In this document: one piece after another, positions 1 to 64,000 of the stretch
How positions within the stretch are numbered: the first letter of the stretch is position 1
Layout: the number at the start of each line of letters is the position of its first letter
From: Betaproteobacteria bacterium
GTDB taxonomy: Bacteria > Pseudomonadota > Gammaproteobacteria > Burkholderiales > Burkholderiaceae_D
Direction of reading: 5' to 3'
Assembly (NCBI GenBank): GCA_025362735.1
Contig: JANYFL010000038.1
Location: forward strand, 62,001-126,000
DNA length: 64,000 nucleotides
Program-made: the position numbers and the translations under genes
The notes under the pieces: model-generated
The model's database searches: none
What the model saw: the letters and a program-made list of their open reading frames with translations, nothing else
Told to the model about the DNA's origin: nothing

Positions 1-363
1 ATCAATGATGGCCCCGGATTGGATGAGGCCGAACGCAAACTGTTTGGCTCCGGTGTCGAAGCGTTGCTTGGAGATGTCTGGGAGCCGCAATACTGTCTGC
101 GTAGTGCGCTGTTTGAAACCCTGCCAGACAAGAAGCGCGTGGCGCTTGATTTCAGTGATCTGGCAACGACGCGTTTTTCCGATCCGATTTTCAACAATGT
201 GGTTCAGGCGGAATGGATCGACCATGTGCTCTACACGCAGAACCCTAATCCCTGGATACAAAATGCTCGCATCATCGACCAGCTGGCTGATGGGTCGTTT
301 CTGACCAAGAAGTATCCGCACGCGTCGGATCATCGGCCTGTGGTGGTAGATGTGGTGCTTTAG
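1..363 (+). CDS. Endonuclease/exonuclease/phosphatase-family protein, C-terminal fragment
   Basis: The reading frame is open from the first base and ends at a TAG at 361-363, so only the last 120 residues are present and the start lies outside the window. The end carries ASDHRPVVVD, the SDH-x-P signature closing the active site of the DNase I-like endonuclease/exonuclease/phosphatase fold, and upstream IDHVLYT fits the D-H-(I/V) strand of the same fold. Substrate (nucleic acid, phosphoinositide or another phosphoester) cannot be told from this fragment. The gene is followed by a palindromic repeat and then by ilvA on the other strand. Confidence 0.75.
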   Translation: MNDGPGLDEAERKLFGSGVEALLGDVWEPQYCLRSALFETLPDKKRVALDFSDLATTRFSDPIFNNVVQAEWIDHVLYTQNPNPWIQNARIIDQLADGSFLTKKYPHASDHRPVVVDVVL

Positions 364-380
364 CAGACTACTAAAAAAAC

Positions 381-459
381 TTTCGACGGAGAGACTCAGA
401 GGCGCAGAGAAATTCAGTATGGCCTCTCTGGTTTTGCTCCGCGCCTCAGCGTCGAGAAT
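381..459. repeat. Palindromic intergenic repeat, CAGAGGCGCAGAG family, copy 1
   Basis: The left arm has TTCGACGGAGAGACTCAGAG and continues with GCGCAGAG. The right arm has CTCCGCGCCTCAGCGTCGAG, giving an imperfect inverted repeat between the 3' ends of the endonuclease-like gene and ilvA. Related copies lie at 16943-17018 and 55923-56035. It may act as a bidirectional RNA hairpin between the converging genes; mobility is inferred only from recurrence. Confidence 0.6.
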
Positions 460-480
460 TTATTGAGTCAGTAAACCAAT

Positions 481-1995
481 TCATCCCAAAAAAAGCTTGT
501 AGGCCGGATTGTCCGTCTCTTCTTCATACGGATAGCCGAGCGTCTTGAGAAAGTCGTGGAAGGCTTTTTTCTCATTCGCTGGTACCTGAATGCCGACGAG
601 AATGCGGCCATAGTCGGAGCCGTGATTGCGGTAGTGAAACAGGCTGATGTTCCAGTTTGGATGCATGCTCGACAGAAACGCCATCAGCGCGCCGGGGCGT
701 TCCGGGAACAGGAAGCGATAGAGCAATTCGTCTTTCGCCAATGCAGAATGACCGCCGACCATGTGGCGCAGATGCGTGCTCGCCAGTTCATCGTGAGTCA
801 GGTCGATGGTGGCAAAATCGTGCTTGATGAACTGCGCAGCCAGTTTCGCGCTGTCGCCGCGCGCACGAGTCGCCACACCAACAAAAATATGCGCAGCTTT
901 TGAATCGGCGATGCGGTAGTTGAATTCGGTGACGCTGTGTTCACCAACGAGCTGGCAGAAGCGCTTGAAACTGCCGCGCTCCTCAGGAATGGTGACGGCA
1001 AAAACGGCCTCGCGCTCTTCACCCACCTCGGCGCGTTCGGCAACGAAACGCAGTCGATCAAAGTTCATGTTCGCGCCACAGGCGATGCCGACCAGAGTTT
1101 CGCCTTTTAATTTTTCGCGCTCCGCATAGGCTTTCAGGCCGGCAATCGCCAGCGCACCCGCAGGTTCCAGCACGCTGCGCGTTTCCTGGAATACGTCCTT
1201 GATCGCAGCGCAGACCGCATCGGTATCGACCGTGATCACGTCATCGACATATTTCTTGCACAACCGGAAAGTTTCTTCGCCAACGAGTTTCACCGCCGTG
1301 CCGTCGGAAAACAGACCAACGTTCGCGAGCGTCACGCGGCGTCCCGCTTTGAGTGAACGTGCCATCGCGTCCGAGTCATTGGTTTGCACGCCGATGATCT
1401 TGATTTCAGGGCGCACCTGTTTCACATAAGCCGCCACGCCAGCGATCAATCCGCCGCCGCCAATGGCGACAAAAATCGCATGGATCGGTCCCTGATGCTG
1501 GCGCAGGATCTCCATCGCGACCGTGCCTTGACCGGCGATGACATCAGGATCATCGAAGGGATGCACGAAAACGAGCTTCTGCTTTTTTTCAATCTCGAGC
1601 GCATGCGTATAGGAGTCCGAATAGCTGTCGCCAAACAAGACCACTTCCGCACCGCGCGCCTTGACGGCATCGACCTTCAATTGAGGCGTTGTCGTTGGCA
1701 TCACAATCACCGCACGGCAGCCCAGCCGCTTCGCACCCAGCGCCACGCCTTGTGCGTGATTACCTGCCGAAGCGGCGATCACGCCGCGCTTCAATTGCGC
1801 TGGCGTGAGTTGCGCCATCTTGTTGTACGCGCCGCGCAGCTTGAAGCTGAACACCGGCTGGTTGTCCTCGCGCTTGAGCAGGACGTTGTTCTTGATCCGG
1901 GCCGACAGCAACGGTGCCGGTTCGAGCTCGGTTTCTCGCGCCACGTCATAGACGCGTGCGGTCAGGATTTTTTTGAGATAGTCAGGGTGTTTCAT
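481..1995 (-). CDS. ilvA: Threonine ammonia-lyase (threonine dehydratase), biosynthetic
   Basis: Deaminates L-threonine to 2-oxobutanoate, the first committed step of isoleucine synthesis, in the cytoplasm with PLP. The PLP lysine lies in SFKLRGAYNKM (K52), the phosphate-binding glycine loop is GGGGL (about 179-183), and the last 180 residues form the two ACT-like regulatory domains that bind isoleucine/valine in the biosynthetic enzyme. With the ATG at 1993-1995 the protein has 504 residues, close to the E. coli length of 514. The frame stays open upstream to 2163, but that extension is not conserved-looking and would overlap the divergent gene at 2150. It appears monocistronic, with no other ilv genes nearby. 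Confidence 0.95.
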   Translation of the reverse strand: MKHPDYLKKILTARVYDVARETELEPAPLLSARIKNNVLLKREDNQPVFSFKLRGAYNKMAQLTPAQLKRGVIAASAGNHAQGVALGAKRLGCRAVIVMPTTTPQLKVDAVKARGAEVVLFGDSYSDSYTHALEIEKKQKLVFVHPFDDPDVIAGQGTVAMEILRQHQGPIHAIFVAIGGGGLIAGVAAYVKQVRPEIKIIGVQTNDSDAMARSLKAGRRVTLANVGLFSDGTAVKLVGEETFRLCKKYVDDVITVDTDAVCAAIKDVFQETRSVLEPAGALAIAGLKAYAEREKLKGETLVGIACGANMNFDRLRFVAERAEVGEEREAVFAVTIPEERGSFKRFCQLVGEHSVTEFNYRIADSKAAHIFVGVATRARGDSAKLAAQFIKHDFATIDLTHDELASTHLRHMVGGHSALAKDELLYRFLFPERPGALMAFLSSMHPNWNISLFHYRNHGSDYGRILVGIQVPANEKKAFHDFLKTLGYPYEEETDNPAYKLFLG

Positions 1996-2149
1996 GAATG
2001 GCGATGCGTTCTGATTTGCGCAAAATTGATGCAAAGTTTCTTGGGTCTCGAAGCGTAACCCGTTGTTCCACTTGGAGCAACCGCAGGGCAACTTTCGGTG
2101 CTGGTTCGAGTCTATGTCGACTCGACTGAAGCAGCCACTACAATAACCC

Positions 2150-2707
2150 ATGCTCGAACACACCTTTCAACACTGGCTGCAAGTCGTATTGGCTTGGCTG
2201 GCCTTACCGCAATTCGGTCTTTCCACCGTTTTTGTCGTCAGCTTTGTCTCGGCCACATTGGTTCCACTGGGTTCCGAGCCGGTGGTGTTTGGCATGGTCA
2301 AGCTCAGGCCCGATCTGTTCTGGGCGACCATATTGGTTGCCACGCTTGGCAATACGCTGGGCGGGATGCTGAATTACTGGATCGGCTACGGCGCGCACAA
2401 GGCTTACGCCAAAGTGCAAGAGCGCAGGCATGCCGACGATGATTCTGAAATGCCGGCTAACGCTGATACCGATGTCGATGCCGATGTTGACGCAAACCGA
2501 CCCAAAGCCTCAAAGCGCGTATTTGACTGGCTGGAACGCTTCGGGCCGGTGACTTGCGTACTTTCATGGTTGCCCGGCATCGGCGATCCACTTTGTAGTG
2601 TTGCAGGCTGGCTCAAGTTCTCGTTCTGGCCCTGCGCCGCCTGGATGGCCGTGGGCAAATTCCTGCGCTATCTGACCATGACCGCCGGACTGATCTGGGT
2701 TTTTTGA
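2150..2707 (+). CDS. YqaA-like DedA/SNARE-associated-type membrane protein
   Basis: A 185-residue inner-membrane protein with hydrophobic segments near residues 12-35, 55-80 and 130-185. The features VPLGSEPVV, GNTLGGMLNYWIGYG and RFGPVTCVLSWLPGIGDPLC match the YqaA group of small DedA-related proteins, for which lipid or ion transport roles are suspected. Unusually, the central cytoplasmic loop (about residues 90-120) holds a very acidic Asp/Ala stretch with a short DVDAD-type repeat. The 3' end overlaps the converging DUF6544-like gene by 40 bp. The family call is fairly firm; substrate and role are unknown. Confidence 0.8.
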   Translation: MLEHTFQHWLQVVLAWLALPQFGLSTVFVVSFVSATLVPLGSEPVVFGMVKLRPDLFWATILVATLGNTLGGMLNYWIGYGAHKAYAKVQERRHADDDSEMPANADTDVDADVDANRPKASKRVFDWLERFGPVTCVLSWLPGIGDPLCSVAGWLKFSFWPCAAWMAVGKFLRYLTMTAGLIWVF

Positions 2708-3591
2708 ATGCCAAGGTTGGAGAACTCATACGTTAACGAAGTGATCGTCCCGCGCCAGTAAGGTTTTCGACCATCGGGATAGAGCCACGAAGCTTCACCG
2801 GTCAGCGGGACGAGCATGCCATTGCGCTCCTGATAGTTCGAAAAGTGCGCTTCCCATGGCGTCGGAACGATGCGATTGTCCACAAGAGCCCCTCGTGCTT
2901 CGACGCGTACGGATTCAATCAGGCTGGATTGATTGAATGTCACAAGCATCGTTATGCTGATTTGCTTATCTGCCAAAGTCGCTTGGGCCGAATGATCATC
3001 CACTGCATTCCAATGTACTCCCTGGCTGGGCAGCAAAGCTGTTGGATACCAGGCGGCTTCAGCAAAAAATCGCACCAATTCACCTTGGGCGAGATCATGA
3101 GGATTGATCGGTCCCGCCAGCGAAAACAGCCCAAGAATGGAAGGATTCAGGACCCCTACACCGTTCACATAGGCATCATGAACATAAACGGCGATGCCCG
3201 GAAACATGGCGATGCGCGCATTCCACACGAAGCCCGGCCTGCGTGTCACAACCCGCTGCGTTGACGTAAAGGGCTTCCACTGCTCACCTGCCTGGCTCAG
3301 ATTGAAAGTACCGATGTGTTCAACCGTCGCAGCCGAAATGATCGGCTGACCATCTTTCAGCACTGCACGGAAGTAACGCTGGACCGGTGTGGGCAATCCT
3401 TCAAGCTCGCGCATGTCGTAGTGCGATGTGGTCAGTGTCAGTTGGCTTTCGTCCAGACGAAGCACCAAAGTGCGCGTCGCGTCAGCCCAGCGCCCGGCAC
3501 CGTACCCGACTAATCCGGCCGCAATGGCTAAGACAGCAATCAAGCCCACCCCTAGCCAAACGATCAAAGTCACAGTCGTACCTCGGTTCAC
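2668..3591 (-). CDS. DUF6544/DUF6920-like membrane-anchored protein
   Basis: A 307-residue protein with one N-terminal transmembrane helix (about residues 8-30) and a large, mostly beta-strand domain presumably outside the cytoplasm. LEGLPTPVQRYFRAVLKDGQ and later W-rich strands (WYPTALLPS, WEAHFSNYQERNGMLVP) match my memory of the DUF6544 (DUF6920) family, which has no established activity. Translation starts at GTG 3589-3591, 12 bp after the stop of the nitroreductase gene on the same strand, so the two are probably one transcript. The last 40 bp overlap the YqaA-like gene convergently. Confidence 0.65.
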   Translation of the reverse strand: MNRGTTVTLIVWLGVGLIAVLAIAAGLVGYGAGRWADATRTLVLRLDESQLTLTTSHYDMRELEGLPTPVQRYFRAVLKDGQPIISAATVEHIGTFNLSQAGEQWKPFTSTQRVVTRRPGFVWNARIAMFPGIAVYVHDAYVNGVGVLNPSILGLFSLAGPINPHDLAQGELVRFFAEAAWYPTALLPSQGVHWNAVDDHSAQATLADKQISITMLVTFNQSSLIESVRVEARGALVDNRIVPTPWEAHFSNYQERNGMLVPLTGEASWLYPDGRKPYWRGTITSLTYEFSNLGIQKTQISPAVMVR

Positions 3592-3603
3592 TTGTTGGCG
3601 AGA

Positions 3604-4695
3604 TTAGACCAGTACAGATTCAATCGGTCGACGCATCGACATGGGCAGCATCGGGCCACGGCCAAACCGTACGACCAGATCCGGTCGCAGTTGACCCAGG
3701 CCAAGTGTGCTGGCAAATTGGGCGCGTACCGCGCCGACTTCGACCGGTTGATTCAGAAGCGCATTGCGAATCCCCAACGCAGTCGCCTGCAGCGCGAAGC
3801 GCTCATAGCACCGGCCGGTCTCCACCCAATGTGCCTTGTCGCTGACGTCAGACACGAACACGGCAAGTCCGGCCGAGTTGCGTATTTGTCGTGCGTAACG
3901 CTCGTTTTCAGATTTTGGTGTGAAGAACAGACCCATCATCCGGGTGCCCAGCCACTGCGGCACCACAGGGTTGCCAGTTGCGCCCGAAAACAGGCCATCA
4001 CCTGTGCGGATGGCTTCCTCATCGCTGAAACGAATCCAGGTTTTCAGTTCTTCAACAAATGCCGGATCATTCATTTGCGCAGTGTTGCCGGACACCACGT
4101 ACTCCAGAACTCTCTCCATGGCCGAACGTTCGGTCAGAAGCAGCATCCGAACGCCCTTGCCGCTGCCCGCTTGTTCAAGCAGGCCCAGCTCGACCGTGGA
4201 CAGTGGTTTGCCGTCATAGTCAGTGCGCGTACATTGCCGCGTGGTAATGGCCTGGAACAAAGGGGACGTCCTGGCCTTTGTTGTCTCAAGGTTGACGGAG
4301 ACCACGTCGGCAGTTCCTGTGGCAAAGTTGGTGCTGGCCTGGAAACCGCTGGCGAGGGCTGCGTGCACGAGGTTCTCTGTGGCGCAACCGAGCGAAACAA
4401 ACAGGTGATGGTCATCAGGATCGACAACCGGGCAGCGCCGTGACAGATCGGGTTCAATGGTGATCAAGCTACCCTGCATTCGAAACTTCCAGCACTGGGT
4501 GTTGTGACTCGATGGTGCCAGCGTTGCAAACCGCACGAGTTCGCGTAGCAACAATGCCCTGCCGCTGGTATTGATCACAGCAGGACGACGGAGCTTGCGC
4601 GCGGCCTCCTCCTGACTAGCTCCTGGCGAACAAGCCACCAGCGCGGGTGCTGTAGCCGCAACAACTGTGCTAAAAATAAACTTTCTGCGTATCAA
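3604..4695 (-). CDS. Acg-family nitroreductase-like FMN protein with Tat/lipoprotein-type signal
   Basis: A 363-residue protein. The N-terminus has IRRKF followed by a hydrophobic stretch and a lipobox-like LVACS, suggesting export, possibly by Tat, and lipid anchoring; the Tat call is weak. The body has nitroreductase-family features: RFATLAPSSHNTQCW (FMN phosphate-binding segment, about residues 54-68), RQCTRTDYDGKPL and a C-terminal LGIRNALLNQPVE. Homologues are called Acg-family FMN-binding oxidoreductases, some of which sequester flavin. The apparent start is TTG 4693-4695 behind a weak CAGG. It is probably cotranscribed with the DUF6544-like gene. Confidence 0.7.
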   Translation of the reverse strand: MIRRKFIFSTVVAATAPALVACSPGASQEEAARKLRRPAVINTSGRALLLRELVRFATLAPSSHNTQCWKFRMQGSLITIEPDLSRRCPVVDPDDHHLFVSLGCATENLVHAALASGFQASTNFATGTADVVSVNLETTKARTSPLFQAITTRQCTRTDYDGKPLSTVELGLLEQAGSGKGVRMLLLTERSAMERVLEYVVSGNTAQMNDPAFVEELKTWIRFSDEEAIRTGDGLFSGATGNPVVPQWLGTRMMGLFFTPKSENERYARQIRNSAGLAVFVSDVSDKAHWVETGRCYERFALQATALGIRNALLNQPVEVGAVRAQFASTLGLGQLRPDLVVRFGRGPMLPMSMRRPIESVLV

Positions 4696-4876
4696 AATGG
4701 GAGCCTGGTCAGTTAAAGGTTATTTTTTTCTAAACTAGTCGATCCTTGACCCATCGTCTGTTCGATAACCAACACAGCTGAGCCGCCCTGAACTACGATA
4801 CTGTTCAGTCTTCGACCCTTCCTCCAAACATCAAGCCAGAGTTGATCCTGGCTGGATCATGAAATAAAGCCAAGCC

Positions 4877-6634
4877 ATGCCATTAACGAATTCCTGTCGA
4901 TTACTCTTCGCATCGATCCTTGCGATCACGAACTTCTGTGCAAGTGCGGCGCCCGTCGCTACCGAGCACGGTATGGTCGTTACAGCACAACGCCTTGCCA
5001 CTCAGGTGGGAGTGGATGTGTTGAAGCAGGGCGGCAATGCCGTCGATGCAGCGGTCGCAGTGGGTTATGCGTTGGCCGTGGTGTATCCGGCGGCGGGCAA
5101 TCTTGGTGGCGGTGGTTTTATGACCTTGCAGATGGCCGATGGACGCAAGCGCTTTATCGATTTTCGCGAGAAGGCACCGCTCGCAGCACGACCCGACATG
5201 TATCTTGATGCCGATGGCAAGAAGGTCAAGGGTCTGAGTGTGCGCGGACATCTGGCCGTTGCCGTGCCAGGCACCGTGGCCGGACTGGAGCTGGCGCGTG
5301 AGAAATACGGCACCCGTAAACGTGAGCTTCTGATCGCACCGGCGATTCGCCTGGCCAAGGGCTTCGTGCTTGATCAGGGCGATGCCGACATGCTCAGCGC
5401 GGCGGCCGAATCTTTCCGGCTGGATGAAGCCAGCGCCGCTATTTTCCTGAATCACGATTTGCCTTTCGAAGCGAAGCAAACCCTGGTGCAGAGCGATCTC
5501 GCGAGGACGTTAAGCGCCATCAGTGCGCAAGGCGCGAAAGGGTTTTATCAAGGTCCGGTTGGCATGGCGCTGGTGAGAGCCAGTCAGATTGGTGGCGGTC
5601 TCATTACGCAGGCTGATCTGGATCAATATCAAGCCCGCGAACGTGCGCCCATTGAATGTAATTACCGCGGCTTCCATATCGTTTCGGCACCGCCGCCCAG
5701 TTCCGGTGGCGTTGTACTCTGCGAAATGCTCAACATCCTTGAAGGCTATCCGCTAAAGGATTTCGATTTTCACTCCGCGCAAGCCGTGCATGTGCAGATC
5801 GAAGCGATGCGACGCGCCTATGTGGATCGCAACTATTATTTTGGCGACCCCGACTTTGTCAACAATCCGGTGGCGCCATTACTCGACAAGGCCTATGCGG
5901 AACGCATGCGCATGGAGATTCCGTCAGATCGTGCCCTATCCAGCGAGATCCAACCCGGCCTAGGACCCCGATCGCCGAATGGGTCAACTTCATCGTCCTC
6001 GCGACCCCAGCCCTCACAAGAGGGCACCAACACCACGCACTATTCCATCGTTGATCGTTGGGGCAATGCCGTTGCCGTCACCTATACGCTCAATGGCTGG
6101 TTCGGCGCACGCGTAACTGCCGCAGGCACCGGCGTGTTGCTGAATAACGAGATGGATGATTTCACTTCCAAATTGGGCGAAGGCAATTCGTTTGGATTGG
6201 TCCAGGGCGAAGCTAATGCGATTGCTCCCGGCAAGCGCCCACTCTCATCAATGAGTCCCACCATCGTGAGCCGGAGTGGCAAGCCCCTTCTGATTCTCGG
6301 CACCCCGGGTGGCAGCCGTATTCCGACTACGGTGCTGCAGACCATCGTTAATGTGATTGATTACCGCATGGACATCGAGCAGGCCGTCGCCGCGCCGCGT
6401 TTTCATCAGCAATGGTTGCCGGAAGAAACTTCGGTGGAAGACGATGTACTACTGCCCGAAGTGCGCGATCAATTGCTCAAGATGGGCCATAAACTGCGCC
6501 CGTCACGACCCGCAAATCAGGTCGCCGCGATTCTCATCGGCGCGCCTTCTCTGGATGAAAAACCAGTAGGCAAGAATCGCTATTACGGAACGATTGATCC
6601 ACGGCGCACCACTGGGCTGGCAAAAGGCTATTGA
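4877..6634 (+). CDS. ggt: Gamma-glutamyltranspeptidase, periplasmic
   Basis: Hydrolyses glutathione and other gamma-glutamyl compounds or transfers the glutamyl group, in the periplasm. A signal peptide covers about residues 1-24 (cleavage near CASAAPVA). The proprotein self-cleaves before the nucleophile in NTTHYS; the first Thr of TTH is residue 386 by codon count. GTPGGSRIP near the C-terminus and PPPSSGGVVL before the cleavage site are also family motifs. The length (585) is normal. Just before the cleavage site is a Ser/Pro-rich linker (about residues 366-383) that looks longer than usual. It has its own upstream gap, with a CTGAAC-N9-GTTCAG inverted repeat at 4788-4808. Confidence 0.95.
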   Translation: MPLTNSCRLLFASILAITNFCASAAPVATEHGMVVTAQRLATQVGVDVLKQGGNAVDAAVAVGYALAVVYPAAGNLGGGGFMTLQMADGRKRFIDFREKAPLAARPDMYLDADGKKVKGLSVRGHLAVAVPGTVAGLELAREKYGTRKRELLIAPAIRLAKGFVLDQGDADMLSAAAESFRLDEASAAIFLNHDLPFEAKQTLVQSDLARTLSAISAQGAKGFYQGPVGMALVRASQIGGGLITQADLDQYQARERAPIECNYRGFHIVSAPPPSSGGVVLCEMLNILEGYPLKDFDFHSAQAVHVQIEAMRRAYVDRNYYFGDPDFVNNPVAPLLDKAYAERMRMEIPSDRALSSEIQPGLGPRSPNGSTSSSSRPQPSQEGTNTTHYSIVDRWGNAVAVTYTLNGWFGARVTAAGTGVLLNNEMDDFTSKLGEGNSFGLVQGEANAIAPGKRPLSSMSPTIVSRSGKPLLILGTPGGSRIPTTVLQTIVNVIDYRMDIEQAVAAPRFHQQWLPEETSVEDDVLLPEVRDQLLKMGHKLRPSRPANQVAAILIGAPSLDEKPVGKNRYYGTIDPRRTTGLAKGY

Positions 6635-6696
6635 GTCTCAGTATCAATTTTTCGAGACGCTTGACCATCATAAACAAATCGTTTACATTCTGAAAC

Positions 6697-6978
6697 GTGA
6701 TCCTGTCATTTGCCGACACTGAAACCGAACAGTTCTATGCGACTGGAAAATCTCGCCGCATTCCTCCCGAGATTCGGTACCGAGTCGCAATGCGCCTCAC
6801 TCAGCTCAATGCTGCAACACAAATCGAGGATTTGAGGCAGCCACCATCCAATCACCTCGAAGCACTGCGAGGTGATCGCAAAGGACAATGGAGCATTCGA
6901 ATCAACAGCCAGTGGAGGCTGTGTTTCAAATTCATTAAGGGTGATGCGCTTGATGTCGAGATCGTCGATTACCACTGA
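6697..6978 (+). CDS. higB: HigB/RelE-type toxin of a type II toxin-antitoxin system
   Basis: A 93-residue RelE/ParE-fold protein. The N-terminal FADTETEQFYATGKSRRIPP, central LRGDRKGQWSIRINSQWRLCF and terminal VEIVDYH are typical of HigB-like ribosome-dependent mRNA interferases. Translation starts at GTG 6697. The stop is 12 bp before the antitoxin start, in the toxin-first order characteristic of higBA. The frame is complete with no visible lesion. Confidence 0.88.
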   Translation: MILSFADTETEQFYATGKSRRIPPEIRYRVAMRLTQLNAATQIEDLRQPPSNHLEALRGDRKGQWSIRINSQWRLCFKFIKGDALDVEIVDYH

Positions 6979-6990
6979 TCGGAGCTTTTT

Positions 6991-7284
6991 ATGAAGAACG
7001 GTTTGCCAGCCATTCACCCCGGTGAGTTTCTCCGGGAAATTCTTGAGGACCGCGAAATGCCACAGGCACAATTCGCGCGCGCGATTGGCGTTTCTGCTAT
7101 GCGCGTTTCGCATGTGGTCAAAGGCACGCGCCCGGTCACCGCCGAGTTGGCACTGCTGTTTGGCCGTGCTTTGGGCCAGTCGCCCCAGTATTGGTTGAAT
7201 CTCCAAACTGCCTACGATTTGAAGCTTGCCGAACGTCAATTTGATCGCCAGATCAAGGCAGTCTTGGAACTTGAATCCGTGTAG
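6991..7284 (+). CDS. higA: HigA-type antitoxin, XRE-family regulator
   Basis: A 97-residue helix-turn-helix antitoxin. It opens with IHPGEFLREILEDREMPQAQ, the HigA/VapI signature, followed by the helix-turn-helix ARAIGVSAMRVSHVVKGTRP (about residues 30-50) and a C-terminal GQSPQYWLNLQTAYDL segment. A GGAG box at 6981-6984 lies six bases before the ATG. It should neutralise the upstream toxin and repress the pair's promoter; that role is inferred from the family. An eroded second pair follows. Confidence 0.9.
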   Translation: MKNGLPAIHPGEFLREILEDREMPQAQFARAIGVSAMRVSHVVKGTRPVTAELALLFGRALGQSPQYWLNLQTAYDLKLAERQFDRQIKAVLELESV

Positions 7285-7368
7285 AAAAATTGTTTCGCTT
7301 GGATATTGAGGCTCGTCCCGTATTGTTTTCAAATCATCAACGGGGATTGGTATTTGAAATGAAAAATA

Positions 7369-7470
7369 ATGCGACTGTGGCACCTATTTTCGATGCTGGC
7401 CGGCGGTTCCAAACGCACGCAGAAGGCTGACATCAAACGTGCCAAAGTGTTGGCAGCGCAGCTGGATTAA
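7369..7470 (+). pseudogene. Remnant of an addiction-module killer (RelE/HigB-like) gene, 3' end only
   Basis: The frame reads about 33 residues with ML-AGGSKRTQKADIKRAK and ends in VLAAQLD before a TAA. This matches the usual C-terminus of the ~100-aa killer-protein family ((L/C)-GGDK-x-x-Q-x-x-DI-x-x-AK). The first two thirds are missing. It sits 16 bp upstream of the matching broken antitoxin, as expected of an ancestral operon. Confidence 0.65.
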
Positions 7471-7486
7471 CGTCAAGGAGATGAAT

Positions 7487-7803
7487 ATGACCAAACGTAT
7501 CAAGGTTGCTGATCTACCCGAATTTGATGCAGCAAGCTACCTCGACAATGAGACGGCGATTGCGGCCTACCTCACTGATATTCTGGGCGCAAACGATGCC
7601 CCGTTACTGGCTTCCGCTTTGGGCGACATCGCATGAGCGAGATTGCCAAAGCGTCCGGACTCACCCGCGAAGCCTTGTACAAAGCATTGCGCCCAGATGC
7701 GCAACCGTGCTTCGACACCATCAACCGCGTCTGTACGGCGTTGGGCGTTCGTCTGGTGGCACAGGCCCGCCCATACTTGATGGAAATTGCGGACGATCAC
7801 TGA
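7487..7803 (+). pseudogene. Addiction-module antitoxin split by a frameshift
   Basis: Two abutting frames together make the usual ~100-aa antidote protein. Frame 1 (7487-7636, 49 aa, AAGGAG box at 7475-7480) ends in LLASALGDIA. Frame 2 (7633-7803, 56 aa) continues with MSEIAKASGLTREALYKALR and a C-terminal ALGVRLVAQARP. Intact relatives have roughly four more residues between the two parts, so a small deletion has shifted the frame. The junction is ATGA, so translational coupling could still make the helix-turn-helix half separately; activity is unlikely but not excluded. Confidence 0.65.
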
Positions 7804-7861
7804 GGACAGAACGTGGCCACGAGGTGGGCTCTATACAACTGAGTCCTTTGAGGCAACCTAG

Positions 7862-8242
7862 ATGATGAATGTGATTCTAAAAACCGTAAAAAAGTTTCCG
7901 GTATGGATTGCTCTTGCAATACTTGCAGCCATACTTGCTAGTGTTACTCCAAGTAATTATCCCGATAGAGAAGCAATTAAAAGTGCCGAACTATTTTTAC
8001 GAGGGAATGAACAGATTCATCAAGAAATTGGCTTAATCAAGGAAATTGGAGTGATAAAACGACGAACTGTTATGTCGAGTATTCCAATTAATCCCAACAT
8101 ACCTCCCAGTGAGGGATATAAAGAATTCACTTTTTACATAAAAGGATTGGAAAAAAATTTCTTTGTAATTGTCAGAGGCAAGACTGCTATCGGGAATGAA
8201 GTGCCCACTAAATATTCAATTGTTTCGATTGAATTTGAATAG
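7862..8242 (+). CDS. Hypothetical AT-rich single-pass membrane protein
   Basis: A 126-residue protein with one N-terminal transmembrane helix (about residues 13-30) and a small mixed alpha/beta domain outside. Base composition is visibly richer in A and T than its neighbours, suggesting recent acquisition with the toxin-antitoxin patch. The pattern S-x-x-Y near residue 33, EAIKSAELFLRGNEQIHQEI and terminal YSIVSIEFE faintly recalls Coa1-like assembly proteins, but I would not assign that function. No partner gene is obvious. Confidence 0.5.
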   Translation: MMNVILKTVKKFPVWIALAILAAILASVTPSNYPDREAIKSAELFLRGNEQIHQEIGLIKEIGVIKRRTVMSSIPINPNIPPSEGYKEFTFYIKGLEKNFFVIVRGKTAIGNEVPTKYSIVSIEFE

Positions 8243-8453
8243 GCATCAATGCAAATTTGATTTGAAGAATTTCCGAAAAGGTGTTTGAAACATTAAGAGC
8301 CACAAATGATATTTCTCCGCTCTCAGCTTATATCACTGTAGTTAGCTGTTTCCATCTCCACAGACGCAGCATGGTTTCCCCGGTACGACCGAGGCAATGG
8401 GCTAAAATACAGGGTGATTCACTGCTGCATTACTGCAAGGCCCTGCCCCGTTC

Positions 8454-11400
8454 ATGAACGCCCCGTTATCCCCTGAATTGCTTCGTGCGGCAGAGATGCC
8501 CGAAGCGCCTCCGCGTCTTCGCGAAATTCCTTACAACTACACCTCGTTCTCCGACCGGGAGATCGTGATGCGTCTGCTGGGCGCTCCGGCCTGGGCGATT
8601 CTGGACGAGTTGCGTGGTGAGCGGCGTACCGGTCGGTCGGCCCGCATGCTCTATGAAGTGCTGGGCGACATCTGGGTCGTGCGGCGTAATCCTTATCTGC
8701 AGGATGATCTACTCGACAATCCCAAGCGCCGTGCCGCGCTGATCGCGGCTTTGTATCACCGGCTGGGTGAAGTTGAGAAACGCCGCGAGCCTGAAGACCT
8801 GGAACGCAATGTCAAGGTGGGTGAATTGCTCGATGCAGCCCGCCGCGCTGTCAAAAGCTTTGAAGAAGAGTTTGAGGCTACTGCCCGCCTGCGCCGTGAT
8901 GCGGCCAAGCGTCTGGGCAAGGTTACGGCCAAAGACAACATCAAGTTCGACGGTCTGTCGCGCGTCTCGCACGTGACTGACGCAACCGACTGGCGCGTGG
9001 AATATCCGTTTGTGGTGCTGACGCCGGATACTGAAGAAGAGATGGCGGGCATTGTGACCGCTTGTATCGAACTCGGCCTGACCATCATTCCGCGTGGGGG
9101 CGGCACCGGCTATACCGGCGGGGCGATTCCGCTGACACCCTTCTCGGCAGTGATCAACACCGAGAAGCTTGAGCAGTTGGGTGAAGTGACTTTGAGCATC
9201 TTGCCAGGTGTGAGTGAACCGGTCGCCACGATTTTCTCTGGCGCGGGTGTCGTGACCAAGCGCGTGACCGATGCGGCAGATAGCGCGGGTTATGTTTTCG
9301 CGGTGGATCCCACTTCGCTCGAAGCGTCGTGTATCGGCGGCAACGTCGCGATGAATGCAGGCGGCAAGAAGGCGGTGTTGTGGGGCACGGCGCTGGACAA
9401 TCTGGCTTCATGGCGCATGGTTGATTGCGATGGCAACTGGCTGAACATCACGAGGCTGGAACACAACCTCGGCAAGATTCACGACGTGGCGGTGGCGAAG
9501 TTCGAGATCACCAAGTTCAAGCCCGATGGCAAGACCTTAGTCGACACGCAGTTGCTCGAAATTCCGGGACGCGTGTTCCGCAAGGAAGGTCTCGGCAAGG
9601 ATGTGACCGACAAATTCCTCGCCGGTCTGCCGGGCGTGCAGAAAGAAGGTTGCGATGGCCTGATTACTTCAGCCACGTGGATTCTGCACAAGATGCCGAA
9701 GCACACGCGCACGGTCTGCATGGAATTCTTCGGCCAGGCGCGTGAAGCCGTGCCTTCGATTGTCGAGATCAAGGATTACCTCGACGCGGAAACCCAAAAG
9801 GGCGGTGCGATACTCGCTGGCCTGGAGCACCTGGATGAGCGCTATTTGCGCGCGGTGGGCTACAGCCCCAAGTCCAAGCGCGGCGCCTTCCCGAAAATGG
9901 TTTTGATTGGCGACATCGTTGGTGATGATGAGAACGTCGTCGCTCAAGCTGCTTCAGAAGTGGTGCGATTGGCCAATGGTCGTCATGGTGAAGGCTTTAT
10001 CGCGGTCAGCGCCGAAACGCGCAAGAAATTCTGGCTGGATCGCTCGCGCACCGCTGCCATCGCCAAGCACACCAACGCTTTCAAGATCAACGAAGACGTC
10101 GTAATCCCGCTGCCACGCATGGGCGAATACACTGACCACATTGAGCGCATCAACATCGAGCTATCGATCAAGAACAAGCTCAAGCTGCTCGATGAATTTG
10201 ATGTCTTTTTCAGCGCCGAGAACGAGCGCGCTTTGCCGCTGGGTAATCCGGGCGATGCCGAAGTCGCCAAGTTGTCGCATGAAGAAATTCTGGATGATCG
10301 CGGCGAGCGTGCGCGTGAGTTGATTGGGATTACGCGTGCGCGCTGGAGCTATCTGCTGACGCACATGGATGTGCCGTTGAGTGAAGCGCAGGCAATGTTA
10401 AGTTCCCTCTCCCTTTGGGAGAGGGCTAGGGTGAGGGCCGATGTTGAAGTTAATCTAAACGAGAGCACCCTCACCCCCAGCCCCTCTCCCGCTGATGCGG
10501 GCGAGGGGAGCACTGTCTTCGACTTGCTACAAGACCGCACCATTCGCGTTTCGTGGAAGGTCGAAGTCAAAGCGCCACTCGCGCAGATTTTCAACGGTGC
10601 AGCCTTCGAGCCCATCCTGACTGCGGTGCGTGACATTCACAAGCGCGTGCTCAAGGGCCGCGTGTTCGTGGCACTGCACATGCACGCTGGCGATGGCAAT
10701 GTCCACACCAATATCCCAGTCAACTCGGACAACTACGAGATGCTGCAAGAGGCCAACGTGGCTGTCGCGCGCATCATGGATATTGCCCGCAGTCTCGACG
10801 GCGTGATTTCGGGTGAGCACGGTATTGGTATCACCAAGCTTGAATATCTGACCGATGATGAAACGGCCGCTTTCCGTGCGTATAAACAGCGCATTGATCC
10901 GCATGGCCATTTCAATCTCGGCAAGCTGATGAACATGCCCGCGGTGCCTGCTGATCTGCGCAATGCGTATACGCCCAGCTTCGGGCTGATGGGTTCAGAA
11001 TCGCTGATCATGCAGCAGTCGGACATTGGTGCGATCTCGGCTTCGGTCAAGGACTGTTTGCGCTGTGGCAAATGCAAGCCGGTGTGCGCGACCCACGTGC
11101 CGCGCGCGAATCTACTTTATTCACCGCGCAATAAAATTCTTGCGACTTCGTTACTGGTTGAAGCCTTCCTGTATGAGGAACAAACCCGACGCGGGGTGTC
11201 GATCAAGCACTGGGACGAGTTCTCGGATGTGGCGGATCACTGCACGGTTTGCCATAAATGCCTGACGCCTTGCCCGGTTGATATCGACTTCGGGGATGTG
11301 TCGATGAACATGCGCAATCTGTTGCGCAAGATGGGCAAGAAGAAATTCAACGCTGGTACGACCGCGTCGATGTTCTTTCTCAATGCGACCGATCCCGATA

Positions 11401-12467
11401 CCATCAAGCTGACGCGCAAGCTCATGATGGACTGGGGCTACAAGGCCCAGCGTCTGGGCAATGAGGTCCTGAAGAAATTTGCGAAAAAGCAGACCAAAGC
11501 CCCGCCTGCGACCTTGGGGCGCGCGCCGATCAAGGAACAGGTGATTCACTTCATCAACAAGAAAATGCCGGGCAATCTGCCGAAGAAAACGGCGCGGGCC
11601 TTGCTCGACATTGAAGATGACAAAGTCGTGCCGATCATCCGTGACCCCAAGACGGCAACGGCCGATACCGAAGCGGTGTTCTATTTCCCTGGCTGCGGTT
11701 CGGAGCGTTTGTTCTCGCAAGTGGGTCTCGCCACGCAGGCAATGCTCTGGCACGTCGGCGTGCAGACTGTATTGCCGCCGGGTTATCTCTGCTGCGGTTA
11801 TCCGCAACGTGGCAGCGGTGATTTCGACAAGGCCGAAAAAATCATCACCGACAATCGCGTGCTGTTCCACCGCATGGCCAACACGCTCAACTATCTCGAC
11901 ATCAAGACTGTGGTGGTGAGCTGCGGTACCTGCTACGACCAGTTGCAGGGTTATCAATTCGACAAGATTTTCCCCGGCTGCCGCATCATCGACATCCATG
12001 AGTTGCTGATGGAAAAAGGCGTCAAGCTGGAGAACGTGACTGGTACGCGCTACATGTATCACGACCCATGCCACACGCCAATGAAGACCTATGACCCACT
12101 CAAGGTCGTCAACACTTTGATGGCGAGCGATCTGAATGGCAAGGTCGAGAAGAATGATCGCTGCTGCGGCGAATCCGGCACGTTGGCGGTGACCCGCCCC
12201 GATATCTCGACCCAGGTACGCTTCCGTAAGGAAGAGGAAATGCGCAAGGGTGCGGACAAACTGCGTACCGATGGTTTTCAGGGCGAGGTCAAGATCCTCA
12301 CCTCGTGCCCGTCCTGTCTGCAAGGTCTGTCGCGTTACAACGAGGATTCTTCGACTGAGGCCGATTACATCGTCGTCGAAATTGCGCGTCATGTGCTCGG
12401 GAAAAATTGGTTGCCGGAATATGTTGCTCGTGCCAATTCGGGTGGAATTGAAAGAGTGTTGGTCTAA
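8454..12467 (+). CDS. DUF3683 FAD/FMN-binding oxidoreductase with iron-sulfur and CCG domains
   Basis: A 1337-residue cytoplasmic fusion related to D-lactate/glycolate dehydrogenases. In order: an N-terminal DUF3683 region (to about 140); a PCMH-type FAD-binding domain with [17 protein letters not shown] (about 213-229); the FAD-oxidase C-terminal domain with [14 protein letters not shown]; two 4Fe-4S motifs, [11 protein letters not shown] from residue 868 and [12 protein letters not shown] from residue 930; and two CCG modules ([11 protein letters not shown]...LCCGYPQRG and YHDPCHTP...RCCGESG). It probably oxidises a 2-hydroxyacid and passes electrons to the iron-sulfur part. Residues about 650-686 are a translated palindromic repeat inside the FAD-oxidase part, absent from the family pattern as I know it. 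The frame is unbroken across it. Confidence 0.88.
10401..10511. repeat. CCCTCTCCC-family palindromic repeat inside a coding frame
   Basis: The left arm is TCCCTCTCCCTTTGGGAGAG continuing GGCTAGGGTGAGGG. The right arm is CACCCTCACCCCCAGCCCCT continuing with CTCCCGCTGATGCGGGCGAG. Each arm folds on itself and the arms pair with each other. A close relative with the same GATGCGGG loop is at 31280-31378, in intergenic DNA. Here it adds about 37 codons in frame to the DUF3683 oxidoreductase without a stop. Confidence 0.85.
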
Positions 12468-12490
12468 AGTCCCTCATACAAGCCGACAAG

Positions 12491-12538
12491 AGCGGAAAAA
12501 CAGCAGCCAGACGGCACTTTTGGCTGATGTTTTCCGCT
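12491..12538. other. Imperfect inverted repeat after the oxidoreductase gene
   Basis: AGCGGAAAAACAGCAGCC (12491-12508) pairs imperfectly with GGCTGATGTTTTCCGCT (12522-12538). It lies just downstream of the DUF3683 gene and 115 bp before the next ATG. There is no T tract after it, so a classical intrinsic terminator is doubtful; an RNA processing or attenuating hairpin is possible. Confidence 0.4.
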
Positions 12539-12652
12539 GATTCCTCGTTAAACTCTTGATTACATTCAAGGGTGTGCTCAAAAGCACCCAGATCAAACGA
12601 GGGTCAAGTGGTATTAGGTTTTGTGCGGACCGAAAAGGCGAAGGATTCGGAC

Positions 12653-14350
12653 ATGGTTGGCCGGATCAATGACGCCGCGACCTGCAGGGTCTGGCTGGAT
12701 ACGCTCGTGCCGATCGAAGCGCACTTGTTGATCCTCCGTGAATTTCTCTACGATCTTCTGACCAACCCTGCGCGTGCCAATCTGACCGCGCCGCAGAAGC
12801 TGTTGATTGTCGAGACGGTTCGCAATGTCATTATGAATCTGCTGCGCGACCGCCTGCGTGATACCGAATTGCGCAGTGTGCTGATGACGCAGGAAGAAAG
12901 CCGTCCGCTCTGGTTTCTGCTTGAAGCCGCAGAGGTTCTGCGTGAGGCCTATGCCAATCTGGTTCCCAGTTTGCCGACCGTAGAGGAATACGATGTCGTT
13001 GCTGCCAAGCGCAAACCGGCCAACGTGGATGCCTTGCAGCGCGCACTCGATCTGAATGCCATCATTATTTTGTTGCATCAGCGAACCCGAGTGATGGTGC
13101 CCGATACCTTGTGGGACCGGCATTGCGAACTGGGCAAACTGGTACGCGATTTCCATTGTCAGGATCATGAAGTCGCCGATCCAACCTATATGGCCTTGAC
13201 CCATAGCTGCCGCAAGGCCTTTGTGATGCCGGTGCTGCTGGCTTTGATCGATCCTCCCACCCTGAGCACGATGGAATTATCGATGGCCATTCTGGCGGCT
13301 CAGCTTTGGTCGGGCAAGGTCGCATTCCGAATTGATCCGGCCGGGTCGATCACCTTGACTGCACGCAAGGAATCGAAACCGGGTCCCTGCGTTTATCTGG
13401 GGCAGTACCGCGTGCGCTTTGACAGTCAGAATTTGATGCGCAATATCGATCGCGCACTCGGTTATCTGGACGACGGCAAGATGCCCAAGGAGTGGGCGCG
13501 GGAGAGCCGGGGAAATTTGAATGCGAGCAAAGCCCTGCTCAGGATGTTGAAGCAGCGCTGGGGCTATGTTGAACCCGAGTCGATTAACTATCCCCTCCAT
13601 GCCTGGGATAAACCCAGCTATCCCGTTATGTTGGCGGCCGTGGCGCTGCAGACCGATACTCAAGGTGAACGGCGCAGTTTGTTGTCCACTGATCCAAGAG
13701 GACGCGCCAAGTCGATCTATGAATACCAGCAGTCGCGTGAAGATCGTCTGACGCCGGTCTATAACGAGGTGGAACAAATCCGCGTACAAAAACTCCTGCA
13801 AGGCGCTGAAACCTGGAACCTTGCTGGCGAGAAGGGCGGCAGCTTGCTGTGTGCCCGGCGCAAGCAAAAGCCAACTTTGTATCTGAATCAGTTGGTCGGC
13901 ATCAAGCTTGGCAAGAAGGACCAGGCCACGCCGTATCAACTGGGCTGGATCCACGGGATGCAGCAAGCCATCAGCGAAGATCTCAATGGAATGATGCGTC
14001 CCTCTGCTAGCCAGATGGTCCGGGTGCGCCTGTTCCCCGGACAGGTGCTGATTCAGAGCGTCATGCTCGATGAAGAAGATACAGTTCTCGGCTATTTATT
14101 GGTTCCACCTGAATTCAGTGTGCTGGGCGAAGAGCTGGACGATCTGGCACTTCAAATCAAGAAGCAGCCAACAGGATTCAGTTTGATTCTTCCGGTCGCC
14201 AGTTTCCGGATTGAGCGTCCTGCTCGCCTGGTCATTGCTGGAATGCTGATTGAATTACAACTGGATGAACTGCTGGCGCGCGGTCTCGATTTTGATCGCG
14301 TTTCGCTCAAGCTGCGTACTGATCCTTTGGCATCGTCTGCTCCAGGCTAG
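12653..14350 (+). CDS. Unrecognised 566-residue cytoplasmic protein
   Basis: I do not recognise this family. With the ATG at 12653 (GAAGGA seven bases upstream) it has 565-566 residues; an in-frame GTG at 12608 with a CGAGGG box could add 15. The first third is helical and leucine-rich (LVPIEAHLLILREFLYDLL), the middle mixed, and the last 150 residues look like beta strands (MVRVRLFPGQVLIQSVMLDE, FSLILPVASFRIERPARLVI). There is no signal peptide or membrane segment. The strand-rich C-terminus loosely suggests a PilZ-like barrel, but I see no RxxxR or D-x-S-x-x-G motif, so this stays unassigned. Its 3' end overlaps phoR convergently by 44 bp. Confidence 0.75.
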   Translation: MVGRINDAATCRVWLDTLVPIEAHLLILREFLYDLLTNPARANLTAPQKLLIVETVRNVIMNLLRDRLRDTELRSVLMTQEESRPLWFLLEAAEVLREAYANLVPSLPTVEEYDVVAAKRKPANVDALQRALDLNAIIILLHQRTRVMVPDTLWDRHCELGKLVRDFHCQDHEVADPTYMALTHSCRKAFVMPVLLALIDPPTLSTMELSMAILAAQLWSGKVAFRIDPAGSITLTARKESKPGPCVYLGQYRVRFDSQNLMRNIDRALGYLDDGKMPKEWARESRGNLNASKALLRMLKQRWGYVEPESINYPLHAWDKPSYPVMLAAVALQTDTQGERRSLLSTDPRGRAKSIYEYQQSREDRLTPVYNEVEQIRVQKLLQGAETWNLAGEKGGSLLCARRKQKPTLYLNQLVGIKLGKKDQATPYQLGWIHGMQQAISEDLNGMMRPSASQMVRVRLFPGQVLIQSVMLDEEDTVLGYLLVPPEFSVLGEELDDLALQIKKQPTGFSLILPVASFRIERPARLVIAGMLIELQLDELLARGLDFDRVSLKLRTDPLASSAPG

Positions 14351-15692
14351 ATAACGCGTTTTTGACTACCCGCCGCGAAGGAAAAATGGCGGTGAAGCGA
14401 CTGCCAACTCCGACGGTGCTTTCGATTTCCAAACGGCCTTGATGCCGCGTCATCACATGTTTGACGATGGCCAGACCCAAGCCGGTTCCGCCCGACTCAC
14501 GTGAGCGCCCGCGATCAACGCGATAAAAGCGCTCGGTCAAACGCGGGATATGCTGGGCTGGGATACCGATGCCACTATCGCTGACTGAGAATTGCGCGGT
14601 TAACTCGTCGTTCACGTGTACCAGCTTCCAGCTCACGCCAACTTTTCCGTCAGCTGGTGTGTAACGAATGGCATTGGTGACCAGATTGGTCAGTGCACTG
14701 GTCAATTCGGTTTCCGCGCCAATGAGATTGAGTCCAGGCTCAATCTCGAACCGGATATCGTGCTGACCTGCCGAGAGCTGGCGTGCGGTCTGTTCGATCT
14801 GCTCAATCAGTGCGCTCATGTTGACCGGTTCCTCGGCAGGATGATTATTCGATTCCAGTGCGGAGAGTGTCAGCAGATCCGAGACCAGCCGCTCCATCCG
14901 TTCGGCCTGCTCGCTCATCAGGGAAAGATAATGTTCTTGCTGCTTGGCCGGCAACTTGAGTTCGCGGATGGTTTCCAGAAAACCCGACAACACCGTCAGT
15001 GGTGTTTTCAATTCGTGCGAGACATTGGCGACAAAGTCGCGGCGCACGGTTTCCAGCTTCTCGATATTGGTGATGTCGCGTGACAGTAGTAGCTTCTGGT
15101 CATCGCCATAACCGACCAATTGAAGCGAGAGGATCCGGTCTTGTACACGGTCGGTGCGCAGGCGAATCACGATCGGCGTTTCCCAATCGGATTGACTCAG
15201 ATAAGCAAGAAAATCGGGTGTGCGCAACAAATTGGTGATGTATTGGCCCACATCGGCGGAATACTGAAGACCACAATGTTCTCCCGCGTGGGCATTGAAC
15301 CAGAGAATCTGGTTGTCACGATTCAGAGTAATGACGCCGTCCGGTAGTGCCTGTGCAGCACGCTGAAAGCGCATCAAGGCCTCGGTAAGCGCATCATTCT
15401 GTTTTTGATTGCGCCGATGCTGCTTGTACAACATCGCCAGCAGTAATTCCCAGGCACCGGTTGCAGGGGGCAACTTGCTGGTTTGATCCGATTGCACCCA
15501 TTTCCACAGCGCGTGCAGATAACGTTTGTCGCGCAAATACAAAATCAACACACCGCCCGCGAACAAACTCAGGGCAGCGTCGATACCGGCCAGTTTATAA
15601 AGCAGCAGCGCAGCCAGTAGCAGGGCGGCCAGCAGGGTAAAAGTTCGGGTCCAGATCGAATTCAAAGTGCGGCCTGTCGTCGGTACTTCCAT
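14307..15692 (-). CDS. phoR: Phosphate regulon sensor histidine kinase
   Basis: Inner-membrane kinase that phosphorylates PhoB under phosphate limitation. It has two N-terminal transmembrane segments (about residues 17-33 and 38-54), a PAS domain (about 110-205), the phospho-acceptor helix with VSHELKTPL (H226) and an ATPase domain with SDSGIGIPAQHIPRL and GGTGLGLAIVK. The 461-residue length is normal, and the lack of a large periplasmic domain is typical of PhoR. It follows phoB by 60 bp on the same strand. No pst, phoU or ppk genes are in the window. Confidence 0.93.
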   Translation of the reverse strand: MEVPTTGRTLNSIWTRTFTLLAALLLAALLLYKLAGIDAALSLFAGGVLILYLRDKRYLHALWKWVQSDQTSKLPPATGAWELLLAMLYKQHRRNQKQNDALTEALMRFQRAAQALPDGVITLNRDNQILWFNAHAGEHCGLQYSADVGQYITNLLRTPDFLAYLSQSDWETPIVIRLRTDRVQDRILSLQLVGYGDDQKLLLSRDITNIEKLETVRRDFVANVSHELKTPLTVLSGFLETIRELKLPAKQQEHYLSLMSEQAERMERLVSDLLTLSALESNNHPAEEPVNMSALIEQIEQTARQLSAGQHDIRFEIEPGLNLIGAETELTSALTNLVTNAIRYTPADGKVGVSWKLVHVNDELTAQFSVSDSGIGIPAQHIPRLTERFYRVDRGRSRESGGTGLGLAIVKHVMTRHQGRLEIESTVGVGSRFTAIFPSRRVVKNALSSLEQTMPKDQYAA

Positions 15693-15752
15693 TCATACGG
15701 TACGACATTTTATTGCAGTACCGGAATCCCGAAGGTTTTTGCTAGGGCAGCA

Positions 15753-16481
15753 TCAATCGACCGTTGCAACGGCCTTGCTTGCGTTAATGCTGAAACGGTA
15801 GCCGCTACCCCGCACCGTTTCTACCAGATATTCATGGCCGCTGGGTGTCAGTGCATGACGAAGGCGACGGATGTGAACGTCCACGGTGCGTTCTTCCAGA
15901 AAAACGTGATCGCCCCAAACTTGGTCGAGCAGTTGCGCGCGCGAATAGACGCGTTCGGGATGGGTCATGAAAAAGTGCAGCAGGCGGAATTCGGTGGGAC
16001 CAATTTCCAGATTGATCAGCTTGCCCTCGGCGTTGATGCCGTTCAGTCGATGCGTGGCTGGATCCAGTTTGAGATTGCCGAGTTCAACCAGATCGTCAGT
16101 CAACTGCGGCGCACGCCGACGTAGCACGGCCTTGATGCGGGCAATCAATTCCTTTGGCGAAAAGGGCTTGGTGATGTAATCATCCGCTCCGGCTTCCAGC
16201 CCTTCGATCTTGTCCGACTCGTTCGAGCGCGCCGTCAGCATGATGATGGGAATGTCACGCGTACGTTCGTCACTGCGCAGCTTGCGCGCAAACTGCACGC
16301 CCGAAGAACCCGGTAACATCCAGTCCAGCAGAATCAGATCGGGCAATTCGGCGCGGATCAAGGTATTGGCCTGATCAACACTGGCGGCGCGCAGGGCCTT
16401 GTGTCCGGCAAAGGTCAGGTTGACGGCAACCAGCTCCTGGATCGCGGGTTCGTCTTCGACTACAAGAATGGTGCTCGGCAT
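15753..16481 (-). CDS. phoB: Phosphate regulon response regulator PhoB
   Basis: An OmpR-family transcription factor that activates phosphate-starvation genes. The receiver domain has VVEDEP at the N-terminus, phospho-acceptor D53 in LILLDWMLPG and the switch lysine in TKPFSPKEL. The winged-helix DNA-binding domain ends with RTVDVHIRRLRHAL and VRGSGYRF. It starts at ATG 16479-16481 and comes before phoR in the operon. A strong Pho box lies 48 bp upstream, implying autoregulation. Confidence 0.95.
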   Translation of the reverse strand: MPSTILVVEDEPAIQELVAVNLTFAGHKALRAASVDQANTLIRAELPDLILLDWMLPGSSGVQFARKLRSDERTRDIPIIMLTARSNESDKIEGLEAGADDYITKPFSPKELIARIKAVLRRRAPQLTDDLVELGNLKLDPATHRLNGINAEGKLINLEIGPTEFRLLHFFMTHPERVYSRAQLLDQVWGDHVFLEERTVDVHIRRLRHALTPSGHEYLVETVRGSGYRFSINASKAVATVD

Positions 16482-16512
16482 ATTGGATACTCGTTCAAAA
16501 TTTGATTTTGAG

Positions 16513-16546
16513 ACAGTATGTCAATTTTGTGACCGTTAGATGACAG
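16513..16546 (-). promoter_or_regulatory. Pho box upstream of phoB, with a possible third half-site
   Basis: Read on the minus strand, 16546-16529 is CTGTCATCTAACGGTCAC, close to the PhoB consensus of two CTGTCAT-type heptamers with a 4-bp spacer. A further heptamer TTGACAT follows in the same 11-bp phase after AAAA. It lies in the 74-bp gap between divergent phoB and the DUF971 gene, so it could affect both. Assignment is by pattern and position. Confidence 0.75.
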
Positions 16547-16555
16547 GAAATATAT

Positions 16556-16939
16556 ATGGCCGGTTTGACCCAGTCCACCCCCAATCCGACAGAAATCATC
16601 GTCCACCAGAAATCGCGCCTGCTTGAAATCGCTTTTGACGATGGCGCACGCTATCAACTGACATTCGAATTAATGCGCGTTTATTCTCCTTCGGCTGAGG
16701 TGCGCGGTCATGGGCCCGGCCAGGAAGTACTGCAAACCGGCAAGCGTGAGGTCGGTATTGAAAGTATCGAACCGGTTGGCCACTACGCCATCAAACCCGT
16801 ATTCACAGATGGGCACGAGTCCGGGATTTATTCCTGGGATTATCTGGTCTGGCTAGGCCGGAATCAGGAAAAACTATGGCAGGACTATTTGCAGAGGCTG
16901 GACAGCAGTGGGGCGAGTCGGGATAGCGGATTGAGTTGA
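16556..16939 (+). CDS. DUF971-domain protein
   Basis: A 127-residue protein. EIIVHQKSRLLEIAFDDG, a central YSPSAEVRGHG and YAIKPVFTDGHESGIYSWDYL match the DUF971 fold, the small domain also found at the N-terminus of gamma-butyrobetaine hydroxylases and in iron-sulfur carrier-associated proteins. Its own function is not settled. The ATG at 16556 follows AGGA by seven bases. It is divergent from phoB and only 10 bp from the Pho box. A palindromic repeat follows its stop. Confidence 0.85.
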   Translation: MAGLTQSTPNPTEIIVHQKSRLLEIAFDDGARYQLTFELMRVYSPSAEVRGHGPGQEVLQTGKREVGIESIEPVGHYAIKPVFTDGHESGIYSWDYLVWLGRNQEKLWQDYLQRLDSSGASRDSGLS

Positions 16940-16942
16940 AAA

Positions 16943-17018
16943 ATCTTTCGACGCAGAGGCGCGGAGAACGCAGAGAAAACTTGAATCTTTACTCTGTGCC
17001 TCTGTGTTGAGAGGTTTA
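16943..17018. repeat. Palindromic intergenic repeat, CAGAGGCGCAGAG family, copy 2
   Basis: The left arm TTTCGACGCAGAGGCGCGGA and right arm CTCTGTGCCTCTGTGTTGAG form an imperfect inverted repeat that exactly fills the gap between the DUF971 gene and the converging MerR-family gene. It is related to the copies at 381-459 and 55923-56035, and shares the terminal TGTGTTGAGAGGTTT with the latter. Confidence 0.7.
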
Positions 17019-17019
17019 T

Positions 17020-17961
17020 TTAATTCAAAACGCCAGCGCGCTGCCGCCAGTAAGCCAGGGCCGTGCGAATGTCATGCAGTGTGGCGATTACCAGGACCCC
17101 GGTCAGAGATTTGCGACGCAGTGCAGAGTGGTTGCCTCCGGCCCAGATTTCGACGTTATCAGGCAATTTCATCCGCAATTCACGTAGGCCGTGAATGACC
17201 TGATTGTTGTTCATGATTGATGAGAAAGACAAGGCCACGATGTCGGCCCGTTGAGAGCGGACTGCGTGAACAATGTCGATAATCGGCGTTTGCACACCCA
17301 GCGATACGCAGCTGCAACCATCCAATGCGAACAGCGCTTCGGCCATCAAGATACCGAGACCATGCTGTTCTTGCGGGAAGGTGGTCAGCAGTACACGCGG
17401 TTGCGACTTGGGAGCGGAAATAGCATTGATGGCATTGCGCAAAATAATCTGCAGCGATTCGGTATAGAGATGCTCTTCAAAGATTTCCAGGCCCCCACAG
17501 GACCAAGCCTCTCCGACCAGCGTATTGAGCGGGGCAATGATCTCGGTAACAAAATGAGCCAGTCCGTGCTTCAGAAAATTCTGGGAAAGCGAGTGGCGCA
17601 ACTCTTCAATGCGGTGATTCTTGATGAGGTTGATATAGGTTAAAAGTAATGGATCCGCTTCCTTGGCTGCGGCATTGGGGCCGCGCATGCGAATGCCATT
17701 CAGGACATTCAAAAGATTTTCGGCGCTTTGGTTGATAATTTTGCTCGGCCGATGTCCATGATCAAGCAGGCGTTTCAGAAGGCGCAGTTTGTCGACTTGC
17801 TCTTGTGGATAAAGTCGTTCTCCGAACTGGTCACGTTCCGGCATCGGAAAGCCATAACGCCGCTCCCAGACCCGTAACGTATCCTTGGGCAGGCCGGTAT
17901 CCCGCTCAACCGCAGCGATAGTTACAGACTGTAGCATCTGATTAGGAACATTCATTGGCAT
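17020..17961 (-). CDS. MerR-family regulator with B12-binding-type domain (CarH/LitR-like)
   Basis: A 313-residue regulator. The N-terminal MerR helix-turn-helix (about residues 12-80) has TLRVWERRYGFP. The C-terminal half matches the four-helix plus Rossmann light-sensing module of CarH/LitR. It keeps W153-x9-E163-H164 (WSCGGLEIFEEH) and an E-x-H-x-x-G loop with H200 (EQHGLG), the positions that contact and ligate adenosylcobalamin in CarH. In that family B12-bound tetramers repress in the dark and fall apart in light; such behaviour here is inferred. It is divergent from the glutathione peroxidase gene and close to a lipid-modification cluster. No clear ribosome site precedes the first ATG; M3 or M9 are alternative starts. 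Confidence 0.85.
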   Translation of the reverse strand: MPMNVPNQMLQSVTIAAVERDTGLPKDTLRVWERRYGFPMPERDQFGERLYPQEQVDKLRLLKRLLDHGHRPSKIINQSAENLLNVLNGIRMRGPNAAAKEADPLLLTYINLIKNHRIEELRHSLSQNFLKHGLAHFVTEIIAPLNTLVGEAWSCGGLEIFEEHLYTESLQIILRNAINAISAPKSQPRVLLTTFPQEQHGLGILMAEALFALDGCSCVSLGVQTPIIDIVHAVRSQRADIVALSFSSIMNNNQVIHGLRELRMKLPDNVEIWAGGNHSALRRKSLTGVLVIATLHDIRTALAYWRQRAGVLN

Positions 17962-17965
17962 TCGG

Positions 17966-18034
17966 ATTATTTGCTGTTAACCTTTATTTGTCCAGGACAA
18001 ACTTGTTGACGAAACCAGAGTACACCGATATTGT
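17966..18034. promoter_or_regulatory. Divergent promoters around a perfect 15-bp palindrome
   Basis: A palindrome TTTGTCCAGGACAAA lies at 17987-18001. Rightward, TTGACG (18006-18011) and TATTGT (18029-18034) with a 17-bp spacer face the glutathione peroxidase gene. Leftward, TGGACA (17994-17989) and AATAAT (17971-17966), also 17 bp apart, face the MerR-like gene, with the palindrome over the -35. The leftward start would be nearly leaderless. It is a candidate operator for the MerR-like protein; no binding data. Confidence 0.5.
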
Positions 18035-18199
18035 GATCAAAAGCGATCTCTGTCACTAGGACGACTATCTGGGTTGTGTTGCTGAAAAGAGTCACTCAAC
18101 GGCCTGATTGCCTTAAATATTTGGAATGCCGATGGGTTGGTGTGAGTGAATTATGCCGGACAATCATTAAATTGAGTCCGTTTATTGTCAGAGGCCCGA

Positions 18200-18838
18200 A
18201 TGAAGCACAACTTGGTTATGAGGCGTTTTCAGATGAAAAGCTTGATGAATTGGATGGTCGCGGCAATATTGTCGGTGGCCGGTGTTTTATGCGCGTTTCA
18301 GGCTCAGGGACAGCCGGTACCGATGAAAGTCGCAGATGCTGCCGTGTCAGCAGCAAAATGCCCGGATTTACTGAATCGCCATTTCAACAAATTGCAGGAT
18401 GAGTCCGATCAGTCCCTCTGTCAGTACAGCGGCAAAGTGATTTTGATTGTCAACACCGCCAGTTATTGCGGCTTCACCAGCCAATATGAAGGCTTGGAAA
18501 AGCTGTACGCAAAATATGCGGACAAAGGCCTGGTCGTGTTGGGTTTCCCCTCCAATGATTTTTCTCAAGAGCCTGGTAGTAACAAGGACATTGCCGACTT
18601 TTGCTACAACACCTATGGCGTCAAGTTTCCGATGTTTTCCAAGTCTTCGGTGGTCGGCAAAGAGGCCAACCCGCTATATGTCGAGCTGGCAAAACAAACC
18701 GGAAAGAAACCGGGCTGGAATTTTTACAAGTATCTGATTGATCGCAATGGCAAGCCAGTGGCTAGTTTTGGGTCTATTGTTTCCCCGACAGATAGCAGTT
18801 TTATCAGCGAAGTGGAACGCTTGCTAGCCAGCAAGTAG
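18200..18838 (+). CDS. Exported glutathione peroxidase family protein
   Basis: A thiol peroxidase reducing hydrogen or lipid peroxides. The catalytic segment is NTASYCGFTSQYEGLE with a Cys (C90) where some family members have selenocysteine. GFPSNDFSQEPG supplies the conserved Gln-type region and GWNFYKYLID the Trp. Unlike most bacterial copies it has an N-terminal hydrophobic segment (MNWMVAAILSVAGVLCAF, about 15-33) ending in AQGQP, so it is probably periplasmic. The start at ATG 18200 follows AGAGG by five bases; ATG 18233 is an alternative. It is divergent from the CarH-like regulator and behind a good promoter. Confidence 0.85.
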   Translation: MKHNLVMRRFQMKSLMNWMVAAILSVAGVLCAFQAQGQPVPMKVADAAVSAAKCPDLLNRHFNKLQDESDQSLCQYSGKVILIVNTASYCGFTSQYEGLEKLYAKYADKGLVVLGFPSNDFSQEPGSNKDIADFCYNTYGVKFPMFSKSSVVGKEANPLYVELAKQTGKKPGWNFYKYLIDRNGKPVASFGSIVSPTDSSFISEVERLLASK

Positions 18839-18858
18839 CACTAAAGTTTGTTGTTTCA

Positions 18859-18914
18859 CACCCTTGCTTTGAAGGGTGAATTTCGTAGCTCAATCCTGTC
18901 CGGCCCTCGCCGGA
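18859..18914. other. Two small hairpins between the peroxidase gene and folE2
   Basis: CACCCTT-gctttg-AAGGGTG (18859-18878) and TCCGGC-cctc-GCCGGA (18899-18914) lie in the 120-bp gap. The first could end the peroxidase transcript, though only ATTT follows. The second is 44 bp before the folE2 ATG. Confidence 0.35.
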
Positions 18915-18958
18915 TGGCCCGATTCACATAATGCGTCGGGTATTAACCAAGGACACTT

Positions 18959-19771
18959 ATGAACGCCCCTGAAAAAATCTTCCTGCCAGACATTCAGTCC
19001 GTGGCAGATCGCCGCAATATCGCCATTCAACGTGTTGGTGTGAAGTCAGTTGTTTACCCTGTGCGGGTAGTCACAGCATCCGGTCAGGCTCAGCCCTCGG
19101 TGGCCCATTTCGACATGTATGTCGGTCTGGCACATGACGTCAAGGGTACGCACATGTCGCGGTTTCTGGAAATCCTCGAGCGTGATTTGGGTGGAGAACA
19201 AGCGCTGTCTTACTCAACTCTGAAGTCCATGATGCGCGACATGCTGGAGCGACTGGATGCGCAGCGCGGCGATATTGAAATTCGTTTCCCATATTTCATC
19301 CGCAAGAAAGCGCCAGTATCGGGCGTCGAAAGCCTGATGGATTATGAAGTGACATTGAAAGCCGAATCCCGCAATGGTGTGACCAGGTTCGTACAGAAAG
19401 TCCTGGTGCCGGTGACCAGTCTCTGCCCCTGCTCGAAGAATATTTCTGAATACGGTGCGCACAATCAGCGTTCTCACGTCACGATTGCGGCCGAAATCGA
19501 GGCTGACATGGCTATAGAAGAACTCGTGGCTGTTGCGGAGACTGCTGCTTCTTGCGAACTCTATGGTTTGCTCAAGCGCCCGGATGAAAAATACGTCACT
19601 GAACGCGCCTACGACAACCCCAAGTTTGTCGAAGACCTGGTGCGTGATATTGCTTTGGCCTTGAATGAAGACATTCGGGTGCTTGCCTATACCGTGGAAT
19701 CGGAGAACTTTGAATCCATCCACAACCACTCAGCTTACGCCTTGATTGAGCACGACAAACGGCAGGATTAA
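18959..19771 (+). CDS. folE2: GTP cyclohydrolase FolE2 (type IB)
   Basis: Converts GTP to 7,8-dihydroneopterin triphosphate, the entry to folate and other pterins. The 270-residue protein has [19 protein letters not shown] with the catalytic/metal Cys at 156 or 158 and His168, and KGTHMSRF near residue 62; these mark the FolE2/COG1469 type, which works with several divalent metals and can replace zinc-dependent FolE. AAGGAC precedes the ATG. No other folate genes are nearby. Its place beside a photo-oxidative type cluster, where folE genes are light-induced in Pseudomonas putida, may be meaningful. Confidence 0.93.
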
Positions 19772-19776
19772 ACCAC

Positions 19777-19868
19777 TGTCATTCTGAGTGCAGCGAAGAA
19801 TCTCAGGTCATTCTTGACCGTCGGCAATGCATAACCACCTGAGATCCTTCGCTACGCTCAGGATGACA
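19777..19868. repeat. GTCATTCTGAGxGCAGCGAAGAATCT-family inverted repeat
   Basis: GTCATTCTGAGTGCAGCGAA with GAATCTCAGGT forms the left arm. ACCTGAGATCCTTCGCTACG with CTCAGGATGAC forms the right arm, about 32 bp apart. This motif recurs in intergenic DNA of many bacteria. It separates folE2 from the flavin oxidoreductase gene and could end or stabilise the folE2 message. Confidence 0.7.
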
Positions 19869-19932
19869 AGAATGAATCCAAACGGGCAAAGACTCCGTAC
19901 AAGAAAGGTCATATTCACTAACGGGAGATGAA

Positions 19933-21267
19933 TTGAAGATCGCGGTCGTCGGTGCCGGAATTTCCGGACTGTCCTGTGCCTGGCAACTGGCTCGTTCAGG
20001 CCGGCATGAGGTCGTGCTGTACGAAGCCAACGATTATTTCGGCGGGCACACGCACACCGTCGACATCAAGGTGGACGGCATTCGCCATCCGGTCGATACC
20101 GGTTTTCTGGTCTTCAACCATCGCACTTATCCAAATCTGGTGCAGCTCTTCGATCACCTCGGCGTCAAAACCGCCAAATCGGACATGTCGTTCTCAGTCA
20201 TGCTGAAGCAACAGGACAAGAACGGACGCTCTACAACCGACCTTGAATGGGCTGGCCACGATCTGAATGCAGTGTTTGCCCAGCGTCGCAATCTGGTCAA
20301 TCCTCGTTTTTTGCGCATGTTGCTGGACATTCTGCGCTTCAATAGGCTGGCGACGGATCTGGCCAAACAGGGCGAAGCGGTGAGCGCCAATACGACCGTT
20401 GGTGCATTTCTGGACGAACATCGGTTTTCACAGACCTTCCGCGATTGGTACCTGCTGCCGATGGCGGCTGCGATCTGGTCGTGCTCGACTGAACAGATGC
20501 AGGCTTTCCCGATGGCGATTTTCATCCGCTTTTGTCACAACCACGGCTTGCTGCAAGTCAACGACCGGCCTCAGTGGTATAGCGTGGTCGGCGGCGGACG
20601 TGAATATGTCAGTAAGCTGCTGATGGATATTCCAGATGTACGCCGTTCCGAATCGGCGCAGTCCGTAAAGCGCACGGCCAGTGGTCAAGTCAATGTCCAT
20701 TCCCACTCGGGTACGCAGACCTATGATCAGGTTGTGTTGGCCTGCCATAGCGATGAATCGCTGGCCCTGCTCGGCGATGCGACCCAGCTTGAACGCGAAC
20801 TGCTCGGCGCCATTCGCTATCAGCCGAATCACGCCATTCTGCATACCGATGCTAGCGTGTTACCCCGCCGCAGCTTGGCGCATGCGGCCTGGAATTATCA
20901 GTGCAGCATCGACCAGACGCGCCCGAATCAGCGTGCCGTCTGTGTTCACTATCTGATTAATCGTCTGCAGCAGGTGCCGTTCCAGCGCCCGGTCGTGGTT
21001 TCGCTGAATGCCTTCGATCGTCCTGCTCCAGCCAGCATCTTGGGTGAGTTCGATTACGCCCATCCGGTGTTTGACGGCCCAGCCATCGCGGCCCAGCAGC
21101 GTTTACCCGAACTGCAGGGTCGCAACAACACCTGGTTTTGCGGCGCCTGGACTGGTTATGGTTTTCATGAAGACGGTCTTAAGTCGGGTCTTGGGATTGC
21201 GTCAGCTATTCAGAAAAAACTCGAGAGCCTGACCGAACCCGGTTCGCCCTCTCTCCACCTTGCCTGA
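19933..21267 (+). CDS. FAD-dependent amine-oxidase-like oxidoreductase of the Cfa-linked cluster
   Basis: A 444-residue flavoprotein. The N-terminal Rossmann motif VVGAGISGLSCAWQLA is followed by YEANDYFGGHTHTVD, and the C-terminal flavin contact is WFCGAWTGYGFHEDGLKSG. Relatives sit next to Cfa-like methyltransferases; in Rhodobacter sphaeroides a related operon makes methylated and furan fatty acids. It probably acts on lipid acyl chains, which is inferred. The start is TTG 19933: GGGAG lies six bases upstream and the nearby ATG at 19928 is out of frame. It opens a tightly spaced seven-gene run to 26675. Confidence 0.85.
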   Translation: MKIAVVGAGISGLSCAWQLARSGRHEVVLYEANDYFGGHTHTVDIKVDGIRHPVDTGFLVFNHRTYPNLVQLFDHLGVKTAKSDMSFSVMLKQQDKNGRSTTDLEWAGHDLNAVFAQRRNLVNPRFLRMLLDILRFNRLATDLAKQGEAVSANTTVGAFLDEHRFSQTFRDWYLLPMAAAIWSCSTEQMQAFPMAIFIRFCHNHGLLQVNDRPQWYSVVGGGREYVSKLLMDIPDVRRSESAQSVKRTASGQVNVHSHSGTQTYDQVVLACHSDESLALLGDATQLERELLGAIRYQPNHAILHTDASVLPRRSLAHAAWNYQCSIDQTRPNQRAVCVHYLINRLQQVPFQRPVVVSLNAFDRPAPASILGEFDYAHPVFDGPAIAAQQRLPELQGRNNTWFCGAWTGYGFHEDGLKSGLGIASAIQKKLESLTEPGSPSLHLA

Positions 21268-21276
21268 GCGTTTGCA

Positions 21277-22086
21277 ATGTCAGTCATCCACTTGAACCCG
21301 GACACAGAAAGCCGCGCCTTGATTGGTTTTGGTGAGGTGCGTCATACGCGCTTGCGTCCGGCTCGTAACGCCTTTCGTTACCCCGCGTATTTTTTGCGTT
21401 TACCCGTGCGACAACTTGATGTCGCGCTGAGCAGCCAGCGCTGGCTTTCGCATAATCGCTGGAATCTGTTCAGCTTTTATGACCGTGATCACGGTGATCA
21501 AGATGCCAGTAGACCGATCCAATCTCCGCTGCAGTGGATCGAAGAGGTTTTGCAACGTGAAGGCATTACCAATGCAACTGGCCCGATCTGGCTGCAAGCT
21601 TTTCCACGTGTGCTGGGCTATGTCTTCAATCCCGTCAGCTTCTGGTTCTGTCATCGTGCCGATGGCGCCTTACGAGCGATTGTGTGTGAGGTCCGTAATA
21701 CCTTTGGCGAAAAGCATTGCTATCTACTCGATCAGGATGACAGCACGCCGCTGAAGTGGGGTACGGAGCTGACGACACGCAAGGTCTTTCATGTTTCCCC
21801 GTTCTGCAAGATCGAAGGTACATATCGCTTTCGTTTTCTGGATGCAAAAGATCGTACCGTCGCACGTATCGATTACGACGATGCGCAGGGGCCATTGTTA
21901 TTGACCAGCGTTGGCGGTGAACTCGAAGCGCTGACTGATCGCGCATTGTTGCGTGCTTTTTTCCGTTTTCCTTTGTTCACCTTCGGCGTGATTGGCCGCA
22001 TTCACTGGCAGGCGCTGAAGCTCTGGATCAAACGTATTCCTTTCATTTCCAAACCCAAACCACCCGTTGCTGCGGTAACACGTTGA
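21277..22086 (+). CDS. DUF1365-domain protein
   Basis: A 269-residue protein with the DUF1365 pattern GEVRHTRLRPARNAFRYPAY near the start, PRVLGYVFNPVSFWFCH in the centre and VSPFCKIEGTYRFRF later. Function is unknown, but the family is almost always found between an FAD oxidoreductase and a Cfa-like methyltransferase, as here. It starts 10 bp after the oxidoreductase stop and ends 10 bp before the methyltransferase start, so the genes form one operon. There is no signal peptide. Confidence 0.88.
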   Translation: MSVIHLNPDTESRALIGFGEVRHTRLRPARNAFRYPAYFLRLPVRQLDVALSSQRWLSHNRWNLFSFYDRDHGDQDASRPIQSPLQWIEEVLQREGITNATGPIWLQAFPRVLGYVFNPVSFWFCHRADGALRAIVCEVRNTFGEKHCYLLDQDDSTPLKWGTELTTRKVFHVSPFCKIEGTYRFRFLDAKDRTVARIDYDDAQGPLLLTSVGGELEALTDRALLRAFFRFPLFTFGVIGRIHWQALKLWIKRIPFISKPKPPVAAVTR

Positions 22087-22095
22087 GGCCCTGCG

Positions 22096-23385
22096 ATGAA
22101 TCACGAACAGACATTTTCCAACCCCGGTTTTGAAAGCAACAAGCTTTGCACCGATGGCTTTCCTGCTTCGGCGCGCTTCATCATCAAGTTGCTTGAGCGC
22201 ATGACCGAAGGCTCACTAACGGTCAGCTTTCCTGATTGTGGCAAAGGCAGCAGTAGCGCCCGCTTTGGCAGTGCTGAGCCGCATGGTGAAATTGTTCTAC
22301 ACAACTGGAACGTTTGCGATGCTGCCTTGAAAACCGGTGACATTGGTTTCGGCGAAACTTATATCGCGGGCGATTGGACCACGCCTAATCTGGCAACGCT
22401 GATGCAGGTGATGGTGTCAAACCGCAATCAGATTGAGGCGGTCATCTATGGCAAGTGGTGGGGCAAGGTCTTGTATCGCATCAAGCATCTGCTCAACCGC
22501 AACACGCGCAAAGGCAGTCGCAAGAATATTCATGCGCACTACGACATCGGCAATGCCTTCTATACCGAATGGCTCGACCCAACGATGACTTATTCGAGCG
22601 CGCTCTATTCAAGTCCGGCCAGTCCGCTGGCACCAGACCTGGATGATGTGCAAAGCCTGTCCATTGCTCAAACCGCGAAATATCAGCGCATTCTCGATCA
22701 ACTGAAACTGCCCGCAGGATCAAAGGTATTGGAAATCGGTTTCGGTTGGGGCGGGTTCGCGGAACAGGCTGCACACAACGATTTGCATGTGATCGGACTA
22801 ACGCTTTCAACCGAGCAGATGCGTTACGCACAGGAGCGCCTTGCATCTGCTGGTCTGGCAGAGCAGGCGGATTTTAGTCTGCGTGATTACCGGGACATTG
22901 GGCAAAATTCCAATGGCCAGTTTGATGGCATTGTCTCGATCGAAATGTTCGAGGCCGTCGGCGAAGAATACTGGTCAGGCTATTTCGAGTGCCTGAAACG
23001 CAATCTCAAACCCGGCGGCAAGGCAGTGATTCAGACCATCACCATCGCCGAAGAATTATTTGACGACTATCGCGTCAGCAGTGATTTCATCCAGCAGTAC
23101 ATTTTTCCCGGCGGCATGCTGCCGACCCCATCGATCTTTCGTCAGCAAGCCGAGCGGGTCGGCCTGAAGGTGACCGACACCTTTGCTTTTGGTCAAGACT
23201 ATGCGCGCACTCTGCAGGCCTGGCTGCGCAGCTTCTATGCAAAGGAAAGAGAAATTCGCGCGCAGGGGTTTAATGTTGAGTTCATGCGTACCTGGGCTTT
23301 TTATCTGGCTTACTGCATCGCCGCTTTTCGCAATGCCAATACGGATGTGATTCAGTTCACGTTGGAGCATGAACATTCTGGCTAA
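22096..23385 (+). CDS. Cyclopropane-fatty-acyl-phospholipid synthase-family methyltransferase
   Basis: A 429-residue SAM-dependent lipid methyltransferase. VLEIGFGWGGFAEQAA is the SAM-binding loop (about residue 212). Upstream NIHAHYDIGNAFYTEWLDPT and MTYSSALY, and the FDGIVSIEMFEAVGEEYW segment, are Cfa-family active-site features. Cfa makes cyclopropane acyl chains; relatives in this operon type (UfaM-like) may methylate a double bond on the way to furan fatty acids. Which reaction applies cannot be told from sequence by eye. Its last codons overlap the possible start of the next gene. Confidence 0.9.
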   Translation: MNHEQTFSNPGFESNKLCTDGFPASARFIIKLLERMTEGSLTVSFPDCGKGSSSARFGSAEPHGEIVLHNWNVCDAALKTGDIGFGETYIAGDWTTPNLATLMQVMVSNRNQIEAVIYGKWWGKVLYRIKHLLNRNTRKGSRKNIHAHYDIGNAFYTEWLDPTMTYSSALYSSPASPLAPDLDDVQSLSIAQTAKYQRILDQLKLPAGSKVLEIGFGWGGFAEQAAHNDLHVIGLTLSTEQMRYAQERLASAGLAEQADFSLRDYRDIGQNSNGQFDGIVSIEMFEAVGEEYWSGYFECLKRNLKPGGKAVIQTITIAEELFDDYRVSSDFIQQYIFPGGMLPTPSIFRQQAERVGLKVTDTFAFGQDYARTLQAWLRSFYAKEREIRAQGFNVEFMRTWAFYLAYCIAAFRNANTDVIQFTLEHEHSG

Positions 23386-24010
23386 GAGGATTCAAGTGGC
23401 CCCTACCCTCCCCCTCCTCCAGAGGGGGAGGGAACTAAAACTCCTTCCCCCTCTGGGGGAAGGTTGGGATGGGGACATATTACGAAGACTGGTTTTATTA
23501 ATGCTGATGAGCATCATCTCGCTGCAAACCTATGCCGTTGAGGTCCCGCATCACATCGCCGAAGCCATCCCCAATGCCCGCCTTTCCGGTGGCGGTCCCT
23601 TCCGTTATTTCGGTTTTCACATTTACGATGCTCAGCTGTGGGTCGGCGATGAGGGTTACAAACCCGATGCTCCATTTGCCATCGACCTGAACTATGCCCG
23701 CAATTTCGATGGTGAAGAGATTGCCAAGACCAGCCGCGAAGAAATGGAACGAATGCAATACGGCACAGCTGTTCAGCAAGAGCAGTGGTTCGGGCAGATG
23801 AAAGCTATTTTCCCCGACGTCAAAAAAGGCCAGCACATCACCGGTGTCTTCACTGCTCAAGGCGTGCATTTTTTCTTCAACGGTAAAGCGATTGGTGAAG
23901 TGAGGAATGCCGCTTTCTCGAAGGCCTTTGCCGCGATCTGGATGGACCCGCGTACCAAGGCAAACAAAGTGCGTGAGCAAATGCTGACGGGTGCAAACCC
24001 GGTTCATTGA
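23369..24010 (+). CDS. Chalcone-isomerase-like exported protein
   Basis: The mature domain has PNARLSGGGPFRYFGFHIYDAQ in two parts, then KTSREEMERMQYG and VFTAQGVHFFFNG, as in the bacterial chalcone isomerase-like family, whose members bind fatty acids or related lipids. A hydrophobic signal segment LRRLVLLMLMSIISLQTYA lies at about residues 38-56. From the ATG at 23369 (behind GGAG, overlapping the methyltransferase end) the first 36 residues are a translated palindromic repeat. ATG 23501 is the alternative but would cut into the signal peptide's basic end. The start is therefore unsure; the domain is not. Confidence 0.75.
   Translation: MNILAKRIQVAPTLPLLQRGRELKLLPPLGEGWDGDILRRLVLLMLMSIISLQTYAVEVPHHIAEAIPNARLSGGGPFRYFGFHIYDAQLWVGDEGYKPDAPFAIDLNYARNFDGEEIAKTSREEMERMQYGTAVQQEQWFGQMKAIFPDVKKGQHITGVFTAQGVHFFFNGKAIGEVRNAAFSKAFAAIWMDPRTKANKVREQMLTGANPVH
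23401..23475. repeat. CCCCTACCCTCCCCCTC-family palindromic repeat
   Basis: CCCTACCCTCCCCCTCCTCC and AGAGGGGGAGGG form the left self-complementary arm. CTCCTTCCCCCTCTGGGGGA with AGGTTGGGATGGGG forms the right arm. It lies between the Cfa-like stop and the signal peptide of the chalcone-isomerase-like gene and is open in that gene's frame. It resembles, but is distinct from, the CCCTCTCCC family. Confidence 0.75.
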
Positions 24011-24011
24011 C

Positions 24012-25343
24012 ATGACAACCCAAGCGGTGGCCAGCACAAATCTGGGCACGAATACACATCTGAGTCTTGGCCCTTTGATCTGCTACGGCGCATTTGGTTT
24101 TCCGCTGGCCCTGGTTGCACTGCCGATTTATGTCTATGTCGCCAAGTTCTATAGCGATCAATTTGGTCTTTCCTTGACGCTGATCGGCACGATCCTGCTC
24201 GCGACGCGTTTGCTCGATACGTTCACTGATCCTCTACTGGGTTGGTGGGTGGATCGCAGCCGCCTTGCTTCAACCGAACGCGGCAAGATAGCCGGATACC
24301 GTCGCTTCATTCTTTACGCTTTACCCCTGCTTGCACTCGGTTATCTTGCATTGTTTCATCCTCGGCTGATCGCGTCGGCATCAGGTATGGCATCAGTCTG
24401 GCTGGCCTTTTCTCTTGTCGTGGTCTATCTTGGTTTTTCGCTAGCGACGATCACCTATCAAGGCTGGGGCGCAGAACTGTCAACGGATCCGGTTGAACGC
24501 ACACGTATCACCGGCACGCGCGAAGGCTTGGGCTTGGTTGGCGTGATCATTGCTGCTGTCTTACCCGAGCAACTCGGCATGTCCGCATTAACGACGGTAT
24601 TTATCGTCAGCCTTTGTAGCTCGGCCTGGTTGTTACTAATACTGGCGCCGCATCCAGTAACAGCCATCGCAAGAAAACAATCAAGCGATATTTCTCTCGG
24701 CTTGCGAACCAGCCTGACCGCACCACTGGGCAATCCACGCTTTCGCATGCTGCTGTGGATTTTTCTGGCTAATGGGATCGCCAGTGCAATCCCCGCGAAC
24801 CTGATTCTTTTTTTCGTGCGCGATGTCCTGCAACTCGTGAATTCCGGTTTGTTCCTCGGCGCCTATTTCATCGCGGGCGCATGCTCGATTCCGCTCTGGA
24901 TTGCACTGGCAAAACGGCTCGGACTCGCACGTGCCTGGTTTGTTGGCATGCTCGCCAGCATCGCAGCCTTTGTCTGGGCTTACTGGTTGAGTGCAGGCGA
25001 CCAGACTGGATTTTTGATCATTTGTATTGTTTCCGGTTTTGCATTGGGTGCTGACTTAGCTTTACCTGCCGCGATTCTGGCGGGAGTCATTACCGCAGCC
25101 GGTCATCGTGGCAGCCGTGAAGGAGCCTATTTCGGTTTGTGGAGTTTTGCGACCAAGCTCAATCTTGCTTTGGCTGCAGGCATCAGTCTGCCTCTGTTGG
25201 GGCTGCTCGGTTACGTGCCACAAATGCCAAGCATCACAGGCGCGCATGCACTCTCAATTGCCTACGCGCTCGTACCTTGCGGACTCAAGCTGCTCGCTGT
25301 GGGGCTACTCTGGCGTTCGTCATTTTTCAAGGAGTCGATATGA
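24012..25343 (+). CDS. MFS/GPH-type transporter
   Basis: A 443-residue integral membrane protein with about 12 hydrophobic segments. FTDPLLGWWVDRSR after the second segment is the signature loop of the GPH (glycoside-pentoside-hexuronide:cation symporter) branch of the major facilitator superfamily. In Cfa/DUF1365 operons this protein is unlikely to be a sugar carrier; a lipid or fatty-acid role is an inference. The start chosen is ATG 24012, two bases after the previous stop; the frame could open at 23991. Its stop overlaps the next start (ATGA). Confidence 0.85.
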   Translation: MTTQAVASTNLGTNTHLSLGPLICYGAFGFPLALVALPIYVYVAKFYSDQFGLSLTLIGTILLATRLLDTFTDPLLGWWVDRSRLASTERGKIAGYRRFILYALPLLALGYLALFHPRLIASASGMASVWLAFSLVVVYLGFSLATITYQGWGAELSTDPVERTRITGTREGLGLVGVIIAAVLPEQLGMSALTTVFIVSLCSSAWLLLILAPHPVTAIARKQSSDISLGLRTSLTAPLGNPRFRMLLWIFLANGIASAIPANLILFFVRDVLQLVNSGLFLGAYFIAGACSIPLWIALAKRLGLARAWFVGMLASIAAFVWAYWLSAGDQTGFLIICIVSGFALGADLALPAAILAGVITAAGHRGSREGAYFGLWSFATKLNLALAAGISLPLLGLLGYVPQMPSITGAHALSIAYALVPCGLKLLAVGLLWRSSFFKESI

Positions 25344-25888
25344 ACAGGTTGCTGCGCTGGAAAACGCTCGTGTTATCGGTGTTACTGATTCTGAGTGCTT
25401 GCGCTTCCATTGAACCCACGGCTTACAAAAATGAAAAGCCGGTGCTCGATCTCAAGACTTATTTCAACGGAACACTGGATGCCCGGGGTATGTTCCAGAA
25501 TCGCTCTGGAGAGGTGGTCAAACGTTTCAAGGTGGTGATCGAATGCAAGTGGGCGGTTGTGAACGGTGTCGAGACCGGTACACTGGATGAAGACTTCACT
25601 TATTCAGACGGAACCAGACAGCGGCGGGTCTGGACGCTAAAGAAAGTGGCCCCTAACCGCTACATCGGCACCGCGCCGGATGTCGTGGGCGAAGCCATCG
25701 GCATTACGGCAGGCAATGCGCTGAACTGGAAATATACGCTTGCCTTGCCTCTGGGCGACAAGGTCTATAACGTGGATTTCAACGACTGGATGTATTTAAT
25801 GGATGACAAGGTCATGCTGAATCGTGCGGCAATGAGCAAGTTTGGTTTTCATGTCGGCGACGTGACACTCTCGTTTACCAAACGCTAG
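25340..25888 (+). CDS. DUF3833 lipoprotein
   Basis: A 182-residue protein with a type II signal peptide (lipobox LSAC, Cys about 22), so it is a lipoprotein. The body shows the DUF3833 pattern: LKTYFNGTLDARGMFQNRSG, DFTYSDGTRQRRVWTL, then YTLALPLGDKVYNVDFNDW and MYLMDD. The family is a lipocalin-like beta barrel by appearance, with no proven ligand. ATG 25340 overlaps the transporter stop by four bases and has GGAG upstream, so it is translationally coupled. Confidence 0.85.
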   Translation: MNRLLRWKTLVLSVLLILSACASIEPTAYKNEKPVLDLKTYFNGTLDARGMFQNRSGEVVKRFKVVIECKWAVVNGVETGTLDEDFTYSDGTRQRRVWTLKKVAPNRYIGTAPDVVGEAIGITAGNALNWKYTLALPLGDKVYNVDFNDWMYLMDDKVMLNRAAMSKFGFHVGDVTLSFTKR

Positions 25889-25901
25889 ATCAACACACCC
25901 T

Positions 25902-26675
25902 ATGTCCTTAAATCCACCTATTTCCGACTGGACCCGACAGCGCGTCTGGATCATCGGTGCTTCAACCGGCATCGGCGCAGAGACCGCGAAGTTGCTGCTG
26001 CAAAAGGGCGCGCACGTAGCGCTCTCAGCTCGCAATGCCACCGCCCTGAATGAAGTCGCAGGGGAAAATGCCAATGCGCTACTGGTTCCGCTCGATATCA
26101 CGCAACCGGATATGCTGGTCAATGCGCGTACCGCCATCGTTGCTGCATGGGGTGGTTATGATCAGGTGCTCATCGTTGCCGGGTCGTACACTGAAATGCG
26201 CGCTCAGGATTTCGATCTGGCTAAAGCCAAAGCCTTGCTGGAGATCAACTTGCATGGCGTGCTGAATACGCTGGCCGTGGTGCTGCCCGATCTGCAGAAG
26301 CAAAAAAGCGGAGGCATCGGGATTGTGGCTTCAGTTGCGGGCTACAGCGGCTTGCCCAAGGCGCTGATCTATGGCGCATCCAAGGCCGCGCTGATCAACC
26401 TCACCGAATCGCTCTATCTGGATCTGCATCCGCAAGGCATTGCAGTCTCATTGATTTGTCCGGGCTTTGTCGCCACGCCGCTGACGGCACACAACGATTT
26501 CAAAATGCCAGCGCTGATCAGTGCGGAAGAAGCGGCCCGTGATCTGGTACACGGGCTTGAGCGCGGAGACTTCGAGATTCATTTCCCGAAACGTTTTACG
26601 CGCGTGCTGAAATTTCTGCGGCTCTTGCCTTACAGTTTCTATTTCAAAGCGATTCATCGCGCGACCGGGCTTTGA
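25902..26675 (+). CDS. Short-chain dehydrogenase/reductase (SDR)
   Basis: A 257-residue NAD(P)-dependent oxidoreductase. The cofactor loop is IIGASTGIGAETAK (about residues 13-26) and the catalytic Tyr/Lys lie in YGASKAAL with the Ser-containing strand VASVAGYSG before it. PGFVATPLT follows. It closes the Cfa-linked run, 13 bp after the DUF3833 stop. Substrate is unknown; from context an oxidised lipid or aldehyde is plausible. Confidence 0.87.
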   Translation: MSLNPPISDWTRQRVWIIGASTGIGAETAKLLLQKGAHVALSARNATALNEVAGENANALLVPLDITQPDMLVNARTAIVAAWGGYDQVLIVAGSYTEMRAQDFDLAKAKALLEINLHGVLNTLAVVLPDLQKQKSGGIGIVASVAGYSGLPKALIYGASKAALINLTESLYLDLHPQGIAVSLICPGFVATPLTAHNDFKMPALISAEEAARDLVHGLERGDFEIHFPKRFTRVLKFLRLLPYSFYFKAIHRATGL

Positions 26676-26692
26676 TTCCAGCGCACATAAAA

Positions 26693-27484
26693 TTATTTTC
26701 TTGACCGGCGTCGTATTAAAAAGGCCAGATCATCAAAAGCGGGAACACTGGCCAGGATGATTAAAACGAGCGCAAGAGGTACGGTCGAGAGGTAACCGAT
26801 GCGTTTGAATCCCAAGGCACCCACCACACCTCCCAGAAAGAAAAAAAGTACCAGCAGTGAAAGTACTTTGAGGCGCCCCCTGTCGGCGATTACTTTGGAA
26901 TCTTTTGATGTGGTCTCTCGATTCCAATAAAACAACTTGCCGAGTTCGATACCGATATCCGTAACGACCCCTGTGATGTGCGTGGTCCTGATCTCGGCGT
27001 GGGAGAGCTTGGTAATGACGGCGTTCTGCAGCCCCATGATGAAACACAAAAGCATGACGGTCATGGGCACAAATAGCCCTTCAATTCTGGATAGCCAGGC
27101 ACCAAGAATGCCAAAGCAAATCAGAAGAAAAGCTTCAAGCAGCAAAGGCAAGGCATATTCACTGTGCATCTGCCTGCGTCGGGCATAGTTCACCAATACC
27201 GCCGTTAACGCTGCACCGGTCACAAAAGAAAACAGTCCCCCGGCACCGGCCAGCACAAGGTCATAGACACCAAGTACCAGGTTATCGGCCATTGCCGATA
27301 CGATGCCAGTCATATGCGAGGTGTATTGCTGTACCGCCAAAAACCCACCCGCGTTTGTAGCGCCCGCGACGAACGCGAGTGCAAATCCGAGATGCCGGTT
27401 GGCCTCGCTCGTGCGTTTCCGCCCGGTCAGGCGTCTAGCGTAATTGATTGGCATTGATTCATTCCCGTCTTCCTCTTTGGCCAT
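26693..27484 (-). CDS. DUF1275 (YoaK-like) membrane protein
   Basis: A 263-residue protein with about six transmembrane segments. FALAFVAGATNAGGFLAVQQYTSHMTG near the N-terminus (two pieces of the family signature) and GLQNAVITKLSHAEIRTTHITG are typical of DUF1275, whose function is unknown. ATG 27482-27484 is taken as the start; a GTG 30 bases upstream and an ATG 30 bases downstream are in frame, and none has a strong ribosome site. It converges on the SDR gene with only 17 bp between. Confidence 0.85.
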   Translation of the reverse strand: MAKEEDGNESMPINYARRLTGRKRTSEANRHLGFALAFVAGATNAGGFLAVQQYTSHMTGIVSAMADNLVLGVYDLVLAGAGGLFSFVTGAALTAVLVNYARRRQMHSEYALPLLLEAFLLICFGILGAWLSRIEGLFVPMTVMLLCFIMGLQNAVITKLSHAEIRTTHITGVVTDIGIELGKLFYWNRETTSKDSKVIADRGRLKVLSLLVLFFFLGGVVGALGFKRIGYLSTVPLALVLIILASVPAFDDLAFLIRRRSRK

Positions 27485-27633
27485 AGTACTAGCTTCAGAA
27501 AACCAAAGAGGCACTGTATTTCCAAATACTTTTATTCAGGGAGGGCGGAGCTGCTTTGCTAGAATCAGGAAACTCGCATTCGAGCATGCGTCGCCATATC
27601 CAGAATTTTCAAATCACTAGAGTCCGCCGACTG

Positions 27634-28113
27634 ATGGTCAACTTTGAATCCAAAATTTGCACGCGTGACGAAGCGGCCCAGCGCGCGTCCGCATTGCCGC
27701 ATCCAGTGGTTTTCACCAACGGCGTGTTCGATGTCTTGCATCGCGGCCACGTTACGTATTTGGCGCAGGCGCGTGAACTTGGTGCCAGTCTGATTGTGGG
27801 CGTCAACAGCGATGCTTCGGTCAAGCGACTCGGCAAGGGTGATGATCGACCGATCAACCGCGAAGATGATCGCGCCGCGTTGCTGGCGGCGTTGGGCTGT
27901 GTTGATCTCGTGACGATCTTCGATGAAGACACGCCGCTCGAACTCATTCGGCTCGTGCATCCGCACATACTCGTCAAGGGTGGCGATTACGACATGGATA
28001 AGTTGGCTGAATCAGCACTCGTGCGCGGCTGGGGTGGCAAGGCTCTCGCGATTCCCTTCATCCATCAACGTTCGACCACCGAGACACTCAAGCGGATTCG
28101 CGCTTCGTTGTGA
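27634..28113 (+). CDS. rfaE2: D-glycero-beta-D-manno-heptose 1-phosphate adenylyltransferase
   Basis: Makes ADP-heptose precursor for the lipopolysaccharide inner core. The 159-residue protein has the nucleotidyltransferase motif HRGH (36-39) within GVFDVLHRGHV, then VGVNSDASVKRLGKG, REDDRAALLAALG and a C-terminal RSTTETLKRI. This corresponds to the C-terminal half of E. coli HldE; the kinase half must be encoded elsewhere. ATG 27634 gives the usual length; the frame is open further upstream to 27556. A bidirectional terminator follows immediately. Confidence 0.93.
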   Translation: MVNFESKICTRDEAAQRASALPHPVVFTNGVFDVLHRGHVTYLAQARELGASLIVGVNSDASVKRLGKGDDRPINREDDRAALLAALGCVDLVTIFDEDTPLELIRLVHPHILVKGGDYDMDKLAESALVRGWGGKALAIPFIHQRSTTETLKRIRASL

Positions 28114-28144
28114 AAAATTCTCAGCCACACGGCTGAGAATTTTT
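28113..28144. terminator. Bidirectional intrinsic terminator
   Basis: AAAAATTCTCAGCC (28113-28126), loop ACAC, then GGCTGAGAATTTTT (28131-28144): a 14-bp perfect stem with A and T tracts at the two ends. It separates rfaE2 (plus) from the methyltransferase (minus) and can serve both. Confidence 0.9.
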
Positions 28145-28858
28145 TCAAACCCGTTTGGTTGCTACGACGTTAACCAGCGTTTCGCAGCGTTCCCCGGGCG
28201 GTGGAGGCTTGTAGAGACCAAGACGTTCGAACAGTCCGAAGTCTTTGGCACGGCTCCACCACAAGTAAGGATAAGACACGTTGGTGCTGGCAAATTCGAA
28301 ACCGGCAGAGCGCAACATTTCGAGATAGCCTGCGGCACTTTTCTGAACTTCCATGGGATGCCTGAACAGCAGCCGGATCAGCCATGACTTGATATAGGCA
28401 TCAGTGGATTCAGCGAAAAGCAAGACACCACCCGGCTTGAGCACACGCCAAAATTCAGCGAGAGCCCGTTCCTGATCCACCAGATGGTGAAAAGTCTGAT
28501 GACAGAAAACCATCTCCACTGACCGGTCCGCCATCGGGATGCTGGTCAGATCGGCCCTGATCAGTTCGACCGGTGTGTCGAGCCGGTCTGCCGAAAGCCG
28601 CGCCGCTTCGAGCGATTCGCGATGCACATCAACGCCGACAAGACGCTGCGGTCGGAACGCGTCCTGCAACAGTCGGAATGAGATGCCTTGACCGCAGCCG
28701 ACATCAAGAATGGACGGAGACTCCAAAGCGCATGGCGGCATCAATTGCTGGAGGTCGTTGATCGCAACGCGTAGTACGTGATGTTCCCAAACATGCGTAC
28801 GGAGAAACCAGACCCCGAAAGCGGTCTCTGCTACATATCCCTGTGGTAATGAAGCCAT
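28145..28858 (-). CDS. Class I SAM-dependent methyltransferase
   Basis: A 237-residue Methyltransf_11-type protein. SILDVGCGQGISFRLLQ is the SAM loop, VGVDVHRESLEAA the acidic motif II, and FHHLVDQERALAEFWRVLKPGG the later strands. Substrate is unknown. The start used is ATG 28856-28858; a TTG at 28888 would add ten residues. Its stop lies at the edge of the terminator shared with rfaE2. Confidence 0.82.
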   Translation of the reverse strand: MASLPQGYVAETAFGVWFLRTHVWEHHVLRVAINDLQQLMPPCALESPSILDVGCGQGISFRLLQDAFRPQRLVGVDVHRESLEAARLSADRLDTPVELIRADLTSIPMADRSVEMVFCHQTFHHLVDQERALAEFWRVLKPGGVLLFAESTDAYIKSWLIRLLFRHPMEVQKSAAGYLEMLRSAGFEFASTNVSYPYLWWSRAKDFGLFERLGLYKPPPPGERCETLVNVVATKRV

Positions 28859-28907
28859 GTTGTGCGAAAGGGCCGGTGACTTGTTCAATGTGGTTTCATC
28901 AATGACG

Positions 28908-29588
28908 CTATGAAGGCTGGCAGTCCTTCAATTCCTGAGTTGGATATTTGGTTTTCAGATCTGTCAGCCGGCTGGCCAAAGTCTTGCGCAAATCCGGCGT
29001 GTTGTCGCGAATCTGCAGCCAATAACGTTTGGAGGTGCGCGGGTTGATCAAGGCATCTTTGATCCCTTTGCGACTCAGTGTCGCGACCTGGGCTTTGGCC
29101 ATCTCTTCATTACGCGAGACTCCCAGCGAAATGCCAAGCCGGAGTGGTGAGTTGTCATCAATGATGAAATAGTCGGTGATGCCGTTTTGTTTGAGTATTT
29201 CTGTCGCCTTGACCGCCTCTTCGCGCGTCTTGCTGGGCGCCAGATAAATCATGTAACTCGTCACTTCATCCGCGCTGCGCGTATTGATCCGTGCCGTCGA
29301 AAAACGCACCCCGAAGTCTGCGAGCAATGCTTTGCTGTCTTCCTCATTGAAACCGCCATACTCAACGCAGGCCAATGCCGATTTGATCTCAGGGCTACTG
29401 GTTGCCGCCGCAACAGGAGCAGCGGGCGGTGTGCTGACTTCTCCATTCAAGCGCATGAGTTCAGGCTTGATCTGTTTGGTCAGGCGCCCCGGTTCACGGG
29501 GATCCGGCAACAGTTTGCCCATATAACCCTGATGTACAACAAAAAATGCCAGGTTGGCAACGACAAGAATAAGAAGGAAAAGGCGCAT
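28908..29588 (-). CDS. SPOR-domain membrane protein
   Basis: A 226-residue bitopic protein: one transmembrane helix at residues 2-18, a low-complexity linker, and a C-terminal SPOR domain (about 140-215) with TSKRYWLQIRDN and repeated (beta-alpha-beta) pattern around ITDYFIIDDNSPLRLGISLG. SPOR domains bind denuded septal peptidoglycan, so a cell-division role is likely. It lies 26 bp after coaX, in the birA-coaX-SPOR order common in Burkholderiales. Confidence 0.82.
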   Translation of the reverse strand: MRLFLLILVVANLAFFVVHQGYMGKLLPDPREPGRLTKQIKPELMRLNGEVSTPPAAPVAAATSSPEIKSALACVEYGGFNEEDSKALLADFGVRFSTARINTRSADEVTSYMIYLAPSKTREEAVKATEILKQNGITDYFIIDDNSPLRLGISLGVSRNEEMAKAQVATLSRKGIKDALINPRTSKRYWLQIRDNTPDLRKTLASRLTDLKTKYPTQELKDCQPS

Positions 29589-29614
29589 GTCGATTATTTA
29601 TTTCCAGAGGGATT

Positions 29615-30355
29615 TCAAATGCGGCTGCGCGCGATTTCGTACAGGCCACGCAGCACCAATTGATCTTCAATTCGGCTGGTAAAAGGCAGCAAGGGTGCAA
29701 CCAGGGCCGCGTCTCCGCCACTCACCAGGATTTGCAACGTATCCGCGCACGTCTGTGCATGCTTCCATATGCGCTCGATGGCGCCGAGCTGGGCATGCAG
29801 GATACCGCTCTTGATCGCATCAGCGGTATTGTCTGCCAGGATCGTGAAATGACCAACGGCGTCGGATAGCTGCGCTGTGCTCTGCGCAAGCGAGCGGCGC
29901 ATGGTCGCAATGCCCGGAAGAATCACGCCACCGGCAAACTGGCCGTCTGCTTGCAGGAAATCAATGGTGGTTGCGGTGCCCAGGCTGACGATCAGGCAAG
30001 CCGTATCCGGGTGAATTGCATGCGCTGCAATCAGTGCAGCCCAGCGGTCGGCGCCGAGACGTTCAGGTTCCGCATAGATATTACGCACACCGCACTGTTT
30101 ATCGCTGGGCGTTAGAACTTGGACCGTTGAAGCCTTTGGCACAAGAGCCGTTATCTGCGCAAGCATCGCAGGGCCAGCGACATTTGCAATATGGATGGCT
30201 TCGACCGCCGAAGCCAGTGTGTGCCAGTTGTGCGCGAGAGCAGCAACTTCAGCATGGGCCGCGTGACCTTGTGGATTATCGGTGCGCCATCCCATCGCAT
30301 CAACGTAACGCCACTTGATGCGCGAATTGCCGATGTCGATCAATAGTGCATTCAT
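29615..30355 (-). CDS. coaX: Type III pantothenate kinase
   Basis: Phosphorylates pantothenate in the first step of coenzyme A synthesis. The 246-residue ASKHA-fold enzyme begins LLIDIGNSRIKW (phosphate-1 motif), has RLGADRWAALIAA, then SLGTATTIDFL and GGVILPGIATMRRSLAQ, all CoaX signatures. Its ATG overlaps the birA stop by four bases. No CoaA-type kinase is in the window. Confidence 0.94.
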   Translation of the reverse strand: MNALLIDIGNSRIKWRYVDAMGWRTDNPQGHAAHAEVAALAHNWHTLASAVEAIHIANVAGPAMLAQITALVPKASTVQVLTPSDKQCGVRNIYAEPERLGADRWAALIAAHAIHPDTACLIVSLGTATTIDFLQADGQFAGGVILPGIATMRRSLAQSTAQLSDAVGHFTILADNTADAIKSGILHAQLGAIERIWKHAQTCADTLQILVSGGDAALVAPLLPFTSRIEDQLVLRGLYEIARSRI

Positions 30356-31221
30356 CGTGGTCGCAGCGAAAGATCGCCCGTGTTAATGAGGCGCAGACCA
30401 GTGGCCGTATCGATTTGTAACTGGCCCAGTGCATTGACGCCAAGCGCCACGCCCTCGCAGATCACTTGACCCTGATCGATTAAATATACGGCCTGATTCT
30501 GAAATGCGTGTACTGCATTCCAGTCGTCAACAAATGCGGCAAAACCTTCTTTCTCGAAACGTAAAAGTCGTGGTGTCAATGCCAGGGCCAGATTGGCAGC
30601 CAGACGATTGCGATCCACAGGCTGGCTTGCGCCTTCGGTCTGCAGGTCGCTTGCCAGCAGCGCGGCGCGTTGATTTTGATCGTTCAGATTGGCGTAAGCG
30701 TCTGGAGTGAGATTGATTCCGATGCCAATCACGACGAGGGTCCCCGGTTGCTCGGCTGCGCTTTGCGTCTCGACCAAAATCCCGGCCAACTTGCGCGGTT
30801 CGCGATCTCTAACGATCAATACGTCATTGGGCCATTTCAGCTTAGTGGAGAGACGGTACTGCAACAAGGCTGCGTGTACCGCCAGTCCGCATACCAGACT
30901 CAGGCCAGAGAGATCGGCTAGTGAGCGCTGCATCTGCCAGCCAAACGATATCGTTAGCGAGGCGCCGGGACTGGCTTGCCAAGTCCTTCCAGCACGGCCG
31001 CGACCGGCGGTCTGGGTTTCAGTGGTTAGCAGTATGGGATTCTTAAAAACAAGAGGCTCATTGCGGGCTTCCCTTAGCAATGCCGAATTGGTGGAATCGA
31101 CCTCACCCATTATTTTGACCTGCCAGCCCGCCACGTTTTCTCCGAGCAGGCGCTGGATGGCGTGTGCATCCAGAGGCAAAGCCGCTGGTGCAGGGTAGAC
31201 AGAGGTGCTGAGTGCGGACAT
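30352..31221 (-). CDS. birA: Biotin-[acetyl-CoA-carboxylase] ligase
   Basis: Activates biotin to biotinyl-AMP and attaches it to the carboxyl carrier protein. TQTAGRGRAGRTWQASPGAS is the biotinyl-5'-AMP binding loop (about residues 90-109), followed by LKWPNDVLI and GIGINL. The 289-residue protein lacks a clear N-terminal helix-turn-helix, so it is ligase only, without the repressor role of E. coli BirA. It is first gene of a birA-coaX-SPOR operon. A palindromic repeat lies upstream. Confidence 0.93.
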   Translation of the reverse strand: MSALSTSVYPAPAALPLDAHAIQRLLGENVAGWQVKIMGEVDSTNSALLREARNEPLVFKNPILLTTETQTAGRGRAGRTWQASPGASLTISFGWQMQRSLADLSGLSLVCGLAVHAALLQYRLSTKLKWPNDVLIVRDREPRKLAGILVETQSAAEQPGTLVVIGIGINLTPDAYANLNDQNQRAALLASDLQTEGASQPVDRNRLAANLALALTPRLLRFEKEGFAAFVDDWNAVHAFQNQAVYLIDQGQVICEGVALGVNALGQLQIDTATGLRLINTGDLSLRPR

Positions 31222-31279
31222 CGATGTTTCTTTGAGAATTTATTTATGACAGTTAAAGAGTAGTCATCCTTAAAAACTT

Positions 31280-31378
31280 CCCTCACCCTAGCCCTCTCCC
31301 ACTGATGCGGGAGAGGGAATAAAAGTCCGGCGTTTGAGTCCCCTCTCTCCGATCACGGGGAGAGGGTTAGGGTGAGGG
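31280..31378. repeat. CCCTCTCCC-family palindromic repeat, intergenic copy
   Basis: Left arm CCCTCACCCTAGCCCTCTCC with CACTGATGCGGGAGAGGG; right arm CCCCTCTCTCCGATCACGGG with GAGAGGGTTAGGGTGAGGG. The arms pair along their whole length. The copy lies between divergent birA and the VanZ-like gene and is related to the coding-region copy at 10401-10511. Confidence 0.88.
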
Positions 31379-31415
31379 AGGCTTGACTTTGACCGTTCAA
31401 GTTTATGATTATGCT

Positions 31416-32561
31416 ATGTCTCGTTCCTCCCGATTTTCAGCGCAGCAGGCCAACATCAATCAGCGCCATTCATTTTCCCCTGGGGCATCTCCAATCGCGC
31501 GGTTAAGTCTTCTGATCTACACCGTTCTGATTATTGTGGCCAGTCTGTTCCCATTTGCGGGCTGGCGCGACATGGGCATCCCTGCCTTTGCCTATTTGAG
31601 CGCTGAATGGCCGCGCCGTGAGTTACGTTTCGATGTGGTGGTCAATATTCTGGGCTATCTGCCACTGGGCCTGTTGGCCAGTTTTTCGATGTTCCCCCGA
31701 CTGCGTCCGGCATGGGCGGTTTTGCCAGCCAGCTTGTATTGTGCCGGGCTGTCCTGCTGTCTCGAGGCGCTGCAAACCTGGTTACCCGCCCGTGTGCCAT
31801 CCAAGGTCGATTTACTCACCAATAGTATCGGCGGCCTGATGGGGGCTTTGTTGGCGATTGGTCTGGCACGACCTTTATTGGTTCGTGGCCGGCTGCGCGA
31901 TTTCCGCAATCAGTGTTTTGAAAAGGGGGGCAGTCTGGGCCTGGTCTTGATCGTCCTCTGGTTTGGCGCCCTGGCCTATCCCGAACCTTTTGCCCTGGGA
32001 ATCGGCGGTGTCGTCAAGCCTTTACTGGATAGCCTGCCGGAGAGTTGGGGCATCCCCATGTTGCAACCATTGGTCACCAGCCGCTTCATATTGGCTGAAG
32101 CCAGTGTCTGCGCGTTGACACTCATCGGTGCAGGAGCGTTGATGTTGAGTTTGACTCGACCTCGTGCTCCTAAAAAATGGTTGGTGCTGCTCTTTGTTGT
32201 GCTGACGATTTTGGCCAAACTACTTTCCCAAGGCATGGCGTATGAAGATGAAGGCGTATTTTCCTGGATTACCGAAGGTGCCACCTGGGGATTAGGAATT
32301 GGTTTATTCATCCTGCTGATCTTGAGCGCGGTCCCGGCGCGCCTTTGTGCCTGGGTAGGCGTTGTGGCTTTGCTCGTCGCGGTGTCGCTTAACAATGTTC
32401 TACCTGAAAACCCCTATTACGATATCAATGAGCACGTTTGGGCCTATGGTCGCCTGCTGAATTTTTATGGGCTAACCATAGGCTTGAGCTATGTCTGGCC
32501 TTTTTGGGCATTGGGTTACCTGATCTACCAAGGCAGTCGGCCTCGTTTCAAGACTCTATAA
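31416..32561 (+). CDS. VanZ-family membrane protein
   Basis: A 381-residue integral membrane protein with about ten hydrophobic segments. The N-terminal part has the VanZ layout: a first helix ending SLFPFAGWRD, then FDVVVNILGYLPLGLLASF and SCCLEALQTWLPARVPSKVD followed by NSIGGLMGALL. The C-terminal half adds further helices. VanZ proteins are of unclear function; some alter glycopeptide sensitivity. ATG 31416 is preferred; a TTG at 31383 is in frame right after the repeat. Confidence 0.82.
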   Translation: MSRSSRFSAQQANINQRHSFSPGASPIARLSLLIYTVLIIVASLFPFAGWRDMGIPAFAYLSAEWPRRELRFDVVVNILGYLPLGLLASFSMFPRLRPAWAVLPASLYCAGLSCCLEALQTWLPARVPSKVDLLTNSIGGLMGALLAIGLARPLLVRGRLRDFRNQCFEKGGSLGLVLIVLWFGALAYPEPFALGIGGVVKPLLDSLPESWGIPMLQPLVTSRFILAEASVCALTLIGAGALMLSLTRPRAPKKWLVLLFVVLTILAKLLSQGMAYEDEGVFSWITEGATWGLGIGLFILLILSAVPARLCAWVGVVALLVAVSLNNVLPENPYYDINEHVWAYGRLLNFYGLTIGLSYVWPFWALGYLIYQGSRPRFKTL

Positions 32562-32620
32562 TCCGAGCTTGTTCACGGAGTTCACTGAGATTCCACTGAG
32601 TCGAAAGCGGCAAGAAGGCT

Positions 32621-32938
32621 ATGAGTTACTTTGAGCGCCATATTTTTTTCTGTCTCAATCAGCGTGAGGATGGACGACCCTCCTGTGCCGATTGCGGTTC
32701 GGTGAAGATGCAGGAATACGCCAAGCGCCGCGCCAAAGAGTTGGGGCTCAGTGGTGTAGGCAAGGTTCGTGTCAACAAATCAGGCTGTCTGGATCGTTGC
32801 GAACTCGGGCCCATCGCCGTGGTTTATCCCGAAGCTGTCTGGTACACCTATGTTGACAAGCACGACATTGATGAAATCGTCGAGTCGCATCTGCGCGATG
32901 GCAAGGTGGTCGAGCGGCTACTGATTGATCCAAAGTAA
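32621..32938 (+). CDS. Thioredoxin-like [2Fe-2S] ferredoxin-domain protein
   Basis: A 105-residue protein with the four-Cys arrangement of the thioredoxin-fold [2Fe-2S] ferredoxins: FFCLNQ near residue 11, SCADCGS near 22-25, and SGCLDRCEL near 56-60. NIPs of this type act as small electron carriers or as NuoE-like domains; the partner is unknown. It is followed after 15 bp by the hydrolase gene, probably in one operon. Confidence 0.85.
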   Translation: MSYFERHIFFCLNQREDGRPSCADCGSVKMQEYAKRRAKELGLSGVGKVRVNKSGCLDRCELGPIAVVYPEAVWYTYVDKHDIDEIVESHLRDGKVVERLLIDPK

Positions 32939-32953
32939 ATTTCCAGTTTTGCA

Positions 32954-33628
32954 ATGAACGCTCAAACCCGAAAAATCATGGTGACCGGTCCGGCGGGTGC
33001 CATTGAAGTCGCAGTGGACTTTCCAGATCTGAATGCGTCTGTTGAGCCACGTGGACTAGCGTTAGTCGCTCATCCGCATCCCTTGTTTGGCGGGACGATG
33101 GATAACAAAGTGACCCAAACGCTTGCCCGCGCTTTTTTACAGCTGGGCTATGTCACGGCTCGGGCTAATTTCCGTGGCGTCGGTGCGACCGAAGGCGTGC
33201 ATGACGAAGGCCGCGGTGAAACAGATGATTTGCTCGCGGTACTGGCGCATTTGCAGGCAGAGCGGCAAGGTAATCAGGCTTACAAGGAAGTCGTGCTGGG
33301 CGGTTTTTCGTTCGGAAGTTATGTGCAAAGCCATGTGGCAACGCGTCTGGCCGAACAAGGCACACCCGCTGCACGACTCGCACTCGTGGGTACGGCCACC
33401 AGTCGCTGGGATGTCGCGACGGTTCCCAAAGATACCCTCGTCATTCACGGTGAGCTTGATGAAACGGTGCCGCTCTCGGCTGTGCTGGACTGGGCTCGTC
33501 CGCAAGAGCTGCCGGTCATTGTCATTCCCGGCGCCGACCACTTTTTTCACCGCCGTTTGACCATCATCAAGCAACTGGTTTTGCAGGCGTGGCTCGGCCG
33601 CGCAGCATTGAACGGGGCGGAGGATTGA
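32954..33628 (+). CDS. Alpha/beta hydrolase
   Basis: A 224-residue cytoplasmic hydrolase of the dienelactone-hydrolase/COG2945 type. HPHPLFGGTMDNKV is the oxyanion-region signature, GGFSFGS the nucleophile elbow, HGELDETVP the Asp loop and GADHFFH the catalytic His. Substrate is unknown. The gene lies between the [2Fe-2S] protein and a hypothetical gene that leads into dacC. Confidence 0.86.
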   Translation: MNAQTRKIMVTGPAGAIEVAVDFPDLNASVEPRGLALVAHPHPLFGGTMDNKVTQTLARAFLQLGYVTARANFRGVGATEGVHDEGRGETDDLLAVLAHLQAERQGNQAYKEVVLGGFSFGSYVQSHVATRLAEQGTPAARLALVGTATSRWDVATVPKDTLVIHGELDETVPLSAVLDWARPQELPVIVIPGADHFFHRRLTIIKQLVLQAWLGRAALNGAED

Positions 33629-33674
33629 TCTGGTAATTTGAAAGGGCCGACCAAAAAATGGGTATCATCGCGCC

Positions 33675-34160
33675 ATGAGCAACTACATCATTTACGACCA
33701 GACTGAAAAAGGCCGGGCTGCCATCCTTGCGGGCACGGTTACTCAGCCGTATCTGCGCTTTTTGCAATTGGTAGACGGCACACGCAGCGTGGCGGAACTG
33801 GAAACTGTGGCGCGTCCCGGTGAGCTTGAACAGACGATACGTTATTTGATCCAGCAGGGTTACATCAGCAAGACGAGTGAAACCACATTGTCTGATTTCA
33901 GTGTCTCCAATTTCACCGACCCGTTCTCGCAAGCAGCTCTGACCGAGGACATGTTTACGGAACTCAAACGTCGTGCCGTGGATGAGCTGCTCGAAAAGTT
34001 TGGCGAACATGCCCGTCCACTCATTGTCAAAATCCAGAATTGCCTGACACCCCAGGAAATGCGTGCCTGTCTGAGGGCTGCACAAAACGACATTGCGGGT
34101 GGCCCCGATGCAGAAGTCGTGCGTCAGTTCGTGCAACGCGTGGGCCGTAATCTGGTCTGA
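33675..34160 (+). CDS. Hypothetical 161-residue protein
   Basis: I do not assign a family. It is soluble, without signal peptide. The N-terminal half resembles a winged-helix-like layout (PYLRFLQLVDGTRSVAELET followed by IRYLIQQGYISK), and the C-terminal half is helical (ELKRRAVDELLEKFGEHARP, TPQEMRACLRAAQ). It sits upstream of dacC and downstream of the hydrolase in the same direction. A regulatory or structural role is possible but unsupported. Confidence 0.75.
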   Translation: MSNYIIYDQTEKGRAAILAGTVTQPYLRFLQLVDGTRSVAELETVARPGELEQTIRYLIQQGYISKTSETTLSDFSVSNFTDPFSQAALTEDMFTELKRRAVDELLEKFGEHARPLIVKIQNCLTPQEMRACLRAAQNDIAGGPDAEVVRQFVQRVGRNLV

Positions 34161-34210
34161 GTCATCAATGGCAGCCACGTAGGGCAACCGAGAGGTATTG
34201 CACATACCCC

Positions 34211-34289
34211 GTCGTTCCCGCGCAGGCGGGAACCCAGTGACTCCATCGTAAAATGAAGCCTCTGGATTCCCGCCTGCGCGGGAATGACA
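34211..34289. repeat. GTCGTTCCCGCGCAGGCGGGAA-family inverted repeat
   Basis: GTCGTTCCCGCGCAGGCGGG begins the left arm, and GATTCCCGCCTGCGCGGGAA ends the right arm before TGAC. Each end also folds on itself (CCCGCGCAGGCGGG). This is a widely seen intergenic repeat in beta- and gammaproteobacteria. It lies between the hypothetical gene and dacC. Confidence 0.8.
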
Positions 34290-34330
34290 TTTACTCAGAG
34301 ACTTTTCTCATTACTTATTACTAACCCAGC

Positions 34331-35542
34331 ATGCTGAAATCGAAACCCTACTCCCGTCTTTACTGTTCCGCTCTGTTGATCCTGCTGTCCATTTTCGGAA
34401 CTGCACAAGCGCAAATCGCTTTTGATTCCAATGCCTTCGGCGGCCCCCCTATTCCAGTCATCGCCGCCAAAGCCTGGGTACTCGTGGATGTCACGACCGG
34501 GCAGACCCTCGCTGGGCAAAATGCCGATGCCCGTGTCGAACCGGCCTCCTTGACCAAACTGATGGTCGACTATCTGACCCTGAGCGCAATCCGCGACAAG
34601 AAGCTGACTCTCAATCAGGCCGTGCCGGTACCGGTTGATTTGTACAAGCGCGTCAGCCAGAAGGAAGAATCCGTCATGTTCATTCCGCCCGGCAAGACCG
34701 CGACGGTGGACGACCTTCTGCATGGCCTGATCATCCAGTCCGGCAACGATGCGGCACTGGTATTGGCTGAAGCGGTAGGCGGCAGCGAAGCCAGCTTTGT
34801 CGAGATGATGAATCGCGAAGCCAAACGCATGGGCATGAATGCCACCAGTTTTCGTAATCCTGCCGGCTTGTCCGATCCGCAGCACTACACCACGGCAACC
34901 GACCTGGCGATTCTGGTCAAGAATCTGATTGCCGATTTCCCCGAGTTCTATCCCATCTATTCCCAGAAAGAATTCATCTACAACGGCATCAAGCAGTCTA
35001 ACCGCAACAAGCTCTTGTGGGTCGATCCAACGGTTGATGGCGTCAAGACCGGCCACACGGATGCAGCGGGCTATTGCCTGATCGCATCGGCCCGCCGCAC
35101 ACAACCCACCGTCGCAGGCGGCGGTGAGCGTCGTTTGTTATCGGTTGTGATGGGCGCAACCTCTACCGATGCACGCGCGCAAGAAAGCCTCAAGCTGCTC
35201 AACTGGGGCTTCCAGAATTTTGATGCCGTGAAACTCTATGACGCCAACCAGGCCATCGAAACGCCCGAAGTTTGGAAAGGCAAGACCAAACAGGTGAAGC
35301 TAGGCTTCCAGAAATCCGTCTATGCGACCTTGCCCCGAGGCCTGTCCGCCAAGGTCAAGCCTGTGCTGGAACGCAAAAATCCAATCGTTGCCCCGATTAC
35401 GGTTGGCCAAGTTTTGGGGAGCCTGAAACTGACCGTGGATGGGAAAATCATTACGACGTTGCCAGTCGTTGCGCTGGAACCAGTCGAAGAAGCAAGCATC
35501 ATTGGTCGGGCATGGGATTCGGTGCGCTTGATGTTTCAGTAA
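34331..35542 (+). CDS. dacC: D-alanyl-D-alanine carboxypeptidase (PBP5/6 type)
   Basis: Trims the terminal D-Ala of peptidoglycan stem peptides. A signal peptide covers about residues 1-28 (ends TAQAQ). The penicillin-binding motifs are SLTK (S73, K76), SGND and KTGHT, in the proper order, followed by a C-terminal PBP5 domain and an amphipathic anchor at the end (IIGRAWDSVRLMFQ). The 403-residue length is normal. In related bacteria dat follows directly; here a 13-kb polysaccharide island intervenes. Confidence 0.94.
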   Translation: MLKSKPYSRLYCSALLILLSIFGTAQAQIAFDSNAFGGPPIPVIAAKAWVLVDVTTGQTLAGQNADARVEPASLTKLMVDYLTLSAIRDKKLTLNQAVPVPVDLYKRVSQKEESVMFIPPGKTATVDDLLHGLIIQSGNDAALVLAEAVGGSEASFVEMMNREAKRMGMNATSFRNPAGLSDPQHYTTATDLAILVKNLIADFPEFYPIYSQKEFIYNGIKQSNRNKLLWVDPTVDGVKTGHTDAAGYCLIASARRTQPTVAGGGERRLLSVVMGATSTDARAQESLKLLNWGFQNFDAVKLYDANQAIETPEVWKGKTKQVKLGFQKSVYATLPRGLSAKVKPVLERKNPIVAPITVGQVLGSLKLTVDGKIITTLPVVALEPVEEASIIGRAWDSVRLMFQ

Positions 35543-35568
35543 ATACCAAGCTTGATGAGGTACGGCTC

Positions 35569-36648
35569 TCATGAATTGAGCATCACGCTGCGTAATACAT
35601 TAATCAAGCGTTGTGCCTGTTCTTCAATCGAATAGCGGTTTAATACCGATTCTCGAGCCCGATTCCCAATCTTGTAACGCAATTCAGGGTCACGCAGGGC
35701 ATCGAGAGATTCAAACCACTCTTGTGGTGAACGTGCCAGAAAGCCATTTTCTCCCTGCTTGATCACAGGTTCGTAGGCGGGTATGGGCGTAGCAATCACC
35801 GGCAAGCCCACCGCCATCTTCATTGTCAAACGGTTTTCTGATTTGACTTTCCAGGAAGGTGGAAAATTGTCATCCGCATCATTCCATGTATCGATTGGAA
35901 TGATGCCGATATCCGCGTTCCGCATGATTTCATATACACCAACCGCCTCCCATTTCACGCGCTCTATGCGCCGGTTCGCCAGAAATCTTAAGTACGCTAA
36001 ACGCTCGCTAAAATTTTTCTGCGCTCCCAATTTCCAACGGGCTTCAGTCAAGCGCTGCAAAGTTTGGCCAGTCGCGGGATAGCGCCCGACAATCGTCACT
36101 TTGAGCCAGGGTGGGGGCTTGTTGATGACAGGCAATTGATCCAGGCTTTGCGAAGTAACCAGGACCGCATTCAGTGGTTTCGTGCGTGAACCGTAATGCC
36201 CGGCCCATTCAGCCTTGTGTATTTCCGGTCGTTCGATTCCGTCATGAGCAACATGGACTTTTGATTGCAGCGAGGGCGGATATAAACTTTTGAGATATTC
36301 AGTGACGGTTACTGTTGCGTCGGTTGCAGAGGTCATGGCTATTTTCACAAGATCACACACGCCATAAACAGTTTTCACTCCTTTACTCGAAAGCTGATAC
36401 GCCAAGTTTTCCACACTTGGCCCATGCACTTTCTGAAAAAAAACGATATCAAACCCTTCGTTTATCAAGCGTGGCAACAAGTGCGAAACATCAGGCGTTT
36501 CTGTATCTTGCTGCGGTTCAAATACGATGTGAGGGTCAAAGTTGGCAGCGCGTAAAAAAGGAAGAATATTCAATACCGAAATGCGGGTGCTCGGAATTGG
36601 ATTCCGTGAATTCGACAGCAATACAAAACCGATCTTGACTGGGGTCAT
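35569..36648 (-). CDS. Glycosyltransferase, GT4-like (group 1)
   Basis: A 359-residue GT-B-fold protein. The C-terminal domain has IIPIDTW and SENRLTMKMAVGLPVIATPI, then YEPVIKQGENGFLARSPQEW, the usual donor-binding region of group 1 transferases. The N-terminal domain starts with KIGFVLLSNSRNP. Its ATG overlaps the stop of the upstream GT2 gene by four bases. It is last in the minus-strand polysaccharide operon. Donor and acceptor are unknown. Confidence 0.8.
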   Translation of the reverse strand: MTPVKIGFVLLSNSRNPIPSTRISVLNILPFLRAANFDPHIVFEPQQDTETPDVSHLLPRLINEGFDIVFFQKVHGPSVENLAYQLSSKGVKTVYGVCDLVKIAMTSATDATVTVTEYLKSLYPPSLQSKVHVAHDGIERPEIHKAEWAGHYGSRTKPLNAVLVTSQSLDQLPVINKPPPWLKVTIVGRYPATGQTLQRLTEARWKLGAQKNFSERLAYLRFLANRRIERVKWEAVGVYEIMRNADIGIIPIDTWNDADDNFPPSWKVKSENRLTMKMAVGLPVIATPIPAYEPVIKQGENGFLARSPQEWFESLDALRDPELRYKIGNRARESVLNRYSIEEQAQRLINVLRSVMLNS

Positions 36649-37589
36649 GAATTCACAAGTAGACGACGTAGATTCCTCAGCACAAACGATTTATTGACGC
36701 GTTGTTCCCATTTACTCGTTTCAGCAAGTTTGTCGTGCAAATAGGATTCACCATATTGGGTGCATTTCAGCAGCCGCTCTTTAAATCCGGATTCTCCCAC
36801 CCGTTTCATCAGCGACGCATAGGCAACTTTCTGATGACGCTCAATCAGTAGTTGATCAATTTTTGGCCCGAAGCAGCCAATTATCGTCTCAAGATAGTCG
36901 AGAATTTTGAGATCCTGCTGATCATATAAGGACCACACTCCACCGCTATGGATTCGATAGACAGCCATGGTTTGCGGTAGTCTCTTGATCGGTCCATAAC
37001 TGGCAACAATCATCCACAAAAAATAATCGTTTACAGGAGATTTAAAGTAACTCTCAGGAAATCCATTAAAAGCACACGCCCTGAAAACAGCGGAGTTAAT
37101 GCGAATGAAATTTCCTTTTGCAAGCTCATAAATATCGCTGACTTCAGGCGTATCGCGGACCTCGGTGTCCGGCCCCAGTTTATTTTTTTTAAGAAGTTGA
37201 ACTGGGTGATAACACATCGAAAATTCAGGATTGGACTCCAGAAAATCGACCTGTCGTTGCAACTTTAATGGATCAGTCCAGTAGTCATCATTGTCAAGAA
37301 TGGCAACGTAGTCACCTCGACATTCGGAAAGCGTCAGCGCAAAATTTTTAATCAACCCCAGATTGGTTTCATTGAATCTGGCGCGAATGGTGACATTCCC
37401 CGTATTCCTCTCCAGATAACGTCGAATCATTGCAGGCGTATCGTCAGGGCTCGCATCTTCACCAATGACCAGTTCAATTGGGAAATTACTTGTCTGAGAC
37501 AGTACACTTTCAATAGCCTGTTCCGTATATTCTGAGTTCTTGTAAGCGACCATTAAGACGCTGACTTTGGGTTTGCTTGTATTGGTCAT
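36645..37589 (-). CDS. Glycosyltransferase family 2
   Basis: A 314-residue GT-A enzyme. VSVLMVAYKNSEYTEQAIES opens the fold, IGEDASPDDTPAMIRRYLE gives the nucleotide contacts, and VAILDNDDYWTDPLKLQRQ holds the D-x-D-type metal motif. WGxHSGG-like IHSGGVWS is at the C-terminal side. It is likely to add a sugar to a lipid-linked repeat unit at the cytoplasmic face of the membrane. Confidence 0.85.
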   Translation of the reverse strand: MTNTSKPKVSVLMVAYKNSEYTEQAIESVLSQTSNFPIELVIGEDASPDDTPAMIRRYLERNTGNVTIRARFNETNLGLIKNFALTLSECRGDYVAILDNDDYWTDPLKLQRQVDFLESNPEFSMCYHPVQLLKKNKLGPDTEVRDTPEVSDIYELAKGNFIRINSAVFRACAFNGFPESYFKSPVNDYFLWMIVASYGPIKRLPQTMAVYRIHSGGVWSLYDQQDLKILDYLETIIGCFGPKIDQLLIERHQKVAYASLMKRVGESGFKERLLKCTQYGESYLHDKLAETSKWEQRVNKSFVLRNLRRLLVNS

Positions 37590-37626
37590 TTAAATGTGAG
37601 TTGCCTATTGATGGCTAGGCTATTTT

Positions 37627-38598
37627 TTATTTCAGAAGAGACAAGATATCACACAGCAGACCCTGATTTGACGAATATTTCCGATAGCCGCCATTCGTAA
37701 GAAATTTCAGGATTGCTAAACATCGAGACAATTTATTTTCGTTGTTGGAAGAAACAAGAGAAAGAAAACTCAATTTTAGTTGGACTAGTTGAAAATTTTT
37801 AGAGCTTGGCGGCAATGCCAGTCGTTGCGTGACGGCTTGCCAAATACGAAATTCTCGGTCTCGTGGTGCCGTGGGCTGTCTCCAAATACCCATCCACTCG
37901 TAAAGCCAATTATCTGAACCCATACCAATTGCATTATTCAGATGAAGGCGGTATTGATACAAGTATTTCGGCGTGGCCACGATGCCGTTATGCAGAGAAC
38001 ACCAGATGGCCAACCAATAATCATGAGGCATATCGCCTGGTAAAGGCAGTGCGGCTTGACCCGCTGTGCGCCGAATCGCAGCAGCAGCCCCATTGATATA
38101 GTTTCGTTTGATCAAGTGATCAAACGCGTGAGCCGAGAAATTCTCGATCTGGTCTCTGCATAGCCCGTATGACTCAAGAACGGATTTGCGATCTAGTGGC
38201 TGTCCAATAACATCTACACATTTACCATCCGAAAAAACCATGTCTACGCCGTGTAGTTCGAATAGTTGCATTAGCGCGCTGGTTTTTTCTGGCTCCCAGA
38301 TATCGTCCTGATCGCATAAAAAAAGTAAATCTTCCGTGGCATTTGCAATCCCCTGACAGAAGTTAAGAGCGTAGCCAAGATTGGCTGGATTGACCTGAAT
38401 ATTGAATAGTTGCTGTTGCTGCGCAGGTCTTTGGCGAACAAACTCGTGAATCTTTGCGACCGTGTCGTCGGACGACAGATCATCGTAGATTGAAATCTTA
38501 TTGATACTTGACGTTTGTTCGAGGATTGAACGAAGCTGGTCTGCAATGTATGCGGAACCGTTGTACGTACAAAGAATGACTTCGGTTGTGACATCCAC
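37627..38598 (-). CDS. Glycosyltransferase family 2 (rhamnosyltransferase-like)
   Basis: A 323-residue GT-A protein. ILCTYNGSAYIADQLRSILE, YDDLSSDDTVAKIHEF and LLFLCDQDDIWEPEK match the group that includes putative rhamnosyltransferases of O-antigen clusters; DQDDIW is the metal/donor motif. The start is GTG 38596-38598. The acceptor cannot be deduced. Base composition is AT-richer than in the flanking core genes. Confidence 0.84.
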   Translation of the reverse strand: MDVTTEVILCTYNGSAYIADQLRSILEQTSSINKISIYDDLSSDDTVAKIHEFVRQRPAQQQQLFNIQVNPANLGYALNFCQGIANATEDLLFLCDQDDIWEPEKTSALMQLFELHGVDMVFSDGKCVDVIGQPLDRKSVLESYGLCRDQIENFSAHAFDHLIKRNYINGAAAAIRRTAGQAALPLPGDMPHDYWLAIWCSLHNGIVATPKYLYQYRLHLNNAIGMGSDNWLYEWMGIWRQPTAPRDREFRIWQAVTQRLALPPSSKNFQLVQLKLSFLSLVSSNNENKLSRCLAILKFLTNGGYRKYSSNQGLLCDILSLLK

Positions 38599-38641
38599 TG
38601 TGTTATCTAATCTTTCGGCAAGCTCAAGATGGGTTCGGCAA

Positions 38642-39274
38642 TCACGAGTATTTGGATGGCACGCATGTCACGAGTAAATTTCGGAAACAGACGAAAAAAA
38701 CGCGTCTCCAAAATTTGTCTGATGCCCACCACTGTTCATTTATTCCCGTAACCTCAAGAACCTTGAAGCCCGTATCCTCAAAGAGCCTAACGATACTTTT
38801 CTCGGTAAAGAAGCGTAAGTGCGTTCTGTCTCGAATCCCCTGTGCTTCGTAGCGCCAGTCTTTTTCAAATAGCAAGTGTTCAAGGTTATCGATTTGCCTC
38901 ATATTTGGAACACAGCAATGAATTCTTCCTCCTTGTATCAGCTTTCTTTTGCTAAGCACTAAAGCATAAGCCGGATCTGGCATATGTTCGAGAGAGTCAT
39001 TGAACGTAATCAGATCAAAGTAGGCATCAGGAATGGGATTTCTCTCATGGAAGTAATCGATGATTACTTGATCAAGACATTCGCCAGCGCATTCAGCAGA
39101 GGCTCGATCCGGCTCAACTCCCCACACTTCAACCTTCCGCTTCGCTTTAATTGAGCGGCCAAAGGCTCCGCGGTTACAACCGATATCGAGAATTTTCTGA
39201 GCGGTTACAGGCACACGCGCAAGCAGACCCACTCTCGTTCCGTCAGAATATTCTGGTCGATCAAATAGGCTCAT
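38642..39274 (-). CDS. Class I SAM methyltransferase of the polysaccharide island
   Basis: A 210-residue Methyltransf_23-type protein. ILDIGCNRGAFGRSIK is the SAM loop, VWGVEPDRASAECA motif II, and LITFNDSLEHMPDPAYAL the acceptor-side segment. It may methylate a sugar of the exported glycan, which is suggested by position among glycosyltransferases only. Confidence 0.8.
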   Translation of the reverse strand: MSLFDRPEYSDGTRVGLLARVPVTAQKILDIGCNRGAFGRSIKAKRKVEVWGVEPDRASAECAGECLDQVIIDYFHERNPIPDAYFDLITFNDSLEHMPDPAYALVLSKRKLIQGGRIHCCVPNMRQIDNLEHLLFEKDWRYEAQGIRDRTHLRFFTEKSIVRLFEDTGFKVLEVTGINEQWWASDKFWRRVFFVCFRNLLVTCVPSKYS

Positions 39275-39286
39275 CTTTAGTCCAAA

Positions 39287-40267
39287 TCAATCATGGTTCG
39301 TAGAAACCAACAACAAAGATAGAAGTTTTTTTACTCGAAGCCTTGAGAGGCCCAGCGAACATGTAATTGCCATCAGGAATGTCCGAGGTCTTCGATTCAA
39401 ATAGAAGGCTTTCCAGAGACATGACTTAGCCCTTCGGTCGCCATGTGCGTAGAGCATGTACGCGGCCCCCCACATTTTCTCCTTCCACTCATCCCGACGA
39501 GCTAGGGATAATAGTTTAGAGGCAATCCACTTCTCGTGAATCAGGAAAAGTGTATAGCAATGATTGGGTGTGGGTTTGCTGAAAATTGTACGGATGATCG
39601 AGGTCGAGACGATGCGATAACGAGCCAGAGTTTCTGGAAGAAAAGTGAAGTCAAATTTCTCTGACAGGCGCAGCCACATGTCGTAATCTTCATAGGACAG
39701 GCGTTCATCGTAACCACCGACAGCCTTGATGGCCTCGCGCCGAATTAGCGTGGCCATTGCTGGAATGAAGTTTCGGTGCGCTAACGCCGGGAAGATTTTG
39801 CCCGTGGGTGGAATGCCTTCCAATTGAAAATGCGCTTCCAGAAAGCTCTTGGGCAGCGTGGCGCCAGATTCGTCCATCTGTATTGCATCTGAATAAACTA
39901 CGGCTACTGAGAGCGGTTGTGACTGCATGACCAAAAATTGACGTTCAATTTTTTGGGGTTCCCATATATCGTCAGTGGCAATCATGCTAATGAATTCACC
40001 CTGAGCTTGATCGATGGCTTCATTTAGGGTCTTGCACAGACCGACATTGGCCCGGTGACGAATAAATTGCGCAGTCGGGCGATTTTTTTTTATCCAGACT
40101 TCAATCAGTGCAGGTGAGTCATCAGTTGAGCAATCGTCTGTAATGATTAAGTCAAAATCCTGAAAGGTCTGTTTCTGAATACTCTCCAGACATTCGATCA
40201 GAAATTTTGCGTGGTTATAACAAAGTGCAATCACCGTAACGGCGTGGGAATGCTGCTTGATTTTCAT
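39287..40267 (-). CDS. Glycosyltransferase family 2
   Basis: A 326-residue GT-A enzyme. VTVIALCYNHAKFLIECLES, IITDDCSTDDSPALIE and FISMIATDDIWEPQKIERQ give the fold and D-x-D-like metal site. RREAIKAVGGYDERLSYEDY is the later conserved segment. It is the third GT2 in the island. Linkage is unknown. Confidence 0.85.
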   Translation of the reverse strand: MKIKQHSHAVTVIALCYNHAKFLIECLESIQKQTFQDFDLIITDDCSTDDSPALIEVWIKKNRPTAQFIRHRANVGLCKTLNEAIDQAQGEFISMIATDDIWEPQKIERQFLVMQSQPLSVAVVYSDAIQMDESGATLPKSFLEAHFQLEGIPPTGKIFPALAHRNFIPAMATLIRREAIKAVGGYDERLSYEDYDMWLRLSEKFDFTFLPETLARYRIVSTSIIRTIFSKPTPNHCYTLFLIHEKWIASKLLSLARRDEWKEKMWGAAYMLYAHGDRRAKSCLWKAFYLNRRPRTFLMAITCSLGLSRLRVKKLLSLLLVSTNHD

Positions 40268-40294
40268 GATTGATTCGATACGTTTTGCAAGCGA

Positions 40295-41398
40295 CTAGCC
40301 ACGGTTGAGTGTGGCAACACAGTTCGCAATGACTTGATCCGTATCCTTGATGCGCATTTGTGGCCACATGGGGAGGCTTAGTACTTGGTCGTGGATTTCT
40401 TCGGCAATAGGGAGGGCGCCGCGAGGCAAACCCATTTCAACATAGGCGCCTTGCAAATGTGGAGGTATTGGATAGTGAATCATCGTGCTGATTCCACTCA
40501 TCGTCAGATGGGCTTGCAATTGATCGCGATTGGGATGCCGAATGACGAACAAATGCCAAACGGGATCAGCCCAGTCCGGCACATGAGGCAAGACCAAGCC
40601 GACGTTGAGGAGCCCTTCTCGGTAACGGGTTGCCACCTCACATCGACGCTCGTTCCACGCGTCAAGTACGGAAAGTTTTTCTCTCAGAAAAGCAGCCTGC
40701 AATTCATCAAGGCGAGAGTTAAAGCCTTTGACTTCATTGTGGTATTTAACGCGTGACCCATAATTGCGCAGTATTCGTACCTGCTCTGCTAGAGCATCGT
40801 CATTCGTCACAATTGCACCGCCGTCACCGAGCGCGCCCAAGTTCTTGCCTGGATAAAAACTGAATCCAGCGGCATCACCCAATCTTCCCACACGTCTTCC
40901 CTTATAGCGTGCCCCATGGGCTTGGGCTGCATCTTCTATAACTTTGAGCCCGTACCGCTTTGCTAATTCAACAATCGGATCCATGTCTGCGGCTTGACCA
41001 TACAGATGGACCGGCATAATGGCCCGGGTGGCAGAGGTAATCGCCACCTCAATGCGAGCCGGATCGATGTTATAAGTCGATACGTCCGGCTCAACCGGAA
41101 CGGGTGTCGCGCCAGCATAAGAAACGGCCAGCCAAGTCGCGATATAGGTATTGGATGGGACGATGACCTCATCTCCTGGCCCTATTCCCATCGCCTTGAG
41201 TGTCATAAACAGGGCATCAAGTCCGTTGCCAACACCAATGCAATTCCTGGCTCCGCAGTAAGCTGCAAACTCGTGTTCAAAAGCTTCGAGTTCGCGTCCA
41301 AGAATCAGCCAGTTCGAATCAATCACTCTTGAATAGGCCGCGTCTAGTCGCGGTCTCAGTTCTGAGTGCATTGCACCGAAATCAAGAAAAGGGATCAT
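40295..41398 (-). CDS. DegT/DnrJ/EryC1-family sugar aminotransferase (FdtB/QdtB-like)
   Basis: A PLP-dependent transaminase of 367 residues for keto-sugar nucleotides. ENIGHTS-like segments are [33 protein letters not shown] and the PLP lysine loop [15 protein letters not shown] (lysine about 184). The residues resemble FdtB/QdtB, which make dTDP-3-amino-3,6-dideoxy-hexoses. That fits the fused FdtA/FdtC-type protein at 42674. rmlA/rmlB, which would supply dTDP-4-keto-6-deoxyglucose, are not in the window. Confidence 0.86.
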
Positions 41399-41449
41399 CT
41401 TAAAAATGCTATGAGTGAATTCGAATATGCGAATCCTAATCGAAAGCTT

Positions 41450-41475
41450 GTGATCGAATATTGTTTATCGATCAC
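41450..41475. other. 8-bp perfect inverted repeat in the gap between divergent genes
   Basis: GTGATCGA (41450-41457) and TCGATCAC (41468-41475) with a 10-base spacer lie in the AT-rich 274-bp gap between the divergent aminotransferase and sterol-desaturase-like genes. It could be an operator or hairpin. I see no confident -35/-10 pair around it. The rest of the gap holds nothing I can name. Confidence 0.3.
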
Positions 41476-41672
41476 GGAACTTCGAAAGTAATGCGCGTCA
41501 GCCGACAAAAAATCGTTGGCTTGTAGGATGAAGCAATCATGTTATGAACAGATAAAATTTGTCGATGAGTTTTACAGAATTTAACTTACATCCGATCACT
41601 CTCATAGGGGAAATTAAGTTGGTGTAAATCTTGCATTACAGAAAAATATGTCTCAACTGAATGTGACTTGGC

Positions 41673-42707
41673 ATGGAAAATATTCAAAAAGACCCTATGC
41701 GTTCTTACAGGGCAGAAGCAAGGCCAGTAGGTATCACTCTGGTTCAACGTGTCACTGGTGACGCGCTCGTATGCGTGACCGGAGCGTTATTTATTGCATT
41801 TGCTCTATGGATGGTTGGACAAATCCCTGATGTAACGACTGCGGGTCTATTCATCGAGAATCTCGTGAAGCCAGTCTATTGGACATTACGATCCAGCCTC
41901 GCTTTTTGGCTGTCCCCATTCTTCTTGTTAGTGGTGCCATCGCTTTTGCTTCTGACCGCCGTCTTTCCAGCCGATCGTGCGCAACCTATTTTTTCACGTG
42001 GATTTTTCCAGGATGTTCTTTGGTCCGTCGCAAGAACATCTTTGACGGTACTTTTGCTTACGGCCTATGCGTCATTTATTCAGACCATTTTTCAAAAATA
42101 TTTTGGCTGGATGGTTATTGAAACTGGACGTGACTGGCCGTTCTTGCTTCGGGCAGCTTTGGTTTTTATCGTGGCCGATTTTCTTTATTGGCTGCGTCAC
42201 GTCGTCATGCATAAAGTGCCCGCACTTTGGCAGTTTCATGCCATTCATCACTCACAGCGGGAATTGAATCCATTCACGATCAACCGAACCCATCCTGTTG
42301 GGTATTTAGTTACATTGAATATCTGGGCCATTCCCATGACCGCTCTGATGGGGTCGCTGGATGTTGTTCTGACCGGCTATTTGATTCGTCACAGCTATGA
42401 TGCCTTCATTCATTCCAATATTCGAACGAACCTGGGACCGCTTAAATATTTTCTGGTTACGCCGCAATCACATCGTGTCCATCACTCGTGTGAACCGCAA
42501 CACTACGACACGAACTTCGGTGTGATGATCAGTCTTTGGGATCGCCTTTTCGGAACATTGCACTCAAAGTATGATGAGTATCCGGAGACGGGTATTCCAG
42601 ATCCGAGTTTTCCAGTGGAGCAACAGCACTCCAACCACTGCGCCACCCTAATCCAGCAACTTATATACCCATTTCAAAAAGTCTTCCGAACAAGCTCTAT
42701 AAACTGA
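41673..42707 (+). CDS. Sterol desaturase / fatty acid hydroxylase-superfamily protein
   Basis: A 344-residue membrane protein with about five hydrophobic segments and the eight-histidine di-iron pattern: HVVMHK, HAIHHS and HRVHHS, plus HYDTNFG. The superfamily inserts hydroxyl groups or double bonds into lipids. It is the only plus-strand gene in the island and overlaps the fused acetyltransferase gene convergently by 34 bp. It may modify an acyl chain or lipid carrier of the surface glycan, or be an unrelated passenger. Confidence 0.87.
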   Translation: MENIQKDPMRSYRAEARPVGITLVQRVTGDALVCVTGALFIAFALWMVGQIPDVTTAGLFIENLVKPVYWTLRSSLAFWLSPFFLLVVPSLLLLTAVFPADRAQPIFSRGFFQDVLWSVARTSLTVLLLTAYASFIQTIFQKYFGWMVIETGRDWPFLLRAALVFIVADFLYWLRHVVMHKVPALWQFHAIHHSQRELNPFTINRTHPVGYLVTLNIWAIPMTALMGSLDVVLTGYLIRHSYDAFIHSNIRTNLGPLKYFLVTPQSHRVHHSCEPQHYDTNFGVMISLWDRLFGTLHSKYDEYPETGIPDPSFPVEQQHSNHCATLIQQLIYPFQKVFRTSSIN

Positions 42708-43612
42708 TCGTAATCGCGGATATAGCTTTCGGCTTTGTGGATGTCAGAAGCCAATACAAGCAGCATCGCATCACTCGAATATTTGTACTGTATACCCCAA
42801 ATCATAGGCGGTATGTGTATTCCGATTTTGGGCGTGTCCAATAGGATTTCGTCTCGAGAGTGGCCATCATCAAGTACGACTGAGCAAGTCCCTCGAAGAC
42901 AAATCAGAAATTGATGCAGATCATGGTGGGCGTGTTCGCCACGTACCTCTTTGCTCGGCACGTCAAATATGACAAAAAAACGTTTGGGTTGAAACGGCAA
43001 GTGTTTATCGATTTCACCAAATGAAAGCGCTCCCCTTAAATCTTCAATTAGTGGTATTTGCCGTAGCTTGGCTCCTTTCACAGTAAGCGGGCGCGGTAAA
43101 CCATCAGGCGAGCATGCAGGACTAGGAATACCTGTGCCGTGGCTCGTATTGGCGTATCCGGCAATGTGGGCTGGATTCCCGATCACAATCGCGTTCGAAG
43201 GGACATCACTGGTCACTACGGCACCAGCTCCGACCATGGCATTGGCGCCAATCGTCAATCCTGGCAATATCGTCGCGTTTGCGCCAATCGATGCACCATG
43301 TTTGACTACCGTACGTGGAAACGATTCTGGGTATTGTTTACTGCGTGGGAACGGATCGTTCGTGAATGTCGCGTTCGGTCCAACAAAGACATCGTCTTCA
43401 AGTGTTATGCCGTCCCAAATTTGCACACCACACTTGATGGTGACACGGTTGCCAATCGCCACATCGTTTTCAATGAAAACCCCATCGCAAATGTTGCAAT
43501 CAGAACCTACCTGCGCGCCGGGAAGGATATGCGCGAAGGCCCAAACTTTGGTGTCGTCACCGATGTTATTGGATTCAACAAGTGCATTGGGGTGTTTGAA
43601 AAATTGACTCAT
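42674..43612 (-). CDS. Fused sugar N-acyltransferase (left-handed beta-helix) and WxcM-like ketoisomerase
   Basis: A 312-residue two-domain protein. Residues 1-160 are hexapeptide repeats of a left-handed beta helix (VGSDCNICDGVFIENDVAIG; IGANATILPGLTIGANAMVG), as in FdtC/WbbJ-type acetyltransferases. Residues about 180-312 are a WxcM/FdtA-type cupin (RFFVIFDVPSKEVRGEHAHH, FLICLRGTCSVVLDDG), a dTDP-4-keto-6-deoxyglucose 3,4-ketoisomerase. Together with the DegT enzyme it covers three steps to dTDP-Fuc3NAc or Qui3NAc. Which isomer is made cannot be told. It is just downstream of the flippase gene on the same strand. Confidence 0.88.
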   Translation of the reverse strand: MSQFFKHPNALVESNNIGDDTKVWAFAHILPGAQVGSDCNICDGVFIENDVAIGNRVTIKCGVQIWDGITLEDDVFVGPNATFTNDPFPRSKQYPESFPRTVVKHGASIGANATILPGLTIGANAMVGAGAVVTSDVPSNAIVIGNPAHIAGYANTSHGTGIPSPACSPDGLPRPLTVKGAKLRQIPLIEDLRGALSFGEIDKHLPFQPKRFFVIFDVPSKEVRGEHAHHDLHQFLICLRGTCSVVLDDGHSRDEILLDTPKIGIHIPPMIWGIQYKYSSDAMLLVLASDIHKAESYIRDYDQFIELVRKTF

Positions 43613-43621
43613 GTCAGTCTT

Positions 43622-45178
43622 TTATGAAGTGGTCGGAAAACGCTGATGCTTCCACATTTTGAACTTTGCTTGAAATCCTGAAATAAGAGTTAACTCTGCA
43701 CCCTGTGGTCGACCTAGCAGCACCCAAATCAAAAAGACGGAAAGAACGTAACTGATTGCTCCCAAGGAAATGAGTCCGATGACCTTGATAGGTGGGGGCA
43801 GGTGAGGCCAAGCAGTAACAGTCCAGGCATCAGCTGAATACACAATCGCCGACATGATACCTGAGGCCAATAGGGGGCGCCACATGGCTAGACCGAGAAA
43901 GCGAGCTCGAATTCCGGTGACCTGCGAAAAAACGAAAATAATTCCAACGAGCCCGAATAATGAAATGACCAGATGTGCATAAGCCGCTCCCAAAGCGCCG
44001 TATTGAAGACTGGCGTAGATCGTGGTGGGCAAAGACACAACCAGTAAGCATGCAGAAAGCATGGTATTGGATTTGGGTTTTCCCAGGGCAACAATGACAA
44101 GATAAAGATTGGATTGCAAGGCTCCAGCAAGACCGCAAACTGCAATAATTTGCATAATGGGAATGGCCTCAAGCCACTGCTGTCCCAACAGCACTTGTAC
44201 GATGAGTGGCGCGATACAAAGCAATCCAGACGTAACGGGAAAGACAATCAGGCATATCGTGCCGTAAACATCTTGAAAGCGTAACCAAAGTTGTGAGGTA
44301 TTTCCTGCCAAACGGGAGTAAGCAGGAAATACAGCCCGATTGAGTGGAGCAATGAGTTCGGTCGACGGCATTACGGCGATTTCAGAGCCGATGTTATAGA
44401 TGCCCAGCCCATGCGAACCTACGGTTCGGCCAAGAATGAAATCGACAGATCGGCCTTGCAAGACGTTAATCAAGTTGGAGAAAAAAATCCATTTTGAAAA
44501 GTGAAGCAGGTCCTTTTTCGCGGCCAGTGAAAGGCGTGGGCGATAAGGATGCAAGCGATAACTGATGAATACAGAAACGAGTTTTCCGGTCACGACTCCG
44601 GCAATCAAAGCCCAATAAGTTCGAAGCGTGAAAGCCAGAGTAACCGTGACAATAAAAGCTGTAACGCGTTTGAAGGCAAGGAAGCGGAATTCACTCTTGA
44701 AATCCAATTCCTTGCGAAACGCCACGGTGCCGATATTTTCAAAGCCGCTAGTAAACGCAGAGATTGCCAATACGGGAAGGATGTATTTCAATCGGGGTTC
44801 GTGATAAAAACCGGCCGCAGGAATTGCGAGAATCAAAAGAAAAATCGCAATGGTGACTCCGAAAATGACGTTGAATGTCCAGGCGGTGTCGTAGTGTTCG
44901 CGTTGAGTGTTTTGCCGCTGAATCAGGGCCGAATCAAAGCCAAATGCTCCCATCAATTCCAGAATGGCGACGACAGCCGTAGCCATTGCGACTAAACCAA
45001 AGTCGCCGGGCGTTAAGATGCGCGCCAACATCAGTGTACTGACCAGGCCGATGCTGCGATCAAATAGCTTGAAGCCCATCATCCATGCGGCGCCGCGAGC
45101 AATTTGTCCCCCGGTCGCAGGGTTCGATGAAACTTGACCCGAAGTTTCGGATGCGGCCTGAGTGGGTGGATTGTTCAT
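43622..45178 (-). CDS. Polysaccharide flippase (Wzx-like, MOP superfamily)
   Basis: A 518-residue integral membrane protein with about 12-14 hydrophobic segments. GAAWMMGFKLFDRSIGLVST at the N-terminus and LTPGDFGLVAMATA are typical of the LPS/teichoic-acid flippase branch (Polysacc_synt_3, WzxC-like). FRKELDFKSEFRFLAFKR and SRLAGNTSQLWLRFQD follow the family pattern. It should move lipid-linked repeat units across the inner membrane. Its stop is 10 bp before the fused acetyltransferase start. Confidence 0.87.
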   Translation of the reverse strand: MNNPPTQAASETSGQVSSNPATGGQIARGAAWMMGFKLFDRSIGLVSTLMLARILTPGDFGLVAMATAVVAILELMGAFGFDSALIQRQNTQREHYDTAWTFNVIFGVTIAIFLLILAIPAAGFYHEPRLKYILPVLAISAFTSGFENIGTVAFRKELDFKSEFRFLAFKRVTAFIVTVTLAFTLRTYWALIAGVVTGKLVSVFISYRLHPYRPRLSLAAKKDLLHFSKWIFFSNLINVLQGRSVDFILGRTVGSHGLGIYNIGSEIAVMPSTELIAPLNRAVFPAYSRLAGNTSQLWLRFQDVYGTICLIVFPVTSGLLCIAPLIVQVLLGQQWLEAIPIMQIIAVCGLAGALQSNLYLVIVALGKPKSNTMLSACLLVVSLPTTIYASLQYGALGAAYAHLVISLFGLVGIIFVFSQVTGIRARFLGLAMWRPLLASGIMSAIVYSADAWTVTAWPHLPPPIKVIGLISLGAISYVLSVFLIWVLLGRPQGAELTLISGFQAKFKMWKHQRFPTTS

Positions 45179-45237
45179 CGGTTCAAGGTGCCGTTTTAAG
45201 CAAGGCCGGGTTTGCAGAATAAGACTGTGAATGGCAT

Positions 45238-46203
45238 TTAGTGAGATCGAGTAAAAATCTTTGTAAATGCAAGAGGCAGATAGAAATAACTCAAGGGATC
45301 CATTCTCAAGTGTTTGCCCAAGAATCTAAAAGACAGTTTCTTTCGGTGAGAAATGCGGTGAAGAAGGTCTTGTGCAAATGCAACTCTCAGACCACGAATA
45401 CTCGAAAGAATATGCTCGTTCTGAGCTGCCGTAACAGGAAACAAGCGGTAAGTAATTTTTTTGAACTTGAGTTCGTTATGTACTCTGAGCAGATGCTCTT
45501 CACTACCCCAATCTACGCCGGAATAAACATTCACTCCTTTGCCATAACGGGCACCAATCTGACTGGAGAAAGCGATTCTGGCGCCTCTGTATGCCAGTTC
45601 CATCCAGAACAAATAGTCTTCTCCGGCATTGGTAAATTCCACGCGGAAACGTTGATCTGCAAAACGTTTGAAGCTATAGACAACGGTTGACGTCCCGATC
45701 ACATTGCCGCGAATAATCTGATCCAGCATGTCACCTTGATATGCATGCAGCCCTGATGGCGCACCGGGCAACACAGGATGTTGATCGGTTTTAATTCGAC
45801 CTGCGCGAGCAAAGGCGCTGATGTTCTGGTTGAGTTGAAAGTGATCGGCAAAGTAGAAGTCAAACCCCGCATCAAGTGCTGCAGTGGCGCGCGCGAGGTG
45901 ATCGGGAACCCATTCGTCATCGGAGTCGAGAAAGGCAAGGTAAATCGTCTCAGGTGCAGCATGATTCAAGCCGGTATTCCGGGCGGCGCCAGGGCCACCG
46001 TTCACTTGGGTAATGACTTGAACAGTGCAGGAGGGTGGCAGCGTAATGCCTGCCAATTCGGGTTCGACCGGTGCGGGCGAAGCATCATCAATGATCAAAA
46101 CGTGAACAGGCTGTCCACAGGAATGTTGAGCGGCAATGCTTGCAAGCGCCCGATGAAGAACTCCGGCCTGCTTTTGATAGTAAGGAATGACGACAGTGAT
46201 CAT
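45238..46203 (-). CDS. Glycosyltransferase family 2
   Basis: A 321-residue GT-A protein. VVIPYYQKQAGVLHRALASI, LIIDDASPAPVEPEL and YLAFLDSDDEWVPDHLARA define the fold and metal motif. GEDYLFWMELAYRGAR is the later conserved acidic segment. It sits between the flippase and the deacetylase genes in the minus-strand operon. Linkage is unknown. Confidence 0.85.
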   Translation of the reverse strand: MITVVIPYYQKQAGVLHRALASIAAQHSCGQPVHVLIIDDASPAPVEPELAGITLPPSCTVQVITQVNGGPGAARNTGLNHAAPETIYLAFLDSDDEWVPDHLARATAALDAGFDFYFADHFQLNQNISAFARAGRIKTDQHPVLPGAPSGLHAYQGDMLDQIIRGNVIGTSTVVYSFKRFADQRFRVEFTNAGEDYLFWMELAYRGARIAFSSQIGARYGKGVNVYSGVDWGSEEHLLRVHNELKFKKITYRLFPVTAAQNEHILSSIRGLRVAFAQDLLHRISHRKKLSFRFLGKHLRMDPLSYFYLPLAFTKIFTRSH

Positions 46204-46235
46204 GGATGTCGTGTTATTTCATCGAAGAATAAAAA

Positions 46236-47201
46236 TCACAACTGCGGATAAGCATTCGGCTGGCGCATTAGATTCTGAGCCATTTGCATCAAGAAACGCG
46301 TACGGGTTGTGCCCCAAGGCGAGAAGCGTCGCAGTTGAAAGAGATTGTCTCCGTGCCTCGACGTTCCCCAAGTGGTTGTAACCGCCGCATCAAAGCCGAG
46401 ATCACGCACCATGTCGACGTGGGCCCGTTCGTAGTCACGATTTGGCTTGCCATTGGGGTAAGCGAACAAAGTAATGCGATGGCCGAGGATCTCTTCCAGC
46501 CTGGTGCGCCCTGTAGCGATCTCAGTCCGCGCAACTTCGGAAGAGAGTCTGGCAAGAATGGGATGCGAGCAGGTGTGCGCACCGATAGTCATTTTGGCTT
46601 GGTGCATGGCTCGAATTTGCAGCGCAGTCATCATCAGCTCGGGGGAAGGTTCGACCTCCACTTTTTGAGCAAGACCATCGACGGTCGTTTGCCGAGTATG
46701 GATATCGAGATACTTGATTTGATCAATGAGCGCATCAATGGCGTTTCGACGTGAGGCGGCATCAGATAAATCAAAGCGCCCAAACGCATCAGCATCAAAT
46801 AGTCCCACGGGAGCTTGGCGCACCGTTTCAATGATTTGGTCGTTCCACATGCAACCGCCATCGGTAAAACCAGTCGAGATGAAAAACGTCGCGGTCAGAC
46901 CGTGTTTTTGCAGAATGGGCAGGGCCACACTGTAGTTGTCTTCATAGCCGTCATCGAAAGTAATGGCTAGAGCGCGACTGGGTAAAGTCCCTTCACGCAA
47001 ATGCTTTACCGCATCGGGCAGTGACAAGACATTGAAGGCGGATTTGATCCACGACAGCGTGGCATCAAAACGTGAGGCGTACATTTCTTCCGGGAAAATG
47101 GGATCTTGAACCGGCAGAACACGATGCCAGATCAAGATGGAAAGACGTGCACGCGTGCCTGAGGGCGATAATAGAGAAAACAATTTTTTCACTGCAGACA
47201 T
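46236..47201 (-). CDS. Polysaccharide deacetylase (NodB domain)
   Basis: A 321-residue carbohydrate esterase family 4 protein. LAITFDDGYEDNY holds the catalytic Asp pair, IGAHTCSHPILARLS the metal-binding His pair, and FAYPNGKPNRDYER the later Asp/Arg motif. It could deacetylate an amino sugar in the exported polymer. The ATG (47199-47201) shares a base with the upstream O-ligase stop in a TGATG junction; the longer frame to 47420 lies inside that gene. No clear signal peptide. Confidence 0.86.
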   Translation of the reverse strand: MSAVKKLFSLLSPSGTRARLSILIWHRVLPVQDPIFPEEMYASRFDATLSWIKSAFNVLSLPDAVKHLREGTLPSRALAITFDDGYEDNYSVALPILQKHGLTATFFISTGFTDGGCMWNDQIIETVRQAPVGLFDADAFGRFDLSDAASRRNAIDALIDQIKYLDIHTRQTTVDGLAQKVEVEPSPELMMTALQIRAMHQAKMTIGAHTCSHPILARLSSEVARTEIATGRTRLEEILGHRITLFAYPNGKPNRDYERAHVDMVRDLGFDAAVTTTWGTSRHGDNLFQLRRFSPWGTTRTRFLMQMAQNLMRQPNAYPQL

Positions 47202-48502
47202 CAGGTCGAATTCGTAGCCGTCGGCTGTGGACCTAGGCTTTTCGTTTGTCGGAACGCAGCCATTTTGCTGCCTTGGCTTTCCTCTATCAAACGACGTAAG
47301 GCAACAATGAGCACCATTTGATAGTAGGGCATATCCCAATAAGCCAGACTCAGGAACGCACCGCCGACGAGATAACCGATTTGACTCACCTGGATCATGC
47401 GCGCAAGGTTCCCCATCCATTCTTTGCCAGGCTGAGTTCCTATGTTACGAATAATCCAGTTTGCGGATAGCCAGGTTTGGAGCCAGAGCGCCAGGAAAAG
47501 AAAAAGGCCAATAAATCCGTGCTCACCCAATATCTGGAAATAAATACTGTGGGCGGCGTGAACGTCAGATGGGTTCGGCGCATAAAGGTTGAACACGACG
47601 GGGTTGTAAATCTCAAAGCCGCCACCGGTAATCCGGGAGGTCGCCAGATTCCAGGCCATATGCCAGGCATTGATCCGGCCCATTGCTGATTCATCTTCGT
47701 TATAGGTTTTGATCGTTTCCATCCGGGCAAACCATTCGTCTGGCAGGAAGTTGATCACAAACGGGGTCGCCGCAATAATCAAGACAATCAACAGGAACTT
47801 GTTTTTGCTCTTGTAAACGAAGAAGGTCAGCATACCCACGATGGCGAGTAAGCCTCCGCGCGAATGGCTGCCCAATGCACAAAGCAGGGAAAGGGGCATT
47901 GCCGCCAACAATCCCCATTTTTGCCAGCGTTTCGATACCTGAGTCGATAGAAAAGAAAGCATGGGGATGACCATGATTGCGGCCACCGCAAAGCTATTGT
48001 TGTCCTCAATAAAAGATTCTGGTGGCCCCCAGACACGATAACTTCCGCCTGTAATCAGCGTAAAAAAACCGCCTTTGGCGCTCAGGAATCCGATGGAGAG
48101 CGTCATGACCCACATCATGATTTTGATATGCCGTTCGGTCACAATCACCGACATCGCAAGGATGGTCATCAAATAGATTTTGAATACCTTGGATAACATT
48201 TCCGTGCTGCCACTCGGTGAAAAAGCAAACACCGTCGTGATGCCAACCCAGACAATGAATAGCATCAGCGTAATGGCCGGGCCATTTGTCGGCGTGCGCT
48301 TGGGTTCTTTTGATGTGAACATCGCCAGCATGGTTACTGCGGCCGCTGCTACTCCGAAAGGCAAGCTATAGGCAAAAGTCCAGGAATAGCGATGGGGATT
48401 CAGCAGGCTGATAAAGGTCCAGACCGCAATCCCGACCCATGGACGGGTCAGCCCATAGCAAAGAGCGACAAAGACGCCAATGACTAAAACAATGTCGCGC
48501 AT
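47201..48502 (-). CDS. O-glycosylation ligase / Wzy-like polymerase, exosortase-A-system type
   Basis: A 433-residue membrane protein with about 10-12 hydrophobic segments and a Wzy_C domain. The start MRDIVLVIGVFVALCYGLTR, then WTFISLLNPHRYSWTFA, a periplasmic SRGGLLA loop and HAAHSIYFQILGEHG resemble the putative O-glycosylation ligases linked to exosortase A and PEP-CTERM sorting. It would polymerise or transfer a lipid-linked glycan. Neither an exosortase nor a PEP-CTERM protein is visible here. It is first gene of the minus-strand island. Confidence 0.83.
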   Translation of the reverse strand: MRDIVLVIGVFVALCYGLTRPWVGIAVWTFISLLNPHRYSWTFAYSLPFGVAAAAVTMLAMFTSKEPKRTPTNGPAITLMLFIVWVGITTVFAFSPSGSTEMLSKVFKIYLMTILAMSVIVTERHIKIMMWVMTLSIGFLSAKGGFFTLITGGSYRVWGPPESFIEDNNSFAVAAIMVIPMLSFLSTQVSKRWQKWGLLAAMPLSLLCALGSHSRGGLLAIVGMLTFFVYKSKNKFLLIVLIIAATPFVINFLPDEWFARMETIKTYNEDESAMGRINAWHMAWNLATSRITGGGFEIYNPVVFNLYAPNPSDVHAAHSIYFQILGEHGFIGLFLFLALWLQTWLSANWIIRNIGTQPGKEWMGNLARMIQVSQIGYLVGGAFLSLAYWDMPYYQMVLIVALRRLIEESQGSKMAAFRQTKSLGPQPTATNST

Positions 48503-48726
48503 GGATAAAAGAAGCGAATAACGGGATGCACAGGGATGCCTACAATTGGTTTGAGGGTATGCAAAAGCGGCATTATTTAGTGATTATGTCCGGGTAAAGA
48601 GCAGCAATGGTCTGCTCATGAGATTTGGCTGGGTCAGTACAATAGACAGCCGAATGGTCACTAATTTTACGGTATCTCGTCACATTACTTGAAGACTTGC
48701 GATCAATGCCCGGGCAATAACGATTT

Positions 48727-49602
48727 ATGAACGATCCCCTCGTCTACCTTAGCATTGACGGTCATGCCGAAATGCTGTCATTGTCGGAGGCGCGCATTCC
48801 GGTGCTGGATCGTGGTTTTATCTTTGGCGATGGGGTTTACGAGGTCGTGCCGGTCTATGGGCGGTTGCCGTTCCGATTGGACCATCACCTGAAACGGTTG
48901 GAGCGCAGTCTGGCGGCGATCCGCATTGAGAATCCCTTTGATACCACAGGTTGGAAACATCGTATTGCGCAGTTAATTGCATCGTTTCCGGCGGACGACC
49001 AATTTGTTTATATGCAGATCACACGCGGTGTAGCTAAGCGCGGACATGCGTTTCCGAAAGACACGGTCCCAACCGTTTTCATGATGACCAGCCCACTGGT
49101 GTTGCCGACAGACGAGATGCGGACGCAAGGCGTTGCGGTTGTGAGTGCGCAGGACAATCGCTGGCTGCGGTGTGATATTAAATCGACCTCGCTGCTCGGT
49201 AATGTACTGATGGCACAGTATGCGGCTGAACAAGGGGTGACCGAAACCATCTTGTTTCGCGATGGTTTTCTGACCGAGGGATCGTCGACCAATGTTTGGG
49301 TTGTTAAGGACGGCGTGTTACTTGCGCCGCCGCGTGACAACCGCATGCTGGAGGGTATTCGCTACGCCTTTTTGCTGGAACTGGCGGCGGCGCACGGATT
49401 GAAAGTGGAGTGCAGGCCGATTGCGGAAACTGAAGTACGTCAGGCGGATGAGCTCTTGCTGTCCTCGGCCACGAAGGAAGTCTTGCCGATAACGCGGCTG
49501 GATGGTCAGCTTGTAGGTCAGGGTGCAGGGGCAGGCAAGCCGGGGCCCGTTTACGAAAAACTGTATGCCTGGTATCAGCAAGCGAAACGGGAAGCTCGAT
49601 AG
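48727..49602 (+). CDS. dat: D-amino-acid transaminase (class IV aminotransferase)
   Basis: A 291-residue PLP enzyme. RGFIFGDGVYEVVPVYGRLP, KSTSLLGNVLMAQYAAEQG (containing the PLP lysine region), EGSSTNVWVV and LLLSSATKEVLPITRLDG are class IV signatures; VYEVVPVY and the D-alanine-aminotransferase-like loop favour a D-amino-acid enzyme over IlvE or PabC. It can supply D-Ala/D-Glu for the cell wall. Usual neighbours dacC and DUF493 are displaced by 13 kb and 2.8 kb respectively. Confidence 0.86.
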   Translation: MNDPLVYLSIDGHAEMLSLSEARIPVLDRGFIFGDGVYEVVPVYGRLPFRLDHHLKRLERSLAAIRIENPFDTTGWKHRIAQLIASFPADDQFVYMQITRGVAKRGHAFPKDTVPTVFMMTSPLVLPTDEMRTQGVAVVSAQDNRWLRCDIKSTSLLGNVLMAQYAAEQGVTETILFRDGFLTEGSSTNVWVVKDGVLLAPPRDNRMLEGIRYAFLLELAAAHGLKVECRPIAETEVRQADELLLSSATKEVLPITRLDGQLVGQGAGAGKPGPVYEKLYAWYQQAKREAR

Positions 49603-49649
49603 TGCTTCACTTTACTGTTCGTAGTGATTTTCCATCCACCCTTCGATAC

Positions 49650-49677
49650 GCCTGCTTATTGTGTCCAATAAGCAGGC
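49650..49677. other. 12-bp perfect hairpin after dat
   Basis: GCCTGCTTATTG, loop TGTC, then CAATAAGCAGGC. It lies 48 bp after the dat stop and 70 bp before the next ATG. The stem is very stable but is followed by ACTCAGG rather than a T tract, so it may protect the dat mRNA 3' end instead of ending transcription by itself. Confidence 0.55.
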
Positions 49678-49747
49678 ACTCAGGGCGAACGGAAAATTGT
49701 TTGAGCCGTCGGCAAACTGAACTGCAATCTGCGGTCTGGAAAGTTTG

Positions 49748-51382
49748 ATGACTACATCGCTGCAACCCTATGACGCCGTAATCATCGGTGGCGGCCATAA
49801 CGGCTTGGTTTGCGCTTGCTATCTTGCGGCACGCGGACTCAAGGTGCGTGTTCTGGAACGGCGTCATGTCCTCGGGGGCGCGGCGGTCACCGAAGAATTT
49901 CATCCGGGCTTTCGTAACAGCACGGCGAGTTATACCGTCAGCTTGCTGCATCCATCGGTGATTCGCGATTTAAAGTTGTATGAACATGGCTTGCGCATTG
50001 TCGAGCGCCCCTTCTCAAATTTCCTGCCGCTACAAGATGGATCATCTTTCTTGAAATTGGGCGGTGGACTCGAAGCGACGCAACGTGAAGTCGCCAAATT
50101 CTCGCCTCGTGATGCCGAGCGTTTGCCTGCCTATTACGCCATGCTGGATCGCGTCGTGGCTGTGTTGCGTAGTCTGTTGCAGAAGACGCCGCCCAATATC
50201 GGCGACAAAGGTTTTGCGACGTTTGTGGATTGGGCGCGAGCCTTCAGCACGAGTCGACAATTCGGCAAGCTTGATTTGCCGGGCAAGCGTGACTTGCTGG
50301 CCTTGTTCACACAAAGTGCAGGCGATTTACTCGATCAATGGTTCGAATCGGAACCGATCAAAGCAGCTCTGGGTTTCGATTCCATTGTGGGTCATTACGC
50401 CAGTCCCTACACACCCGGCTCGGCTTATGTGCTGCTGCATCACGTGTTTGGCGAAGTCAACGGCAAGTCCGGTACCTGGGGACATGCAATCGGTGGCATG
50501 GGTGCGATTACGCAAGCGATGGCGAAGGAAGCGCTTGCACGAGGTGTCGAGTTGTCCGTCAATCAGCCAGTGTTGCAGGTACTGATCAAGCAGGACAAGG
50601 CGGTTGGGGTTGTATTGGAAGACGGCAGCGAAATTCATGCGAAGCAGGTCATTGCCAACGTCAATCCAAAGTTGTTGTTTGGACGCATGGTTGCGGCGGA
50701 ACGCTTACCAGATGACTTCAACCAGCGTATGCAGAATTACCGTTGTGGTTCTGGCACCTTCCGCATGAATGTGGCGCTCTCCGAATTGCCTGATTTCGTT
50801 GCATTACCGGGAACCCATCAGCAAGCGCACCATGGTGCGGGCATTGTTCTCGCGCCCTCGCTCGCGTATATGGAGCAGGCTTACTTTGATGCGCGACAGT
50901 ACGGCTGGAGTCTGCGACCGGTAGTGGAAATGCTGATTCCGAGCACCGTTGATGACAGTCTTGCACCACAAGGCCAACATGTAGCCAGCCTGTTTTGTCA
51001 GCAGTTTGCACCGCATCTTGATGCGACTCGATTCCCACAGGGCTGGGCCGGCAACGCTGACCTTAGCCCGCGTGAAGCCGCTGCCGATACCATCATTGAA
51101 ACGGTGACGCGCTTTGCGCCCAATTTCCAGGCGAGCGTCATCGCCAGACAGATTCATTCGCCCGAAGATCTTGAAACCAAGTTTGGCCTGGTCGATGGCG
51201 ATATTTTTCATGGCAAACTGAGTCTCGACCAGTTGTTCTCAGCACGGCCTGTGTTGGGTCATGCCGATTACCGCACACCGGTTCGTAATCTTTATTTGTG
51301 TGGTTCCGGCACGCATCCGGGTGGGGGCGTTACGGGATTGCCGGGCCAGAATGCGGCACGGGAAATTCTGCGGGATAATTGA
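49748..51382 (+). CDS. PYROXD2/phytoene-desaturase-like FAD oxidoreductase
   Basis: A 544-residue flavoprotein of the CrtI-like group. AVIIGGGHNGLVCACYLAARG is the N-terminal dinucleotide loop (quoted in part: GGGHNGLVCACYLAARG), followed by VLERRHVLGGAAVTEEFHPG; the C-terminus has LYLCGSGTHPGGGVTGLPG, the usual FAD contact. PYROXD2-type proteins are not carotenoid enzymes as far as known. No carotenoid genes are near. The frame starts with ATG 49748 preceded by TTG 49745. Confidence 0.85.
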   Translation: MTTSLQPYDAVIIGGGHNGLVCACYLAARGLKVRVLERRHVLGGAAVTEEFHPGFRNSTASYTVSLLHPSVIRDLKLYEHGLRIVERPFSNFLPLQDGSSFLKLGGGLEATQREVAKFSPRDAERLPAYYAMLDRVVAVLRSLLQKTPPNIGDKGFATFVDWARAFSTSRQFGKLDLPGKRDLLALFTQSAGDLLDQWFESEPIKAALGFDSIVGHYASPYTPGSAYVLLHHVFGEVNGKSGTWGHAIGGMGAITQAMAKEALARGVELSVNQPVLQVLIKQDKAVGVVLEDGSEIHAKQVIANVNPKLLFGRMVAAERLPDDFNQRMQNYRCGSGTFRMNVALSELPDFVALPGTHQQAHHGAGIVLAPSLAYMEQAYFDARQYGWSLRPVVEMLIPSTVDDSLAPQGQHVASLFCQQFAPHLDATRFPQGWAGNADLSPREAAADTIIETVTRFAPNFQASVIARQIHSPEDLETKFGLVDGDIFHGKLSLDQLFSARPVLGHADYRTPVRNLYLCGSGTHPGGGVTGLPGQNAAREILRDN

Positions 51383-51479
51383 TGCAGTAACAAAGCAGCA
51401 TGGTTGGTTTTGTTCCCTGCCCTTCAAGGGGAGGAGTCCTTAAGCGTTTCCGCCCCATCGACCCTGAAGGAACTGCATC

Positions 51480-52346
51480 ATGAAATGGCAAGATGGTCGT
51501 GAAAGTCAGAATGTAGAAGACCGGCGTGGCAGCGGTGGCGGGGGCGGTCGTTTTCCGGGTGGCGGCAAGATCGGCATCGGCACGATTGTCATTGCACTGG
51601 CAGCCTCTTATTTCTTTGGCATTGATCCGAGTGTGATTCTCGGTTTGGCAGGCTCAGGCAATCCCACGACCCAGCAACCTCAGTCCCAACTCACCAATGA
51701 CGAAATGGGCAAGTTCATCAAGGTCGTGTTGGGCGACACAGAAGACACTTGGGCTGCCATTTTCAAGCGATCGGGTCAGGACTATCGCCAGCCGCACCTT
51801 GTTTTGTTTTCCAATTCGACTTCCACCGATTGCGGTCAGGGAAACGCGGCCTCGGGTCCGTTCTACTGTCCTGCTGACGAGACGGTGTACATCGATCTGA
51901 ATTTTTACGAGTTGCTGCGAACCCGTTTCAAAGCCTCGGGGGATTTTGCGCAAGCCTATGTGATTGCCCATGAAGTGGGTCATCACGTACAGAATATGCT
52001 GGGTGCGACGGCCAAAATGCAGGACTTGCGCGGGCGTTTGTCCGAGGCTGATTTCAACAAGGTTTCGGTGCGAATGGAATTACAGGCTGATTGTTACGCG
52101 GGAGTGTGGGCACATCGTCTCAAAACCGGACAAAGTCCGATCAAGCTGGATCCCGGTGATGTTGAGGAGGCCCTCAATGCTGCCGCAGCTATTGGTGACG
52201 ATACCCTGCAAAAGCAGGCGACGGGCCACGTCGTGCCGGAGAGCTTTACGCATGGAACATCACAACTTCGCGTGACCTGGCTTAAACAAGGTATCGACAG
52301 CGGTGACATGAACTCATGCGATACGTTTGATGGGGTATGGAATTAA
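51480..52346 (+). CDS. ypfJ: Neutral zinc metallopeptidase, YpfJ family
   Basis: A 288-residue predicted membrane-anchored metalloprotease. The N-terminal MKWQDGRESQNVEDRRG is the family signature, a glycine-rich stretch and one transmembrane helix follow (about residues 36-62), and the zinc site is VIAHEVGHHVQNMLG (HEVGHH, H164 and H168 by rough count) with a distal ELQADCYAGVWAH. Substrates are unknown. It lies between the flavoprotein and DUF493 genes. Confidence 0.93.
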   Translation: MKWQDGRESQNVEDRRGSGGGGGRFPGGGKIGIGTIVIALAASYFFGIDPSVILGLAGSGNPTTQQPQSQLTNDEMGKFIKVVLGDTEDTWAAIFKRSGQDYRQPHLVLFSNSTSTDCGQGNAASGPFYCPADETVYIDLNFYELLRTRFKASGDFAQAYVIAHEVGHHVQNMLGATAKMQDLRGRLSEADFNKVSVRMELQADCYAGVWAHRLKTGQSPIKLDPGDVEEALNAAAAIGDDTLQKQATGHVVPESFTHGTSQLRVTWLKQGIDSGDMNSCDTFDGVWN

Positions 52347-52397
52347 CCGACGCTGAAAGCGCTGCATTGAAAACATTTTGCATCAGGAGTTTTTTGT

Positions 52398-52664
52398 ATG
52401 GCTGAGCTCGACAGCATCATCGAATATCCACTCGATTTTCCCATCAAGGTGATGGGGCTGAATGAGCCGGAATTTGTCGCGCTGGTCAGTGCGCTGGTCT
52501 TGCAGTACGCGCCGGATTTTGATTTGGCGACACTGGAATCGAGACCTTCGCGCGAAGGCAAGTATGTGAGTCTGACCGCGACCATCAACGCGACTAGCCG
52601 CGAGCAGCTTGATGACTTGTATCGTGCCTTATCAAGTCACCCGATGGTGAAGATGGCGTTGTAG
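52398..52664 (+). CDS. DUF493/YbeD-family protein
   Basis: An 88-residue small protein. IEYPLDFPIKVMGLNEPEFV at the start, SREGKYVSLTATINATSREQ and LDDLYRALSSHPMVKMAL at the end are the YbeD signature, an ACT-like fold. It normally precedes lipB and lipA in beta- and gammaproteobacteria; here no lipB follows. Instead its last 71 bp overlap the converging histidine kinase gene. Confidence 0.92.
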   Translation: MAELDSIIEYPLDFPIKVMGLNEPEFVALVSALVLQYAPDFDLATLESRPSREGKYVSLTATINATSREQLDDLYRALSSHPMVKMAL

Positions 52665-54084
52665 TCGTATTCGCATTCGTCGTTATATCGCTGCGAGACT
52701 CGGAACTGCGCCCAATCGGAAAAATCAGGGCTGCGCGCAGGCCGCCGCCAGGCGCATCACTCAATTCAATCCGCCCACCGTGCAGCTTGGTGACGTTTTG
52801 AACAACGGCCAGACCCAGGCCACAATGACCGGAATCACTGCGAGCGGCGTCCAGCCGGGCAAATGGTTGGAGTGCTTGTTCACGCATGTCATGGGGAATA
52901 CCAGGACCATGATCATCGACTTCGATTCGATAGCAATCTGATTTGCGTATGCCGCGCACACGCACGGGTGCTGCGCCATGCGTCAGCGCGTTGCTGACCA
53001 GATTATCGATCGCACGATCAATGGCAATGCGGTCTGCAGCAAAGCTATAAAGATCGACCCGCTGCAGGACAACATCTTGACCTGTTCCATGCCAGGATTC
53101 AATGCGATTCATGATCAGCGAATGAATGTCGACACGTTCGAATTTGCTTTGATCATTGTCGAGCCCACGCAGATAGGCAACGAATTGATTAGCGATACGT
53201 TCGACTTCGCTAAAGTCTCTTTCAAAGCCGCGTTTGGTTTCAGCTTCTTCGGGGCTGTCCATCAATGCCAGTCTGAGTTTGGCTCGGGTCAGCGGGGCGC
53301 GCAGATCATGCGGCAAACCTGCCAACATCACACGTCGTTCAGCATCGTGATCGGCAAGACGTTCAGCCATGGAATTGAATTGACTGGTCACGGCGCGCAC
53401 TTCGTCTGGTCCAGCCAACGGTAGTTGCGGGCGCTGTCCCAATTCAAAATTTCCTGCGGCCTGAGCCAGCGCACGCAAAGGTCGCGACAGCTGCAACACA
53501 TAAAGCGAAACCAGTGTGACCACCAACATCACGCCTGCCACGATAGAAAAAATGATCGTCCAGGGAATGGGCGCCTGAAATCCCTGTGGTGGAATCATCA
53601 GCCACCAGTTGTCCTTATGCATACGGATCCACAGGATCTCATTGGGCGGCATGGTATGACGCACTGTACCGAAGCCATAACGTCGACTTAAATATCGTAC
53701 CAGATCATTCGAAAATATTCCGTTGTCATTCGGATCGTTCAGGCTGGCAATGTTTTGGTTCGTACCGCTTTCCATGCCATTGCGCTCATCTGCAACCAGG
53801 GATGGATCAAAGGTACGCAGCGCCGGCACCGGGGGGTCCTTGAGCAAACGAATCCGCATACCCGTATTGCCCACCAGATGCCGTGCCACTTCTTCTGGTG
53901 GCGAACGCTGCAGGGCGGTGCGCACCAATGAGACATAACTTCCCACGACTTCACGGCCACGTTGCTCTAAAAAGTCATAACGGAAGCGTGCGAATACGCC
54001 GAAAGTGATGGCTTCGCAGGCAATGATGGCGGCCATGGTCAGCAACAAGGTGCGCGCCCTTAGCGAGCGCGGAAAAAAATTCAC
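52594..54084 (-). CDS. EnvZ-like sensor histidine kinase
   Basis: A 496-residue inner-membrane kinase. Transmembrane segments lie at about residues 12-34 and 176-198 with a ~140-residue periplasmic sensor between, then a HAMP linker, phospho-acceptor LPHDLRAPLTR (H259) and ATPase motifs DHGPGIPHDMREQ and GHCGLGLAVVQ. HDLR-x-PLTR is EnvZ-like. The GTG start overlaps the regulator stop by four bases, so it is coupled to it. The last 25 or so residues are low-complexity Thr/Ser and overlap the DUF493 gene on the other strand. The signal sensed is unknown. Confidence 0.9.
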   Translation of the reverse strand: MNFFPRSLRARTLLLTMAAIIACEAITFGVFARFRYDFLEQRGREVVGSYVSLVRTALQRSPPEEVARHLVGNTGMRIRLLKDPPVPALRTFDPSLVADERNGMESGTNQNIASLNDPNDNGIFSNDLVRYLSRRYGFGTVRHTMPPNEILWIRMHKDNWWLMIPPQGFQAPIPWTIIFSIVAGVMLVVTLVSLYVLQLSRPLRALAQAAGNFELGQRPQLPLAGPDEVRAVTSQFNSMAERLADHDAERRVMLAGLPHDLRAPLTRAKLRLALMDSPEEAETKRGFERDFSEVERIANQFVAYLRGLDNDQSKFERVDIHSLIMNRIESWHGTGQDVVLQRVDLYSFAADRIAIDRAIDNLVSNALTHGAAPVRVRGIRKSDCYRIEVDDHGPGIPHDMREQALQPFARLDAARSDSGHCGLGLAVVQNVTKLHGGRIELSDAPGGGLRAALIFPIGRSSESRSDITTNANTTTTPSSPSGDLIRHDTSHQAARG

Positions 54085-54875
54085 GCGTCACTTCCTTTTG
54101 ATGATTCCGATTCTGCAATATCGTTATTGCTTTCGCCCGTTGGTACAAAGACATAGCCGAGTCCCCAGATGGTACGGATATAACGTGGACGGGAGGGGTC
54201 GTCTTCAATGCTGCGACGCAGGCGATAGATCTGCATGTCGATTGCACGATCCAGACTGTCGGTATCGCCACCGCGGGTCAATTCCAGCAGACGCTCGCGC
54301 TTGAGAGGGCGGTTCGCATTGCGAATCAGCACCGACAGCAAACTGAATTCGCCTCCGGTTAAATTAATCAGGTTGCCCTCGCGGCGTAGCTCCCGGGCAT
54401 CGAAGTCGCAGCTGAATGGACCGAAATGAAAAGGCTTTGATAAGCCTTCGAAAGGCATGGTCGGGTTGCGTCGTAATACGGCTTCAATACGTGCAAGTAG
54501 CTCGCGTGCTTCAAACGGTTTGCCAAGGTAATCGTCGGCACCCATTTCAAGGCCGAGAATACGATCAACCGCTTCATCCCGAGCGGTCAGCATGATAATC
54601 GGGACCGATTCGCCCCCATTTTTGGCTCCGCTGGTGCGCAGTCTGCGGCAAGCCGTCAAACCATCTTCACCCGGCATCATCAGGTCGAGAATCACGAGGT
54701 GCGGGCTGTAGCGTTCGAGATAGGTGTCGAGCTGAACTGTATCGGGAAGTAACAGTACGTCGAAGCCGTGCCGGGTCAAATAACTGGAGAGCAGTTGACG
54801 CAACTCGGCGTCATCGTCCACGACCAGGAGGCGACGTTTGATAGGAAGTGACGATTTATCTTGTGTTGAAGGCAT
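54081..54875 (-). CDS. ompR: OmpR-family response regulator
   Basis: A 264-residue regulator with phospho-acceptor Asp in HLVILDLMMPGEDG (D64), switch Lys in GKPFEARELLARIEAVLRR, and a winged-helix domain with SLDRAIDMQIYRLRRSIEDD and IRTIWGLGYVF, which is OmpR-like. The second ATG (54875) has AGGA eight bases upstream; the first (54881) has it only two bases away, so the shorter form is chosen. It pairs with the EnvZ-like kinase and is divergent from a Spy/CpxP-like gene. Confidence 0.9.
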   Translation of the reverse strand: MPSTQDKSSLPIKRRLLVVDDDAELRQLLSSYLTRHGFDVLLLPDTVQLDTYLERYSPHLVILDLMMPGEDGLTACRRLRTSGAKNGGESVPIIMLTARDEAVDRILGLEMGADDYLGKPFEARELLARIEAVLRRNPTMPFEGLSKPFHFGPFSCDFDARELRREGNLINLTGGEFSLLSVLIRNANRPLKRERLLELTRGGDTDSLDRAIDMQIYRLRRSIEDDPSRPRYIRTIWGLGYVFVPTGESNNDIAESESSKGSDA

Positions 54876-54929
54876 GCTCATGGTCCTGTCATTCTAGACA
54901 GTGCTTGTATCTGCAACCAAACGGGAAAC

Positions 54930-54946
54930 AATTTGATACTAATTTG
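54930..54946. promoter_or_regulatory. Direct repeat AATTTG-N5-AATTTG between ompR-like and Spy-like genes
   Basis: AATTTG at 54930-54935 and again at 54941-54946 are spaced 11 bp apart, the phase used by OmpR/CpxR-family regulators. The repeat lies in the 157-bp gap between the divergent regulator and the Spy-like gene. It is a candidate binding site for the regulator; only the spacing and place support it. Confidence 0.4.
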
Positions 54947-55032
54947 TTCGGGGCGTGATGGTTTGGAGATGAATGCCTGGCGTAGTCTGAAGATAATGAA
55001 ATCATCGTATTTCATACCACCAGGAGAGCACC

Positions 55033-55725
55033 ATGAAAGTTCATTCCAGCATTCCCAGGATTTGGCGCAAGTCAGTCATTGTATCGGCAGCCGCTCTCGT
55101 TACGGCAGTTGCTTTCGCGCAAAGCGCGCCGACCCCGCCTACTGGGCCGCATCCAGCGCGACCCGGTATGGAGCACGGGATGCAACACCCGGACATGGAC
55201 CACGAGCATGGAGGTTTTTTCATGCCCCATCAACTGGCCGGACTGAAGACATCGCTGCACCTGACACCACAACAAACAGCGTTATGGGACAAGGCCGAGA
55301 AAGCCATGACGCCTCCACCTGACGCACGTGCCAAGATGGAAGAAATGATGAAAGCGCATCATGCTCAAGCCTTGGCGGCGCTGGCCGATCCCAAGTTTGA
55401 TCCGCGCAAGTTCGCGGCAGAACAGGAAAAGCAACGGGATGAAATGCAAGCCCAGCGCAAAGCCAGAATGAACACCATCCAGGAAGCCTGGTTTACGGTT
55501 TACGACAGCCTGGATGCGGGTCAACGTGGGCAAGTGCGGGAATTCTTGCGGACTCGTTTCGAGATGAGAGCCAAGGCATGGCATCACCACGGCGAACGAG
55601 ATGGAATGAAGGGTGAACATGGCGACCGCAAAGATGAGCATGCCAGCAGCAGTCATGAGGGCACCTACTTCAAACAGAGTCTTCCTTCAGATGCCATTGC
55701 CAAGCCACTGGTAAAAATGTCTTGA
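55033..55725 (+). CDS. Spy/CpxP-family periplasmic protein
   Basis: A 230-residue protein with a signal peptide (about residues 1-33, ending AFAQS) and a His/Met-rich mature start (MEHGMQHPDMDHEHGG), possibly metal-binding. LHLTPQQTALWDKAEKAM and a second helical LTxxQ-like region belong to the Spy/CpxP fold, which holds unfolded periplasmic proteins and, in CpxP, restrains the kinase CpxA. The C-terminal end is again His-rich (AKAWHHHGERDG). Being divergent from a two-component pair mirrors cpxP/cpxRA. GGAGAG precedes the ATG. Confidence 0.85.
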   Translation: MKVHSSIPRIWRKSVIVSAAALVTAVAFAQSAPTPPTGPHPARPGMEHGMQHPDMDHEHGGFFMPHQLAGLKTSLHLTPQQTALWDKAEKAMTPPPDARAKMEEMMKAHHAQALAALADPKFDPRKFAAEQEKQRDEMQAQRKARMNTIQEAWFTVYDSLDAGQRGQVREFLRTRFEMRAKAWHHHGERDGMKGEHGDRKDEHASSSHEGTYFKQSLPSDAIAKPLVKMS

Positions 55726-55744
55726 GGGGTCAATTCAGATAACC

Positions 55745-55777
55745 AAGCCGCTGCGGATGAAACCCAGCGGCTTTTTT
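55745..55777 (+). terminator. Intrinsic terminator after the Spy-like gene
   Basis: AAGCCGCTG (55745-55753) pairs with CAGCGGCTT (55765-55773), followed by a T run to 55777. It is placed 20 bp after the Spy-like stop and is a convincing rho-independent terminator. Confidence 0.85.
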
Positions 55778-55793
55778 CATGCCCTAATAAAAA

Positions 55794-55856
55794 GCTCCCG
55801 AGACCAAGGCTAGCGTCGCGGGAGCAAGGATTCCGCTCCAGAGAGCGAGCGGAATC
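55794..55856. other. Two tandem GC-rich hairpins
   Basis: GCTCCCG (55794-55800) pairs with CGGGAGC (55819-55825), and GATTCCGCTC (55829-55838) with GAGCGGAATC (55847-55856). They lie right after the terminator in a 356-bp gene-free gap before the rpoH 3' end. No reading frame or known RNA family was recognised; a small structured RNA or repeat remnant is possible. Confidence 0.4.
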
Positions 55857-55871
55857 GGGGAAAATTTTGGC

Positions 55872-56085
55872 TTAACTTCGGCCTAAGGAGTCTCTGATTA
55901 AGTCCATTCAAAACCAAAAATCTTGACACAGAGAACACAGAGCCTATTGAGGACACCGAGAAAAGCAAGAGCGGATGTTTACCGAAAAATCTCTGTGTTC
56001 CTCTACGACCTCTGTGTCTCTGTGTTGAGAGGTTTTGGCCCGTACCTCTCACCCCTTATTCGGCGTCTCTTTAACTTCGGCTTAA
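55872..56085. repeat. 15-bp direct repeat flanking a palindromic element at the rpoH 3' end
   Basis: TTAACTTCGGCCTAA (55872-55886) and TTAACTTCGGCTTAA (56071-56085) differ at one base and bracket the repeat at 55923-56035. The right copy covers the rpoH stop codon (minus strand). The layout suggests duplication of the gene end during insertion, or two hits of a short repeat. Confidence 0.5.
55923..56035. repeat. Palindromic intergenic repeat, CAGAGGCGCAGAG family, copy 3
   Basis: Left arm TTGACACAGAGAACACAGAG; right arm CTCTGTGTCTCTGTGTTGAG. The loop is longer than in copies 1 and 2. It fills the gap between the Spy-like and rpoH genes and shares the end TGTGTTGAGAGGTTT with copy 2. Confidence 0.65.
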
Positions 56086-57008
56086 CGATAGGCGGCCAGA
56101 GCCGTTTTCATTTTCTTCATCGCGGCAACTTCGATCTGGCGAATGCGTTCGGCAGAAACGCCGAATTCGTAAGCCAGATCATGCAAGGTCGCTTGACCAA
56201 CACTGCCGTCGGTTTCTTCATTCAGCCAGCGGGCTTCGACGATGCGTCGGCTACGCTCGTCCAGCTTGTCCAACGCAGCGGTGATGCCTTCGTTATGCAG
56301 ACGATCTTTCTGGCGAGCCGCCAGAATTTGGGTCGGCTCGTTGTGCTCGTCTTTCAGATAGGCAATCGGAGCGAAAGATTCTTCGCCATCATCAATCTGA
56401 CCTTCAATCGCGACATCGCCGCCGGAAAGGCGCATTTCCATCTCAACGACTTCTTCCGGCTTGACGTTGAGTTCTTTCGCCATTGCATTGACTTGGTCGG
56501 GCGACAAGGTGCTCGAACCGGTCTTCAGCGAGCGCAGGTTGAAGAACAGCTTGCGCTGGGCTTTGGTGGTTGCGACCTTGACCAGACGCCAGTTCTTCAG
56601 AATGTATTCGTGAATTTCGGCCTTGATCCAGTGCATGGCAAACGAGACCAGACGTACACCGCGATCCGGGTCGAAACGCTTCACGGCCTTCATCAAGCCG
56701 ACGTTGCCTTCCTGAATCAGATCAGCATGCGGCAAGCCGTAGCCGAGATAGCCGCGGGCAATCGAAACGACCAGACGCAAGTGCGAAAGCACCAGCTGGC
56801 GCGCTGCGCTCAGGTCTTCTGTATCGCGAAAGCGTGTGGCCAGCTCGGTTTCTTGTTCGGCCGTCAACAAGGGCAGGCGGTTGATGGCCTGGATATAGTT
56901 GTCAATACTGCCGAGCGCGCCCGGGTTGGCAATGGCCAACATCAAGCTGTTGCTCGAAGCGGTGGGCGCCGGGATCAGCGCATTGGGTTGCATAGCCAAG
57001 CTCGTCAT
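56082..57008 (-). CDS. rpoH: Heat-shock sigma factor RpoH (sigma-32)
   Basis: Directs RNA polymerase to heat-shock promoters. The 308-residue protein has region 2 with LIQEGNVGLMKAVKRFDPDR and VSFAMHWIKAEIHEYIL, the RpoH box QRKLFFNLRS, and a region 4.2 helix-turn-helix LHDLAYEFGVSAERIRQIE. An ATG at 57006-57008 with TGGAGA upstream starts it. A perfect CIRCE element 75 bp upstream suggests HrcA control in addition to the usual post-translational control. It follows ftsX in the same order as in E. coli. Confidence 0.96.
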   Translation of the reverse strand: MTSLAMQPNALIPAPTASSNSLMLAIANPGALGSIDNYIQAINRLPLLTAEQETELATRFRDTEDLSAARQLVLSHLRLVVSIARGYLGYGLPHADLIQEGNVGLMKAVKRFDPDRGVRLVSFAMHWIKAEIHEYILKNWRLVKVATTKAQRKLFFNLRSLKTGSSTLSPDQVNAMAKELNVKPEEVVEMEMRLSGGDVAIEGQIDDGEESFAPIAYLKDEHNEPTQILAARQKDRLHNEGITAALDKLDERSRRIVEARWLNEETDGSVGQATLHDLAYEFGVSAERIRQIEVAAMKKMKTALAAYR

Positions 57009-57082
57009 GGAAAGTTCTCCAGGCTTTTGGTAAAAGCCGATAAAAAATTTATGACCAATAAGTCATTTACTGCAGGGCAATT

Positions 57083-57109
57083 TTAGCACTCTCTTGATGA
57101 GAGTGCTAA
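57083..57109 (-). promoter_or_regulatory. CIRCE element (HrcA operator) upstream of rpoH
   Basis: TTAGCACTC-N9-GAGTGCTAA, an exact match to the CIRCE consensus on both arms, 75 bp before the rpoH start. HrcA binding here would repress rpoH until heat shock. hrcA itself is not in the window. CIRCE ahead of rpoH has been described for betaproteobacteria to my knowledge. Confidence 0.93.
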
Positions 57110-57208
57110 ATTAAGACTTACTATCTTTTGGATAGTTCTGAGGTCAAAGGTTGTCCAAAGAAAAGCCAGGCGCAAATTTCCTAAATATTTGAATAATATG
57201 AATAAAAC

Positions 57209-58111
57209 CTAGGCTTGGCTGAGATGTCGATGGGTAGAGAGCATGGCACCCATCCATCCCAAGCCGGCGGCTCCGAGCAAAAACAGGCTGATCTGCTCAA
57301 GAGCAGGCAGCCGAAACTGAAAATCTGATGCATAAAGCCGGGCAAAATCGCCCAAAGCGCCGTTCAACGGCATCAACACGCCGCCAACCAAGGCCAGGGC
57401 AAATGCACCTCCGACCAGTCCCTGAAGCGTGCCGAGATAATAAAACGGCCGCCGGACATAACGGTTGGTCGCACCAACCAGCTTGGCCAGTTCAATTTCG
57501 TCGCGTTGGGTCAGCACCTGCAGACGGATTGTGTTGAAAATGACCGTCACGACTGCCGCACCGAGCGCCGTAGCCAGAATGGTCAGCCCCAACTGCAGCA
57601 CCCGCGCCAAGGCTTCTGTGCGCCGGACCCAGATCGAATCGATCTGGACATGATCGACTTTCGGAAGAGACTTGAGACGGTTTGCCAGGGTTTCTTGCGC
57701 CGCTGCTGGCGTATCCGGTTTGATTTGCAGCACCCAGGCATCGGGCAGTGGATTCTGATTTAGCAAGCCGACCATTTCGCCCACTCCGGCCTGTTGCTTG
57801 AGGCGGTCTAACGCCTGCTCGCGAGGCACAAAACGGGCGTTGGCGACGTTTTCGAGCGCATCCAGTTTTGGTCCCAGCGCGCTGGCCTCAGCACGGCTGG
57901 CGTTGAGTGACATGAACACACTGATTTCTGGATTTTTGGCCAATTGTCCGGCCAAAGGCTGCAGGTTTTTCAGCAATGTGTAGCCGAGTAAGGGCAGCGA
58001 CAGTGCGATCCCCACTACAAGCACGTTAAGCAGCAACGACCAGGGTTGATGCTTGATGCGCTCCCATGCGCTACTGATCGCGAAACGATGTTCGGTGAGC
58101 CAGGTATTCAT
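57209..58111 (-). CDS. ftsX: Cell division permease FtsX
   Basis: The membrane partner of FtsE in the divisome complex that controls septal peptidoglycan hydrolases. The 300-residue protein has an N-terminal cytoplasmic tail, a first transmembrane helix near residues 24-45, a periplasmic domain, and three C-terminal helices (about 170-195, 220-245 and 270-292). NTIRLQVLTQRDEIELAKLVGATNRYVRRP is the conserved loop (quoted in part: RDEIELAKLVGATNRYVRRP). Its start overlaps the ftsE stop by four bases. Confidence 0.94.
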   Translation of the reverse strand: MNTWLTEHRFAISSAWERIKHQPWSLLLNVLVVGIALSLPLLGYTLLKNLQPLAGQLAKNPEISVFMSLNASRAEASALGPKLDALENVANARFVPREQALDRLKQQAGVGEMVGLLNQNPLPDAWVLQIKPDTPAAAQETLANRLKSLPKVDHVQIDSIWVRRTEALARVLQLGLTILATALGAAVVTVIFNTIRLQVLTQRDEIELAKLVGATNRYVRRPFYYLGTLQGLVGGAFALALVGGVLMPLNGALGDFARLYASDFQFRLPALEQISLFLLGAAGLGWMGAMLSTHRHLSQA

Positions 58112-58806
58112 GCGGAGGCTTCCTTTGGCGTTTCGTTAGAGGTTTCATTGATCAAGCGACCTTGATCCAGGCGCAGAACGCGCGGCGAAAAATTGCCAAA
58201 CAAACTTTCATCGTGGGTGGCCAGCAGAACCGTGACGCCAACCTGATTGAATTGACGAAAAATATCGATCACTTGCATCCCGGCCTCTTGATCGAGATTC
58301 GCTGTGGGTTCGTCGGCAATCAGGATGGTGGGCCGATTGACGATGGCGCGGGCGATCGCCAGACGCTGCTGGTCGCCGCCCGAAAGCGCGAGCGGATTGA
58401 GCTTCTCACGATCCAGCAAACCCACCTTGTCGAGCGCCGCTCGTGCGCGTTTGGCCGCGTCTTTGGGTGGAGTTCCGGTCACCATCAACGGCAGCATGAC
58501 ATTGGCAAACAGACTGCGATCCGTGAGCAGTTTCTGATCCTGAAAAATCAGACCGAGATCGCGCCGCAAATAAGGAATCGCGCGGGATTTGATTTCGGTG
58601 ACATTCTGCCCATGCACCACTATATTGCCCGTGCTGGGGCGCTCGATGGCCGCAACCAGCCTTAGCAGCGTCGTCTTGCCTGCTCCGGAATGCCCGGCCA
58701 CAAAAACGAAGTCGCCTGCGTCGATTTTAAAGTTGATCCCGGCCAGCGCCACATTGCGGTTGTAGCCTTCTCCATAGGATTTTCCAACTTGATCGAATTG
58801 AATCAT
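58108..58806 (-). CDS. ftsE: Cell division ATP-binding protein FtsE
   Basis: The ATPase of the FtsEX complex. Walker A is GHSGAGKTTLLRLV, the ABC signature LSGGDQQRLAIARA, Walker B ILIADEPTANLD and the H-loop ATHDESLF. The opening MIQFDQVGKSYGEGYNRN is typical. The 232-residue length fits. In E. coli ftsY precedes it; here a plus-strand thioredoxin-like gene lies between. Confidence 0.95.
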   Translation of the reverse strand: MIQFDQVGKSYGEGYNRNVALAGINFKIDAGDFVFVAGHSGAGKTTLLRLVAAIERPSTGNIVVHGQNVTEIKSRAIPYLRRDLGLIFQDQKLLTDRSLFANVMLPLMVTGTPPKDAAKRARAALDKVGLLDREKLNPLALSGGDQQRLAIARAIVNRPTILIADEPTANLDQEAGMQVIDIFRQFNQVGVTVLLATHDESLFGNFSPRVLRLDQGRLINETSNETPKEASA

Positions 58807-58902
58807 GTCTGAACGGGTGACCGGCTTTGCAGAAGAGAGTGTGGCTTGAAAAGCCGAGATGATAAACGCATGCCAAGGGTTAAAATCGCCAGCCTGATTA
58901 TC

Positions 58903-58950
58903 AGTCCCAACATAAGCATCAAGATAAGTCCCAACATAAGCATCAACATA
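58903..58950. repeat. 24-bp tandem repeat, two copies
   Basis: A 24-bp unit beginning AGTCCCAACATAAGCATCAA occurs at 58903-58926 and 58927-58950 with one difference; each half is a degenerate 12-bp unit. It is in the gap between the divergent ftsE and thioredoxin-like genes, ending 29 bp before the latter's ATG. It could vary in copy number and change promoter spacing. Confidence 0.75.
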
Positions 58951-58979
58951 AGCTTCGAGTTTAGTTGTTCCAAAATTCC

Positions 58980-59408
58980 ATGACCGCCCAGCAATCCGCC
59001 CTCACCACATCTGCCGATCACGCAGCTGCGTTAACCCGCAGTTTGGTGGAACGCCCATTCCTGGTCATTGCTTTGTGCGCGGCGTGGTGCGATACCTGTA
59101 CTGAATTTCGCCGCACATTCGAGCTGATCGCCCATTCACGGCAAGACACCAGTTTTGTCTGGCTGGATGTTGAGGATGATGCCGAACTGGCCGGTGACAT
59201 CGACGTTGAAAATTTTCCGACTCTGGTCGTATACCGTGAAAAACAATTACTGCATTTTGGCATCAGCCTGCCGCAACAGGGCATCGTCAAACGACTATTG
59301 GACGGCTTGCAGAACGCCGCACCACAACCCAGTCATGCTGAATCGACAACGCTCGTGCAACTGCCGTCCTTGCTGGAACAGCATGCGCTGAAATTGAGTT
59401 CAGCCTGA
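58980..59408 (+). CDS. Thioredoxin-fold protein with WCDTC site
   Basis: A 142-residue cytoplasmic protein with a thioredoxin-like redox site, ALCAAWCDTCTEFRR (CxxC = CDTC), and a cis-Pro loop VENFPTLVVYRE. The C-terminus is extended beyond a canonical thioredoxin. The partner is unknown. ATG 58980 is used; a TTG 15 bases upstream is in frame. It lies on the strand opposite to ftsY and ftsE and separates them. Confidence 0.85.
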   Translation: MTAQQSALTTSADHAAALTRSLVERPFLVIALCAAWCDTCTEFRRTFELIAHSRQDTSFVWLDVEDDAELAGDIDVENFPTLVVYREKQLLHFGISLPQQGIVKRLLDGLQNAAPQPSHAESTTLVQLPSLLEQHALKLSSA

Positions 59409-59410
59409 GT

Positions 59411-60412
59411 TCAACCTAAGAGCGCGCTGACAAATTCACGCGCATCAAAGGGCTGCAAGTCGTCGAGAGCCTCACCGACACCAATAAAATAAACCGGGAT
59501 CGGGCGCGTGCGTGCAATCGCAGCGAGTACACCACCCTTGGCCGTGCCATCAAGCTTGGTGATAATCAGACCCGTGAGACCTATGGCTTCATCGAAGGCC
59601 TTGACCTGAGCCAGCGCGTTTTGCCCGGTGTTGCCGTCAATCACCAGCAGTGCTTCATGCGGCGCATCGGGCATCGCCTTGGCAATCACGCGGCGGATTT
59701 TTTTCAGCTCTTCCATCAAGTGCAACTGGGTCGGAAGACGGCCCGCCGTGTCGGCCATCATCACGCCGATATTCCGTGCCTTGGCCGAGGCCACCGCGTC
59801 GAACACCACTGCCGCCGGATCGCCGGACTCCTGGGCGATAACCTGCACGCCGTTGCGTTCGCCCCAGATCGCGAGTTGCTCGCGCGCAGCGGCCCGGAAC
59901 GTATCGCCTGCTGCCAGCAACACCGTCTTGCCGTGGGATTGAAAATGCTTGGCAAGCTTGCCGATGCTGGTGGTTTTCCCCGCACCGTTGACTCCGGCAA
60001 TCATCATCACGATCGGGCTGGGACGAGACAGATCAAGCGCACGTTGCAGAGGAGTCAATAGATCCACCAGCAGTTCGGCCAGTACAGCCTTGAGTTGCTG
60101 GCCATCTTCAATCCGGTCTCGTTTGGCTCGCGCCCGCAGTTGGGTCAACAGATGCGCCGTTGCATCCACCCCGGTATCGGCCATCAATAAGGCGGTTTCC
60201 AGTTCCTCGAACAGTGCTTCATCGACCTTGACGCCGACAAACAGGTTGGTAATGCCAGAACCCGTTTTGGCGAGGCCGGCCTTCAGTTTGCTGATCCAGG
60301 AACGCTTTTCTACGGGAACGGATACAGGCGCAGCCGCACGTTCGGATTGCTGATCCGGCTTGACGGCGGGCCCCGGTTCGGGGGCTTCAGATTTTTTCCA
60401 GAAATTCAGCAT
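59411..60412 (-). CDS. ftsY: Signal recognition particle receptor FtsY
   Basis: The SRP receptor GTPase that docks ribosomes at the inner membrane. The NG domain shows GVNGAGKTTSIGKLAKHF (G1), the insertion-box region, DTAGRLPTQLHLMEELKKI (G3) and TKLDGTAKGG (G4/G5). The N-terminal acidic A domain is short. The 333-residue length is normal. It precedes ftsE-ftsX-rpoH in order, as in E. coli, and is divergent from rsmD. Confidence 0.95.
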   Translation of the reverse strand: MLNFWKKSEAPEPGPAVKPDQQSERAAAPVSVPVEKRSWISKLKAGLAKTGSGITNLFVGVKVDEALFEELETALLMADTGVDATAHLLTQLRARAKRDRIEDGQQLKAVLAELLVDLLTPLQRALDLSRPSPIVMMIAGVNGAGKTTSIGKLAKHFQSHGKTVLLAAGDTFRAAAREQLAIWGERNGVQVIAQESGDPAAVVFDAVASAKARNIGVMMADTAGRLPTQLHLMEELKKIRRVIAKAMPDAPHEALLVIDGNTGQNALAQVKAFDEAIGLTGLIITKLDGTAKGGVLAAIARTRPIPVYFIGVGEALDDLQPFDAREFVSALLG

Positions 60413-60605
60413 GGATCAGACCGCGAAGGTCAATACTCGATTTCAAATGGGCCGTTATGCTGGCAATGAAGCAGGCAATGAGGTGGGATGAGCTGTGAAT
60501 GCAGCACTTGTGCAGTGCTAAACTCGGTTACCGGATTCAGTCAGATTTTAACATCGCACTTTGGTAACAGTTCGGCAGGCCCGTTTTTCCGCAAAGTTTC
60601 TACGT

Positions 60606-61265
60606 ATGGCACCCTCAGCCTCACGCTCCAATACCCCTTCACAAAAGTCTGGCAAGTCCGCCAACGCGAAAATTTCCAGTGTTCGCATCATTGGCGGGCT
60701 GTGGAAGAGAACGCCGCTGCCAGTCGTCAATATCCCCGGTCTGCGGCCCACGCCGGATCGCGTGCGTGAGACGGTATTTAACTGGCTGACGCATCAATTC
60801 GGCGGCAGTCTTGCCGGACTGAGCGTGCTGGACCTGTTTGCCGGAACCGGTGCAATGGGTTTCGAAGCGGCTTCGCGCGGCGCGGCAAGAGTGGTTCTGT
60901 CCGAACAGGATGCGAATCTGGTCGAAAACCTGCGCATGGCCCGGGAAAGACTCAAGGCAGACATGGTCGAAATTCAGCATGCATCCGCCATGACACTCGT
61001 GCAATCGTATCGGCAGGCAGCTGCCCGCGCACCTGAACACGCGGAGCACTTTGATGTGATTTTTCTTGATCCCCCTTACCGTCAGGGCTGGCTGGATCAG
61101 CTATTGCCGCAGTTGTCAGACCTGCTCACGCCAGGAGGCTTGATCTACGCCGAAGCCGAAACGGCACTCGATCCAGCCGCCATGACAGGTTTTGGTCTGG
61201 AAATCCTGCGCGCAGACAAAGCCGGGCAGGTGTTCTATCATTTGCTCCGCCGAATCAATGAATAA
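60606..61265 (+). CDS. rsmD: 16S rRNA (guanine(966)-N(2))-methyltransferase RsmD
   Basis: Methylates G966 of 16S rRNA. The 219-residue enzyme has the SAM loop [20 protein letters not shown] and the catalytic DPPY in FLDPPYRQG; the N-terminal [14 protein letters not shown] and [15 protein letters not shown] are RsmD-specific. ATG 60606 is used, although the frame is open to a TTG at 60561. The end is 22 bp before coaD, so the two form an operon. Confidence 0.95.
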
Positions 61266-61287
61266 CAATAAAACAGGGAGCACCAAG

Positions 61288-61770
61288 ATGCTGACAGCCG
61301 TCTATCCCGGCACATTCGATCCACTCACTCGCGGCCATGAAGACCTGGTGCGCCGCGCCGCGAAACTGTGCGACAGACTGGTGGTCGGTGTTGCCGACTC
61401 CAGCAACAAAAAGCCGTTTTTCACCTTGACCGAGCGCTTGAGCATTGCGCGCGAAGTGCTGTCGCATTACGACAATGTCACCGTGGAAGCATTCTCCGGC
61501 CTGCTGAAGAATTTTGTACGTGAGCACGATGCCCGAGTCGTGATTCGTGGCCTGCGTGCTGTTTCTGACTTCGAGTTCGAATTTCAGATGGCCGGAATGA
61601 ACCGAATCCAGATGCCGGATATCGAAACCATATTCATGACCCCATCCGAACAGTACATGTTCATCTCCGGCACCATCGTCCGCGAAATCGCTCGTTTGGG
61701 TGGCGATGTCAGCCGATTCACTTTCCCCTCGGTCGAGAAATGGCTGAAGGAAAAGATGGGGCAAACGTAA
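61288..61770 (+). CDS. coaD: Phosphopantetheine adenylyltransferase
   Basis: Makes dephospho-CoA from 4'-phosphopantetheine. The T/HxGH motif lies in [15 protein letters not shown] (TRGH, 14-17), then [20 protein letters not shown] and a C-terminal [19 protein letters not shown], in which the usual ISST is ISGT. The start ATG 61288 has AGGGAG seven bases upstream. The 160-residue length is standard. Confidence 0.96.
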
Positions 61771-61774
61771 TTGA

Positions 61775-62053
<279 letters not shown>

Positions 62054-62131
62054 TTAGGCGATCGCCGAAAAAAAGCCGAGCACGGTCCCTTAAATTACCT
62101 TTAATTAATACCTTTCAACGTTAAGTCTCGC

Positions 62132-62878
62132 ATGGCTCTCATTGATGATCCAAAGACATACATCCTTCGCATGTTTCAGATGGAAACGAGCGAGGGGCGT
62201 GGCGCATATTGCCAAGTGTTTTCCTCGGGAAGCCAGCCAGATGATCTGCCGCTGGAACATGGAGAAATAGTTTACGGAATCTACAAAAACAAATATGTGT
62301 TCACACCGCTCTCGCTTATTCTTCGTAATCGAGAAGCCGTCCAAAGGCTCCCTTGGTCGAGCATCACTGCCTGCTCTACAAAACACGGCTGTGGTGAAAA
62401 ACAATCCGTGCTTACTGTTTCAGACGGTAGTACCGTTGTCATTGAACTGCACGAGTTAGCTAAAGGTTGGTCTGGGCGTATATCACAGCTACTTCATGAA
62501 ATGATCAACCGATGGGGGAGTTATGCGAGTCTAGGCCCAGGGTTACTCTCCGTAGATGAGTTCGTTCGGCGCGCTCAAGATCCCTACGAGTTCGCCCCGA
62601 ATCTAGAACCACATCCCTCGCTTGAAACTGTAAGCCAATTGCTCCACCAGCTCCGCGCTGCACCCGATGTGCATAAGGTGCTGTTATCCCCAGCCAATGC
62701 TGAAAAAGACGATTTTGCGATCACAAGTATTGTCGTTACCTCAAATGGTCGACCAAGTGCTATTGATGAATTTGCGCGCGTTCTCAAAGCTACGGCTGTT
62801 GTTGAAGCAACAGAAAAAACTAGACGCAAAGTAGAAACCACCTCAACCATGAAGGTGTGGGAAGTCTTGTGGGATTGA
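62132..62878 (+). CDS. Hypothetical 248-residue protein
   Basis: Not recognised. It is soluble, without signal peptide or membrane helix. The N-terminal half is strand-rich (EIVYGIYKNKYVFTPLSLIL, QSVLTVSDGSTVVIELH) and could be a PH-like domain; the middle is helical (ISQLLHEMINRWGSYASLGP). No strong ribosome site precedes the ATG. The codon use is ordinary for the window. It stands alone between the ferredoxin gene and a BrnTA pair. Confidence 0.65.
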   Translation: MALIDDPKTYILRMFQMETSEGRGAYCQVFSSGSQPDDLPLEHGEIVYGIYKNKYVFTPLSLILRNREAVQRLPWSSITACSTKHGCGEKQSVLTVSDGSTVVIELHELAKGWSGRISQLLHEMINRWGSYASLGPGLLSVDEFVRRAQDPYEFAPNLEPHPSLETVSQLLHQLRAAPDVHKVLLSPANAEKDDFAITSIVVTSNGRPSAIDEFARVLKATAVVEATEKTRRKVETTSTMKVWEVLWD

Positions 62879-62951
62879 CACAAACGTAAATTGACGAATT
62901 AAAGGGATCGTGATCGGCTTCTTTTTCTTAGTAATGCGAGATCGGCCAGCT

Positions 62952-63191
62952 TTATTTCACGGCTTCAATAATTGCGATTTCGCGCTTGAGCAGATCGTTG
63001 GCCAGATCGGATAATTGCACGCCCTTCTTCGACGCGATAGTGGTCAGATAGGCTTGCACTTCTGCATCAAGATAAACCGGCAAATTCAGCTTCACATTCG
63101 GGCGATGGAATTTGCCGCGCTCTGCGCTTTTGAAATCGATCTCGGCTGGCATGTCGTCATCATCTTGGGGTGGGGGCGTTGTTGGAGTCAT
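62952..63191 (-). CDS. brnA: BrnA-like antitoxin (ribbon-helix-helix)
   Basis: A 79-residue antitoxin candidate. After an acidic start, VKLNLPVYLDAEVQAYLTTI has the beta-strand and helix of a ribbon-helix-helix fold, followed by KKGVQLSDLANDLLKREIAI. It lies 8 bp after the BrnT stop, in toxin-first order. It should bind BrnT and autoregulate; this is inferred from family and neighbour. Confidence 0.78.
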   Translation of the reverse strand: MTPTTPPPQDDDDMPAEIDFKSAERGKFHRPNVKLNLPVYLDAEVQAYLTTIASKKGVQLSDLANDLLKREIAIIEAVK

Positions 63192-63199
63192 CGTTTCAC

Positions 63200-63508
63200 C
63201 TATCGAGGTTCATCCTCATAAAACTGTCGTTCGCGCTTGGTTGCAGGTCGTGCCGAAATCAACCGCACACGAATATTCATCGGCCCGGTTGCTTGATATG
63301 TATGGGCCACTGCCAAAAGTGTTCCACTGGCGTCGAACCCCAGCGTAAACCAGCGTTCCTCATACTCACTATGCGCTGCATCGAACACCGTTAACGATAG
63401 CGCATCCAGAAACACCGTTGCCGCTTGGTCAAAAGTTACGCCATGCTTGCGCACGTTTGCTAATGCTTTGACGGCGTCCCACTCAAAATCGTAATTGCTT
63501 TCCTGCAT
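63200..63508 (-). CDS. brnT: BrnT-family toxin
   Basis: A 102-residue protein of the BrnT (DUF497) fold. FEWDAVKALANVRKHGVTFD, then ERWFTLGFDASGTLLAVAHT and IRLISARPATKRERQFYED near the end are the family signatures; R and H residues at these positions form the RelE-like ribonuclease site. It is intact and paired with brnA. Confidence 0.9.
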   Translation of the reverse strand: MQESNYDFEWDAVKALANVRKHGVTFDQAATVFLDALSLTVFDAAHSEYEERWFTLGFDASGTLLAVAHTYQATGPMNIRVRLISARPATKRERQFYEDEPR

Positions 63509-63611
63509 GCTGAATGATCACCGTGTTCAGGGTCTTTTGCTATATCAATGACAGATGCCATCATGGTACCGTGAATCGATCCAATTTCGTTCAAAAAATT
63601 GAGCGAGCAAT

Positions 63612-63755
63612 ATGACCGACAGCAACCAAATCAAAGGCCTAGGCTCGACTGCATATTTCAATGATGAGGCCGCATTCTTTGTCCCGTCCACCAATTCCGG
63701 GGCACCTCATGCTGACCCATTAACGGCTCAACAAGCCTTTAAGTCCATCTCGTAA
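63612..63755 (+). CDS. Possible 47-residue peptide gene
   Basis: An ATG at 63612 with GAGCGAG upstream opens a 47-codon frame ending at TAA 63755. The peptide (MTDSNQIKGLGSTAYFNDEA at the start) resembles no family I know. It overlaps the 3' end of the converging AsmA-like gene by 36 bp. The short gap otherwise holds nothing I can identify. This may be chance. Confidence 0.25.
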   Translation: MTDSNQIKGLGSTAYFNDEAAFFVPSTNSGAPHADPLTAQQAFKSIS

Positions 63756-64000
63756 TTTATCTTTGAGTTGATCCTGCGGAGTTTTACTCGGGCTGGAATT
63801 TGTGCCGCTGGAATCACTGGAGTTGTTGTCTCCGGATTTGCCGAACAGTTTTTCGGTCAGTTTGCTCTTGAGTTTGTTTTCGACCGCCTTGCTGGCGACG
63901 CCGCTCCATTCGATGCTGTACGTTGGCTGGTGGAACGGGCCACTCAAACGAACCGGGATGGTCAGGTCGGTCAGTTGGGCCAGTTCCTTGCCACCCTGTC
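63720..64000 (-). CDS. AsmA-family protein, C-terminal fragment
   Basis: The frame is open to the window end; only the last ~93 residues are present. LTDLTIPVRLSGPFHQPTYS is the closing beta-strand signature of AsmA-like envelope proteins, which take part in phospholipid transport to the outer membrane or in outer-membrane assembly. The last 60 residues are a Ser/Asp/Lys-rich tail (DNNSSDSSGTNSSPSK) ending in KDKLRDGLKGLLSR, as is common in the family. The start lies outside. Confidence 0.82.
   Translation of the reverse strand, partial: QGGKELAQLTDLTIPVRLSGPFHQPTYSIEWSGVASKAVENKLKSKLTEKLFGKSGDNNSSDSSGTNSSPSKTPQDQLKDKLRDGLKGLLSR

Follow-up and report, generated by a model that had tools for sequence, protein, structure and literature searches.

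Operators of B12-dependent photoreceptors

CarH proteins (class I LitR) recognize operators made of tandem 11-bp nnnnTnnACAn repeats, and for M. xanthus CarA an early proposal of inverted repeats has since given way to a reading as direct repeats (PMC9304148). In Thermus CarH, His132 is needed for full disassembly, and the H132A variant leaves the tetramer mostly assembled in the light (PMC10442372). Class II LitR proteins carry only the four-helix half of the B12-binding domain, receive the light signal via a LOV protein and use the operator TGTACA-N12-TGTACA; the P. mendocina protein represses from sites located at the -35 element and downstream of the start (PMC9758184). The light-induced neighbours of the Pseudomonas regulators PplR/PmlR include genes for an FAD oxidoreductase, UfaM, a short-chain dehydrogenase (SDR) and folE (PMC9758184). 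Effectors of the ChrR-sigmaE systems of Rhodobacter and Shewanella comprise a periplasmic glutathione peroxidase, Cfa/UfaM, an SDR and a photolyase (PMC4336711, PMC7380195).

Here we analysed 64,000 nucleotides of a Betaproteobacteria bacterium genome (the window), in which a regulator gene and a divergent gene series share a control region with a perfect palindrome. This palindrome is very probably the operator of a B12-binding repressor of LitR/CarH type, autoregulatory and shared with the divergent operon, bound in the dark and released by light. As such it would be a new form of operator within a known family of light-sensing repressors, unlike the published operators of CarH and class II LitR. 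Our literature search, which covered subscription journals poorly so that prior work is possible, returned no published description of it.

Organization of the divergent control region

The 238-bp intergenic gap contains only one dyad with 7-bp arms, TTTGTCCAGGACAAA at 17987-18001, whose 7+7 arms match perfectly around a central A; the perfect palindrome of the preliminary description of this DNA is thus confirmed. It scores 26.0 bits with our matrix of the site. The 64 kb hold six dyads of this format (7+7, 1-nt spacer), so the palindrome is unremarkable as a bare dyad, and its significance comes from its conservation. The features of the region are as follows.

17020-17961, minus strand: LitR/CarH-type MerR and B12-binding regulator, start at 17961, 17955 or 17937 (profile, alignment, fold)
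17966-17971, minus strand: putative regulator -10, AATAAT, 17-bp spacer (promoter consensus scan)
17987-18001, no strand: probable palindromic operator TTTGTCCAGGACAAA, proximal-type site, consensus TTTGTCYWRGACAAA (sequence and conservation)
17989-17994, minus strand: putative regulator -35, TGGACA, within the operator (promoter consensus scan; in relatives this geometry belongs to the distal site and is not kept at the proximal one)
18006-18011, plus strand: putative divergent-operon -35, TTGACG, 4 bp from the operator (promoter consensus scan)
18029-18034, plus strand: putative divergent-operon -10, TATTGT, 17-bp spacer (promoter consensus scan)
18028-18056, minus strand: alternative regulator promoter, GTGACA (18056-18051), 17 bp, CAATAT (18033-18028) (read from the sequence, by analogy to relatives)
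18049-18065, no strand: possible degenerate second operator, TCTGTC-ACTAG-GACGAC (read from the sequence)

The regulator is related to CarH

The regulator had earlier been read simply as MerR-like. A MerR_1 domain is indeed present (PF13411, 47.5 bits), but that reading did not recognise the B12-photoreceptor type of the protein, evident from a B12-binding domain (PF02310, 41.2 bits; both over their cut-offs). The PF02607 match, at 21.2 bits versus a cut-off of 23, falls just short. CarH is the best match both by profile and by fold: the structure model (pLDDT 88.8) gave 5c8e, 5c8d and 5c8a as top Foldseek matches, with TM values reaching 0.82 on the target, in the B12 domain. On the other hand, the NCBIfam CarH model (NF052513, equivalog) yields 127.5 bits versus a cut-off of 400. 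Judged by its sequence, the protein is thus a member of the same superfamily as CarH and not a CarH equivalog. Nor does the locus have the hallmarks of class II LitR, for the operator is not TGTACA-N12-TGTACA and the Rossmann half of the B12 domain is present by both profile and model.

The alignment of homologues shows W153, E163-H164 and E198-x-H200 as invariant; their counterparts in Thermus CarH are W131, E141-H142 and the region of H177. The W-x9-EH motif (adenosyl-contacting Trp, Glu-His) and the ExHxxG motif of the lower-ligand His are each found in 109 of 111 homologues, the window protein among them, and the genome encodes a cobalamin adenosyltransferase. The MerR helix-turn-helix (HTH), the two-part B12-binding domain, W-x9-EH and the lower-ligand His are thereby shared with CarH of Thermus thermophilus and Bacillus megaterium, as is an operator that overlaps or abuts the -35 element. 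The residue following the adenosyl-stacking Trp, equivalent to His132, is Ser in the window protein; of the 109 readable homologues, almost all have Ala, Met, Leu, Ser or Val there and only one has His. Without a His132 equivalent, bis-His ligation on illumination is impossible in the manner of CarH.

This absence lends some weight to a reading in which the regulator does use the operator but senses another cue, such as redox state, the B12 level or a partner photoreceptor, the last by analogy with class II LitR and its LOV protein (PMC9758184). Conservation of the B12-photoreceptor residues Trp, Glu-His and lower-ligand His, which are the signature residues used in SignatureFinder (PMC11796333), speaks for direct light sensing instead, and we consider another cue unlikely, though it is the most serious of the alternatives.

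The palindrome is conserved upstream of regulator homologues

Homologues were drawn from 60 relatives, from 80 named contigs (with few exceptions Burkholderiales or Betaproteobacteria) and from the class, and 111 upstream regions were subjected to an unbiased scan for every 5-mer dyad with gaps of 0-20, without prior choice. TTGTC-N3-GACAA ranked first, occurring in 64 of the 111 regions versus at most 4 in shuffles, and the runners-up were shifted or overlapping forms of the same dyad. Within 2 mismatches, TTTGTC-N3-GACAAA is found upstream of the regulator in 97 of the 111 regions. When near-identical regions were clustered, 86 of 100 non-redundant homologues had the site and 14 lacked it at this tolerance; the rest of the same loci contains 44 sites in 1.38 Mb, a background of about 0.011 per region. 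The centre of the site, which was not used for selection, is mostly Y-W-R, and its middle position is A or T in all 53 distinct best sites, never G or C. Genomes that had no part in the discovery behaved similarly: among 5 additional homologues within the same GTDB class, 4 have the site upstream; it was not found upstream of one out-of-class homologue with 31% identity. Conservation in relatives, fixed beforehand as a check on the palindrome, was therefore observed across the order and at the same place, which strongly supports, at the sequence level, the earlier suggestion of a shared, compact autoregulatory operator for the MerR-like regulator.

The site is also specifically linked to the regulator gene. 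Over the 10-kb flanks, only 4 strong matrix matches in all lie outside the region upstream of the regulator. The exact consensus TTTGTCYWRGACAAA is found in 6 of the 60 relative genomes, and all 6 are among the 20 that encode a clear regulator copy (E below 1e-40), with none in the other 40; the one-sided chance of such confinement, C(20,6)/C(60,6), is about 8e-4.

In contrast to M. xanthus CarA, order-wide conservation here extends to the two arms of the inverted repeat, and the arrangement differs from the tandem direct repeats of CarH operators. Indeed, the longest tandem run of TnnACA in the window is a single unit, and runs of two occur in 6 of the 111 regions. A tandem operator of CarH type was rejected, since none of the 111 upstream regions has three tandem TnnACA units.

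That known CarH operators are tandem and direct, not inverted, could be taken to mean that the palindrome is bound by another factor, for example an oxidative-stress regulator, which would control the same promoters while LitR binds elsewhere. Such a factor is hard to reconcile with an exact consensus restricted, among the 60 relatives, to regulator-bearing genomes, with strong sites in the 10-kb flanks lying almost exclusively in front of the regulator gene, and with a compact divergent layout typical of autoregulation. We regard this alternative as improbable and retain the LitR/CarH-type regulator as the protein that would bind the palindrome.

Relatives often carry two precisely spaced sites

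The site is often a precisely spaced pair, recurring at the same place in many related bacteria. Two sites 62-64 bp apart are found in 58 of the 111 regions (50 of the 100 non-redundant ones), versus a mean of 2.5 regions and a maximum of 8 for other 3-bp spacing windows; this distance would correspond to about six turns of the DNA helix. The two sites of a pair enclose a -10 region used in both directions. The -35 element of the divergent operon (TTGAC) is 3 bp from the site in 33 of the 47 cases where it was found, and 4 bp in the window. At the 3-bp placement, the GACA of the -35 element and that of the palindrome are 11 bp apart, a distance equal to the repeat period of CarH. The regulator promoter of relatives has its -35 element inside the distal site, followed 17 bp on by TATAAT; a -10 with at least 5 of 6 matches stands at offset 30 from the distal site in 14 of the 58 paired regions, and nothing is enriched at offset 30 after the proximal site.

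As a tentative idea, to which we give rather less than even chances, a dark-state tetramer of the regulator could hold the two inverted palindromes about six turns apart and clamp the overlapping promoters in a small loop that light can break. If true, the loop would represent an operator architecture of B12 photoreceptors distinct from the linear binding of CarH to tandem repeats, and one that needs no His132 ligand switch.

Two further observations concern the sites of relatives. A good operator copy lies inside the regulator coding sequence at three loci (L163, L135 at +359 and L043 at +314, counted from the HTH start), where it falls in the variable linker after the HTH and is perhaps a downstream operator. 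Several Oxalobacteraceae (L096, L098, L072 and other Duganella/Pseudoduganella loci) keep the operator pair, and the peroxidase/fatty-acid operon is missing from their fetched flanks; the regulator may have a different target there.

Promoters and a possible second site in the window

The window has kept one perfect proximal site. The alleged overlap of the palindrome with the predicted regulator -35 (TGGACA, 17994-17989) is present, the predicted peroxidase -35 (TTGACG) does start 4 bp past the palindrome, and the promoter consensus scan gives 17-bp spacers for both promoters, all of which agrees with the preliminary description. Its further proposal of an almost leaderless regulator message fares less well. 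The promoter pair is present, but relatives have their conserved regulator -35 inside the distal site, and the window promoter thus uses its one site as relatives use the distal one. Only 3 of the 39 single-site regions, the window included, have a -10 with at least 5 of 6 matches at the regulator-promoter offset. Since the layout of relatives differs and so few single-site regions are comparable, the almost leaderless transcript is doubtful; the operator-embedded regulator promoter may be a local, compacted layout, or it may be a chance match and wrong. The alternative regulator promoter mirrors the layout conserved in relatives and has a weak -10 (3 of 6). No sequence resembling a Shine-Dalgarno precedes M1, M3 or M9, so the start codon is left at 17961, 17955 or 17937.

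In the candidate second operator, the left half TCTGTC is located 62 bp from the first site, the expected distance, but by matrix score the candidate does not rise above noise. On this score we rejected a clear second site in the window; at most, a remnant of the distal site is left. No Rfam match to a riboswitch, cobalamin or other, was obtained in the window.

The promoter geometry also bears on whether the regulator could act like a classical MerR protein, as an activator untwisting a spacer of excess length. Apart from the MerR-type HTH, the locus offers little to such an activator: both predicted spacers are 17 bp and not 19-20 bp, the site is placed at the -35 element or beyond it, not between -35 and -10, and characterised LitR/CarH proteins repress (PMC9304148, PMC9758184). 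We consider activation very unlikely, and repression from the palindrome the better reading. A functionless chance dyad, conceivable given the six such dyads in 64 kb, is contradicted by the order-wide conservation at the same place and has a negligible probability.

The divergent operon and its possible regulon

The plus-strand genes, presumably co-transcribed, are listed below.

18200-18838, plus strand: glutathione peroxidase, possibly exported judging by a hydrophobic N-terminal segment (profile and sequence)
18959-19771, plus strand: FolE2, GTP cyclohydrolase IB (profile)
19933-21267, plus strand: FAD-dependent amine-oxidase-like oxidoreductase (profile)
21277-22086, plus strand: DUF1365 protein (profile)
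22096-23385, plus strand: CMAS-family fatty acid methyltransferase, Cfa/UfaM-like (profile)
23474-24010, plus strand: chalcone-isomerase-like protein (profile)
24015-25343, plus strand: MFS_2 transporter (profile)
25340-25888, plus strand: DUF3833 protein (profile)
25902-26675, plus strand: short-chain dehydrogenase, SDR (profile)

Most of the longer loci of relatives share the order regulator, (peroxidase), (folE2), FAD oxidoreductase, DUF1365, CMAS, chalcone isomerase, MFS, DUF3833 and SDR. This set would constitute a photoprotection operon. It differs from CarH targets, which are carotenoid genes, in comprising peroxidase, folE2 and fatty-acid genes. The neighbourhood resembles that of PplR/PmlR, with FAD oxidoreductase, UfaM-like, SDR and folE-type genes nearby and, in relatives, two operators, whereas the operator TTTGTC-N3-GACAAA and the retained Rossmann half set it apart. 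The effector set is also similar to the photo-oxidative regulon of ChrR-sigmaE, which nevertheless relies on an ECF sigma factor and an anti-sigma factor sensing singlet oxygen, not on a B12 repressor and an operator. For instance, the window peroxidase has an N-terminal hydrophobic segment like that of Shewanella PgpD, which is under RpoE2-ChrR control.

The preliminary description had singled out the regions upstream of 18959 and 19933 for further copies of the palindrome; none above background was found there, the best match (12.3 bits, at 19745) lying inside folE2, and no promoter toward 18959 or 19933 was detected. Elsewhere in the genome there are two other perfect copies of TTGTCCNGGACAA, both within coding genes (histidine-kinase-like and signal-peptidase (LepB)-like, as named by reading sequences and neighbours), so that the operator is the only intergenic site among the perfect copies. 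Matches with 1-2 mismatches number 185 versus 118 for the reversed control, little above background. A wider regulon in this genome was therefore rejected. In relatives, the exact site also occurs in front of an SDR gene that has a photolyase FAD-binding-domain gene behind it (L157:1893-2612), in front of an FAD oxidoreductase (L155:1577-2746) and in front of a small unknown protein (L151:1082-1489). The photolyase-linked target fits light control.

Two intergenic stretches resembling inverted repeats were also noticed, at 16940-17000 (cgacgcagaggcgcggagaacgcagag / ctctgtgcctctgtgttgagag) and at 19780-19870 (cattctgagtgcagcgaagaatctcagg / cctgagatccttcgctacgctcaggatgaca); both resemble dispersed intergenic repeats.

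Proposed mechanism and significance

In the dark, the adenosylcobalamin-loaded regulator would bind TTTGTC-N3-GACAAA, which flanks or covers the -35 element of each divergent promoter, and, acting as a repressor rather than an activator, would shut off its own gene together with the operon of peroxidase, folE2, FAD oxidoreductase, DUF1365 and CMAS. Light would break the Co-C bond, the regulator would leave the DNA and both transcripts would be induced, their products protecting membranes and pterin/folate metabolism against photo-oxidation. Where relatives would enclose the overlapping promoters between two sites 62-64 bp apart, the window would manage with its single perfect site. By analogy with characterised LitR/CarH proteins (PMC9304148, PMC9758184, PMC10442372), dark binding with adenosylcobalamin, promoter block and release by light are the likely mode of working.

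These data give a testable DNA motif, with a precise paired spacing, for a large uncharacterised group of B12-type photoreceptors in Burkholderiales. The route from light to DNA release can now be addressed in a subfamily that lacks His132 of Thermus CarH, and the system may offer a new green-light switch for synthetic biology. Many of the Burkholderiales bearing these photoreceptors come from freshwater and soil, and the motif predicts which of their genes are switched on by light.

Follow-up and report, generated by a model that had tools for sequence, protein, structure and literature searches.

In Escherichia coli the CpxRA-CpxP system is built from overlapping regulator and kinase genes that are divergent from the gene of a periplasmic LTXXQ protein, and CpxP is described as restraining CpxA (PMC6737893). 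An LTXXQ gene that adjoins cpxR in Pseudomonas is likewise described as being controlled by CpxR (PMC5063474). A Cpx-type envelope-stress job can also be done by an OmpR-EnvZ homologue, as is the case for AmgRS of Pseudomonas aeruginosa, but the account of AmgRS in the sections of PMC6173428 that deal with it describes no divergent Spy gene, and the locus reported here is likened to AmgRS by description and not by sequence. The Burkholderiales carry RisA/RisS and canonical OmpR/EnvZ, both of the same superfamily as the pair studied here.

We analysed a 64 kb stretch of DNA (hereafter the window) from the draft genome (3.0 Mb in 71 contigs) of a relative of the Oxalobacteraceae, in which an OmpR/EnvZ-type pair, here called OmpR2/EnvZ2, is divergent from a gene for a Spy-like protein. 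The locus shares its layout with E. coli CpxRA-CpxP, yet OmpR2/EnvZ2 is not orthologous to CpxRA, and sensor domain, operator and H-box all differ. With RisA/RisS and canonical OmpR/EnvZ it has in common an OmpR-type tandem site and may share a RisS-like sensor fold, but it forms a second, divergent pair with the motif PHDLRA where they have SHDLRT, and HCGLGL where they have GxGLGL. The third gene product belongs to the LTXXQ family of Spy, CpxP and CnrX and has a predicted helical core that may resemble CpxP and Spy; it differs from them in its long His/Met tails. Searching the open-licence literature we found no paper on this locus, nor on a betaproteobacterial OmpR/EnvZ paralogue with a divergent Spy gene.

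Layout of the locus and its conservation

The features of the locus are as follows.

52594-54084, minus strand: gene for the EnvZ-like sensor histidine kinase (envZ2), with GTG start, HAMP, PHDLRAPL H-box, HCGLGL ATP-lid motif, a membrane part at the N terminus (by eye) and a putative RisS-like periplasmic domain
53560-53997, minus strand: periplasmic sensor stretch used for modelling, 146 aa
54081-54881, minus strand: gene for the OmpR-like response regulator (ompR2), assigned from its ORF, domain matches and tree
54891-54896, minus strand: TAGAAT, a -10-like hexamer for ompR2, chosen by eye, 28 bp from the tandem
54925-54944, plus strand: conserved 10-bp tandem GAAACAATTT-GATACTAATT, proposed as OmpR2 operator from its conservation
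54930-54946, plus strand: AATTTG-N5-AATTTG repeat, overlapping the proposed operator, its register unconserved
55033-55725, plus strand: gene for the secreted LTXXQ (Spy/CpxP/CnrX-type) Spy-like protein, 230 residues, with His/Met-containing tails flanking a helical core

The open reading frames of kinase, regulator and Spy-like gene lie where the original prediction had put them, and Pfam-type domain matches agree, with EnvZ2 a HAMP/HATPase_c kinase and OmpR2 a Response_reg and Trans_reg_C regulator. The overlap claimed for the pair is present and measures four bases (GTGA). The Spy/CpxP-like gene is indeed on the opposite strand and divergent from the pair, and its product matches the LTXXQ model PF07813 at 32.7 bits, above the gathering cut-off of 24.3.

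To see how widely the set occurs we used a family sample of 294 genomes from 44 genera, the genome with the locus included. A kinase of the EnvZ2 type was found at E<=1e-70 in seven of these genomes, spread over five genera, and a Spy-like gene divergent from OmpR2 accompanied it in all seven. The Spy-like protein itself had matches at E<=0.001 in 71 of the 294 genomes, eight of them strong (E<1e-15) and 63 weak. Of the eight strong matches, seven lie beside the pair, and at the remaining one (G089) the contig ends; among the 63 weak matches, the flanks of 24 loci were inspected and none held an OmpR/EnvZ match. The set adjoins dat-ybeD in six relatives (names assigned by eye), and in the same six lipB-/lipA-like frames, also recognised by eye, lie to its right, directly or one gene on; in the window rpoH takes their place, and lipB is on another contig. 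Rhodocyclus tenuis has OmpR2 (65%), EnvZ2 and an LTXXQ gene in the same direction, the last beyond an inserted GGDEF-EAL gene. Across the wider order, three further genomes of 399 had a kinase at E<=1e-62. One of the three is canonical; the others are more distant kinases with the related H-box PHDLKG (G609 and G495) and no Spy-like gene within 12 kb, so the kinase type as such needs no Spy gene.

Comparison shows that the three genes stay together and that between them is one OmpR-type tandem, in the position expected of a site for an activator of the ompR2 promoter. The wiring of the pair with the Spy-like gene is well supported by this conservation; the layout exists, is kept in relatives and probably has a function. 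The Cpx-like architecture that had been predicted holds as a layout, kept in every genome with a close kinase; by the model scores and the tree given below, the pair is not Cpx by descent.

The Spy-like protein and the sensor domain

In the predicted structure of the Spy-like protein a helical core, spanning residues 64-186 or so, is modelled with confidence. Its best structural matches are CpxP and Spy, at Z 6.5-7.3, values lower than is advised for helical bundles. Structural alignment shows 15-27% identity to chains of CpxP and Spy, and a sequence profile search picks Spy (E 0.0012). The ends of the protein raise the question of metals. It had been proposed to be His/Met-rich at both ends, which is correct for the protein of the window and varies in relatives. 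A metal-responsive system, in which the Spy-like protein, with its His/Met tails, would bind metal as a protein of CnrX/ZraP type and the kinase would answer copper, zinc or nickel, finds some encouragement in these residues, in structural matches to CnrX chains (Z 4.7-5.7) and in a weak match to the Metal_resist model (18.3 bits, below the cut-off of 29.2). The CnrX chains nevertheless rank under Spy and CpxP, the His/Met positions of the tails are unconserved and few in several relatives, inspection by eye of the genes flanking the set, in the window and in relatives, showed no metal transporter or oxidase gene, and the heavy-metal kinase model gives EnvZ2 110.7 against a cut-off of 292.55. 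The idea of a metal signal is weak and we regard a metal-responsive system as unlikely.

The periplasmic domain of EnvZ2 is predicted to resemble RisS best. The five best structural matches of its model (pLDDT 71) are all RisS periplasmic domain, at Z 7.4-8.5; the next unrelated match has Z 6.2 and EnvZ has Z 4.1. Several of the RisS periplasmic structures were solved at low pH, and the EnvZ equivalog model scores EnvZ2 at 218.6 bits, below its cut-off of 415, which the genome's own canonical EnvZ (271.6) does not reach either. The RisS matches and the EnvZ score would suit an EnvZ/RisS duplicate that senses osmolarity or acid and acts on porin-type targets, with the Spy-like gene as a minor member. 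The same genome has a canonical OmpR/EnvZ pair elsewhere (at G000:C47; identity to OmpR2 and EnvZ2 51% and 34%) that is free for that job, and a strict site was found before no recognisable porin gene, although strict matching would miss weak sites. We consider such a duplicate quite improbable. The original prediction had named unrelated osmoregulation as one outcome that would overturn it, and ordinary osmoregulation is indeed unlikely because the canonical OmpR, at 419 bits over the OmpR equivalog cut-off of 331, sits elsewhere in the genome.

The intergenic region

The region between ompR2 and the Spy-like gene had drawn attention for its AATTTG-N5-AATTTG repeat, which is present as AATTTGATACTAATTTG at 54930-54946 and is the sole copy in the 64 kb, where 0.05 would be expected by chance; the pattern was picked after the fact and occurred in 5 of 100 shuffles. 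Its importance and 11-bp register did not withstand comparison. In the six other genomes the best match keeps 7-9 of 12 positions and the second half is lost, so that the 11-bp repeat was rejected as an operator for lack of conservation. The conserved 10-bp tandem overlaps it and is the same DNA in another register.

Two genomes have the conserved stretch as GAAACAATTTGCAAC; in the window its sequence is GAAACAATTTGATAC. Between the intergenic regions of five genera the best common 15-mer and 20-mer both scored above all 100 dinucleotide shuffles, a test that is independent of the 10-bp consensus; the consensus was derived from the same seven genomes and its scores are descriptive. On the ompR2 strand the distance from the tandem to a -10-like hexamer picked by eye (TAGAAT, TAAAAT or TAAACT) is 28 bases in five of the seven genomes, and the two others have 23 and 39. 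A scan for sigma-70 consensus promoters returned none at its threshold. OmpR-type activators bind just upstream of the -35 region. The tandem at 54925-54944 has this position, that of a putative OmpR-type operator.

A similar site, GAAACA..GTTACA, lies upstream of the genome's canonical OmpR gene, so that canonical OmpR could also bind the tandem. Going further, one could suppose that the site belongs to canonical OmpR, whose DNA-binding end is like that of OmpR2 by eye, that the local pair regulates something else and that the neighbourhood is inherited rather than functional. In five genera the three genes strictly occur together; this and the spacing to the ompR2 -10-like hexamer favour local use instead and leave this supposition a slim chance. 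A genome search with the pattern GAAACNNNTTGNNAC found 4 sites, against 10 with its backward control, and the pattern is therefore uninformative. The pattern GAAACAANNTGNAAY gave 14 sites in the seven genomes against 2 for its control; five of the 14 are at this locus, which in G010, G065 and G066 holds the sole site of the genome, and the other nine lie mostly in or over coding frames. No wider stress regulon was seen by this strict search. For a CpxQ-like sRNA after the Spy-like gene, Rfam gave sub-threshold rows only.

Ancestry of the pair and a proposed mode of action

That the locus could be a genuine CpxRA-CpxP unit by descent, as the match of its gene order and overlap to E. coli cpxRA/cpxP might suggest, is so improbable that we rejected it: OmpR2 scores 147 bits with the CpxR model (cut-off 341) and EnvZ2 133.6 bits with the CpxA model (cut-off 486), the sensor model is closest to RisS, and in a tree of 94 regulators OmpR2 is placed among the OmpR proteins with E. 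coli CpxR, a long branch, outside them. In that tree, whose bootstrap was not fully settled, the seven OmpR2 proteins form a single clade (100/98) with the Rhodocyclus regulator as its sister (100/100). The clade is outside the group with the genome's own canonical OmpR, which branches next to the OmpRs of Oxalobacteraceae (99/87), and OmpR2 at 295 bits is below the OmpR equivalog cut-off. Judged from the sequences, the pair is a divergent paralogue of OmpR/EnvZ and not CpxRA; the Cpx label is one of analogy, not of descent.

The kinase had been called EnvZ-like and not CpxA-like in its H-box. The model scores bear out the EnvZ subfamily, while the motif itself is PHDLRA and not the SHDLRT box found in the genome's canonical EnvZ. 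All seven EnvZ2 proteins have the H-box LPHDLRAPL with Ala at H+4. Of 80 named OmpR-linked kinases, 78 have Thr at this position, one has Pro and one, that of Rhodocyclus, has Ala. The ATP lid is HCGLGL in all seven, RCGLGL in Rhodocyclus and GxGLGL in the others (the L101 row is unreadable here). Ala at H+4 occurs in other kinases too. In EnvZ the corresponding substitution, T247A, is described as abolishing phosphatase activity (PMC5727384). Because of Ala at the T247 position and the altered ATP lid, EnvZ2 may be a poor phosphatase.

Related genera retain both the arrangement and the operator-like site, and this points to a small, self-controlled sensor of trouble in the cell envelope. EnvZ2 would read an envelope signal via its RisS/EnvZ-type periplasmic domain, and phosphorylated OmpR2 would bind at 54925-54944 and raise expression of its own operon as well as that of the Spy-like gene. 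The Spy-like protein would hold unfolded proteins of the envelope and possibly metal ions; in its free state it would damp EnvZ2 as CpxP does CpxA. The Spy-family protein would then be an output of the pair and probably a feedback element. Taken as a whole, with signal, binding and feedback, we find it moderately likely that this paralogous OmpR/EnvZ with its dedicated divergent Spy-family gene is an autoregulated envelope-stress pair.

Since all seven kinases have Ala at the residue of EnvZ T247, periplasmic feedback by the Spy-like protein may even be the main off-switch, perhaps replacing a weakened phosphatase. Both this residue and the altered lid are fixed across five genera. One doubtful but possible reading of the motifs is that this EnvZ has naturally lost its phosphatase half and that shut-off has passed to a Spy-family protein that is inherited with it and induces itself through the pair; the OmpR/EnvZ duplicate would then have converged on the Cpx layout, with periplasmic feedback in the place of cytoplasmic dephosphorylation. 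If true, EnvZ2 would be a naturally occurring one-way EnvZ, and the Cpx layout would have been reached by an independent route. The locus would then let one ask whether a two-component pair can be switched off mainly by a Spy/CpxP-type protein, and how a duplicated OmpR is kept separate from its parent copy if the tandem sites of the two are similar.

A separate observation concerns another OmpR lineage. Ten proteins from divergent frames of the 80 named loci were sent to Pfam, and at two loci of that lineage (L047 and L097) LTXXQ or Metal_resist genes were found divergent from OmpR; because these belong to another lineage, they suggest that the coupling of OmpR with LTXXQ genes arose more than once.

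Start of ompR2 and end of EnvZ2

In six of the seven genomes that hold the EnvZ2-OmpR2-Spy-like set (54881-54896 in the window, and the relatives) the ATG of ompR2 is preceded at 6-9 bases by a -10-like hexamer, chosen by eye. Such a spacing between hexamer and ATG suggests that the ompR2 mRNA would be leaderless or almost so. EnvZ2 of the window carries a C-terminal extension of about 35 residues (52594-52664) that runs antisense across the end of ybeD (DUF493), and the kinases of the relatives are shorter at this extension.

Sites and neighbours at other OmpR genes

At locus L151 (3589-4978, contig G000:C47) the canonical OmpR gene of the window's genome also has a divergent neighbour, encoding a small secreted Arg-rich protein for which Pfam comparison gave no family over the cut-off. 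A GAAACAATGTGTTACAAACT site lies between these two genes or at the start of the latter. Upstream of a gammaproteobacterial OmpR gene (locus L115, upstream of 5001) we found GAAACAATTTGAAACATTTG, almost identical to the tandem, the proposed OmpR2 operator. In Rhodocyclus (locus L041, 1757-4882) a PAS-GGDEF-EAL-like gene, its domains assigned by eye and its orientation divergent, separates OmpR2 from the LTXXQ gene.

Gene neighbourhood of the set

The dat and ybeD genes are adjacent in the relatives, whereas two genes separate them in the window:

within 49745-52346, FAD-dependent amine-oxidase-family (phytoene-desaturase-like) gene
within 49745-52346, Zn_peptidase (YpfJ-type) gene

After the Spy-like gene, in the stretch 55726-57008, stands rpoH, where lipB-lipA would stand; lipB of this genome is located on contig C63. 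Rfam comparison of the intergenic stretch 55909-56037 returned a sub-threshold row only. Repeats of ctctgtg/cacagag are abundant there and could pair.
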